Assembly: GCA_029552245.1 (NCBI GenBank)
Contig: JAKPDW010000014.1
Coordinates: 1-33,029 of the forward strand
Reading direction: 5' to 3'
DNA: 33,029 nt
Source: Deltaproteobacteria bacterium
GTDB taxonomy: Bacteria > Desulfobacterota > Desulfomonilia > UBA1062
The translations under genes were made by a program, and so were the position numbers. Below, piece by piece: positions 1-33,029 of the stretch; position 1 is the first letter of the stretch, and the number at the start of each line of letters is the position of its first letter. Below the pieces are notes generated by a model, which saw nothing but the letters and a program-made list of their open reading frames with translations, was not told the origin of the DNA and searched no databases.

Positions 1-459
1 ACGGTCACGAAGCCGATCCCGGCCCCGAAGCCCATGGGGATGCAGGGCATCAAGATCGGCAGCCTGGGTGAGGCCCTGGCGAAGATCGCCACCGAGCTCA
101 CGACGGCGGGCCGGGAGCACATCAAGGACAAGAACTTCGCGCTCTCGAGCGAGCAGTCCGACACCGGCAAGCCCGCGTACCCGATCCACGACAAGGCCCA
201 CGCCGCGAACGCCCTCGCGCGGGTCAAGCAGTTCGGGTCGCCGAGCGAGAAGGCCGAGGTCTACAAGGACGTCGCGAAGAAGTTCCCGGGTCTCGCGGCC
301 AAGAGCTCGGTGCCGGCCGTTCGCGAGAAGGAGAAGGACGCCGACATGGGGATGCCGAGCACGACCGGCGCTCCGCCGGCCAGCCCACTGCCGGGGATGG
401 CCCGCGGGGGCTCTCCCGTCACGGCTCCGCCCGGCAACATGTCCCAGGGGGCCACGTGA
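1..459 (+). CDS. DUF6582-like phage protein, 5' end cut by window edge
   Basis: The reading frame is open from base 1, so the gene probably starts upstream; the first internal ATG is at 34. The visible part runs from TVTKPIPAPKP through a short helical stretch into a block with YPIHDKAHAANALARV followed by GSPSEKAEVYKDVAKKFP. That is the pattern of the DUF6582 family (YPI.D..HA.NALARV, then a lysine-rich helix ending in a P), often found in phage structural or prohead-protease regions. The C-terminal 45 residues are rich in Pro, Gly and Met and look disordered. It overlaps the next gene by 4 bases. Function is unknown; family assignment is by eye. Confidence 0.75.
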   Translation, partial: TVTKPIPAPKPMGMQGIKIGSLGEALAKIATELTTAGREHIKDKNFALSSEQSDTGKPAYPIHDKAHAANALARVKQFGSPSEKAEVYKDVAKKFPGLAAKSSVPAVREKEKDADMGMPSTTGAPPASPLPGMARGGSPVTAPPGNMSQGAT

Positions 460-773
460 ACCTCGCGGCCTTCCGGGACGAGCTCGAGGGCCTCCTGAAG
501 TCGGCGGCCGTCATGGACGCCGTCAAGGGCGTGGCGCGGCAGGTGCACCACCTCGAGGACCCGCTCGAGGTTGGGGGCCTCGGGATCCTGGGTGCGATCG
601 GGGCTGACCGTCTTCAGGCCCATGCTCGTGCGGGCGCGGGCGCCGGTGAGCACGAGATCGAGAAGAAGCAGCTCCTCGGCGAGTCCGGGCACGCCGCCCT
701 CGACACCGCGGGTCTCGGGATCCTCGCGGCGCCGCTCGTGGCGAAGAGGATCGCCACGGGGAAGTGGGTCTGA
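456..773 (+). CDS. Small alanine/glycine-rich hypothetical protein
   Basis: This 105-residue protein starts at a GTG that overlaps the stop of the upstream gene, so translational coupling is likely. It has an amphipathic N-terminal helix (AAFRDELEGLLKSA) and a C-terminal Ala/Gly/Leu stretch (HAALDTAGLGILAAPLVAKR) that could be a weak membrane-associated helix. The shape resembles small virion-associated proteins that sit in runs near head genes and share an N-terminal 'F.DEL..L.K' helix; the next gene begins in a similar way (FGACLDELSKLG). No enzyme motif is visible. The function is not recognised. Confidence 0.65.
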   Translation: MNLAAFRDELEGLLKSAAVMDAVKGVARQVHHLEDPLEVGGLGILGAIGADRLQAHARAGAGAGEHEIEKKQLLGESGHAALDTAGLGILAAPLVAKRIATGKWV

Positions 774-775
774 CC

Positions 776-1804
776 ATGTTCGGTGCGTGCTTGGACGAGC
801 TCTCGAAGCTCGGGGAGGTCAGCCCCCAGGAGGCGCGGCGTGCGCTCGAGCGGCTCGAGTCCCTGGAGGAGAACAAGCCCACCGGAGAGCAGGTTCTTCG
901 GTACGGCGCCCTCGGGGCCGTGTCCGGCCCGGCCATCAGCGCCCTGGGGGAGCTGGCAGCCGGCAGGAAGCCCTACCGGGCTGCCACGAAGGGCATCCTG
1001 GGGCTCGGGAAGGCCGTGGGGTCCTCCCCGGTCCGTGCGGTCGCGGGAGACGCCCTCAAGGGCGCCCTGACGGCGGGCGCCATCCCGCTCGTGCGGTCGG
1101 GCCTGGACCGCAACGCCGAGATCGGGAAGCTGAACCGCTTCATGCAGGAGTACCAGGCCGAGAAGGCTCCGGAGCCCGAGGTGCCGATCATCCACAAGGT
1201 GGGCGGTGTCGGGCAGGGCGCGGCCATGACCGTCAGCGAGTACTCGGGGCCGACGGGCGGCGGAGGCTTCAACCTCGTGAGCGGGCTGCCCAACAAGGCG
1301 CCGCCCGGTCTCCAGAGCGTCGTCCAGAAGGCCGGGGAGTTCGCGAAGCTCGGCTTCATGGAAGCTCTCATGGAAGCCATCCACGCTCTCGGGGGTGGGG
1401 CCGAGATGGTCATGGACGGCGCCGGGAACGTGGTCGAGACGGCCGCGGCCTTGGCGGGTCCGCACGTGGGCGAGATGGTGCGGGAGTCGGCCAAGACGAT
1501 CGTCCCCGCCATCGCGCCGGCGCTCGTGCACCGCGACCAGCGGATGCTTCAGGACCAGGTCTTCAAGGGCGCGGAGCTCCTGGCCCCGAAGGCCAAGACG
1601 CCGGGCGCGGTGCTCCGGCAGGCCCAGAACGTCGGGACGTCCGCGCACAACCAGGCGCCGGGGCCGAGCATCGACCAGACCGTGGGGCGAGTGCAGCCGC
1701 CGGCCTTCAAGGCACCGGGGATGCCGAAGCTGCCGGGGTGGGGGAAGCCGACCATGGGGGCCACGAAGGCCACCGAGGGTGTGCGCCGAGCCTTCACGAA
1801 GTAG
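776..1804 (+). CDS. Hypothetical, probably virion-associated protein
   Basis: I chose the ATG at 776, two bases after the upstream stop, over the GTG at 764, because it gives the N-terminus MFGACLDELSKLGEVSP, a pattern repeated in neighbouring genes. The 342-residue product has Ala/Gly-rich low-complexity helices in the middle (for example around AALAGPHVGEMVRESAKTI) and a Pro/Lys-rich C-terminus. There is no catalytic motif or clear signal peptide. Its position between small structural-type genes suggests a virion-accessory role, which is inference. A long open frame exists on the opposite strand but reads as an Arg/His/Leu-rich shadow. Confidence 0.7.
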   Translation: MFGACLDELSKLGEVSPQEARRALERLESLEENKPTGEQVLRYGALGAVSGPAISALGELAAGRKPYRAATKGILGLGKAVGSSPVRAVAGDALKGALTAGAIPLVRSGLDRNAEIGKLNRFMQEYQAEKAPEPEVPIIHKVGGVGQGAAMTVSEYSGPTGGGGFNLVSGLPNKAPPGLQSVVQKAGEFAKLGFMEALMEAIHALGGGAEMVMDGAGNVVETAAALAGPHVGEMVRESAKTIVPAIAPALVHRDQRMLQDQVFKGAELLAPKAKTPGAVLRQAQNVGTSAHNQAPGPSIDQTVGRVQPPAFKAPGMPKLPGWGKPTMGATKATEGVRRAFTK

Positions 1805-1806
1805 TC

Positions 1807-2016
1807 GTGCCGGTCGGTCCAAGCGCCATCACCCGGCTCCTCGAGCGAGCCGAACGCCTCGGGTTCACCCAGAGGACCTTGCCGGTCTTGGGGCAGGCGT
1901 TGCTCGTGAGGCAGTACGACCCGAGACGCTACATGGAGCTGGTCAGGAAAGCGCGAGCGTTCCTGGACGCTACCGACCGCCACCACCACCCCGACCGACC
2001 GCCTCGATCTGGATGA
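1807..2016 (+). CDS. Small basic hypothetical protein
   Basis: A GTG start two bases after the previous stop opens a 69-residue frame with balanced composition: an N-terminal helix (SAITRLLERAERLGF), then a segment TLPVLGQALLVRQYDPRRY and a basic helix ELVRKARAFLDATDR, ending in a His/Pro/Arg tail. The N-terminal part reads like real protein, whereas the last 15 or so codons overlap the end of the convergent minus-strand gene by 47 bases. No family is recognised. It could be a short DNA- or protein-binding helical protein. The start codon is uncertain because no strong ribosome site precedes it. Confidence 0.5.
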   Translation: MPVGPSAITRLLERAERLGFTQRTLPVLGQALLVRQYDPRRYMELVRKARAFLDATDRHHHPDRPPRSG

Positions 2017-2575
2017 TGAGCTTGCCGGTCTGGTTGCCTGCGAAGCTCGTGGCTTCGATGAGGTAGTAGCCGGGCACAGAGATGTCGGGCGTCAGGACCG
2101 CGGAGCCGTACGGCAGCTTGGTGTTGTGATCCGCGTAGTAGGAGAGGCCGAAGTTGTACGCGAGGTCTCGCGTGGCGTACGTGCCGCCCTTGAAGACGTA
2201 CATGTACGTGTCGCTGATCGCGAGGTCGCCCGTCTCCTTGTAGACGTAGATGTTGACGTTCGAGGCGACCAAGGCCGCGTCGAACTTGTAGTAGACCCCG
2301 TAGGCCGTTTGGGCGAGGTCCGTGGACCGCTGCACGGCCATGACGCCGTTGGAGACTTCGTACTTCACGTACGAGCCCTTCGTGGTCGTCATGGCCGCGA
2401 CGTCGAGCTCGAACGGGTTCGAGTCCGTGCCGTTGCCGGACAGGATGAACTCGTTGGTCTTGTCGACCATGAACGGCGGGCTGCGACCGAGGACGTCCAG
2501 CCAGAAGGGTACCCGCCCCTGGCCGTTCCGCTGGTTGAGGAGGGTCTGGACGTCGGCTTCGGTTCGTGCGGGCAT
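1970..2575 (-). CDS. Beta-rich hypothetical protein, the only minus-strand gene
   Basis: The 201-residue product begins MPARTEADVQTLLNQRNGQG and continues as alternating hydrophobic and polar beta-strand-like segments rich in Tyr, Val, Asn and Thr (for example NVNIYVYKETGDLAISDTY and PGYYLIEATSF), ending in a Gly-rich VGRGGGGGR tail. That composition fits a virion surface, fibre or decoration protein better than an enzyme, but no family is recognised. On the minus strand a GGAGAAGGA purine run lies about 9 bases before the ATG. The gene is convergent with the small gene ending at 2016 and divergent from the gene starting at 2606, which makes it unusual in a window otherwise read entirely in the + direction. 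Confidence 0.75.
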   Translation of the reverse strand: MPARTEADVQTLLNQRNGQGRVPFWLDVLGRSPPFMVDKTNEFILSGNGTDSNPFELDVAAMTTTKGSYVKYEVSNGVMAVQRSTDLAQTAYGVYYKFDAALVASNVNIYVYKETGDLAISDTYMYVFKGGTYATRDLAYNFGLSYYADHNTKLPYGSAVLTPDISVPGYYLIEATSFAGNQTGKLIIQIEAVGRGGGGGR

Positions 2576-2605
2576 GTGGTACTATCCTTCTCCGAGGAAC
2601 TCGCC

Positions 2606-3043
2606 ATGAGCCTACACCATCTCCAGCAGGCCGTTGCCAAGATGCAGGGCATCAAGCTCGCCCAGAGCGCCGACGCCAACCCCGGACGTCTCGAGGCGAA
2701 CGAGAAGAGCATCGAGGGCACGAACCACGTGAACCGCGCGGCCTCCGAGACGGTCGGGATGGACGGCAGCCCGAAGGGCTACCGCTGGAGCCAGGAGCTG
2801 CCGCCCGACCAGCCCGCGACGTCGGGCAGGACGCCGGGCCTCGAGACGCTCACGGAGAGTGCGGAGGCAGGCGCTCTCGACGAGAACCTGACGATGCTGA
2901 AGCGCCTGTTCACGAACGACGGCGCCGATCGCGCGGCCGACCAGGAGCTGATCGCCAAGAGCTTCGTGCACGGCAAGCCCGGGCAGTACGTCACGCGGTC
3001 CAAGACCCTGCTCGAGAAGGTCGGTTCGGTCCTCGGGCGCTGA
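2606..3043 (+). CDS. Hypothetical protein
   Basis: The 145-residue frame starts at an ATG preceded by CCGAGGAA about 7 bases upstream. The frame stays open further upstream, but that extension is antisense to the minus-strand gene and Val/Arg-rich, so I excluded it. The start MSLHHLQQAVAKMQGIKLAQ recalls the MQGIKIGSLG segment of the first gene in the window. The middle is polar and probably disordered, and the C-terminus is a helical KSKTLLEKVGSVLG-type segment. No known domain is visible. A TACTAT element at 2580-2585 could serve as a -10 box, with only a weak TTCGGT 16 bases upstream. Confidence 0.7.
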   Translation: MSLHHLQQAVAKMQGIKLAQSADANPGRLEANEKSIEGTNHVNRAASETVGMDGSPKGYRWSQELPPDQPATSGRTPGLETLTESAEAGALDENLTMLKRLFTNDGADRAADQELIAKSFVHGKPGQYVTRSKTLLEKVGSVLGR

Positions 3044-3059
3044 CGCAGACGCGCAGGCT

Positions 3060-3083
3060 CTTGCGGAACAAGAGTCCTGGAGG
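3060..3083 (+). promoter_or_regulatory. Putative phage promoter motif before the sigma gene
   Basis: CTTGCGGAACAAGAGTC followed by GGAGG, ending 6 bases before the sigma-factor ATG. It is one of at least six copies of an intergenic motif in this window (others near 11681, 16482, 25427, 29063 and 32000). CTCTT and AAGAG can also pair as a small hairpin. The promoter role is inferred from recurrence and position. If real, the sigma gene may control itself. Confidence 0.45.
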
Positions 3084-3089
3084 ACCAGC

Positions 3090-3839
3090 ATGGCTCATCA
3101 ACCTCTCGACGAAGCCCTCGAGGAGAAGTCCAAAGAGGCCCAGGTCCGCCAGGTCCGCGAGCTGTCGCACTGGCACACCTGGAACAACAACGGGCGGCAG
3201 CCCGACCACCTCGACCCCCTGCTGGACGCGTACAAGCCGCTCATCCAGCGCAAGGCCGTCGAGTACGGCGGCGGACTCCCGATGGTGCCGAAGACCGCCC
3301 TCGAGGCGGAGATCACGAAGCACGTCATCGGCGCCTTCCAGACCTACAACCCCGACCGCGGGGCGTCGCTGCTCACGCACGTCTACAACCGCATCCCGAA
3401 GGCCAAGCGCTTCGTGGTGCAGCACCAGAACCTTGCGTACATCCCCGAGGGCAAGGCGTACGAGATCGGCCGCATCCAGCGCGGCGCCGCGAACCTCCAG
3501 GAAGACCTGGGGCGGGAGCCCACGGCTGAGGAGCTCTCGGGGCACCTCGGGATGCCCTTGAAGCGCCTGACGAGCATCCAGGCCGCGATGGTGAAGGACA
3601 TCCCCTCGAGCGCCCTCGAGAGCGACCCGTTTCCGAAGCTCGGGCCGCGGCACGATGAAGTCCTCTCGCTTCTCCCCTCGGTCCTGACCGACCGCGAGAA
3701 GAAGGTCTTCGACCTCGTGTACCACCCGACCAGCCCGGTCAGGAGCACGACCGAGCTCGCCCGAGAGCTCAGCCTCAACCCTTCGCAGGTGTCGCGCTTG
3801 AAGGCGGGCATCATCGCGAAGATCAACAAGTACAAGTGA
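3090..3839 (+). CDS. RNA polymerase sigma-70 family factor, phage-type
   Basis: The 249-residue product has the order of a small sigma-70 family factor. Residues about 30-130 correspond to a diverged region 2. Residues about 137-165 (DLGREPTAEELSGHLGMPL) match the classical region 3 signature. Residues about 199-249 (LTDREKKVFDLVY, then ELARELSLNPSQVSRLKAGI) form a region 4 helix-turn-helix. Such factors redirect host RNA polymerase core to phage promoters. GGAGG lies 6 bases before the ATG, and the leader carries a copy of the recurrent CTTCGGGATAAGAAC-like motif. It overlaps the next gene by 4 bases. The sigma call is strong; which promoters it reads is inference. Confidence 0.88.
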   Translation: MAHQPLDEALEEKSKEAQVRQVRELSHWHTWNNNGRQPDHLDPLLDAYKPLIQRKAVEYGGGLPMVPKTALEAEITKHVIGAFQTYNPDRGASLLTHVYNRIPKAKRFVVQHQNLAYIPEGKAYEIGRIQRGAANLQEDLGREPTAEELSGHLGMPLKRLTSIQAAMVKDIPSSALESDPFPKLGPRHDEVLSLLPSVLTDREKKVFDLVYHPTSPVRSTTELARELSLNPSQVSRLKAGIIAKINKYK

Positions 3840-4258
3840 AGGCTCCGAAGTGCGGTCTGTGCGGGGCACCGCACGGACCCTTCGAGTCCTGCTACTTCCC
3901 GAAGGCGGTGTACTACGTGTGGGCCTACGAGTGGCTCACGGTGCACCCGAACGAGGGAGGGCAGTACGAGATCTGCTGGGTGGTGCCGCTCCAGGAGAAG
4001 CCGAGCTGGGACCGCCCCGTCGAGGACGACCGACTCCTGAGTCGGTACTTCCGCCTCATGATGGGCGTTCGTTGCACGGGCGGCAGCGTCGCGCCGCCCT
4101 CGAAGTCCAGGACCAACTACAAGGTCTTCAGCGGCGGCACCGACAGGATCGCGTGGACGATCATCTACCGCTGGGCGCCGGACATGCTCGAGGACGCCCG
4201 GCGCTACCGCGACTGGTTGGCCGAAGAGCAGGAGCGGCGCCTTGACCGGCCAGGTTGA
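3836..4258 (+). CDS. Small cysteine-motif protein A (tandem paralogue)
   Basis: A GTG start overlaps the sigma stop by 4 bases. The 140-residue product begins with a short cysteine/histidine motif, CGLCGAPHGPFESC, which could bind one zinc ion. The following residues are aromatic-rich, and the protein ends with the helix RWAPDMLEDARRYRDWLAEE. The next gene shares the same N-terminal motif (CDWCGEEHDVEDPC), a similar middle (T.ITYRW / FIKRWAP) and the same RWAP..L..A..Y C-terminal helix, so the two are probably a tandem duplication. No family is recognised. Location after the sigma factor would fit a regulatory accessory protein, but that is speculation. Confidence 0.72.
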   Translation: MKAPKCGLCGAPHGPFESCYFPKAVYYVWAYEWLTVHPNEGGQYEICWVVPLQEKPSWDRPVEDDRLLSRYFRLMMGVRCTGGSVAPPSKSRTNYKVFSGGTDRIAWTIIYRWAPDMLEDARRYRDWLAEEQERRLDRPG

Positions 4259-4619
4259 GCGGTGCGACTGGTGCGGGGAAGAACATGACGTAGAGGACCC
4301 GTGCGAGATGCTCGGGGCGCACTTCTACTTCCAGTTCACGGACTTCCCCAAGAACTTCGACTGGGCCAACGGCGTGGTCGAGAGCTACGTGGTGCCTTGC
4401 CACGACCAGAGCGAGGTCGATCTCATGACCGAGTACGTCAAGGTCGGTCTCGACCTCGCGGCCTACTCGTCCTCGAAGCTCCGTCCCCTGGGCGTCTCGG
4501 TCATCGAGGTCGCGTCCGGTGGTACGGGAGTCACGTTCATCAAGCGCTGGGCTCCGTCTCTCTTGCGGGAGGCGTACGCCTGGTACGACACCGGTCAGAA
4601 AAGGAAACGAAGAAGATGA
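4242..4619 (+). CDS. Small cysteine-motif protein B (tandem paralogue)
   Basis: The start is a TTG about 8 bases after an AGGAG purine run; it overlaps the upstream gene by 17 bases. Any later start would remove the N-terminal CDWCGEEHDVEDPC motif. The 125-residue product keeps the C..CG..H....C pattern of its neighbour and ends with RWAPSLLREAYAWYDTG and a very basic KRKRRR tail. The motif could hold a zinc ion. The stop overlaps the next ATG (ATGA). Function is unknown; the paralogy with the upstream gene is clear at both ends and weak in the middle. Confidence 0.7.
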   Translation: MTGQVERCDWCGEEHDVEDPCEMLGAHFYFQFTDFPKNFDWANGVVESYVVPCHDQSEVDLMTEYVKVGLDLAAYSSSKLRPLGVSVIEVASGGTGVTFIKRWAPSLLREAYAWYDTGQKRKRRR

Positions 4620-4855
4620 TCAAGGACATCGGCGCCACCACGAAGCGCCACAGCAGCAAGAAGCCGAACATCGCCGACGTGCCCAAGAGCGAGAAGCCGA
4701 AGTGCGAGGTCAAGACCGAGTTCTGCTCGGGCTCGCTCATGGCGAAGTTCAAGGGAACGAAGAAGGGCGACCCCGAGTTCTGGTGTTGCGGGGCCTGCAT
4801 GGGCATGCTCAAGCGCCAGGGCCTGAAGAGCAGCAGCCTCGAGAGGATCGGATGA
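4616..4855 (+). CDS. Small basic protein with cysteine pairs
   Basis: I placed the start at the ATG overlapping the upstream stop. The 79-residue product has a Lys/Ser-rich N-terminus and cysteines spaced as C-x6-C-x19-CC-x2-C (KCEVKTEFC, then FWCCGACMGMLKRQ), which suggests a small zinc ribbon. It shares its ATGA couplings with the genes on both sides, so it is probably co-translated with the cysteine-motif pair and the HNH gene. The frame stays open upstream of 4616, but that part is an Arg/Leu-rich shadow. No family is recognised; nucleic-acid binding is possible given the charge. Confidence 0.65.
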   Translation: MIKDIGATTKRHSSKKPNIADVPKSEKPKCEVKTEFCSGSLMAKFKGTKKGDPEFWCCGACMGMLKRQGLKSSSLERIG

Positions 4856-5430
4856 CGCTCAGCCCCAAGGAGGAGCGTCGTCGCGCTCGACGTCGGGGCA
4901 TCTACGTTCGCGGGCCGTACGTTCGTGTCGCTCCTCCTGCGTCCTGCAAGGACCCGTCGGAACTCTTCTGGGAGAAGGTCGACAAGAACGGTCCGAAGGT
5001 ACCGGGCGTGTTGGGCTGTTGCTGGACCTGGACGGGCGGACGCGACAAGGACGGCTACGGAAAGTTCCAGGTCAGCGTGCCCGGAGAGGACAAGCAGAGG
5101 CACATCAGAGCGCACCGATTCGCATGGGAAGAAGTCAACGGCCCTGTTCCCGCCGACTTCTACTTGTTGCATCGGTGCGACAACCCTGCGTGTGTTCGTC
5201 CCGGCCATCTGCGTCCTGGAACGCAGAAGCAGAACAGGGAGGATTGCGTTCGTCGTGGACGAGAACCGCGAGGGTCGAAGAAGCCAAACGCGATCTTCAC
5301 CGAAGAGCTGATTCGATCGGTGCGGGATCGCGTAGCTTCGGGCGCCGTCTTGGCGGACATCGCTCGAGAGCTGAAGGTCAACTACCTCTCGCTTCACAAC
5401 GCCGTTACGAAGAACTGGAGACACGTATGA
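4852..5430 (+). CDS. HNH homing endonuclease-like protein
   Basis: The 192-residue product has a basic N-terminus, a CWTWTGGRDKDGYGKF segment, and then the HNH core: residues H107, D110, N111, H119 and N128 within LHRCDNPACVRPGHLRPGTQ. The C-terminal 45 residues (LIRSVRDRVASGAVLADIAR) look like a helix-turn-helix of the kind that gives homing nucleases site recognition. A second HNH protein in this window (21299-21793) has the same plan and about the same core. The frame sits between the small cysteine proteins and the methyltransferase, overlapping each by 4 bases. Its codons show less G/C bias at third positions than neighbours, consistent with recent arrival. Confidence 0.87.
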   Translation: MTLSPKEERRRARRRGIYVRGPYVRVAPPASCKDPSELFWEKVDKNGPKVPGVLGCCWTWTGGRDKDGYGKFQVSVPGEDKQRHIRAHRFAWEEVNGPVPADFYLLHRCDNPACVRPGHLRPGTQKQNREDCVRRGREPRGSKKPNAIFTEELIRSVRDRVASGAVLADIARELKVNYLSLHNAVTKNWRHV

Positions 5431-5999
5431 GACAGGTGAAAGGACATGTGCTGGTCGCGGACTGCCCCTGGAGGTTTGGGGACAGCCTCCCCGGAAAAGG
5501 GCGCGGTGCGGCGAAGCACTACGACACGCTTTCGGTAGAAGAGTTGAAGAGCTTTCCTCTGCCGCCCTTGCACGACGACTGCTACCTCTTCCTCTGGAGG
5601 GTGTCGTCCATGCAGCAGGAAGCGCTCGACGTCGCGAAGGCGTGGGGCTTCACGATCAAGTCCGAGATCGTCTGGAAGAAGCTCACGAAGAACGGCAAGA
5701 CGCACTTCGGGATGGGGCGCACGGTGCGGCTCTCGCACGAGGTGTGCCTCATCGGCGTCCGGGGCCGCCCGGAGCCGAAGGTGAAGAACATCAGGTCCAT
5801 CCTGGAGGCGGAGGACCTGACGGACTACCCGCCCGACCAGGTCATGGAGGCCCAGGTCGGCCCGCACTCCAGGAAGCCCGACGAGTTCTACCGGCTCGTC
5901 GAGACGCTCTGCTGGGGTCCCTACAAGGAGCTCTTCGCCCGACGCCAGCAAGGCCCGGAGTGGGAGTGCTTCGGCAACGAGGTCAACAAGGAGGTCTAA
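5427..5999 (+). CDS. MT-A70 family adenine N6-methyltransferase
   Basis: The 190-residue product begins VLVADCPWRFGD; residues 12-15 (DCPW) occupy the place of the catalytic DPPW motif of the MT-A70 family, with Cys for the first Pro. It continues with the family's typical order: HYDTLSVEELKSFPLPPL, then CYLFLWRVSS, WGFTIKSEIVWKK, a GRTVRLSHEVCLIGVRG segment, and near the C-terminus SRKPDEFYRLVE. These enzymes transfer methyl from SAM to adenine N6 in DNA (RNA in eukaryotic members). A phage copy could protect the genome from restriction or act in regulation. It is co-translated with the HNH gene. Whether DCPW keeps activity is not known from sequence. Confidence 0.88.
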   Translation: MRQVKGHVLVADCPWRFGDSLPGKGRGAAKHYDTLSVEELKSFPLPPLHDDCYLFLWRVSSMQQEALDVAKAWGFTIKSEIVWKKLTKNGKTHFGMGRTVRLSHEVCLIGVRGRPEPKVKNIRSILEAEDLTDYPPDQVMEAQVGPHSRKPDEFYRLVETLCWGPYKELFARRQQGPEWECFGNEVNKEV

Positions 6000-6000
6000 G

Positions 6001-6198
6001 ATGGCCGCCAAGAAGAAGCGCCCGCTTGAGGGAAAGAAGATCCCCAAGGAGCAGTTGCGCAAGATGGGCCCCTCGCGGGACGTAGAAGGTGACGAGCCCT
6101 ACGTCGTGAGCGAGGGGTCTTCTTCGTTCGAGAAGTCCTACATCGATCGTCGTCGTGAAGCCGATGACGTTCCGTTCCTGACCAAGAAAGACCTCTGA
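6001..6198 (+). CDS. Small lysine-rich hypothetical protein
   Basis: ATG follows the methyltransferase stop by one base, with an AAGGAGG run about 6 bases upstream that lies inside the end of that gene. The 65-residue product has a basic N-terminus (MAAKKKRPLEGKK), a middle with EGDEPYVVSEGSSSFEKSY and a short polar end. It is probably mostly disordered. No family is recognised. Its close spacing on both sides, two bases before the thyX ATG, puts it in the same transcription unit. Confidence 0.62.
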   Translation: MAAKKKRPLEGKKIPKEQLRKMGPSRDVEGDEPYVVSEGSSSFEKSYIDRRREADDVPFLTKKDL

Positions 6199-6200
6199 CC

Positions 6201-7190
6201 ATGGCCTACGCAGCGAAGGTCATCCTCGACAGCATCAGCTCCGCGGGGCACCGCCTCACCTCGTTCGAGATCACGCTCCCCAGGATCGTCCTGGCGGAGT
6301 TCAACACCCATCGGATGTTCTCCAGGAACTCGGCCTCGAGCCGCGCCATCCCGGTCGAGAAGATGATCCGGATGGTCGAGGAGGACCCGTACATCCCCGA
6401 CACCTGGGGCAAGAACCAGAAGGGCATGGTCGCCGAGCAGGACCTCTCGCCCATCGAGCAGCAGACGTGCGAGAACGTCTGGCTGAAGGGGCGTGACGAG
6501 GCCGTCGTGACGGCCAAGCGCCTGCTCGAGATCGGCGTCCACAAGCAACTCACGAACCGGCTGCTCGAGCCGTTCATGTGGCACACGATCCTCGTGACCG
6601 CGACGGAGTGGAGCAACTTCTTCAACCTCCGAGACAACAAGAGCGCCCACCCGGCCATCCAGAAGCCGGCGGCGATGATGAAGGAGCTGTACGGGGCCTC
6701 GCGGCCGACGCTCTTGCAGGAGGGCCAGTGGCACATGCCGTACGTGTCCGGCACCGAGGACGAGCTCGCGTTCTCGGACCAGGACCCGGCGGCGCTCCCG
6801 CGCGAGGACGCCAAGAAGGTCTCGTCGGGGCGTGCCGCTCGTCTCAGCTACCTCACGCACGACAAGCGCCGCGACCTCAACGAGGACGTCCGCTTGCACG
6901 ATGGCCTCCTGACCGGCGGTCACATGAGCCCGTTCGAGCACGTGGCTCGTCCCATGACGCCGGAGGAACTCGACGTCTACCGGATGACGCACGTCGTACT
7001 CGAGGGCGGCTTCCGAGCGGACACGCGAACGGTCGGCTACCAAGCCGGTGACACGGTCATGTTCCGTGGCATCGTGCGCAAGGTCATCTCGGTCCGTACG
7101 ACGCACTTCTGCGGGAACTTCGACGGCTGGATGCAGTACCGGAAGGAGATCCCGTACGAGGAGGACATCCTTGCGTCGCGAGCATCGTGA
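6201..7190 (+). CDS. thyX: Flavin-dependent thymidylate synthase ThyX
   Basis: ThyX makes dTMP from dUMP using methylenetetrahydrofolate, FAD and NADPH. The signature R-H-R-x2-S-x-N-x2-S-x-R appears at residues 36-48 as THRMFSRNSASSR; only the first Arg is replaced, as in many phage enzymes. Other ThyX-like segments are HKQLTNRLLEPFMWHTILVT, then FFNLRDNKSAHPAIQ, and SPFEHVARPM. The protein is 329 residues, longer than the roughly 220-250 of many bacterial enzymes, with extra sequence in the second half and at the C-terminus. It supplies thymidylate for phage DNA synthesis. It overlaps the next gene by 20 bases. Confidence 0.93.
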   Translation: MAYAAKVILDSISSAGHRLTSFEITLPRIVLAEFNTHRMFSRNSASSRAIPVEKMIRMVEEDPYIPDTWGKNQKGMVAEQDLSPIEQQTCENVWLKGRDEAVVTAKRLLEIGVHKQLTNRLLEPFMWHTILVTATEWSNFFNLRDNKSAHPAIQKPAAMMKELYGASRPTLLQEGQWHMPYVSGTEDELAFSDQDPAALPREDAKKVSSGRAARLSYLTHDKRRDLNEDVRLHDGLLTGGHMSPFEHVARPMTPEELDVYRMTHVVLEGGFRADTRTVGYQAGDTVMFRGIVRKVISVRTTHFCGNFDGWMQYRKEIPYEEDILASRAS

Positions 7191-7836
7191 ACTCCTGACG
7201 CCCCAAGGGGCCAAGGGCATGATGTACGCCCTCGGGAACGCGAAGCTCCGCGAGGCGTTGAACATGTCGCATCTCACGTTCGACGACCTGGCGTTCGCGG
7301 AGCTGGAGTTCGTGGTCCCGTGCGCCAGGAAGAAGCACACGATCAAGACCACGAAGAGTGGTCGCATCTACTTCGTGGACCATGGCATCTCGGACCCCAG
7401 GGCCATGCTGGCCGAGGGTCAGCTCCGACTCAGGGACCCGGAGGAGAGGAACACCAAGGTAGGGACGACCCTGCGCGGCTGCGCCTTGGTGGCCTACATG
7501 ATCCTGCACGAGCGGGACGCTCGCGAGTTCCAGTACAACGGGCGTGGACGGACCAAGAAGATGCGCGAGATGCACGACGTCGGGATCCCGGACGTGTTCA
7601 TGACGGACTTCCTCCTGTCGGCGATCCGGAGGAAGGGGATGCGGTCTCTCTCGAGGAAGAACACGGACCCGCTGCGGCACCCCTTCGTGGGCCCGCCTCC
7701 GTCCATCTCGTACGGAGAAGCGAAGATGGGGCCGCGTATCGAGCTACTCTACCGGAACAAGAAGGACGCGCTGCTTCGTACGTTCTCGGGCGCCGTCGAA
7801 CGCGCCCGCTTGCAGAGGGGCATCTCGACGAAGTAG
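7171..7836 (+). CDS. Hypothetical protein downstream of thyX
   Basis: I chose the TTG at 7171 because GAGGAGG ends 7 bases before it and no ATG occurs until residue 17. The 221-residue product contains a hydrophobic/aromatic segment (FAELEFVVPCARKKHTI), a mixed central part and a Lys/Arg-rich C-terminal half (RRKGMRSLSRKNTDPLRHPF). No family is recognised and no catalytic motif stands out, though conserved-looking Asp, His and Cys residues are present. The 20-base overlap with thyX suggests coupling. It is the last gene before the non-coding tmRNA block. Confidence 0.68.
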   Translation: MRREHRELLTPQGAKGMMYALGNAKLREALNMSHLTFDDLAFAELEFVVPCARKKHTIKTTKSGRIYFVDHGISDPRAMLAEGQLRLRDPEERNTKVGTTLRGCALVAYMILHERDAREFQYNGRGRTKKMREMHDVGIPDVFMTDFLLSAIRRKGMRSLSRKNTDPLRHPFVGPPPSISYGEAKMGPRIELLYRNKKDALLRTFSGAVERARLQRGISTK

Positions 7837-7849
7837 AGTAGGAACTCTC

Positions 7850-7892
7850 AAACCGGCAACCTCTCCCTTCCCCTGAGGGAACACGGTTTTTT
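7850..7892 (+). terminator. Possible terminator after the thyX cluster
   Basis: A short hairpin TCCCT/AGGGA (7-base loop) lies inside an outer AACCG/CGGTT pairing, and the structure runs straight into six T residues at 7887-7892. It sits 14 bases after the last gene of the cluster and about 110 bases before the tmRNA. The stem is not canonical, so this is tentative. From 7893 to 8002 I see no gene and no convincing promoter. Confidence 0.4.
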
Positions 7893-8002
7893 GGAACTCG
7901 AAAGTTGCCTAGAGGACCACCTCAGACCAGCAGAGGTAGAAGAGGCGAACGTCAACGCGAAAAAGCTGGAAGACGAGACGGCCCGGAGAGACGGGCATCT
8001 TC

Positions 8003-8341
8003 GGGGCCGATCGGTTTCGACGTTGGAAGGACAGCAAGAACTGCGTGCAAGAGCGCCCACTCTCTCCAAGAGGGCAACCCTGATCGCGAACGACAACGCG
8101 GTCCCGTTCTTCGCCCTCACGGGCTGAACGGCGCTCGAACGAGAGATCGTCCTGGTATCGGTAGAGCGTCAACCACAAGGGCTGGTTCACCGAGAGGTCT
8201 TCTTCAAGTAGGTGAACGAGGAGCAGATGAAGGAGTACGCGGCTGAGCCGCACCCGTGTCCGTGAGGTTCACGGACCACGCACGTGGATGAAGTTCTTGA
8301 AAGAGTTCTGACGGACCGGGGTTCGATTCCCCGCGGCTCCA
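8003..8341 (+). ncRNA. ssrA: Transfer-messenger RNA (tmRNA), one-piece
   Basis: tmRNA rescues stalled ribosomes by acting as tRNA-Ala and then as a short message. The 5' end GGGGCCGAUCGGUUUCGACG has the family's D-loop-like start; GGGGCCG (8003-8009) pairs fully with CGGCUCC (8334-8340, one G-U), followed by discriminator A8341. The third acceptor pair is G-U, as in tRNA-Ala-type identity. The T arm is perfect: stem 8317-8321/8329-8333, loop UUCGAUU. CAAGAACT (8035-8042) pairs with AGUUCUUG (8292-8299) as helix P2. Stem GCCC.CTCT/AGAGGGC before the tag fits the first pseudoknot. CCA is not encoded. Length, 339 bases, is typical. Confidence 0.94.
8086..8127 (+). other. tmRNA tag reading frame, tag ANDNAVPFFALTG
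   Basis: The resume codon is inferred to be GCG at 8086, giving A-N-D-N-A-V-P-F-F-A-L-T-G before the TGA at 8125-8127. The ANDN start is typical of bacterial tags. The end is not: most tags finish in LAA or a similar small nonpolar end that ClpXP recognises, whereas this ends in LTG. The reading frame is seen directly; the choice of resume codon rests on the ANDN match. Confidence 0.82.
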
Positions 8342-8411
8342 CACCCGATGGTGCGGTCCCTGGTTGCTTCAGGGACGACCTAGGGTTCGACAGGGAGGAG
8401 AGACTCCTGGA

Positions 8412-8441
8412 AGACCCGCCGCTCACGTGGCGGGTCTTTCT
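8412..8441 (+). terminator. Rho-independent terminator of the tmRNA
   Basis: AGACCCGCC (8412-8420) pairs perfectly with GGCGGGTCT (8429-8437) around an 8-base loop, followed by TTTCTTTT. It ends the tmRNA unit 70 bases past the discriminator base. The space between holds a 7-base-pair hairpin, GTCCCTG/CAGGGAC at 8356-8376, and an AGGAG/CTCCT hairpin near 8396. From 8445 to 8583 I see no gene. Confidence 0.88.
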
Positions 8442-8583
8442 TTTAGCGCCGTGGTAGAAGAAGACCGCGCACGGGAGCCGCCCGGTCCCCGAGATTGCGA
8501 TGCGCTGCCGGCCGCCGCTCCGGGTCAACGGCACGGCGTGCGAACACGAGCCCACGGGACGCGACCGAAAGGGCAACCGGGTG

Positions 8584-8596
8584 TAGTATTCCGGCA
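8584..8596 (+). promoter_or_regulatory. Possible -10 element directly before a start codon
   Basis: TAGTAT at 8584-8589 lies six bases before the ATG at 8596, and there is no ribosome-binding purine run in between. This is the spacing expected if transcription starts at the ATG itself (a leaderless message). No clear -35 box is visible. The same arrangement recurs at 16891 and 18259. Confidence 0.35.
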
Positions 8597-8820
8597 TGAG
8601 CCTGGACGCCGATCGCAAGAAGGCCCGCGACCAGCGGATGGACGACCTCGTGAAGCTCACGAAGAGCTGGTCGGCGTCCACGCAGGCCGAGTACAACGCC
8701 AGGGTCAAGATGTTGAAGGCTCTTCTCGCGGGTCGTGGGGTCGGGCAGGTGGCCCAGACGACCGTCGGGGCGGCCTCGCAACTTGTCGTGGACGAAGTCA
8801 ACGACTTCCTGACAGGATGA
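8596..8820 (+). CDS. Small helical hypothetical protein
   Basis: The 74-residue product (MSLDADRKKARDQRMDDLVK and onward) is highly charged and helical in the first 45 residues, then has an Ala/Val-rich helix (GQVAQTTVGAASQLVVDEV). It is the first gene after the tmRNA terminator. No Shine-Dalgarno is visible; a TAGTAT box 6 bases upstream suggests a leaderless start. The TGA overlaps the ATG of the next gene. No family is recognised. Confidence 0.6.
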   Translation: MSLDADRKKARDQRMDDLVKLTKSWSASTQAEYNARVKMLKALLAGRGVGQVAQTTVGAASQLVVDEVNDFLTG

Positions 8821-9107
8821 GCCACATGAAGAACGCCAAGCAGCTCTCCGCGGTGGACAAGCTCCGCGTGGACAACCTCCAGCTCGAGCACGAGAACATC
8901 ACCCTCAAGACCCGGCTCTGCCAGGACGAGCTCGCCCGCCTCCAGACCGCCGGGCAGGAGATCGGCAAGAAGCTCGTGGACCTGCGGACCGAGTTCGCGG
9001 GCAGCTACGGGATGATGGCCGAGAGCATCACGATCCGCCGCGACGGCCTCATCGAAGGGGAGTCCGTCGAGCCCGTGAACGCTACCGGCGAAGTCGCGAA
9101 GGCGTGA
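8817..9107 (+). CDS. Small coiled-coil hypothetical protein
   Basis: The ATG overlaps the upstream stop (ATGA); a second ATG three codons in (8826) is a possible alternative. The 96-residue product is helical with heptad-like spacing through VDKLRVDNLQLEHENITLKT and on to LARLQTAGQEIGKKLVDLR, followed by a more polar C-terminus. It could oligomerise or act as an adaptor. No family is recognised. It ends one base before the first of the tail-type genes. Confidence 0.62.
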   Translation: MSHMKNAKQLSAVDKLRVDNLQLEHENITLKTRLCQDELARLQTAGQEIGKKLVDLRTEFAGSYGMMAESITIRRDGLIEGESVEPVNATGEVAKA

Positions 9108-9108
9108 C

Positions 9109-10122
9109 ATGAGCGCGGCATCGATCTTGGGCCAGGTGGTCACGCTCCAGTTCTCGGCTCCCGAGAGCGAGTGGTCTCCCTCGCGCTTCGATCGCCTCGA
9201 GGTCTGGAGGTCGATGTCGGGACCGAACGGTCCGTACGAAGAGCTGACGAGCGCCGTGTGGTCGGGGCCTCGTCTTCCTCAAGGCGCAGGTGACCCGCCT
9301 GCGGTGCCCGTGATGGGCCGCTACGAGACGATCGTCGGCAAGACCCTCGAGGTCCTGCTGGACGAGCGCGACCGCATCACGACCACGTTCACGGGAACCG
9401 ACCCCATCCAGCGAGGGACGATCGCGGCTCAGATCACCTCGCAGTCAGCAGGACGGCTGCGCTCCTACGTGCTCTCCGACGGCAGCATGGTCGTCGAGAG
9501 CCTGGAGCCCGGCGTGCAGGCGATTCTTCGGATCCTACCGAGCGAGGGCGCGGGGATCTTGGGCCTGCCGTCCACCGAGCCGGAGTCCTTCACGTTCGGG
9601 CACGATGCACGGCTGGTGCTCGTGCCCGGGCAGGACTCGTACGCGTTCACGGACCCGCACGGGTCCGAGTCGGCCTTCTACAAGGCGCGGTACCGGAACG
9701 CCGAGACGGACGAGGTCAGCGACTTCTCGGCGCCGATCCCGGCCCAGACCGTCGTCTCGCTCACGGACCTCGTGGTGGGCTTTCTGGACCTCGTGGACAC
9801 GTCGGGGCGCCCCCTGCCGAATCGCGAGGTCCGCCTGGAGGGGGCGTTCAACGGGCAGCTCGTGGAGGGCCGTACGGTCGTGCCCTCTCCGGGCCCCCAG
9901 ACCTCGCGGCTCACGGACAAGAACGGGCACGTGGAGTTCTTGCTCGTACGCGGCATCAAGGTGACGGTCGGGGTCTCGGGGACGAACCTCGCCCGAACGG
10001 TCACGGTGCCGACCGACCCGAGCGTGAAGAGCTTCAACCTCTTCGACCCCGCGATGGGCAAGGACGACCTCTTTTCGGTGGCCGTGCCGGACGTGGACTT
10101 CGCGTTCAGGAGCACGCTGTGA
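9109..10122 (+). CDS. Tail-type structural protein with FN3/CnaB-like domains
   Basis: The 337-residue product has an N-terminal segment (RLEVWRSMSGPNGPYEELTS) of the kind seen in phage tail FN3-like domains. A beta-rich middle contains TGTDPIQRGTIAAQITSQ. The C-terminal domain (LVVGFLDLVDTSGRPLPNREV, then LTDKNGHVEFLLVRGIKVTV) has the pattern of a CnaB or carboxypeptidase-regulatory-like beta-sandwich, a common decoration of tail and baseplate proteins. The next two genes are similar in style. It overlaps the following gene by 4 bases (GTGA). Structural role is inferred from domain style and context. Confidence 0.72.
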   Translation: MSAASILGQVVTLQFSAPESEWSPSRFDRLEVWRSMSGPNGPYEELTSAVWSGPRLPQGAGDPPAVPVMGRYETIVGKTLEVLLDERDRITTTFTGTDPIQRGTIAAQITSQSAGRLRSYVLSDGSMVVESLEPGVQAILRILPSEGAGILGLPSTEPESFTFGHDARLVLVPGQDSYAFTDPHGSESAFYKARYRNAETDEVSDFSAPIPAQTVVSLTDLVVGFLDLVDTSGRPLPNREVRLEGAFNGQLVEGRTVVPSPGPQTSRLTDKNGHVEFLLVRGIKVTVGVSGTNLARTVTVPTDPSVKSFNLFDPAMGKDDLFSVAVPDVDFAFRSTL

Positions 10123-10406
10123 TCCAGATCAAGTTCCCCGGTCCCGACCCGACCGAGGGCGGGTGGGTCATGCACGAGCTCGACTTCGTGCCGGGGAAGC
10201 GCCTTCAGTACTACCTCCGCGACGTGCGCCTCATCGGGCTCGCGAAGCGCTCCGCCGTCAGGGAGGAGCACTCTCGTCGGCCGGTTCGCATGACGGAGGC
10301 GCTCACGGACGAGACCAGCATCGTGCTTCAGCCGGTGGCCAAGGGAGGTGTGGTGTTATGGCGTACGAGGCGGTCAACATCGTCGTGCGGGACACCTCGC
10401 CCTTGA
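10119..10406 (+). CDS. Small hypothetical protein in tail cluster
   Basis: The GTG start overlaps the previous stop. The 95-residue product reads MIQIKFPGPDPTEGGWVMHE, then a short region with GKRLQYYLRDVRLIGLAKR, and a polar segment. The last 16 residues (LWRTRRSTSSCGTPRP) overlap the start of the next gene by 49 bases and look like read-through of out-of-frame sequence, so the functional part is probably residues 1-78. No family is recognised; position between two tail-type genes suggests a structural or assembly role. Confidence 0.65.
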   Translation: MIQIKFPGPDPTEGGWVMHELDFVPGKRLQYYLRDVRLIGLAKRSAVREEHSRRPVRMTEALTDETSIVLQPVAKGGVVLWRTRRSTSSCGTPRP

Positions 10407-11242
10407 GGCTCCCGATCGCGGGCGTGGTCGTGCGGCTCTTCACGCTCTCGGGCCAGCCCCTGACCGAAGCCCAGACGGATGTGAACGGGGTCGCGGGCTT
10501 CTTGCTGCCACCCGGCAACAGCTTCGAGGCTCGCTTCTACAAGACTCGCGTGGCCTTCCGGCAACCGCAGCAGTTCACGGTCTTGGCGGGCGGGCCGAAC
10601 ACCTTCGAGGTCTCGGGCGACCTCTTCGTGCCACCGGTCACGACCGACCCGCGTCTCTCGATGGCGTACGGGTACTTCAGGGACGTGACGGGTGCTCCGG
10701 CCGCCAACGTGGCCATCATCTTCATCGCGAAGTTCCTGCCGGTCTGGCTCGACGGAGCCGCGGTCCTGACGGAGCGACGCGAGGTTCGGACCGACTGCCA
10801 TGGCTACGTGCAGGTGCCGCTCATCCGCTGCGCCAAGTACGACGTGACCGTCACGGGGTACGAGGACCTTCTTCGTCTGGTCGCCGTGCCGGACGCCCCG
10901 AACGTGAACCTGCCCGACCTTCTGTTCCCGATCGTGCAGCTCATCACGTTCGACACCCCGGGCCCCTACACGGTCGCGGCCGGGCAGGAGATCGACGTCA
11001 CCCCAACCGTCTACACGTCCGACGGCAACAAGCTCGACGGCAACGGGGCGCAGAGCGGGGACGTCCAGTGGTCGAGCTCGGACGCGACCGTGCTCGCGGT
11101 CATCCCGGGGCCCAACAAGGTGACGCTGCGGGGGCTCACGGCCGGCACGGCAGAGCTTCGGGCGGCCCGGGTGGACCGCACGATCGTCCACATCCCCGAC
11201 GCTGGCATCCAGGGCGTGCCCCAGCAGGTGACGGTGACGTGA
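10358..11242 (+). CDS. Tail-type protein with CnaB-like and Ig-like domains
   Basis: The 294-residue protein appears to hold three beta-sandwich units: residues about 1-95 (LRLPIAGVVVRLFTLSGQPL, TDVNGVAGFLLPPG) and about 100-195 (YGYFRDVTGAPAANVAIIFI, TDCHGYVQVPLIR) have the CnaB-like 'G.P...V.....D..G...' rhythm. Residues about 205-294 resemble a bacterial Ig-like (Big-type) domain, with VQWSSSDATVLAVIPG followed by VTLRGLTAGTAELRA. Such modules bind surfaces or carbohydrates and are common in phage tails. The preferred ATG follows an AAGGGAGG run by 8 bases. Domain assignment is by pattern only. Confidence 0.75.
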   Translation: MAYEAVNIVVRDTSPLRLPIAGVVVRLFTLSGQPLTEAQTDVNGVAGFLLPPGNSFEARFYKTRVAFRQPQQFTVLAGGPNTFEVSGDLFVPPVTTDPRLSMAYGYFRDVTGAPAANVAIIFIAKFLPVWLDGAAVLTERREVRTDCHGYVQVPLIRCAKYDVTVTGYEDLLRLVAVPDAPNVNLPDLLFPIVQLITFDTPGPYTVAAGQEIDVTPTVYTSDGNKLDGNGAQSGDVQWSSSDATVLAVIPGPNKVTLRGLTAGTAELRAARVDRTIVHIPDAGIQGVPQQVTVT

Positions 11243-11670
11243 ACAGGCTTGACCTGTCTTCACGCGTCCTGCTGGCTGAGATCCTTCGACGCGCAGCCTA
11301 CGACTGGGTGCTCTACCGCTCGAGCCGCCGCCTGCGTGATGCCGAGCTCGCCCGCGACGCGTACGTGTGGCTCTTCGAGGAGGGGCCGGGGCACCCCAAC
11401 TGGATCGAGCGAGAGAAGGACGGGTGGGCGGTCTTCTCGTTCTTGACCATCTGCGACAGCCTCGACATGGACCCGCAGGCCGTGCGGGAGCGCATCAAGA
11501 AGATGACCCCGAGCGACGTGACCTCGATCGGTCGTCCGCCGGTCCGACGAAAGCGGTACCTCGAGTCCACGTCCAGCGACGTCTCCATCATGACGCTCAC
11601 CCATGCCCCGACGATGCGCTTGTTGGAACAAGACCTCGGGGACCTCGAAGAAGCTGCGGTGGAGTGGTAA
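11239..11670 (+). CDS. Helical hypothetical protein
   Basis: The GTG start overlaps the upstream stop. The 143-residue product has SSRVLLAEILRRAAYDWVLY and LARDAYVWLFEEGPGHPN, then FSFLTICDSLDMDPQAVRER. The last piece resembles a short helical motif of small bacterial and phage proteins of the form 'SF..IC..L..D...VR', perhaps a helix-turn-helix. The C-terminus is basic and then acidic. Function is unknown; a DNA-binding regulator is possible. It is followed by a 57-base gap with a promoter-like motif. Confidence 0.66.
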   Translation: MNRLDLSSRVLLAEILRRAAYDWVLYRSSRRLRDAELARDAYVWLFEEGPGHPNWIEREKDGWAVFSFLTICDSLDMDPQAVRERIKKMTPSDVTSIGRPPVRRKRYLESTSSDVSIMTLTHAPTMRLLEQDLGDLEEAAVEW

Positions 11671-11680
11671 GAACGCGCTT

Positions 11681-11723
11681 CTTGCCGGCATAAGAACCTC
11701 GAGGCCGTTCTGGTCTCTGGAGG
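11681..11723 (+). promoter_or_regulatory. Putative phage promoter motif
   Basis: CTTGCCGGCATAAGAACCTC at 11681-11700 is a variant of the recurrent motif, followed by GGAGG at 11719-11723 and the ATG at 11728. TTCTT and AAGAA can also pair around GCCGGCAT. The gap between motif and GGAGG is longer than in the other copies. Confidence 0.4.
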
Positions 11724-11727
11724 TCCC

Positions 11728-12084
11728 ATGGAAGAAGACGTCTCGAACATGACCACGAAGGAGCTGGTACGCACCACGCTCGAAGAGAACAGGCACCTGC
11801 TCATGCAGGTCACCACGCTTCAGCAGCAGCTCGGAGAACAGCTCGACGAGTTGCGGGCTGAGAAGAAGGCCAACACGGAGCTCACGGCCAAGCTCTCGGC
11901 GCAGGCGGGCGCCGTGAAGGCGAAGATCGAGCTCGAGATCGACCGCATCGAGAAGAGGCTCAGCAAGATCGCGTACGGCGGCCCCAACCCCGCCACCCGG
12001 TCGCTCGAGGACTGCTACGGCAGGCTCGAGCAGATGGCGCGGTTCTGGTTCGACAACCACAAGATCAAGGAGGCGACGCCGTGA
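11728..12084 (+). CDS. Coiled-coil hypothetical protein
   Basis: The 118-residue product is helical almost throughout, with heptads of Leu/Ile from about residue 10 to 85 (LVRTTLEENRHLLMQVTTLQ, LGEQLDELRAEKK, KAKIELEIDRIEKRLSKI). It ends with a short segment containing one Cys and aromatic residues (CYGRLEQMARFWFDNH). GGAGG lies 4 bases before the ATG. It starts a new transcription unit by the look of its leader and overlaps the next gene by 4 bases. It may be a tail-assembly or scaffold-type protein; that is inference from location. Confidence 0.68.
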   Translation: MEEDVSNMTTKELVRTTLEENRHLLMQVTTLQQQLGEQLDELRAEKKANTELTAKLSAQAGAVKAKIELEIDRIEKRLSKIAYGGPNPATRSLEDCYGRLEQMARFWFDNHKIKEATP

Positions 12085-12629
12085 CCAAGAAGAACGAAGA
12101 CGAGGACAAGGAGCAGTCGAAGAAGAAGTACCGGGTCGAGGTCATCCAGTTCGGTACGTTTGGGCAGGGCTTCCCGGACGCGGAAGAGCTCGAGGACGCG
12201 CTCAACACGTTCTCGTCGGAGGGCCGCAAGGTCGAGATCATGACCATCGGCCAGAGGGGTCTGCTCGTCCTGGGCACGAAGCCGGACCCGGACCCTCTCG
12301 CGAGCCTTCTGGGCCTCTCGCTTGACGAGGCACCCTCGAACGCGCCGGCGGCGGTCTCTCCGCAGATCGGCTTCACGTTCGCGAAGCTCCTCCAGGAGTT
12401 CAACGAGCAGCAGCAGACCAAGACCCAGGAACAGGCTGCCGAGGTCGCGGTCCAGACCATGATGAAGCACGTCGACCTCGAGCTCGCTCGGCAGGTCGCG
12501 AGCTACATCGAGACGCAGAGGAGCGCCCACGCGGAGCAGCACCCGCCTGACCAGCCCTGCCACCTCGTGAAGGACCTCGAGGTCCTGCACGCCGTCATCA
12601 CGAAGGCCATCAACGCCAACGTCAGCTAG
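12081..12629 (+). CDS. Hypothetical protein
   Basis: A GTG overlapping the upstream stop opens a 182-residue frame. The N-terminus is a lysine/aspartate-rich stretch (KKNEDEDKEQSKKKY), followed by a compact segment with VEVIQFGTFGQGFPDAEELE and EIMTIGQRGLLVLG that looks like alternating strands and helices. The second half is helical (FAKLLQEFNEQQQTKTQEQA). No family is recognised. It sits in a three-gene run ahead of the large tail-type gene and may belong to the same assembly step. Confidence 0.66.
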   Translation: MTKKNEDEDKEQSKKKYRVEVIQFGTFGQGFPDAEELEDALNTFSSEGRKVEIMTIGQRGLLVLGTKPDPDPLASLLGLSLDEAPSNAPAAVSPQIGFTFAKLLQEFNEQQQTKTQEQAAEVAVQTMMKHVDLELARQVASYIETQRSAHAEQHPPDQPCHLVKDLEVLHAVITKAINANVS

Positions 12630-12638
12630 GAGAACCCC

Positions 12639-12965
12639 ATGTCGAGGAAACAGCGTCGGGCCCAGGAAGCAGTCGGGCGGAAGTACAACGAGAAGATGAA
12701 CAAGGTCCTCTCGGACGTGAAGAGCCTGGCCCGAAAGGTCTTCGGGCTCGAGGCTGCCAAGCTCACGGACATCGACGTCGTGATGGGCAAGGTCGAGGCC
12801 GGCGTTGTGGTCGCGATCCAGTACAACAAGCAGGTGTACGCACAGGTCGCGGCGCCCCATCAGGACGCGGGGCTCCTGAAGCTTCGCGAGACGCTCCGGA
12901 AGGCCAAGCCTCCCAGCATCGAGTCGAAGATGACCGAACAGGGTATCATCCAGACGATCGGCTGA
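12639..12965 (+). CDS. Small basic hypothetical protein
   Basis: The ATG is preceded by an AGGAGA run 5 bases upstream. The 108-residue product has a basic helix (SRKQRRAQEAVGRKYNEKMN), a short segment GVVVAIQYNKQVYAQVA of alternating strand character, and a Lys/Ile-rich end. No family is recognised. It is the last gene before a strong hairpin and the 1150-residue protein. Confidence 0.64.
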   Translation: MSRKQRRAQEAVGRKYNEKMNKVLSDVKSLARKVFGLEAAKLTDIDVVMGKVEAGVVVAIQYNKQVYAQVAAPHQDAGLLKLRETLRKAKPPSIESKMTEQGIIQTIG

Positions 12966-12980
12966 GGCCGGTCGTCCCCT

Positions 12981-13004
12981 CGACGGGCCCTCACGGGCTC
13001 GTCG
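12981..13004 (+). terminator. Strong hairpin, possible terminator
   Basis: CGACGGGCCC pairs with GGGCTCGTCG (one G-U) around the loop TCAC, a stable 10-base-pair stem in the 60-base gap between genes. No T-run follows, so it may be a weak terminator, an RNA-stability hairpin or an attenuator before the tail gene. Just after it, CGAACTTAGCCCCTCGGAG (13003-13021) faintly matches the promoter motif. Confidence 0.45.
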
Positions 13005-13025
13005 AACTTAGCCCCTCGGAGCGAC

Positions 13026-16000
13026 ATGACGCAGAACACCGGCTACACGGACACCGAGATCCAGAGCGCGACCTCGTCGTTGATCCGCACGACCGTGCGT
13101 CGACCCATCGACTCGCTCGGGGTGCGGTCCATCGAGGTCACGTTCAACGACGTCCAGGAGGCCGCGAGCGGGCTGTTCCTCCTGAACCCGACCGCGCCGC
13201 TCTACGTCATCCAGCTCGCTGCCTCTCGGCTCCTCGAGGCCGTCAGGACGGAGGCGGGGCTGGTCACGCAGCTCCAGGCCGCATTGGTGGCGACGGGCCG
13301 GAAGGTGTTCCCGATCACGAACCTGAGCCCGCTCTCGAACGCGAAGGCCGCCTTGTTCGAGCTGAGCGGCGCCGTCTCGAACCGCTCGAGCTCGTTCAAG
13401 AACATCGAGTCGACGCCGGCCTTCCAACGCTTCGCCTCCAACGTGGATGCGTTCTTGGGGGAGAATGGGGCGAACATCAAGGACTCCGGGAAGGTCGTCC
13501 AGACCCCGCAGGGTGCCCGGACGCAGATCCGTGTCCTGCTCCCGCAGGTCAAGGCCGCGCACGAGGAGACGAAGCGCCGGGCCCTCGTGCTCCAGAACGC
13601 CCTCGACGACTACAACGCCCTGAACCTCCCGACCCTGGCGGCCTCGGGGGCGATCTCGCGCTCCCGCGAGACGGTGGCCCGCATCGTGTCCTTGCTGTCC
13701 CCACAGGAGCCCCTGGCACGTCTCGAGAGCCTGCGGACCGTGGTGCTCGCGCTCCTGACCACGAAGGCCGTCCTGCGGGAGATCGGTTCCTTCACGGGGC
13801 CGGGTCCGTTCTTCCCCCTGACGGGCTCCGGGCAGGCGTACTCGGACGAGGCGCACCTCGCGGCGCCCGCGACCCTGAAGGCGGACTTGTTCGCGCCCTA
13901 CAACGTGAAGGGCTCGCCGGTCGTGAACGTGTCCCTGAACGGCGCCGCGCCCTTCGCGTTGACGCTCTCGGACGCGCTCTACGCCGAGGCGAACGGGCTC
14001 TTCACGCACGCGTTCCAGCCCGCCACGACCGTGCTGGGCACGAAGCCCGGGCCCTTCAACATCGTCCTCGGCCAGAACGACTTCCTCCAGCTCTACCTCT
14101 ACGACCCCATCGGCCTCGCGTACGTGGACGTGACGGCTATCCTGTCCCCGAACCCCGCGGCCACGGCCGCGCAGATCTGCATTGACATCAACGCGGCCAT
14201 TCTGGCGGCGGGCCTGGCGGCCTCGTACGCGGCCACGCCCGTCGGAGCGCAGGTGCAGATCGCCGCGCTCTTCCTGGGTCCCAACGCTCGCGTGGTCATC
14301 GGTGGCGTCAAGGCCACCAACACGACCCTCGGCTTCACGCAGACGGGCGGGTACAACTTCACGCAGGCGCTGGGTGCTGGGCTCGTCTCGAGGAACAGCG
14401 GGCCCTTCAACACGCTGGTCAACAGCCAGTTCCAGCTCTCGCTCTTCCACCCGCAGGCCAAGCAGTCGGTCTACCTCCAGATCACGCTCACGGTGGGCGC
14501 GGCCGTTCCGACGGCGCAGATCATCGCGGACATCAACGCGGCCATCGCGTCCGCGGGACTCCAGGCGAGCTACCAGGCGTTCCCGATCGGCGCCTCCCAG
14601 CTCACCATCAACTCGCTCTTCGTGGGCCAGTCGGCCATCGTGACGATCGGCGGCGGGAACGCGAACACGGTCTTGGGCTACGACCCCGGGGAGCAGAAGG
14701 TCGGGGTCGACGAGAACCGGCTCCTGACCATCGTGGTGCCGGGCGCTCCCGGCTCTCCGTACTCGGTCACGTTCACGGCCCAGACCTACAGCGCCCCGGA
14801 GGTCGTGGCGTTCTTGCAGCCCGTGCTGGGCCCCGACTTCCTGGTCTCCGTCTCGGGCAGCGAGGACAAGGCCACGGTCGACATCCGGTTCGTCGGGAAC
14901 GTCCCCTCCACGTTCACGGCGAGCATGACGTTCCCGTCCGACCAGCCCAACTCCGCCTGCGACATTCTGGGCTTCCTGAAGGACGTGCCGTACTCGGCTC
15001 GCTCGAACACGGCCCGGCAGGTGGCCCAGAACCTCCGACAGCTCTCCCAGGACCTCACGGCCGCGGCGGAGGTCGTCCCGGCGCCCGCGGGGGCGCTCTT
15101 GAGCGCCAGGAGCGATCCGACGGACGGCTCGAGGCTGGTGGTCTACCGGTTCCGTGGTGCCGTCGTGGCAGCCGTGGCGGGACCCACGGCCATCTCCCTG
15201 ACCCCAACCGGGACCGACACCTTCACGGGCCTCGTGGTCGGTGACGTGGTGTCGATCGTCGACGGCGTGAACACCTTCAGCGCCTGGACCATCACGGCCG
15301 TGACCCCCACGTCCCTGACGGCCTCCGGGGCCTTCCTGCCTGCCGCCGGCGCCTGCACGGTCGAGATCGGGCCGAACCTGGGTGCGCTGCCGGGGTGGGT
15401 GGTCGAGATCCCCTCGGGGGTGAACAACGGCATCTACACCATCAACGTCGTGGGCCCGACCTCGCTCGCGCTCCCGTTCGAGTTCGAGCTCGACGCGGCG
15501 CTGCCATCCCCGAAGGACCCGAACCTCCAGTCGGTCTTCTTCACGGCCAACGTCGGGCAGGAGCGCCTCACGGTCACGTCCAAGGACCGGACCATCAACT
15601 CGTCCGTGAGCATGAGCGGTCCGGGCGCCTCCTTGTTCTTCGCGGCGCCGCCGGGCTTCGCGGCCGGCACGACGCCGTGGCTCAAGCTCCCGATCGTCGT
15701 TCGGGGCCTGGGCACCGACGACCTGCTCGAGGCGTACCTGACCGACTACGCGACCCCCGACCAGGTCTTCACGATCACGAGCGTCGAAGGGCAAGTCATC
15801 GGAGTCACCCCGAACCTCTCGTCCACGCTGGCGATCTCGTTCGACCCCGACGTCCTCCCGCCCTTTGGGCGTCTGCGCAGCACGTCGTACAAGAAGTTCT
15901 TCGCGATGCAGACCGGCCTGGTCACGTGGGCGACGCTGCCCGCGAACAGCACTCGGTACTTCCCCGAGCTCGACCGCCTCATCAACATCGTCCTGGTGGA

Positions 16001-16478
16001 GAGCAACCCGACGTCCGTGCAGATCGGGGACGCGGTGAACCAGCTCCAGCAGCTTGTCGACATCCTTCTTCAGGACGGCTCCACGAATCCTCCCGGCACC
16101 CTTGAGGCCATCCTGAGCGCGTACCAGGTCCCCAGGGTGGACTCGATCGACGAGCTCGTCCGGACGTACCGGGAGAAGGGCAGCGCCCGCGCGGTCGACA
16201 TCTTGCTCGAGGCGCAGTTCAGCACGTTCTTCGGGCTCGACGTCTACGGGGTCTCGTACTCGGGGGCCATGCTCGGGAAGCTCCGGGAGATTGCCCAGCA
16301 GGACATGCCGGTCCGGAAGGTCAACCGGAAGGTCTCGACGACCTCGCAGCTCCAGAGCACGTCCGAGTCGCCGAACTTCGAGTACGACACGGCCGACGCC
16401 GACACGTCTCCGAAGCCGGATGTTCCGACCTCCTTCGAGCAGGTCCCGCACGGCCCTGACCCGACTGACGATTCCTGA
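13026..16478 (+). CDS. Large tail or baseplate-type structural protein with triplicated module
   Basis: At 1150 residues this is the largest gene in the window. Residues 1-270 are mostly helical (RTTVRRPIDSLGVRSIEVTF, then VRTEAGLVTQLQAALVATGR). Residues 351-437, 466-552 and 564-650 are three copies of an 87-residue beta module ending LGF, LGY and LGF. Further beta-rich segments follow to about residue 970, then a helical C-terminal domain (LDRLINIVLVESNPTSVQIG, RVDSIDELVRTYREKGSARA) and a disordered acidic tail. The modules recall tail and flagellin-hook-type repeats (AAQI..DINAAI...G). GGAG lies 7 bases before the ATG. Structural role is inferred. Confidence 0.8.
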   Translation: MTQNTGYTDTEIQSATSSLIRTTVRRPIDSLGVRSIEVTFNDVQEAASGLFLLNPTAPLYVIQLAASRLLEAVRTEAGLVTQLQAALVATGRKVFPITNLSPLSNAKAALFELSGAVSNRSSSFKNIESTPAFQRFASNVDAFLGENGANIKDSGKVVQTPQGARTQIRVLLPQVKAAHEETKRRALVLQNALDDYNALNLPTLAASGAISRSRETVARIVSLLSPQEPLARLESLRTVVLALLTTKAVLREIGSFTGPGPFFPLTGSGQAYSDEAHLAAPATLKADLFAPYNVKGSPVVNVSLNGAAPFALTLSDALYAEANGLFTHAFQPATTVLGTKPGPFNIVLGQNDFLQLYLYDPIGLAYVDVTAILSPNPAATAAQICIDINAAILAAGLAASYAATPVGAQVQIAALFLGPNARVVIGGVKATNTTLGFTQTGGYNFTQALGAGLVSRNSGPFNTLVNSQFQLSLFHPQAKQSVYLQITLTVGAAVPTAQIIADINAAIASAGLQASYQAFPIGASQLTINSLFVGQSAIVTIGGGNANTVLGYDPGEQKVGVDENRLLTIVVPGAPGSPYSVTFTAQTYSAPEVVAFLQPVLGPDFLVSVSGSEDKATVDIRFVGNVPSTFTASMTFPSDQPNSACDILGFLKDVPYSARSNTARQVAQNLRQLSQDLTAAAEVVPAPAGALLSARSDPTDGSRLVVYRFRGAVVAAVAGPTAISLTPTGTDTFTGLVVGDVVSIVDGVNTFSAWTITAVTPTSLTASGAFLPAAGACTVEIGPNLGALPGWVVEIPSGVNNGIYTINVVGPTSLALPFEFELDAALPSPKDPNLQSVFFTANVGQERLTVTSKDRTINSSVSMSGPGASLFFAAPPGFAAGTTPWLKLPIVVRGLGTDDLLEAYLTDYATPDQVFTITSVEGQVIGVTPNLSSTLAISFDPDVLPPFGRLRSTSYKKFFAMQTGLVTWATLPANSTRYFPELDRLINIVLVESNPTSVQIGDAVNQLQQLVDILLQDGSTNPPGTLEAILSAYQVPRVDSIDELVRTYREKGSARAVDILLEAQFSTFFGLDVYGVSYSGAMLGKLREIAQQDMPVRKVNRKVSTTSQLQSTSESPNFEYDTADADTSPKPDVPTSFEQVPHGPDPTDDS
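14076..14975 (+). repeat. Three 87-residue tandem modules within the large structural protein
   Basis: Copies encoded at 14076-14336, 14421-14681 and 14715-14975. The first two align easily: NDFLQLYLYDP / NSQFQLSLFHP, QICIDINAAILAAGLAASY / QIIADINAAIASAGLQASY, TPVGAQVQIAALFLG / FPIGASQLTINSLFVG, and IGGVKATNTTLGF / IGGGNANTVLGY. The third is much diverged but keeps the length and the closing ILGF. Confidence 0.8.
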
Positions 16479-16481
16479 GGA

Positions 16482-16505
16482 CTTCGGGAACAAGGTCACT
16501 GGAGG
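16482..16505 (+). promoter_or_regulatory. Putative phage promoter motif
   Basis: CTTCGGGAACAAGGTCACT followed by GGAGG, six bases before the TTG start at 16512. It is a close copy of the motif at 32000 (CTTCGGGTACAAGAAC). It lies in the 33-base gap after the large structural gene. Confidence 0.5.
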
Positions 16506-16511
16506 TGACAC

Positions 16512-16895
16512 TTGGCCACTGGAATGCTGCCCGACAGAGGCACCGAAGTTCGTATCCTACAAGAGCAGCTCAACATCCTTGGGAAGAGGAACGAAGAGCT
16601 GCGAAGGCAGGCGATGGACACGACCGAGGCCCTTCAGGGCTACGACGGGCACCTCAAGGCGCTCGTGGACTTGATCGAGTTCGCGGTGAAGCAGGCCGAC
16701 GAGCTCTCGATGTCGGTCAACATCCTCCGGCGCGACGTGGAGCGTGGGGCTGCTGCCGCGAACCTGCTGCCCTTCTGGGAGCGCGAGGCCGAGAAGGCCG
16801 TGGTGCATCGAGACCGTCTCAAGGACGCTCTTGTGTCCCTACGGGCGCTACACGCGGACGTGGGCTTCCGGTCCCACTCGAGGGCCCTGCTATAA
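16512..16895 (+). CDS. Helical hypothetical protein
   Basis: The TTG at 16512 is preferred because GGAGG ends 6 bases before it; the ATG at 16524 is too far from that site. The 127-residue product is helical, with TEVRILQEQLNILGKRNEEL and AVKQADELSMSVNILRRDVE as coiled-coil-like stretches. No family is recognised. It has its own promoter-like motif. Expression as a structural or assembly protein is possible from its position after the tail-type gene. Confidence 0.66.
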   Translation: MATGMLPDRGTEVRILQEQLNILGKRNEELRRQAMDTTEALQGYDGHLKALVDLIEFAVKQADELSMSVNILRRDVERGAAAANLLPFWEREAEKAVVHRDRLKDALVSLRALHADVGFRSHSRALL

Positions 16896-16903
16896 CGGGC
16901 GGA
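16891..16903 (+). promoter_or_regulatory. Possible -10 element for a leaderless start
   Basis: TATAAC at 16891-16896 lies six bases before the ATG at 16903 and overlaps the stop codon of the previous gene. No clear -35 box or Shine-Dalgarno is visible. The spacing would put the transcription start at or next to the ATG. Confidence 0.4.
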
Positions 16904-17193
16904 TGCCGACGCCTCTCGAGAGACGCAGTGCTGAGGTTCTTCTGGACCTCGCGCAGCGCATCGAGAAGGTGGAGAAGCTTCTGCTCTTGAACGCCGAGGC
17001 CCTCGAGGCCGGCAACCTGTCGCCTAAGACCGCGGCGGAGCGCATCCGCTCTATCGCGGGGTACTTGGGCCTCGACCACGACTACGACGACGCCGTTCGC
17101 GCTCTGCTCGCTGAAGCGGCGCTGCGCGGGGAAGGACCACATGAAAGAGAAGACGATGCGGATTCGGGTCATCGTGACCGACCACCGCGGTGA
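16903..17193 (+). CDS. Small helical hypothetical protein
   Basis: I placed the start at the ATG directly after the TATAAC box; the open frame continues upstream but that part is a Cys/Arg-rich shadow. The 96-residue product is helical (SAEVLLDLAQRIEKVEKLLL, TAAERIRSIAGYLGLDHDYD) and its last 15 or so residues, read across the start of the next gene, are Asp/Arg-rich and probably not important. The overlap with the next gene is 53 bases. No family is recognised. Confidence 0.6.
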   Translation: MPTPLERRSAEVLLDLAQRIEKVEKLLLLNAEALEAGNLSPKTAAERIRSIAGYLGLDHDYDDAVRALLAEAALRGEGPHEREDDADSGHRDRPPR

Positions 17194-17521
17194 AGTCGCC
17201 CACGAGCAAGACTTCGTGGCGCTCGGACACGCACCCGATGACTGGCACCAGGCGCTCTTGGCGCAGTTGTCCGACGGGTCCGAAGAAGGAACGGTGGCGG
17301 CGCTTCTGCGGAACCGCGTGCATCTCTACGCGACCCTCCGGGCCATGCACCGCGCCTACAAGGACCTCTGGGACATCCTGGACGAGCCGTCGTACGAGAG
17401 CCTACGCAAGTTCAGGGAGTTCGTACGGGACATCGGGGTCCCGGAGGCCAAGGCGGTCTTGGCTGAGGCAGAGCTACAGGGCATCGACGAGAAGACCCTC
17501 AGGGAGATCATGGAGCCATGA
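17141..17521 (+). CDS. Hypothetical protein
   Basis: The 126-residue product begins MKEKTMRIRVIVTDHRGEVA; a start at the second Met (17156) is also possible, but GGGGAAGGA lies about 5 bases before 17141. The N-terminal 45 residues alternate like beta strands, and the rest is helical (RNRVHLYATLRAMHRAYKDL, EAKAVLAEAELQGIDEKTLR). No family is recognised. The TGA overlaps the next ATG, so it is coupled to the coiled-coil gene downstream. Confidence 0.64.
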   Translation: MKEKTMRIRVIVTDHRGEVAHEQDFVALGHAPDDWHQALLAQLSDGSEEGTVAALLRNRVHLYATLRAMHRAYKDLWDILDEPSYESLRKFREFVRDIGVPEAKAVLAEAELQGIDEKTLREIMEP

Positions 17522-17877
17522 CGGACGAAGACTTGCTGGCACAACGAGACGCTCTTCAGAAGAAGCTCGAGAAGGAGACCAGAGCCAGGAAGGCCGCCGA
17601 GGAGAAGCTCCAGGAGGCCACGCGGAACGTCCGGGGCTACGTGGACGAGCTCGAGAAGATCGCCCAGGCGTCGGCGGTCCTGGTCGAGCAGTACGAGAAG
17701 GAGCAGGCGGCCGGCGGTCGGCTTCGCAACCGTCTCGGCAAGGTGCAGGCGGTCTACGAGGCGCTCGAGCTCTTCGTGTCCGCCCAGAAGTCGCTCTTGG
17801 CGGACGACCCCGCGCTCAAGGAGTACGAGCGGGTGTACCATCAGGCCAAGCTCGCCCTGGAGACCCCCGATGGCTGA
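17518..17877 (+). CDS. Coiled-coil hypothetical protein
   Basis: The 119-residue product is a long charged helix with a clear coiled-coil rhythm (LLAQRDALQKKLEKETRARK, AAEEKLQEATRNVRGYVDEL, EKIAQASAVLVEQYEKEQAA) and a shorter C-terminal helix. Its ATG overlaps the upstream stop (ATGA), and its end overlaps the next gene by 8 bases. No family is recognised; a role as an oligomerising or bridging protein is possible. Confidence 0.66.
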   Translation: MTDEDLLAQRDALQKKLEKETRARKAAEEKLQEATRNVRGYVDELEKIAQASAVLVEQYEKEQAAGGRLRNRLGKVQAVYEALELFVSAQKSLLADDPALKEYERVYHQAKLALETPDG

Positions 17878-18232
17878 CGACTCCTTCTTCGGAACCGACC
17901 CGCTCTACGGGACTGACCCGTCGTCCGGGAAGCCCAAGTCCCCGCTCAACGAGGACCTGGCTTTCCGCCTTCGACGGGTGGTCTCGAACGCCTACGCGTT
18001 CGTGCGCGGCCGAGAGACGGTCGCGAGCTTCAGCGCCATCACGTTCGAGGACTTGGCCCAGGCCCAGATCGATCGCCTCTCCGGCAAGGGCACGCCCACG
18101 CGCCCGAACGCCATCACGAGAGTGAAGAACATCGAGGCAGACCTGGTGGCCGCGGCCGAGCGCATCAAGCAGACGCCTCCCGATGCCTTCTTGCCCCCCG
18201 ATGAGGGCAAGGACGTCAACACGCCGATCTAG
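17870..18232 (+). CDS. Hypothetical protein
   Basis: The 120-residue product starts MADDSFFGTDPLYGTDPSSG, with a repeated G-T-D-P motif, then a helical core (LAFRLRRVVSNAYAFVRGRE, ITRVKNIEADLVAAAERIKQ) and a Pro/Asp-rich end. It overlaps the upstream gene by 8 bases. It is the last gene before a promoter-like gap. No family is recognised. Confidence 0.64.
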   Translation: MADDSFFGTDPLYGTDPSSGKPKSPLNEDLAFRLRRVVSNAYAFVRGRETVASFSAITFEDLAQAQIDRLSGKGTPTRPNAITRVKNIEADLVAAAERIKQTPPDAFLPPDEGKDVNTPI

Positions 18233-18236
18233 TGTC

Positions 18237-18264
18237 TTGCAACCGCTTGCGTGTGTGATACAAC
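18237..18264 (+). promoter_or_regulatory. Putative sigma-70-type promoter
   Basis: TTGCAA at 18237-18242 and TACAAC at 18259-18264 are separated by 16 bases; seven bases then lead to the ATG at 18272. The stretch TACAACGCAACGCATG recurs almost exactly at 21825 (TACAACACAACGCATG). It drives the ribbon-helix-helix gene and perhaps the helicase cluster. Confidence 0.55.
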
Positions 18265-18271
18265 GCAACGC

Positions 18272-18478
18272 ATGACGAAGAGCGGCCCTATCGACGCCGG
18301 GATGACGACCGTCACCGTTCGGCTCCCGAAGAAGATGATCGACCGCCTCGACGCCTACGCGGGGAAGCACAGGACCAGCACCATGGGCGCCCCGTACACG
18401 AGGTCTGACGCCGTACGGGACCTCATCCTGGAAGGACTCGAGCGAGCCGCGAAGTCGGCGGGGAAGAAGGCAGACTGA
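18272..18478 (+). CDS. Ribbon-helix-helix (CopG-like) DNA-binding protein
   Basis: The 68-residue product has the classic order: a beta strand TTVTVRLPKKMIDRLDAYA, a short turn, and helix TRSDAVRDLILEGLERAAK. In this family the strand pairs in the dimer and enters the major groove of DNA, and the helices hold the dimer together. It is likely a small transcription regulator, possibly autoregulated at the promoter just upstream, whose TACAAC box lies 7 bases before the ATG. Its last base is the first base of the next gene's ATG (TGATG). No toxin partner of recognised type follows. Confidence 0.82.
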   Translation: MTKSGPIDAGMTTVTVRLPKKMIDRLDAYAGKHRTSTMGAPYTRSDAVRDLILEGLERAAKSAGKKAD

Positions 18479-18837
18479 TGGCGCTCATCATCGATCAGAC
18501 CTGGGTGGCCGACTGGATGTCCGGCATCATGACGCCCGAGGAGTTCGGGTACATGAAGACGTGGCTGGTCGGCACGCCTTCCGCTTCAGCGAAGCTGCTG
18601 ACCCGCTTCCCGCCCATGGCCCTCGTGCGAGGCAAGACGCCTCTCGAGGTCCCATACCCGTTCTCGGTGGGCATCGTGAGCGGGTACCGCGGCCAGAATG
18701 AGGTGGGCGTTCAGCAGACCCCGAAGGACGAGATGGTGTACGTGCCCGCAGACCTCCTGGAGGTCGTGGGCTTCTGGAAGTCGTTCAACGTCGTCAACGT
18801 GGCCGAGATCCTCCGCACGAGGTCCCTCGGCCGATAG
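18478..18837 (+). CDS. Hypothetical protein
   Basis: The start overlaps the regulator's stop by one base. The 119-residue product has an aromatic N-terminus (MALIIDQTWVADWMSGIMTP), a mixed core with PLEVPYPFSVGIVSGYRGQN and a C-terminal helix (VGFWKSFNVVNVAEILRTRS). Short loops and alternating strands suggest a compact globular fold. No family is recognised. The tight coupling to the DNA-binding protein could mean a shared function; that remains inference. Confidence 0.65.
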   Translation: MALIIDQTWVADWMSGIMTPEEFGYMKTWLVGTPSASAKLLTRFPPMALVRGKTPLEVPYPFSVGIVSGYRGQNEVGVQQTPKDEMVYVPADLLEVVGFWKSFNVVNVAEILRTRSLGR

Positions 18838-18847
18838 CCGAGGACCC

Positions 18848-20908
18848 ATGCACGAAGAAGACGAAGATCTCGAAGAAGAAGTACCGGACGCGCTCGAAGA
18901 AGAACGAAAGACGCGTCGAGCCGCAACCCTGCCAGACCCGGTCACGTACGTCGACGAGGCGTTTCGGACCGGGGGCTGGCTCTCGCGGTCGTTTACGGGC
19001 TACCAGCCGCGCAGCGGACAGGTGCAGCTCGCGAACCGGATCGCCAAGGCCCTCTTCGATGGGGTGCACCTGGTGGCCGAGGGGCCGACGGGCACCGGCA
19101 AGAGCGTGGCCTACGCGATCCCGGCCATCTACCACGCAGCCGCCACCAAGCGGCCGGTGGTCATCGTGACGGCCAACATCGCCCTTCAGGAGCAGCTCAT
19201 CACCAAGGACCTGCCGATGCTCCAGAAGGTCCTGCCCTGGGAGTTCTCGTTCTCGCTCATCAAGGGGCGCGGGAACTACCTCTGCCAGAACGCCGCCTCG
19301 CAAGTGCAGGGCGACCTCACGATGGGCAAGCTCCGCTCTCTCAAGTTCGAGGAGCAGGAGGAAGCTCGGCAGATCCTGGAGTGGGCCAAGCGCACGACCG
19401 AGGGCGACGTCTCCGAGCTCAAGACCGAGCCCAGCCCTCGGGTGTGGTCCAGGTTCTCGGTCTCGGGCGAGGACTGCCTCGGGTCGAAGTGCCGGTACCG
19501 GAACGACTGCTTCTCCCAGAAGGCCCGGACGACCATTCGCACGGTCGACGTGATCGTGACGAACTACCACTTCTTGTTCGCGAGCCTGGCGGCCCGGAAG
19601 CTTCTGCCGCCCTACCAGACCCTGATCTTCGATGAGGCGCACAAGATGGTCGACATCGCCCGCGACTTCTTCGGAGCGCGGGTGAGTGAGTTCTTGGTCC
19701 GGTACGCGCTCTCGAGCCTTCCCCAGGAGTACGTGTCGGCGGGCCCTGGGCGTCGGCCGCTACGCGCTCGGCTCGAGCACGCGTCGTCCGAGTTCTTCCA
19801 GCAGCTCTACGACTGGGGGCGCTCGCCGGCGTACAACATCCGGCTCCGTGCCACTCCGCCCGTGGCCTTCGAGCCGTTGCTCGAGTGTCTCCTGGAGGCC
19901 GCGAGCTACACCGCGAAGGCCATGAAGAACGTGGTCGACCAGCACGAGCGGGCCGTCCTGGACCTGGCCAGGAAGAGGTTCGAGCGTATCCACTCGACGC
20001 TCGTGAAGAGCCTGTTCCTGCCGGTCGAGGACTTGCTCGAACCGCACCAGACCTCGGACAACGAAGACGAGTACGTCCACTACCTGGACTTCAACCACGA
20101 GCGAGGGGCCGTGGCGATCTGCTCCAAGAAGTTCAGGGTCGCGGAGGACCTTGCTCAGGCGCTGTTCGACCAGAAGACGGTCGTGGCGGTCTCGGCCACC
20201 CTGAGCGTGAACGGGTCGTTCGACCACCTCATCGAGGAGTCGGGCCTGCCGCCGGAGCGGACCCGCACGTTCGAGGCCGAGACGCCGTTCTCCTGGAAGG
20301 ACCAGGTCACGCTCGTGATCCCTGGCCGCTTCCCGGAGCCCAACACCGAGTTCTTCCCCAGGGCGCTCGCGAGCGGGGTCATCGAGGTGGTCAAGATGGC
20401 CCGGGGGCGGACCCTCGGGCTCTTCACCTCCTGGAAGTCCCTGAAGCTCGTACGGGAGGCCCTGCTGGCCGAGAACCTCCCGTACCGCATCCTGTCCCAG
20501 GGGGACGCGCCCAAGACCCGTCTGGTCGAGGAGTTCATGCGGGACCGGTCCTCGGTCCTCCTGGGTGTCGAGTCCTTGTGGCAGGGCATCGACGTGCCCG
20601 GCGAGAGCCTGTCGTGCGTGGTCATCGACAAGCTCCCGTTCCCCCACCTCCACGACCCCATCCTGTCGGCCCTGGACGACGCCGGCGAGCGGGGCTTCCA
20701 GACCTACTCGATCCCGAGGGCCATCATCGCCCTCAAGCAGGGCTTCGGGCGCCTCATCCGCACCACCACCGACAAGGGCGTGGTGGTCATCTTCGACAAC
20801 CGCCTCAACAGCAAGGGGTACGGAAAGCTCTTCCTGCGATCCCTCCCCGACATCCCCCTCAGTCACACCCTCGACACCGTAGAAGAAGTTCTAGGAGAAC
20901 CCTCATGA
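18848..20908 (+). CDS. DinG/XPD-type superfamily 2 DNA helicase with iron-sulphur cysteines
   Basis: The 686-residue product has an acidic N-terminal stretch, then Walker A GPTGTGKS (79-86), the DEAH box (262-265) and motif VI QGFGRLIR (631-638). Between the first two motifs are Cys146, Cys210, Cys215 and Cys221, the four ligands of the iron-sulphur cluster in this family. VAVSATLSVNG and LLGVESLWQGIDVPGESLSC match motifs III and V. DinG and XPD unwind DNA 5'-to-3' and can remove R-loops. GAGGACCC precedes the ATG; a coupling to the MazG-like gene (ATGA) follows. Close relatives exist in bacteria; the exact DinG or XPD subgroup is uncertain. Confidence 0.92.
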   Translation: MHEEDEDLEEEVPDALEEERKTRRAATLPDPVTYVDEAFRTGGWLSRSFTGYQPRSGQVQLANRIAKALFDGVHLVAEGPTGTGKSVAYAIPAIYHAAATKRPVVIVTANIALQEQLITKDLPMLQKVLPWEFSFSLIKGRGNYLCQNAASQVQGDLTMGKLRSLKFEEQEEARQILEWAKRTTEGDVSELKTEPSPRVWSRFSVSGEDCLGSKCRYRNDCFSQKARTTIRTVDVIVTNYHFLFASLAARKLLPPYQTLIFDEAHKMVDIARDFFGARVSEFLVRYALSSLPQEYVSAGPGRRPLRARLEHASSEFFQQLYDWGRSPAYNIRLRATPPVAFEPLLECLLEAASYTAKAMKNVVDQHERAVLDLARKRFERIHSTLVKSLFLPVEDLLEPHQTSDNEDEYVHYLDFNHERGAVAICSKKFRVAEDLAQALFDQKTVVAVSATLSVNGSFDHLIEESGLPPERTRTFEAETPFSWKDQVTLVIPGRFPEPNTEFFPRALASGVIEVVKMARGRTLGLFTSWKSLKLVREALLAENLPYRILSQGDAPKTRLVEEFMRDRSSVLLGVESLWQGIDVPGESLSCVVIDKLPFPHLHDPILSALDDAGERGFQTYSIPRAIIALKQGFGRLIRTTTDKGVVVIFDNRLNSKGYGKLFLRSLPDIPLSHTLDTVEEVLGEPS

Positions 20909-21318
20909 GCCAAACCATCAAGCAGCTCGTCGCCGACTCGTACCAGAACGCCAAGGACAAGGGGTGGCACGATCCCGGCATGGAGAAGAGCGTCGGCGAC
21001 GACATCGCCCTCATGCACTCCGAGCTCTCGGAGGCCCTCGAGGACTTCCGGGAAGGGCGCGGAGTGCGCGAGGTCTACTACCAGTACAAGAGCGGCGGCA
21101 TCGTGGTGAGCGTCTCGGCCCTGGAAGCGGAGGAGATGAAGGAGCGCGGTGACACCACGTCCCTGAAGCCCTGTGGGATCCCGATCGAGCTCGCCGACGT
21201 GCTCATCCGCATCTTCGACTTCGCCGGGAAGCACGGCGTCGACCTCGAGGCCGCCGTCGAGAAGAAGATGGCCTACAACGCCACCCGCCCGCACCGCCAT
21301 GGTGGCAAAAAACTGTGA
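20905..21318 (+). CDS. MazG-like nucleotide pyrophosphohydrolase
   Basis: The 137-residue protein has the all-alpha NTP pyrophosphatase pattern: the MHSELSEALEDFREGRG helix with the first acidic pair and, further on, PIELADVLIRIFDFAGKHG with the second, then LEAAVEKKMAYNATRPHRHG, a closing segment found in many phage MazG-like proteins. These enzymes hydrolyse NTPs or dNTPs to monophosphate and pyrophosphate and may adjust the host nucleotide or ppGpp pool. The 50-residue insertion between the acidic helices is typical. An AGGAGA ribosome site lies 8 bases before the ATG. It overlaps the HNH gene by 20 bases. Confidence 0.87.
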   Translation: MSQTIKQLVADSYQNAKDKGWHDPGMEKSVGDDIALMHSELSEALEDFREGRGVREVYYQYKSGGIVVSVSALEAEEMKERGDTTSLKPCGIPIELADVLIRIFDFAGKHGVDLEAAVEKKMAYNATRPHRHGGKKL

Positions 21319-21793
21319 GTCGGACTTCTGGCAGCGGGTGATGAAAAGCGCCACCGGCTGTTGGACGTGGTCCGGGTGCACGGACAAGGACGGCTACGGG
21401 TTCTTGCGCTTTCGCAGCCGTCGAGTGAAAGCGCACCGACTCGCGTGGGAGCTGATTCATGGCTCCATCCCTCAAGGGCTGTTCGTGCTCCATCGCTGCG
21501 ACAATCCGCCTTGCGTACGGCCCGATCATCTCTTTCTCGGCACCAACGACGACAACATGGCCGACATGGTCAAGAAGGGTCGAGCGGTCAGCGGATCCAA
21601 GAGGCATCCAGAACGGATGCCTCGTGGCGAGGCTCATCCACGAGCTAAGTTGACCGAGGAGGAAGTTCGACGCCTGCGTGAGAAGTACGGCGCTGGAGGA
21701 GCTTCTCAGCAGCGGCTGGCGGAGGAGTTCGGAGTTAGTCAGTTCATGGTCAGCGCCATCATCCGTAGGAAGCGCTGGGCGCATGTTCGCTAG
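21299..21793 (+). CDS. HNH homing endonuclease-like protein
   Basis: The 164-residue product starts inside the end of the MazG-like gene and carries CWTWSGCTDKDGYGFLRF, then the HNH core: H65, D68, N69, H77 and N86 within LHRCDNPPCVRPDHLFLGTN. The C-terminal part (LTEEEVRRLREKYGAGGASQ, then RLAEEFGVSQFMVSAIIRRK) is a helix-turn-helix for site recognition. It matches the HNH protein at 4852-5430 in core and layout. Its third codon positions are less G/C-biased than those of neighbouring genes, suggesting recent transfer. It is followed by a promoter-like gap. Confidence 0.87.
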   Translation: MVAKNCESDFWQRVMKSATGCWTWSGCTDKDGYGFLRFRSRRVKAHRLAWELIHGSIPQGLFVLHRCDNPPCVRPDHLFLGTNDDNMADMVKKGRAVSGSKRHPERMPRGEAHPRAKLTEEEVRRLREKYGAGGASQQRLAEEFGVSQFMVSAIIRRKRWAHVR

Positions 21794-21799
21794 TAGTTC

Positions 21800-21830
21800 T
21801 TGTGCAAGGCGTCGCTTTACGTGTTACAAC
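21800..21830 (+). promoter_or_regulatory. Putative sigma-70-type promoter
   Basis: GTGCAA at 21802-21807 (or TTGTGC at 21800-21805) and TACAAC at 21825-21830 have spacings of 17 or 19 bases. The TACAACACAACGCATG end matches the promoter at 18259. The next gene's ATG is at 21875, so a leader of about 37 bases is expected; the ATG at 21838 is probably not used. Confidence 0.5.
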
Positions 21831-21874
21831 ACAACGCATGGAGGCCATCCCGCCCTTACGCCAGGAGAAAAGCC

Positions 21875-22099
21875 ATGTCCCTCTTCAAGATCGAGAGTTT
21901 CCACCCCGCCGTGAAGTCTGTCTCCAAGTCGGGCATCTTGCCCGAGACGGAGGCGTACATCTTCGCCGAGAGCTGGAACAAGGCGCGTGCTTGTGCGGCG
22001 AAGCTGTTCGGCGTTCCGCAGGAGGATGTGCTGGTCTCGTCTTACCCGGGGCCGGCTCCTGTGGACGCGATGGTCATCGACGCCGCCGAAGCTGCATGA
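21875..22099 (+). CDS. Small hypothetical protein upstream of RNase HII
   Basis: The start was placed at the ATG 6 bases after an AGGAGA site at 21863-21868. The 74-residue product (SLFKIESFHPAVKSVSKSGI and onward) alternates short strands and a helix (YIFAESWNKARACAAKLFGV) and is compact. No family is recognised. It overlaps the RNase HII gene by 4 bases, so the two are likely co-translated. Confidence 0.66.
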   Translation: MSLFKIESFHPAVKSVSKSGILPETEAYIFAESWNKARACAAKLFGVPQEDVLVSSYPGPAPVDAMVIDAAEAA

Positions 22100-22770
22100 A
22101 CAAGCCGGAGTGGGCCGGACGTCTCTTTGATGGAGACGTCCGGCGCCTGTTTCCCGACTCGCTGCTCCCACGGTTCCTCGTGGGGGCGGATGAAGTCGGT
22201 GCCGGGGCATGGGCCGGACCGTTCACGGTCTGCGCCGTGCTCGCGCCCCTGGAGTGGAACTTCGAGGGGCTCAAGGACAGCAAGAAGCTTGGGCCGAAGC
22301 GCTGCGTGAAGGTGGCGCAGGCGATGCTCAAGACCGGTTCATTCCGGTACGCCGTGCGCCACACGTCCAGCGTGGTCATCAACGCTGTCGGGCCGCGGCT
22401 CGCGCTCCAGCACACCTTCGAGGATGCGGTTGGGGCGGTCTTGCTTCAGGTCGGGCCGGAGGTGCTCTCGACCGTACGGGTCGTGCTCGACGGCGAGGCC
22501 ACGATCGCCCGTACGGACGTCTCGAGCGTGAGCCTGGCCAAGGCCGACTCGAAGGTTCCGCACGTCATGGCGGCCAGCGTGATCGCGAAGTCCCAGCGGG
22601 ACACCGTCATGGCCGAGCTGGACGAGCTCGTGCCGGGGTACGGGTTCTCAAGTCACTCAGGGTATGGTACAAAGAAACACCGTGAAGCCCTTGAGCGCCT
22701 TGGCCCCTCCGATGTCCACCGCTTCAACTACGAACCCATCCGAAGGCTGTTGCGTACTGGGAAGTGCTGA
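22096..22770 (+). CDS. rnhB: Ribonuclease HII with GAG in place of the GRG motif
   Basis: RNase HII cuts RNA in RNA-DNA hybrids and at single ribonucleotides. The 224-residue product starts the family motif at residues 30-42, GADEVGAGAWAGP, with catalytic D32 and E33; D132 (VVLDGEA) and D169 (AASVIAKSQRD) complete the acid set. The C-terminal GYGFSSHSGYGTKKHREAL matches the family end. In most bacterial enzymes the first motif reads G-R-G; here Arg is replaced by Ala at residue 36. That Arg helps recognise the 5'-RNA-DNA-3' junction, so junction cleavage may be reduced. The upstream open frame to 21802 is a shadow. Confidence 0.92.
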   Translation: MNKPEWAGRLFDGDVRRLFPDSLLPRFLVGADEVGAGAWAGPFTVCAVLAPLEWNFEGLKDSKKLGPKRCVKVAQAMLKTGSFRYAVRHTSSVVINAVGPRLALQHTFEDAVGAVLLQVGPEVLSTVRVVLDGEATIARTDVSSVSLAKADSKVPHVMAASVIAKSQRDTVMAELDELVPGYGFSSHSGYGTKKHREALERLGPSDVHRFNYEPIRRLLRTGKC

Positions 22771-23392
22771 AGCGGCGTACTTGGCCGGGCTCTTCGATGG
22801 GGAAGGATGCCTGACGCTGCTGTTCCGCCCTAGGTCACGAAAGCACGACGGGATGGGCTACTCGCTGGGCCTCGCGTTCGTGATCGCGAACAACCATCGA
22901 GGCGTACTGGAATGGGCCCAGGCGCAGACGAAGTGCGGGCTGCTGGTCTCGACTCGGCAGGGGAGGCACCACCGCTACGTGGTTACGGGTAGCCTGCACC
23001 TACTTCCGCTGCTTCAGCAGTTGGAGCCGTACCTGATCGTGAAGAAGGAACGAGCGCAGTGTGCCATCAAGTTCTTTCTTCTTCGGCGCCACCGCCCGAA
23101 GGGCGCTCACTTCTCTGATGAAGAGTTGTCCTTGCTGTTTCGTGTGAGGTCCATGAACTCTCCGAATGGGGCGTTTCGGCGCGGCGGTCGAGAGCTGTCG
23201 TTGGATGAGTTCATTGCTCTTGTACGCGCCACGCGTAGCGGGCGCCGGGTAATCGAGTGGACGCCGGAGATGGATGCAAAGCTGGGTACGGCCTACGACA
23301 GGTCGGTCGCCAGGCTTCTTGGGTTGAAGCTGCATCAGGTGCAGGCAAGAAGGACTACGCTGGGTATTCCTGTATGGAAGAAAGGAAGATGA
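22664..23392 (+). CDS. LAGLIDADG-type homing endonuclease-like protein
   Basis: The single visible motif AYLAGLFDGEGCLTL (residues 38-52 from this start) is the first LAGLIDADG helix, with an acidic catalytic position. After it, SLGLAFVIANNHRGVLEWAQ, YVVTGSLHLLPLLQQLEPYL and KKERAQCAIKFFLLRRHRP follow the family's usual beta-beta-alpha order. The C-terminal 50 residues may be a DNA-binding domain. One motif suggests it acts as a dimer. The start is uncertain: ATG 22664 overlaps RNase HII by 107 bases and ATG 22712 by 59; neither has a clear ribosome site. A TACAAA at 22668 may be a -10 box. Confidence 0.8.
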   Translation: MVQRNTVKPLSALAPPMSTASTTNPSEGCCVLGSAEAAYLAGLFDGEGCLTLLFRPRSRKHDGMGYSLGLAFVIANNHRGVLEWAQAQTKCGLLVSTRQGRHHRYVVTGSLHLLPLLQQLEPYLIVKKERAQCAIKFFLLRRHRPKGAHFSDEELSLLFRVRSMNSPNGAFRRGGRELSLDEFIALVRATRSGRRVIEWTPEMDAKLGTAYDRSVARLLGLKLHQVQARRTTLGIPVWKKGR

Positions 23393-23394
23393 TC

Positions 23395-23679
23395 ATGAGC
23401 AACGACACGCACGCGGCCGTCATGGCCGAAGCCAAGAAGATCCTCGAGGAGCTGAAGGAGTGCCTCAAGGAGACGATCTGGACGCGGGCGCCGGCGCCCC
23501 AGGGGGCCGAGGAGGGCTGGGAGTTCTGGCAGGGCCAGGTCCCCAACCGGATGGCCTTCACGGTCGTCGGGAACCCCACGACCCGCCAGTACGAGGGCTC
23601 GGTCGTGAAGGGCTCCACGGTCGTCCGGATGACCGCCGAGGTGGCTGAGGCCGTCTTCGCCACGAGGCCCGACAAGTGA
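23395..23679 (+). CDS. Small hypothetical protein
   Basis: I preferred the ATG at 23395 over 23389 because AAAGGAAG lies 7-8 bases before it. The 94-residue product starts with a helix (HAAVMAEAKKILEELKECLK), then has an aromatic segment with EEGWEFWQGQVPNRMAFTVV and strands GNPTTRQYEGSVVKG. No family is recognised. It overlaps the following tiny gene by 4 bases (GTGA). Confidence 0.64.
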   Translation: MSNDTHAAVMAEAKKILEELKECLKETIWTRAPAPQGAEEGWEFWQGQVPNRMAFTVVGNPTTRQYEGSVVKGSTVVRMTAEVAEAVFATRPDK

Positions 23680-23825
23680 CCCTCCACCGCCTTCCGCTCG
23701 CGCACAGGGCCGTGGCCGTCGACCGGATGGCCGGCCAGCTCCTGAAGCGCAGCCAGGGTCTCCTGAAGGCCCTCCAGCAGGAGAGGAAGCGGACCCGTGC
23801 CTCGGCCCGCGGCTCGAAGAAGTAG
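23676..23825 (+). CDS. Very small basic protein
   Basis: A GTG overlapping the upstream stop opens a 49-residue frame: VTLHRLPLAHRAVAVDRMAG, then QLLKRSQGLLKALQQERKR and a Ser/Arg/Lys tail ending SKK. It is a basic amphipathic helix and may be DNA- or RNA-binding. The last 29 bases overlap the GTG start of the next gene. It is credible because of its coupling but too short for a confident call. Confidence 0.45.
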   Translation: MTLHRLPLAHRAVAVDRMAGQLLKRSQGLLKALQQERKRTRASARGSKK

Positions 23826-24276
23826 CCCCTGGGCCTGGTTGATCCTCAGCCTCGTGAGCGCTGGGATCGCCTACCAGGTGTACGCGACGCGGGTGCCCGA
23901 ACAGGCACCCGTTGTCGTTTCAGCCCAACCTGCTCCTGTGCCCTCGGCCTTGCCACCGGTCCCGTCGGAGTGGCCCCCGGTTCGTCTGCTCGAGCTCGTG
24001 CAGGGCACGTGGGATGGGGACGGGGTCACGATGACCCTCGACCGCAAGCCCAAGACCCGGGGCAAGGAGTGGACGGCGGTCATCCGGAAGAACGGAGACG
24101 CCGGGCAGCCCTTGCAGGTCACCTGCGCGTTCTCACCGGAGTTCAGCCACGGCGGCTTCGGGGGCACGTGCGACAACAACGAAGAGATCTACATGCGCCT
24201 GCGCATGGGCCTCGAGAAGAAGCTCCACGTGGAGTGCTTCTTGTTCGAGGCGGTCATGAAGAGGAGAGAGCCATGA
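23797..24276 (+). CDS. Membrane-anchored hypothetical protein
   Basis: The GTG start opens a 159-residue product with a basic N-terminus (PRPAARRSS) and a hydrophobic segment (WAWLILSLVSAGIAYQVYA, residues about 12-30), so it is probably a type II membrane protein with the rest outside the cytoplasm. A Pro/Ala/Val-rich linker leads to a beta-rich domain (GTWDGDGVTMTLDRKPKTRG) and two well-separated cysteines (CAFSPEF, CDNNEE) that could form a disulphide, with a third near the end. No lipobox is seen. It might be a cell-envelope or superinfection protein; that is inference. Confidence 0.68.
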   Translation: MPRPAARRSSPWAWLILSLVSAGIAYQVYATRVPEQAPVVVSAQPAPVPSALPPVPSEWPPVRLLELVQGTWDGDGVTMTLDRKPKTRGKEWTAVIRKNGDAGQPLQVTCAFSPEFSHGGFGGTCDNNEEIYMRLRMGLEKKLHVECFLFEAVMKRREP

Positions 24277-24965
24277 AGGACTTGGACCCGGCCCTGCTCG
24301 CGCAGGCCATCATCGAAGCCAGGAAGCGGCGGGCCGCCACGGCCCTGCTGAGCCTGGGCAACAAGACCGAGGACGAGATCCACGATCTCTTCCGGCAGCA
24401 GCTCCAGGCGAGCCAGACGGCGCTCGAGCAGGAGCTGCACCAGGGCGCCGTGAACATCGACACGCTCGCGGACGTCCTGAACCACACCAGCCTCCTCCTG
24501 CTCGCCGAGGAGGTCGTGACGCCTGACCTGGTCCTCACGCTTCCCCGGGAGGTGACCGAGTTCCCGCTCGTGACCTCCAGCGTGAAGGGCACGGGTCGGA
24601 TGCGAGAAGGCGAGCGGCTCGTGGCGCCCGTCGAGCTCGGGGAGTACGGCACCCTGCACTTCGACGTCTCGAGCGGCTACCCGGAGCTGCCCATCCGGTA
24701 CGGCGGCATCGCGTCCTCCCAGGAGGGCGGGATGGAGTTCCTGTTCGACTACGTCATCGACGCCAAGGGACGGCCCTGGCTCGACAGCCTGGGACGCCAG
24801 AAGGAGACGCCGAACAGCACCTGCCTGGTCCCCGTGTCGGAGTTTCAGCTCCTACACGCCCTCAAAGGGACGCCAGAGCAGGCTGTAGTGCGCTCGTTCT
24901 TGCACCCTCCCGAGGGGGAGGTACAGGGGCTTGTTCCACCCGTTTCAGGGAGCCAGAAGCCGTGA
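24273..24965 (+). CDS. Hypothetical protein
   Basis: The ATG overlaps the upstream stop (ATGA) and follows a GAGGAGAGAG run. The 230-residue product has an N-terminal helical half (LLAQAIIEARKRRAATALLS, HDLFRQQLQASQTALEQELH) and a C-terminal half of mixed strands (GEYGTLHFDVSSGYPELPIR, MEFLFDYVIDAKGRPWLD). No catalytic motif or family is recognised. It is coupled to the next gene by 4 bases. Confidence 0.66.
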   Translation: MKDLDPALLAQAIIEARKRRAATALLSLGNKTEDEIHDLFRQQLQASQTALEQELHQGAVNIDTLADVLNHTSLLLLAEEVVTPDLVLTLPREVTEFPLVTSSVKGTGRMREGERLVAPVELGEYGTLHFDVSSGYPELPIRYGGIASSQEGGMEFLFDYVIDAKGRPWLDSLGRQKETPNSTCLVPVSEFQLLHALKGTPEQAVVRSFLHPPEGEVQGLVPPVSGSQKP

Positions 24966-25363
24966 GCGACGATCCCATCTACGGTCCCACGAAGGCGTAC
25001 CTGGAGGCTCTCCAGAGCACCGTCGGCAAGACCGCCTCTCTCGATCTTCTTCCCAAGCGCCTGCTTGCGGTCGCGGGGCTGGAGATCTTCCGTCGTGTGC
25101 CGGAGGTCATCCGGACGCACATCTACACCACCCTGACGTTCGTGGTGGCGCAGCATCCGGAGATCGCTCCGGAAGAAGCCGCGCCCATCATGAGCCTTCT
25201 TCGCGGGCTCCTGCTGCCCGAGAAGACGGACGGGTGGGCCACGGCCCTTCAGGGCGACACGCTCGTGCAGGCTGCCCTGAAGGCCGGCGAGCGCAACTAC
25301 ATGCGGACCGTTCACTCCTTCGAGATGAACGCCAAGAAGAAGGAGCAGGAGAAGAAGGAGTAG
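24962..25363 (+). CDS. Helical hypothetical protein
   Basis: A GTG overlapping the previous stop opens a 133-residue helical product: KAYLEALQSTVGKTASLDLL, LLAVAGLEIFRRVPEVIRTH and EEAAPIMSLLRGLLLPEKTD, ending in a Lys/Glu-rich tail (AKKKEQEKKE). No family is recognised. It is the last gene of its run, followed by a strong hairpin. Confidence 0.65.
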   Translation: MSDDPIYGPTKAYLEALQSTVGKTASLDLLPKRLLAVAGLEIFRRVPEVIRTHIYTTLTFVVAQHPEIAPEEAAPIMSLLRGLLLPEKTDGWATALQGDTLVQAALKAGERNYMRTVHSFEMNAKKKEQEKKE

Positions 25364-25366
25364 GAC

Positions 25367-25396
25367 CCGGGGGCGCGTGAGCGCCCCCGGTCGTTT
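25367..25396 (+). terminator. Probable rho-independent terminator
   Basis: CCGGGGGCGC (25367-25376) pairs perfectly with GCGCCCCCGG (25381-25390) around GTGA, followed by TCGTTT. It closes the gene run ending at 25363, just before a promoter-like element. The T-run is short. Confidence 0.65.
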
Positions 25397-25415
25397 CCAC
25401 ATCTCGCGTGGCATG

Positions 25416-25450
25416 TCTTAGCCCCGGTCGGGGATAAGAACTCTAGGAGG
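25416..25450 (+). promoter_or_regulatory. Putative phage promoter motif within a hairpin
   Basis: GTCGGGGATAAGAACTC (25427-25443) matches the recurrent motif and is followed by AGGAGG and the ATG at 25459. It is also the right arm of a near-perfect hairpin: TCTTA-G-CCCC (25416-25425) with GGGG-A-TAAGA (25430-25439) around GGTC. Confidence 0.5.
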
Positions 25451-25458
25451 TCTACTAC

Positions 25459-26415
25459 ATGCGAGACTTTTTCAAGTACCCGCGCCGGGCATTCGAGGCG
25501 CACACGGCCGCCATGGCCCTGTGCCTCAAGGCGTGGGAAGAGAACATCTTCAGCAGCAGCGGCTTGTTCTTGCTGGTGCTCTTGGACCCGCGCCTGACCG
25601 TGTGGGTCTACCTTCTCGTGGGCTACGGCGTCCCCATGGAGAAGATCGTCATCTTGACGCCTGACGCGGAGCTCGGAGCGGAGCTCTTCACGGGTCGAGG
25701 GTCCTTCCCGGGTCTTCGGGTCATCATCGGAGACCCGCTCGAGTCCCTCATGGAGTTCCGTCAGAAGGCTCGGTTCGTGTTGTTCGGCAGCACCCTCGAC
25801 GGGTTCGTGCCGGACCTCGCGAAGATCCGGCGCTTCTCCGAGATCACCTTGATGGACAACGGGATGCTGTTCCTCGACTACCCGTCGACGTTCATGTACG
25901 TCACGCCGGCCTTCAAGGACGACGTCCCGGACGTGACCGTGGACCCGTACGAGCGCTTCACGCAGATCGCGCGGGAGTACGACATCGCGAAGCCCGATGG
26001 TCCCGACAACGCGTACAACACGCTCATGACGGCGTCGGGCCAAGACCATCTGGGCTTGCTCTACGATCATCTGGACCAGGGGTTGCCTCGGGTGGGTTTC
26101 GTGGCCACCACGGTCCTGATGAGCCTCGACGTGCGGCCGGATGGCTTGTTCGTACCCATCGCCCTCACGGTCCTGAACGTGCGGAGGATCTCGATGAGCA
26201 AGTCGGTCAAGGCACTTCGCCAAGACCGAGATCGCATCCGCCGAGAGGACTCTCCGGTCCGAGTGACGCGCATGAGGCCGGACGACCTGCCCGTGCAGCA
26301 AGAACCCGCAACGCCCGAGGACCTCTGGATCCTCCGAATGCAGATCGGTCTTCACCCCGACGAACGGGGGATGGACCACATGATCCCTCCCAGGGATCGG
26401 AGAAAGGACACATGA
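25459..26415 (+). CDS. Hypothetical protein, mixed alpha/beta
   Basis: The 318-residue product has an N-terminal stretch with FLLVLLDPRLTVWVYLLVGY, then VPMEKIVILTPDAELGAELF and FPGLRVIIGDPLESLMEFRQ, KARFVLFGSTLDGFVPDL and FSEITLMDNGMLFLDYPSTF. These read as alternating strands and helices of a Rossmann-like or related fold, but no motif identifies an enzyme. The C-terminal 110 residues are basic and then polar. It is headed by a promoter-like motif with AGGAGG and overlaps the next gene by 4 bases. Confidence 0.68.
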   Translation: MRDFFKYPRRAFEAHTAAMALCLKAWEENIFSSSGLFLLVLLDPRLTVWVYLLVGYGVPMEKIVILTPDAELGAELFTGRGSFPGLRVIIGDPLESLMEFRQKARFVLFGSTLDGFVPDLAKIRRFSEITLMDNGMLFLDYPSTFMYVTPAFKDDVPDVTVDPYERFTQIAREYDIAKPDGPDNAYNTLMTASGQDHLGLLYDHLDQGLPRVGFVATTVLMSLDVRPDGLFVPIALTVLNVRRISMSKSVKALRQDRDRIRREDSPVRVTRMRPDDLPVQQEPATPEDLWILRMQIGLHPDERGMDHMIPPRDRRKDT

Positions 26416-27449
26416 ACGTCATCGTCTACACGAACTTCCCCGACAAGATGTTCGAGAAGGAGTTCCTCCCGAAGCTCCAACGTCTCGACCTCAACATCCT
26501 CAAGACCGTCAAGACGGACCGCGGCACGAGCGCCAGCGTCGATGGAGCAGACCTCCTGATCGCGCTCGTGGCCACGATGTCCCACTCCCAGTTCGAGAGC
26601 CTCCAGCGTCTCTCGAAGAACACCGGGGTGCCTCTCGTGCCTCTCGCTCGGCAGTCGTCCGAGTGGGCAGGGATCCTCGAGAGGTACCGCAAAGGCAAGA
26701 AGACCCAGGACCAGACGAACAACGACCCCAAGACCGAGAAGACCGAGGAGACCGACATGAACATCCCGAGCGTGCCGTGGGACATGGTGCCCCAGATGGC
26801 TGACACCTTCAGGCGCCTCGTGGACCAGGGCGCGGGAGAAGACACGCTCCTGGCCGGTCTTCGTCCTTTCTGGCGCGGGAGGCCGCTCCAGAACATCCAT
26901 CAGCTCGACGGGTACATCCGTCGGTTGAGGGTCAACGGCCGTTGCCCGGCACCGCTCAAGGATTGGCTCGAGGCGCGAGAGAAGGAGAGCTTCAAGAACC
27001 GTGACGAAGCTCCGCCGGTCACGGTCTCCCGTCCTTCGGAACCGCCGGAGGACTCGGGGGCGCTCCTGGAACAGAAGACCGAGGAGATCGCGAGCCTGCA
27101 CGTGCTCCTCGAGGAGGCGGCCAAGAAGGAGAGAGCACAGGCCGACGCGCTGGAGAAGCAGCACGCCGAGATCACGACGCTTCGGCAACAGCTCCATGCA
27201 ACCGAAGTCCGGTACGCGGATGACCTCAAGAGAGCGAACGAGTCAATCGGCCGCCTTCGCGATCTTGCGGCTGCGGCCGAGAAGCGCGTCGAGGAGCTCG
27301 AGCGCCAGCTCGCCGGCAAGGTCAACGGTCACGTGAACGGCCACGACAACACCAAGAAGGCCCTGGTCAGTCTCGTGGGCCTGATGGACATGGGCCTCAT
27401 GACCTCCGAGGAGGCCATCGCGAAGCTGCGCACGCTCGTGCCCAGTTGA
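26412..27449 (+). CDS. DUF2325-like domain protein with long coiled coil
   Basis: The ATG overlaps the upstream stop (ATGA). Residues 1-95 (MNVIVYTNFPDKMFEKEFLP, then DLLIALVATMSHSQFESLQR and TGVPLVPLARQSSEWAG) resemble the DUF2325-type fold, where a strand with 'DLVI....TSH......K.A...G.P' recurs. A polar linker follows, then about residues 115-185 (DMVPQMADTFRRLVDQGAGE). Residues about 215-310 form a long charged coiled coil (LEQKTEEIASLHVLLEEAAK, AEKRVEELERQLAGK). A GKVNGHVNGHDN linker leads to a short helix. Total 345 residues. Function is unknown; the DUF call is by eye. Confidence 0.68.
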   Translation: MNVIVYTNFPDKMFEKEFLPKLQRLDLNILKTVKTDRGTSASVDGADLLIALVATMSHSQFESLQRLSKNTGVPLVPLARQSSEWAGILERYRKGKKTQDQTNNDPKTEKTEETDMNIPSVPWDMVPQMADTFRRLVDQGAGEDTLLAGLRPFWRGRPLQNIHQLDGYIRRLRVNGRCPAPLKDWLEAREKESFKNRDEAPPVTVSRPSEPPEDSGALLEQKTEEIASLHVLLEEAAKKERAQADALEKQHAEITTLRQQLHATEVRYADDLKRANESIGRLRDLAAAAEKRVEELERQLAGKVNGHVNGHDNTKKALVSLVGLMDMGLMTSEEAIAKLRTLVPS

Positions 27450-27499
27450 GGAACAAGAACCCCAGAGGGGCCTGCACGCCATCTCGGCGTGCAGGCCCC
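27449..27499 (+). promoter_or_regulatory. Promoter-like motif followed by a perfect 14-bp hairpin
   Basis: AGGAACAAGAACC (27449-27461) matches the core of the recurrent motif. It is followed at once by GGGGCCTGCACGCC (27467-27480) pairing perfectly with GGCGTGCAGGCCCC (27486-27499) around ATCTC, then an AAGGAGGT ribosome site. No T-run follows, so the hairpin may be a leader or attenuator rather than a terminator. Confidence 0.5.
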
Positions 27500-27511
27500 C
27501 AAGGAGGTCAC

Positions 27512-28048
27512 ATGAGCCACATTGTTCTTTCGCCCCAACACGGGGTGAATCCGTCTCTCGAGCTCTGCTTCTGGTGCCAGAAGGAGCGCGGTCTCGTGCT
27601 CTTCGGTCGGCTGAAGGGCGATGTCGAAGCGCCCAGGAGGGTCACGATCAACAAGGAGCCCTGCGACGAGTGCAAGGGCCACATGGAGAAGGGCATCGTG
27701 CTCATCAGCACCCGTGACCCGGCTCCGTCGCGCTCGCACAAGTGCCTGTCCTGCCAGCACGGTTGGCGGGCCCGGGTCGAGAAGTCCGAGCACACCCAGA
27801 ACGTCTCCGGGGAGGCCACGCCCTTCTGCCCGAAGTGCAACAGCCGGAGCATCTCGAGCTCGCCGGTCGAGGAGGACGACCCCCAGAACCCGTACCGCAC
27901 GGGAGGCTGGGTGGTGGTCACGGAGGACGCGCTGCGCCGCTGGGTCCGCACGCCCGAGACCCTGAAGCACATCCTCCAGACCCGCGTGGCCTTCATGCCC
28001 GACGAGGTCTGGGACGCGATCGGCCTCCCAAGGACCAAGGGCGCATGA
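27512..28048 (+). CDS. Zinc-ribbon-type protein with four CxxC pairs
   Basis: I chose the ATG after the AAGGAGGT site rather than the TTG at 27446, which would read through the hairpin. The 178-residue protein has CxxC pairs at residues 19/22 (CFWC), 51/54 (CDEC), 78/81 (CLSC) and 106/109 (CPKC), consistent with two zinc ribbons. The remainder is mixed, with a C-terminal helix (PETLKHILQTRVAFMPDEVW). Such ribbons bind nucleic acid or act in transcription, but no family is recognised. It overlaps the SAM-fold gene by 4 bases. Confidence 0.75.
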   Translation: MSHIVLSPQHGVNPSLELCFWCQKERGLVLFGRLKGDVEAPRRVTINKEPCDECKGHMEKGIVLISTRDPAPSRSHKCLSCQHGWRARVEKSEHTQNVSGEATPFCPKCNSRSISSSPVEEDDPQNPYRTGGWVVVTEDALRRWVRTPETLKHILQTRVAFMPDEVWDAIGLPRTKGA

Positions 28049-28836
28049 TGGTCGGTCTTCCCGACTTCTTGCTCGACGAAGACACGAGGAAGAGGCTCGA
28101 GGAGATGCGACAGCGGGGCATCGAGGACCGGTGCCGGACCGCCGTCCCGTGGGACCCCGAGATGCCCTGGAAGAAGCACCTGACCATCCAGGCGTCGACG
28201 TACCGACCCCTGTCACTCTTCCCGAAGCTGCCGGTCACGGAGTGCATCGATCCGAACCGGATCTCAGAGGAGCAGCGGGTCGTCTCGGAGGATCGTCGGT
28301 GGCTCTACTGCACCAAGAGGCTGCCTCGGGGTGCGTCCCTCATGACCACGTACGGACGTCAGAGAGGGACGGTCATGTTCGATGGCCCCGTCGAGATCCC
28401 CGTCCTGCACTACTCCCACGAGGACGAGGGCCGGTGGGTGCGGGCGCCCTTCATGAGCCTCGCGCCCATGGAGTACTTCAGCCTGCGCATCGGGACGCGT
28501 CTCGCTCGAGGTCACACGATCGTGGCCGGTCTCGGGTTGGGACACCAGCTCATCGAGGTCTCAAGGCGCAAGCAGGTGAAGAGCATCACGCTCGTGGAGA
28601 AGAGCCAGGCGCTCGTGGACTTCATCTTGCCTCGAGTGCGCCCCCACCTGCGTCCCGACGTGCCGCTCTCGGTCATCGTGCAAGACGTCGAGCAGGTGAT
28701 CAGCAAGCTCACGGGAGATGTGGCGCTGATCGACATCTACCCCGTGTACAACGGCCACCGGTCCCAGAAGGAGCGCATCTCGTCCTTTGCGTTCGGGATC
28801 AAGAAGGTCTGGCACTGGGGTACGATGGGGTGGTGA
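28045..28836 (+). CDS. Spermidine-synthase-like / SAM-binding fold protein
   Basis: The 263-residue protein has, from about residue 158, the segment HTIVAGLGLGHQLIEVSRRK with the SAM-type glycine motif (GLGLG, 162-166), then SITLVEKSQALVDFILPRV with an acidic residue after strand 2. VIVQDVEQVISKLTGDVALI follows, with an acid at strand 4. This is the arrangement of a class I SAM-dependent methyltransferase or spermidine-synthase-like fold. The first 130 residues are a separate domain (PKLPVTECIDPNRISEEQRV, then RWLYCTKRLPRGASLMTTYG). The substrate cannot be told. It overlaps the zinc-ribbon gene (ATGATG) and the next gene by 4 bases. Confidence 0.76.
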   Translation: MMVGLPDFLLDEDTRKRLEEMRQRGIEDRCRTAVPWDPEMPWKKHLTIQASTYRPLSLFPKLPVTECIDPNRISEEQRVVSEDRRWLYCTKRLPRGASLMTTYGRQRGTVMFDGPVEIPVLHYSHEDEGRWVRAPFMSLAPMEYFSLRIGTRLARGHTIVAGLGLGHQLIEVSRRKQVKSITLVEKSQALVDFILPRVRPHLRPDVPLSVIVQDVEQVISKLTGDVALIDIYPVYNGHRSQKERISSFAFGIKKVWHWGTMGW

Positions 28837-29072
28837 AGAAGCACGCCCCTCGCGTTCCCCTTGATGGCAGCCCTTCCTGGCTCGCCCTCTCGGCGCCGTT
28901 GCTTCGTTTCCTCGAAGAAGGCCCGAAGACCTGGCCCGCCCTCAAGGTGTGGGCCAGGTCGGTCAAGATGACGGGCGACCGGCTGCGGCACGCGCTTGCC
29001 TGGGCAGAGGGGCGCAACCTCATCCGCTACGAGGACGGCCGGTGGGCAAGGACGCGGGCTCCGGAGGGATAA
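28833..29072 (+). CDS. Small protein, possible winged helix
   Basis: A GTG overlapping the upstream stop opens a 79-residue product: a basic N-terminus (VKKHAPRVPLDG), then helix SAPLLRFLEEGPKTWPALKV, helix MTGDRLRHALAWAEGRNLI and a short wing-like RYEDGRWARTRAPEG. The helix-helix-strand order is compatible with a winged-helix DNA-binding fold. A TACGAT sequence at 28821-28826 lies six bases before the GTG and could be a -10 box, but it is inside the previous gene. No family is recognised. Confidence 0.55.
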   Translation: MKKHAPRVPLDGSPSWLALSAPLLRFLEEGPKTWPALKVWARSVKMTGDRLRHALAWAEGRNLIRYEDGRWARTRAPEG

Positions 29073-29084
29073 GGGTCATGGAGG
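29063..29084 (+). promoter_or_regulatory. Putative phage promoter motif
   Basis: GAGGGATAAGGGTCATGGAGG, six bases before the ATG at 29091, is a variant of the recurrent motif and overlaps the end of the previous gene. The core GGGATAAG is the same as at 25431. Confidence 0.45.
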
Positions 29085-29090
29085 ACCAAC

Positions 29091-29354
29091 ATGGCCACCG
29101 AAGAAGCGAAGAAGTGCATCACCCTCCAGGACCTCAGGAAGCTCATGAAGGGGCATCCCAGCAAGGCGAAGGTTCAGCTCCGCGTCACGGACAGCGATGA
29201 CGGAGTCACGACCATCTTCGCCCAGCACGCCTTCGTGACCTGGGACGCGGAGGAAGGCGAGTACGTCCTCCAGCTCGAGGCGGACGCGTCCCATGCGTTA
29301 CCTCGTGGCGTGCGAGGAAGAAGGTCTGTCTCCCGAGGTCGTGGAGGCAGATGA
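29091..29354 (+). CDS. Small hypothetical protein
   Basis: GGAGG lies six bases before the ATG. The 87-residue product has a short helix (TLQDLRKLMKGHPSKA) and strands (KVQLRVTDSDDGVTTIFAQH, EGEYVLQLEADAS). The last 20 residues are Arg/Gly-rich and overlap the next gene by 62 bases, so the working part is probably residues 1-68. No family is recognised. Confidence 0.62.
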   Translation: MATEEAKKCITLQDLRKLMKGHPSKAKVQLRVTDSDDGVTTIFAQHAFVTWDAEEGEYVLQLEADASHALPRGVRGRRSVSRGRGGR

Positions 29355-29535
29355 CTTCGAGGAGGCCGCAGAAGCGGCCATGGAGCAGTGGGAAGAGGGC
29401 GGGTCCTTCGCGGGCGACCCGATGCCCGGCTCCCTCGTGCTCGTGGTTGTCCGGGACGAGGACAACGAGACCAAGAAGGTGAAGGTCGATGTCGACTGGG
29501 AACCTGTGTACTACGCCCACGAACTGGAGACCTGA
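29293..29535 (+). CDS. Small acidic hypothetical protein
   Basis: The 80-residue product starts MRYLVACEEEGLSPEVVEAD and has an acidic helix (FEEAAEAAMEQWEEGG), then strands (SLVLVVVRDEDNETKKVKVD) ending in DWEPVYYAHELET. Short acidic proteins of this shape are common in phage genomes; one known role is inhibition of host enzymes, but there is no specific evidence here. The stop overlaps the next ATG (TGATG). Confidence 0.64.
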   Translation: MRYLVACEEEGLSPEVVEADDFEEAAEAAMEQWEEGGSFAGDPMPGSLVLVVVRDEDNETKKVKVDVDWEPVYYAHELET

Positions 29536-29981
29536 TGGCAAACAACTACCAGCAGTGGTCGCAGACGATCGCGCTCAACAAGAAGAAGGAACGCGCCTGG
29601 TGGGAGAAAGCACTCAGGGGCGCGGACGGTGACGCCGAGTCCCGGCTTCGGTCACTGGGCATTGAGGACGAGGCCCCCACGGAGGTCGAGGAGGCGTGGG
29701 AGAGCTGGCCCCCGCTCGAGTGGGCCATCCTCGATGATGGGACGGCTCTGTGGGTCCACTCGTCGGAGTCGGGTGACCTCGCGGTCTTGGCGTTCTTGGT
29801 GCAGCAGTTCTTCCGGCAGTTTAGGAAGAACGGGGTCTTCCGGCTCACCTGGGCGGATACCTGCGACAAGCCGCGCGTCGGCGAGTTCAGCGGGGGCGCT
29901 CTGCACGTCGACGCCAAGAAGACCCTCTGGCACACGCCCGAGCACTTCTTCGACCAGATCGACAACGGCATCATCACGTAG
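29535..29981 (+). CDS. Conserved-type hypothetical protein
   Basis: The ATG shares a base with the upstream stop. The 148-residue product has a charged N-terminus and a domain with PPLEWAILDDGTALWVHSSE, SGDLAVLAFLVQQFFRQFRK, then FRLTWADTCDKPRVGEFSGG and a closing helix. The order W-x(n)-GLWLHSxE-SGD ... TWADTC-KPRVGEF-GG recalls a widespread uncharacterised family of bacteria and phages. Conserved-looking Trp, Asp and Cys residues could form a functional site. Function is unknown. Confidence 0.68.
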   Translation: MANNYQQWSQTIALNKKKERAWWEKALRGADGDAESRLRSLGIEDEAPTEVEEAWESWPPLEWAILDDGTALWVHSSESGDLAVLAFLVQQFFRQFRKNGVFRLTWADTCDKPRVGEFSGGALHVDAKKTLWHTPEHFFDQIDNGIIT

Positions 29982-29989
29982 GAGACCTG

Positions 29990-30196
29990 ATGGGAAAGAA
30001 AGATGGAACGTACGAGCTGACCTGCACGGCGGTGTTGAAGAACACCGGCAAGGCGCTCCTGTGCGTCACGAAGGAACACGGCGACATCTGGGTGCCGCAG
30101 TCCCAGATCCACGAAGACTCGGAGGTCTTCGACGTCGACCAAGACGGCAAACTGATCGTGACCGAGTGGTTCGCGATCCAGAAGAACTGGGTGTAA
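29990..30196 (+). CDS. Small hypothetical protein
   Basis: AGGAGA lies 6 bases before the ATG. The 68-residue product is a compact strand-rich protein (TYELTCTAVLKNTGKALLCV, GDIWVPQSQIHEDSEVFD, KLIVTEWFAIQKNWV). The rhythm suggests a small beta-barrel of the kind seen in many short phage proteins. No family is recognised. Confidence 0.62.
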   Translation: MGKKDGTYELTCTAVLKNTGKALLCVTKEHGDIWVPQSQIHEDSEVFDVDQDGKLIVTEWFAIQKNWV

Positions 30197-30198
30197 CC

Positions 30199-30735
30199 AT
30201 GGGCGAACACACGTACAACACAGACCACGGCGTCTTCCGGATCAAGAAGGAGAACGTCCCGGCCTGCATCGCGGCAGTCATGCAGCACGTCACGGAGCCG
30301 GACCCTGCTGACGAGTACATGAGCCCCCTGTCCGACAGGGAGAAGGAGCAGGCGCGTTTGGACCCGCCCGACATCACGGACGCGCTCGGGTTCGTGGGAC
30401 TCGGCTGTGGGGAGTCCGAGGAGGGCGACGTGATCGACATCTTCCTGGAAGAAGGCAGCTTCCCGGGGGTCGAGTACACGCTCACGAAGGTCATCGCGCC
30501 CTTCGTGGAGCCGGGCAGCTTCCTGGTCTTCGCGTACGGCGGAGCGAATGGATGCTGGTCCGTCGAGTACACCCAGGACCCTGCTACCGGCAAGACGTTC
30601 GGGAACGTCGGGGACGTGGTGGTCGTGCGGCACGACGACCTGCTGCTCATCCTCCGGACGCTCAAGAACGCCGGCCTCTCGCTCATCTACGAGGAGATGC
30701 GTAAGAAGTACGGGGTCTCCGATGCGGCAGAGTAG
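30199..30735 (+). CDS. Hypothetical protein
   Basis: The ATG is two bases after the upstream stop. The 178-residue product has a helical first half (PACIAAVMQHVTEPDPADEY, then DREKEQARLDPPDITDAL) and a strand-rich second half (GSFLVFAYGGANGCWSVEYT, DVVVVRHDDLLLILRTLKNA) with a C-terminal helix (GLSLIYEEMRKKYGV). No family is recognised. It overlaps the following gene by 14 bases. Confidence 0.65.
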   Translation: MGEHTYNTDHGVFRIKKENVPACIAAVMQHVTEPDPADEYMSPLSDREKEQARLDPPDITDALGFVGLGCGESEEGDVIDIFLEEGSFPGVEYTLTKVIAPFVEPGSFLVFAYGGANGCWSVEYTQDPATGKTFGNVGDVVVVRHDDLLLILRTLKNAGLSLIYEEMRKKYGVSDAAE

Positions 30736-30919
30736 GCTCAACCTCCTGGTCGCGCTGTTCCACACGCCCAGGAAGTACCGGGACGTGCCGGGGCAGCCCA
30801 TGGACGAGGTCGGTCTCGACGCCGCGGAGGTCGAGGCCAAGATGAACGCCGAGCGGGTCACGGAGGCCCAGAGGACTCGGGAGCGCATCGAGCAGGCCAC
30901 CAAGAAGGGAAGGACCTGA
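30722..30919 (+). CDS. Small basic hypothetical protein
   Basis: The ATG overlaps the end of the upstream gene. The 65-residue product has a short hydrophobic segment (RLNLLVALFHTPRKYRDV), then a charged helix (DAAEVEAKMNAERVTEAQRT) and a basic tail. No family is recognised. It ends in a one-base overlap with the next ATG (TGATG). Confidence 0.6.
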   Translation: MRQSRLNLLVALFHTPRKYRDVPGQPMDEVGLDAAEVEAKMNAERVTEAQRTRERIEQATKKGRT

Positions 30920-31044
30920 TGCCCTTCCACATCTGCTCCGAAGAGGTCGCGGCGCTCTTGGCCATCGTGCCGGGGGCGGCCGTGGTCTGGCGGTGCATAG
31001 CGGTGCCGACGTTCCAGTGGGTGCGAGGTAAGCTGTGGGGATGA
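30919..31044 (+). CDS. Tiny membrane protein
   Basis: An ATG sharing a base with the upstream stop opens a 41-residue frame: MPFHICSEEVAALLAIVPGA, then AVVWRCIAVPTFQWVRGKLW. It holds one hydrophobic helix (AALLAIVPGAAVVW), suggesting a small membrane protein. Short proteins that begin with an (M)FHIC..E motif and have one membrane segment are common in large phages, but I cannot name the function. Coupling to both neighbours supports its being real. Confidence 0.5.
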   Translation: MPFHICSEEVAALLAIVPGAAVVWRCIAVPTFQWVRGKLWG

Positions 31045-31235
31045 AGAAGACCTCCAAGACCTCCGTTCCCGCCTGGACGGTCGAGTACACCGTTGACCGC
31101 CCCGAGCAGCAAGCGGTGGTGATCGTAGTGGTCGCGAGTGACTGGTGGGAGGCGAGGAGGCTCGCGGTGCACCGCCTCGCCCTCGCGTCTGAAACGGTCT
31201 TCTCGCCGGCGCTCCTGGTCAGCAGGAAGCCGTGA
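31041..31235 (+). CDS. Small hypothetical protein
   Basis: The ATG overlaps the stop of the tiny membrane gene. The 64-residue product has a basic start (KKTSKTSVPAWTVEYTVDRP), a strand (QQAVVIVVVASDWWEARRLA) and a helix. No family is recognised. A TAAGCT at 31029-31034 lies six bases upstream and might serve as a -10 box, but it is within the previous coding sequence. Confidence 0.58.
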   Translation: MKKTSKTSVPAWTVEYTVDRPEQQAVVIVVVASDWWEARRLAVHRLALASETVFSPALLVSRKP

Positions 31236-31504
31236 GCTCGAGGCCGCCCGCAGAGCTGACCGCGTACGGCCTGAACGTTCTCGATGCTTGGGAGGACGTT
31301 CAGGATGCGCACTTCATGGCGCAGTTCGATGGCGGACTCGGTGAAGCCGTGGCCTACCGAGGCTCCAAGCAATCAGCTCTTCATCGCCTAGCCGGGGCCA
31401 TGAAGGAGATGGACGACGAAGCCAAGTTCCGAGGCACGTACGAGGATCCTCCTCTCCCGGCTTGGCTGCTCAACAGCAGTACCACCCTCAACAAGAACAG
31501 GTAG
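31232..31504 (+). CDS. Small hypothetical protein
   Basis: The GTG overlaps the upstream stop (GTGA). The 90-residue product is mainly helical (AELTAYGLNVLDAWEDVQDA, SALHRLAGAMKEMDDEAKF) with a short polar C-terminus. No family is recognised. It is spaced three bases from the next ATG. Confidence 0.62.
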   Translation: MSSRPPAELTAYGLNVLDAWEDVQDAHFMAQFDGGLGEAVAYRGSKQSALHRLAGAMKEMDDEAKFRGTYEDPPLPAWLLNSSTTLNKNR

Positions 31505-31507
31505 ACC

Positions 31508-31954
31508 ATGAGCAAGGGCAAGAAGCACGAAGGACGGCCGAACCACAACAACCAGGGCGGCGGCCAGGAGTGGGTCCGGGAGTGGGCGGAGGACAAGGTC
31601 TTCCGGACCGATGACGGGAAGATGGGGCTCGTGCTCCAGAAGAGCAACGACCGCTTCCCGCTGTTCCGGTGGGAGCTGGCGGAGTTCAGCCCGGACGGCA
31701 AGAAGTACAGCCGCATGAAGGTCGTGTGTGCGGGTCGCCGCACGGGCACGATCTCGGTCCCGAACATCGCGGGGGACGTGGCCAAGCTGTTCGAGGCCGC
31801 GGGAGAGTACGTGCAGGGCGTGCTCCAGGTGGCCGAGGACCAGTTCATCGAGCGCGACCAGCAGCGCGGTCAGCGCCAGGAGAAGGCCCCGACGGGCATC
31901 AAGTCCTGGGGCAAGCGTGACCGTGAGCGTCGAGAGCGGCACAGCGAGAGCTGA
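31508..31954 (+). CDS. Basic hypothetical protein
   Basis: The 148-residue product starts with a Lys/His/Gly/Asn-rich tail (MSKGKKHEGRPNHNNQGGGQ), then a compact beta-rich domain (DGKMGLVLQKSNDRFPLFRW, ELAEFSPDGKKYSRMKVVCA) and a helix (IAGDVAKLFEAAGEYVQGV), ending in a very basic tail. The shape resembles small nucleic-acid-binding proteins, but no family is recognised. It is the last gene before a hairpin and a promoter-like motif. Confidence 0.63.
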   Translation: MSKGKKHEGRPNHNNQGGGQEWVREWAEDKVFRTDDGKMGLVLQKSNDRFPLFRWELAEFSPDGKKYSRMKVVCAGRRTGTISVPNIAGDVAKLFEAAGEYVQGVLQVAEDQFIERDQQRGQRQEKAPTGIKSWGKRDRERRERHSES

Positions 31955-31960
31955 GCCGTT

Positions 31961-31992
31961 GAAGAACGCGTCCCTCGTGGGCGCGTTCTTCT
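31961..31992 (+). terminator. Probable rho-independent terminator
   Basis: GAAGAACGCG (31961-31970) pairs with CGCGTTCTTC (31982-31991), with a further CCC/GGG inside, around a short loop, leading into T-rich sequence. It lies 7 bases after the previous stop. GTTCTT at 31985-31990 can instead pair with AAGAAC at 32009-32014, in the downstream promoter motif, so this arm may take part in two structures. Confidence 0.7.
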
Positions 31993-31999
31993 AGCCCTT

Positions 32000-32023
32000 C
32001 TTCGGGTACAAGAACTATGGAGG
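32000..32023 (+). promoter_or_regulatory. Putative phage promoter motif
   Basis: CTTCGGGTACAAGAAC then TATGGAGG, six bases before the ATG at 32030. This and the copy at 16482 (CTTCGGGAACAAGGTC) are among the closest pairs of the recurrent motif. Confidence 0.5.
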
Positions 32024-32029
32024 TAGTTC

Positions 32030-32407
32030 ATGCCTATGAAGAAGACCAAGAAGATCTGTGAGGCGTGTGGCAACAGGTACACGCCGGGACAGGAGAAGCT
32101 CGAGGAGCATCGGCCCAACTGCGAGATCCGCCTCGAGGCCGAGGACGACATCAAGGCCATGAACGAGGGCCGCCCGACCAAGGGCTCCCTCGAGACCATG
32201 AAGCAGCGCGGTGGTCGGTGGGCCGCGTACCAGAACAAGGCGCTCGACAGTCACAACGCGGGCCACATGCAGTTCCTGAAGGTCGGGGAGGACTGCACGT
32301 ACAAGGAGCCACCGGCCCGGTACCCGATCGACAACAGCCACGGGATGGGCTGGCGGTACTTGTTCGTCGGCATGGTGGACCTCAAGACGGGGCTGGTGAC
32401 GTCGTGA
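32030..32407 (+). CDS. Zinc-finger-like hypothetical protein
   Basis: GGAGG lies six bases before the ATG; the ATG at 32036 is an alternative. The 125-residue product begins with a zinc-finger-like C-x2-C-x(n)-H-x3-C unit (CEACGNRY, then HRPNCEI) and continues with a charged helix and an aromatic-rich second half (GHMQFLKVGEDCTYKEP, GMGWRYLFVGMVDLKTG). The spacing of the first cysteine pair, His and Cys suggests one zinc site. No family is recognised. It overlaps the next gene by 4 bases (GTGA). Confidence 0.66.
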   Translation: MPMKKTKKICEACGNRYTPGQEKLEEHRPNCEIRLEAEDDIKAMNEGRPTKGSLETMKQRGGRWAAYQNKALDSHNAGHMQFLKVGEDCTYKEPPARYPIDNSHGMGWRYLFVGMVDLKTGLVTS

Positions 32408-32787
32408 AGGACGCGTTCAAGCCGGGCGTTCGCGTGAAGGCCAAGGCCCCGCTCGAGAAGGCCCCGTGGGCCGAGCGCGTGTACATCAAGCGCTACAACC
32501 GGGAGGGCTTCTACGTGGTCGAGCGTCCGGGCAAGTCGGACTTCATCGTCCATGAGGACGACATCGAGCTCGCCGAAGAGGATGTGGACCTCACGGGGGT
32601 CATCGACCTCGCGACCTTCAAGCTGCTCCTCGAGGCCATGCAGAAGGGCGAAGCGTTCGAGCGGTACGAGCTCAACGGTGCACAGGTCGAGACCCGTGTG
32701 ACCCGAGATGGCGGAGAGCTGAAGATCGACAGGACCATCACGCTCCAGAAGCCCGTCGAGTACATCCGCCTCCGCACCATCGTGTAG
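32404..32787 (+). CDS. Hypothetical protein
   Basis: A GTG overlapping the previous stop opens a 127-residue product: an SH3-like beta-rich N-terminal half (FKPGVRVKAKAPLEKAPWAE, VYIKRYNREGFYVVERPGKS), then a helix (IDLATFKLLLEAMQKGEAFE) and more strands. The mixed beta/alpha pattern suggests a compact nucleic-acid- or protein-binding domain. No family is recognised. Confidence 0.64.
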   Translation: MKDAFKPGVRVKAKAPLEKAPWAERVYIKRYNREGFYVVERPGKSDFIVHEDDIELAEEDVDLTGVIDLATFKLLLEAMQKGEAFERYELNGAQVETRVTRDGGELKIDRTITLQKPVEYIRLRTIV

Positions 32788-32789
32788 CG

Positions 32790-33029
32790 ATGCACATCCT
32801 CGGTGCTCGCGCCCGTGAGCTGTACGAGCGAGCAGTCGGGAAGCGCCACGCGGCCGTGTACGTGCGCGTGGTCGCGCGGGACACGCTTCAGCTCGACTGC
32901 CCCGAGAACCAGAAGTTCCCGATCGTCGTCCTCAAGGCCGACGCGCTCATCGTTCCCTTGCCGGAGAAGATCCGTGTCCTCGACCCGGACGGCAAGATCC
33001 TCAAGCCCTCTCGGCGGTTCTACATCACG
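32790..33029 (+). CDS. Hypothetical protein, 3' end cut by window edge
   Basis: The ATG is two bases after the previous stop, and the frame is open to the last base (80 codons seen). The visible part starts MHILGARARELYERAVGKRH, then VYVRVVARDTLQLDCPENQK, KFPIVVLKADALIVPLPEKI and RVLDPDGKILKPSRRFYIT: alternating strands of a small beta-rich domain. No family is recognised, and the true length is unknown. Confidence 0.6.
   Translation, partial: MHILGARARELYERAVGKRHAAVYVRVVARDTLQLDCPENQKFPIVVLKADALIVPLPEKIRVLDPDGKILKPSRRFYIT

Follow-up and report, generated by a model that had tools for sequence, protein, structure and literature searches.

Phages could need tmRNA to release ribosomes or to have tagged proteins destroyed. 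A natural phage tmRNA whose tag is predicted to be a poor degron would separate the two. Such a candidate lies in the window, which here means the whole analysed stretch of DNA, a 33,029-bp contig (C68) from a genome bin of 3.27 Mb in 95 contigs. Phage-encoded tmRNAs as such are already established: one count found them in 402 of 18,146 phage genomes (PMC9004378), and earlier lists held phage G and several mycobacteriophages (PMC4131195). The tag of the window tmRNA ends in LTG, and its TG end recurs in none of the other viral tags surveyed. Is this RNA a working tmRNA, and what would its tag do?

The tmRNA gene and its phage setting

RF00023, the Rfam tmRNA model, matched 8003-8344 on the forward strand over the full model (1-374) with 106.9 bits (E 4.7e-41), well above its gathering score of 47 bits. 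It is the sole Rfam match within the 33,029-nt window. As regards pseudoknots PK1-PK4, the alignment is continuous along the model, with some helix positions unpaired. The parts of the gene and its 3' flank are as follows.

8003..8341, + strand: tmRNA gene, the mature RNA ending at discriminator A8341, CCA not encoded (RF00023, 106.9 bits, and sequence)
8003..8009, + strand: acceptor stem 5' arm, GGGGCCG, pairing with 8334-8340
8334..8340, + strand: acceptor stem 3' arm, CGGCTCC, pairing with 8003-8009 (sequence and model match)
8409..8443, + strand: intrinsic-terminator-like hairpin of 14 bp with a U-rich tail, 3' of the tmRNA (-27 kcal/mol, z -6.5)

The initial annotation described a folded one-piece tmRNA with an intact T arm, and both points are borne out. 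It also had the ends pairing perfectly; all positions of the acceptor arms are indeed paired, but one pair, G8005-U8338, is a G-U wobble. This pair occupies the G3-U70 position, which alanyl-tRNA synthetase uses, and is the alanine identity pair of alanine tRNAs and tmRNAs. All 13 of the ANDN phage tmRNAs that were compared have G3-U70, and other positions of the acceptor stem show compensatory changes. A8341 is the discriminator; the bases after it (8342-8344) are CAC, so that CCA is not encoded. ARAGORN did not call a tmRNA at 8003-8341, a silence that is not counted against the gene because the program was also silent on several genuine relatives. A distant blastn search matched short pieces only, mostly of the T-arm end. 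A sigma-70-like promoter was sought for the tmRNA and none was found; the phage has its own sigma factor. With the model match, the tRNA-like end and the tag-frame features all present, 8003-8341 belongs to the one-piece tmRNA family.

The surrounding open reading frames match a phage sigma factor, a DNA methyltransferase, ThyX, a helicase and HNH endonucleases. Those used as landmarks are listed here.

3090..3839, + strand: phage sigma factor (context)
6201..7190, + strand: thymidylate synthase of ThyX type (context; basis of the tree)
7048..7836, + strand: upstream ORF, with a homologue in a 185-kb relative (29%)
8596..8820, + strand: downstream ORF, with homologues in related phages (35-47%)
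18698..20908, + strand: phage DNA helicase (context)

Gene order in the window is kept in the viral contigs L270/L271, L383 and L273. Positions 1-141 are identical to the end of contig C55, and 32889-33029 to the start of C46, both of the same bin; such 141-base identities are what k-mer overlaps would give, which suggests that these contigs neighbour the window and that the phage genome continues there. A structural-type protein on C55 has full-length relatives (44-49% identity) in viral contigs of 120-187 kb. The phage origin claimed at first reading is thus upheld by phage genes and by synteny with 120-187-kb viral contigs, on which grounds the tmRNA is taken as phage-borne; the contig is assigned to a group of large phages of the ~185-kb class. 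Megablast of 24 kb of the window against sequenced phages gave no match. At 13026-16478 (+), a 1150-aa ORF overlies an opposite-strand ORF of 1167 aa; the 1150-aa protein matches no family, and its relative, at 50%, is confined to L270.

Comparison with the host ssrA revealed a separate, ordinary copy in the same bin, on contig C53 (200 bits, tag ADDYNYALAA), the phage contig being assigned to this host by binning alone. At the cut-off used, a tmRNA match was found in 18 of 24 genomes of the bacterial family; all of these carry a single ordinary ssrA (tag ALAA or AMAA), and a second copy occurs in the window's genome only. Integration of the phage at ssrA was considered and rejected, the 3' end of the window tmRNA being different from that of the host gene. 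The bin contains one smpB, and none of 18 related phage records gave an smpB match; host SmpB is therefore the likely partner of the phage RNA.

The tag reading frame and its end

8086..8127, + strand: tag frame, from resume codon GCG (8086-8088) through peptide ANDNAVPFFALTG to stop TGA (8125-8127) (sequence, RF00023, relative L355)

The coding part of the tag (8086-8124) ends in Leu-Thr-Gly, and RF00023 places GCG AAC GAC AAC on the consensus resume region. The closest phage relative by structural protein (L355, IMGVR_UViG_3300032893_000001) is identical to the window in 22 bases around the resume codon, ACCCTGATC followed by GCGAACGACAACG, and its frame 0 gives ANDNVIAQAAQAA, which ends in AA. 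An AA-ending tag after the same 22 bases supports frame 0 at 8086. A resume codon shifted in frame through a GA/AG change was considered and rejected: the +1 frame of L355 reads RTTT and its AA-ending tag is lost. The -1 and +1 frames of the window tag, read by hand, have no AA-type end. The covariance model could have moved the resume codon to a frame with a normal end; it left the codon in place, and the early description of a tag without the usual degron end stands. The C-terminal Ala-Ala of LAA-type tags, read by ClpX, is absent. While the RNA is a tmRNA, a proteolysis-inducing tag is only a putative property of it.

An error of sequencing or assembly in the last two tag codons would also account for this end. 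The locus is known from one metagenome-style consensus, and the contig ends resemble k-mer joins. Error is nonetheless very improbable: two separate substitutions would be required, one of them completing a stem, no single indel tried by eye gives back AA, and the nearest contig end is 8 kb from the site.

Of 143 distinct tags in a survey of viral loci, 119 have an AA end, and the TG end occurs only in the window; this survey is pattern-based, favours ARAGORN-type tags, and also counts a few doubtful calls and some copies that are prophage or host-like. ThyX led to 50 viral records, 14 of them with a tmRNA above the cut-off; further ones came from the structural-protein set. Tags of the relatives are ANDNSYASAAIAA, ANDNSIALPVQKAA, ANDNVIAQAAQAA, ANDNGFADDVRLAA (two records), ANDNGALPLRLAA and ANDNSTALPIAA; others include ANDNALAAAA, ANDNATPALAVDKAA, ANDNGNTDHTAKVAA and ANDNASAVLALAS. 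An ANDN start is common among them and an AA end is the rule.

Several further observations were made on viral tmRNA genes. L030 (IMGVR_UViG_3300035698_022190) has a second Gly-ending viral tag, ...SNFAYAG. In L366 (G030:C1:30256-30633) the tag ANDNVEAAPLALAA runs on without an in-frame stop, a stop lying one base out of frame. Two-piece (permuted) tmRNAs, as in L163, L177, L193, L199 and similar loci, share a recurring tag type, AN(K/N)IVAFSR...LV. Some viral contigs hold tmRNA-like genes of 76-117 nt that are scarcely more than a TLD (L009 46-127, L015 2411-2492, L018 12682-12789, L362 1501-1617, and others in L222, L227 and L251) and resemble the RNA reported for phage DS6A.

Predicted pairing at the tag end and at the resume codon

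8104..8131, + strand: tag-end hairpin, P5-like, CCGUUC-(UUC)-GCCC-[UCAC]-GGGC-(U)-GAACGG, with the stop codon at the 3' base (predicted fold)
8082..8103, + strand: predicted stem-loop in which the resume codon is buried, GAUCGCG-[AACGACAA]-CGCGGUC, 7 bp (-9.9 kcal/mol for a 29-nt stretch)

In the predicted fold of the window, the last codon of the tag (codon 13, GGC 8122-8124) pairs with codon 10 (GCC 8113-8115). The tag-end folds read GCCC-UCAC-GGGC in the window, GCUC-UCGC-GAGC in L363 and CGCC-UCGC-GGCG in L358, with the last codon and the stop in the 3' arm, and in all three codons 10 and 13 are reverse complements of each other (GCC/GGC, GCU/AGC and CGC/GCG, respectively). Under this pairing, Ala at codon 10 is matched by Gly or Ser at the tag end, as is seen in the window (Gly) and in L363 (Ser, ...ALAS); Arg at codon 10 accompanies an Ala end in L358 (RLAA). 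As a cause of the odd end this covariation is suggestive, being drawn from three sequences and spotted after the fact. The Thr at tag position 12 is one transition (GCG to ACG) away from the Ala of L363 and L358. The Thy1 tree places L273, which is the genome of L363, beside the window with a support of 86/88, under the strong threshold. L030 was tried as a fourth case of codon pairing and was not counted, since in its predicted fold the last codon pairs at another site. The Ala-Ala end may have been given up in favour of RNA pairing, and the coupling of codons 10 and 13 suggests that RNA structure can trade off against the degron where one gene serves as RNA and as message.

The initial annotation proposed that tagged products are spared or rerouted, or that the RNA competes with the host tmRNA; both are conjectural effects. 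The end could have been selected as a non-degrading tag, if the phage gains from truncated tagged proteins that escape degradation or reach another protease or compartment; the gene would then be a natural counterpart of laboratory degradation-deficient tmRNAs. Both final alanine codons have changed while FFAL is retained, an ALAA-coding end (GCC CTC GCG GCC, in viral locus L207) is two substitutions away, and the tag of the Thy1 sister, with its end ALAS, is non-AA too. The two sisters differ, however, in their last residue (Ser versus Gly), as pairing predicts and a shared new signal does not. Other relatives keep AA, and no new adaptor or protease has come to light. Selection for a new fate is thus considered unlikely, and the tag-end hairpin is the plainer candidate cause of LTG.

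The resume codon lies in a predicted stem of 7-8 bp with the loop AACGACAA, at -9.9 kcal/mol in the window and -9.4 in L355. For nine phage representatives, swapped arms give poorer pairing than the natural combination (permutation 0.0002; 0.002 without the window and L355), and the host-family ssrA genes have almost no structure around the resume codon. The register of the stem-loop varies among phages, so it is not one conserved helix. A tendency of the resume codon toward a local stem-loop was seen in the ANDN-type phage tmRNAs (the window, L355, L353, L365 and others). An A at -4 from the resume codon, the A86 position of Escherichia coli, is typical of tmRNAs, nearly universal rather than strictly defining. 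The window has G at this position and A at -3 (GAUC before GCG), and L355 is alike. An E. coli A86G tmRNA is weakly active, and for the inactive A86C mutant a helix at the resume site has been proposed as explanation (PMC2481249). Because A86G is weakly active in E. coli, G at -4 lowers the activity expected of the phage RNA and not its family membership. The predicted hairpin and the G at the A86 position together leave less confidence in high activity, and the activity of the window tmRNA could be low.

The same features could fit a competitor that titrates SmpB or stalled ribosomes away from the host tmRNA without efficient tagging. The strong predicted hairpin over the resume codon and the G in place of A86 agree with such a decoy, TLD-only tmRNA-like genes occur in other viral contigs, and strong inhibition of tmRNA is described for an RNA of the phage DS6A kind (PMC4131195). 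The window RNA, however, has an open tag frame closed by a stop, a tag-end hairpin and a full-length structure, and related phages that have the resume hairpin keep AA-ending tags (L355), which implies tag translation. As a general function of the phage group, a decoy disagrees with the open, mostly AA-ending tag frames of the related tmRNAs. We regard this role as improbable, somewhat more so than a selected tag.

Decay of a once-working phage tmRNA toward loss is less credible again. The score of 107 bits against 200 for the host ssrA, the unusual resume region and the apparent run-on tag frame of L366 point in this direction. The relatives' tmRNAs, however, score 71-137 bits, the same range as the 106.9 bits of the window, and the window gene has kept its acceptor, T arm, tag hairpin and stop whole, with compensatory changes. 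Drift toward loss therefore appears quite improbable.

Proposed action and comparison with known systems

A working accessory tmRNA that uses host SmpB and AlaRS is the reading that we favour, with reserve, from the sequence features above: rescue would be retained, the ClpXP degron weakened, and the tag end shaped by relaxed selection and hairpin pairing. During infection, host enzymes would process the phage RNA and add CCA; it would be charged with alanine and bound by host SmpB. The charged RNA would enter stalled ribosomes, add Ala-ANDNAVPFFALTG and allow release at UGA, and the ribosomes would thereby be recycled. ClpX contacts the last Ala-Ala of the tag, and substitution of the last or penultimate Ala raises the KM of ClpXP (PMC7652416); tags varied to carry other ends are less readily degraded (PMC8512704). 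Since the contacted Ala-Ala is Thr-Gly here, the tagged product should be a poor ClpXP substrate, its turnover reduced and not redirected to a designed new fate. The LTG end would reflect relaxed selection on the degron together with conserved pairing in the tag-end hairpin.

To survive, cells depend more on clearing stalled ribosomes than on breaking down the product (PMC8012679), and a phage plaque assay did not critically require tag function (PMC2481249). In infected cells, rescue and degradation may be partly uncoupled. A wider proposal, that trans-translation with a degradation-deficient tag is the natural mode of a phage lineage, rescue being kept while tagged proteins persist and codon pairing overrides Ala-Ala, is put forward tentatively, as a possibility that we hold to be less probable than the accessory role itself.

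Compared with the standard one-piece ssrA (RF00023), the window gene is alike in its TLD with G3-U70, its stop-closed tag frame and its whole-model match. It differs in being phage-borne next to a separate host ssrA, in its LTG end, in a tag-end hairpin whose 3' arm includes the last codons and the stop, and in a resume codon predicted to lie inside a stem. Bacillus phage G, Streptomyces phage Faust and phage Melnitz likewise carry a full tmRNA gene; the tag of Faust is annotated as ANSKNASAYALAA and that of phage G, as read here, is AKLNITNNELQVA, and the window tag differs from both in its TG end. The nearest Thy1 relative, the L273/L363 phage (IMGVR_UViG_3300037851_000865; tag ANDNASAVLALAS), shares the 13-aa tag with AL at positions 10-11, the hairpin register and a non-AA end; it ends in AS, however, and its U-A pair is C-G in the window. 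The DS6A-type TLD-only gene of a mycobacteriophage is also a phage tmRNA-like gene, without a tag frame, whereas the window gene has a full mRNA-like domain. Degradation-deficient laboratory tmRNAs (tag-changed SsrA) rescue without efficient degradation, and the window RNA would act alike. Those variants were engineered, whereas the version in the window is natural, its effect predicted from sequence.
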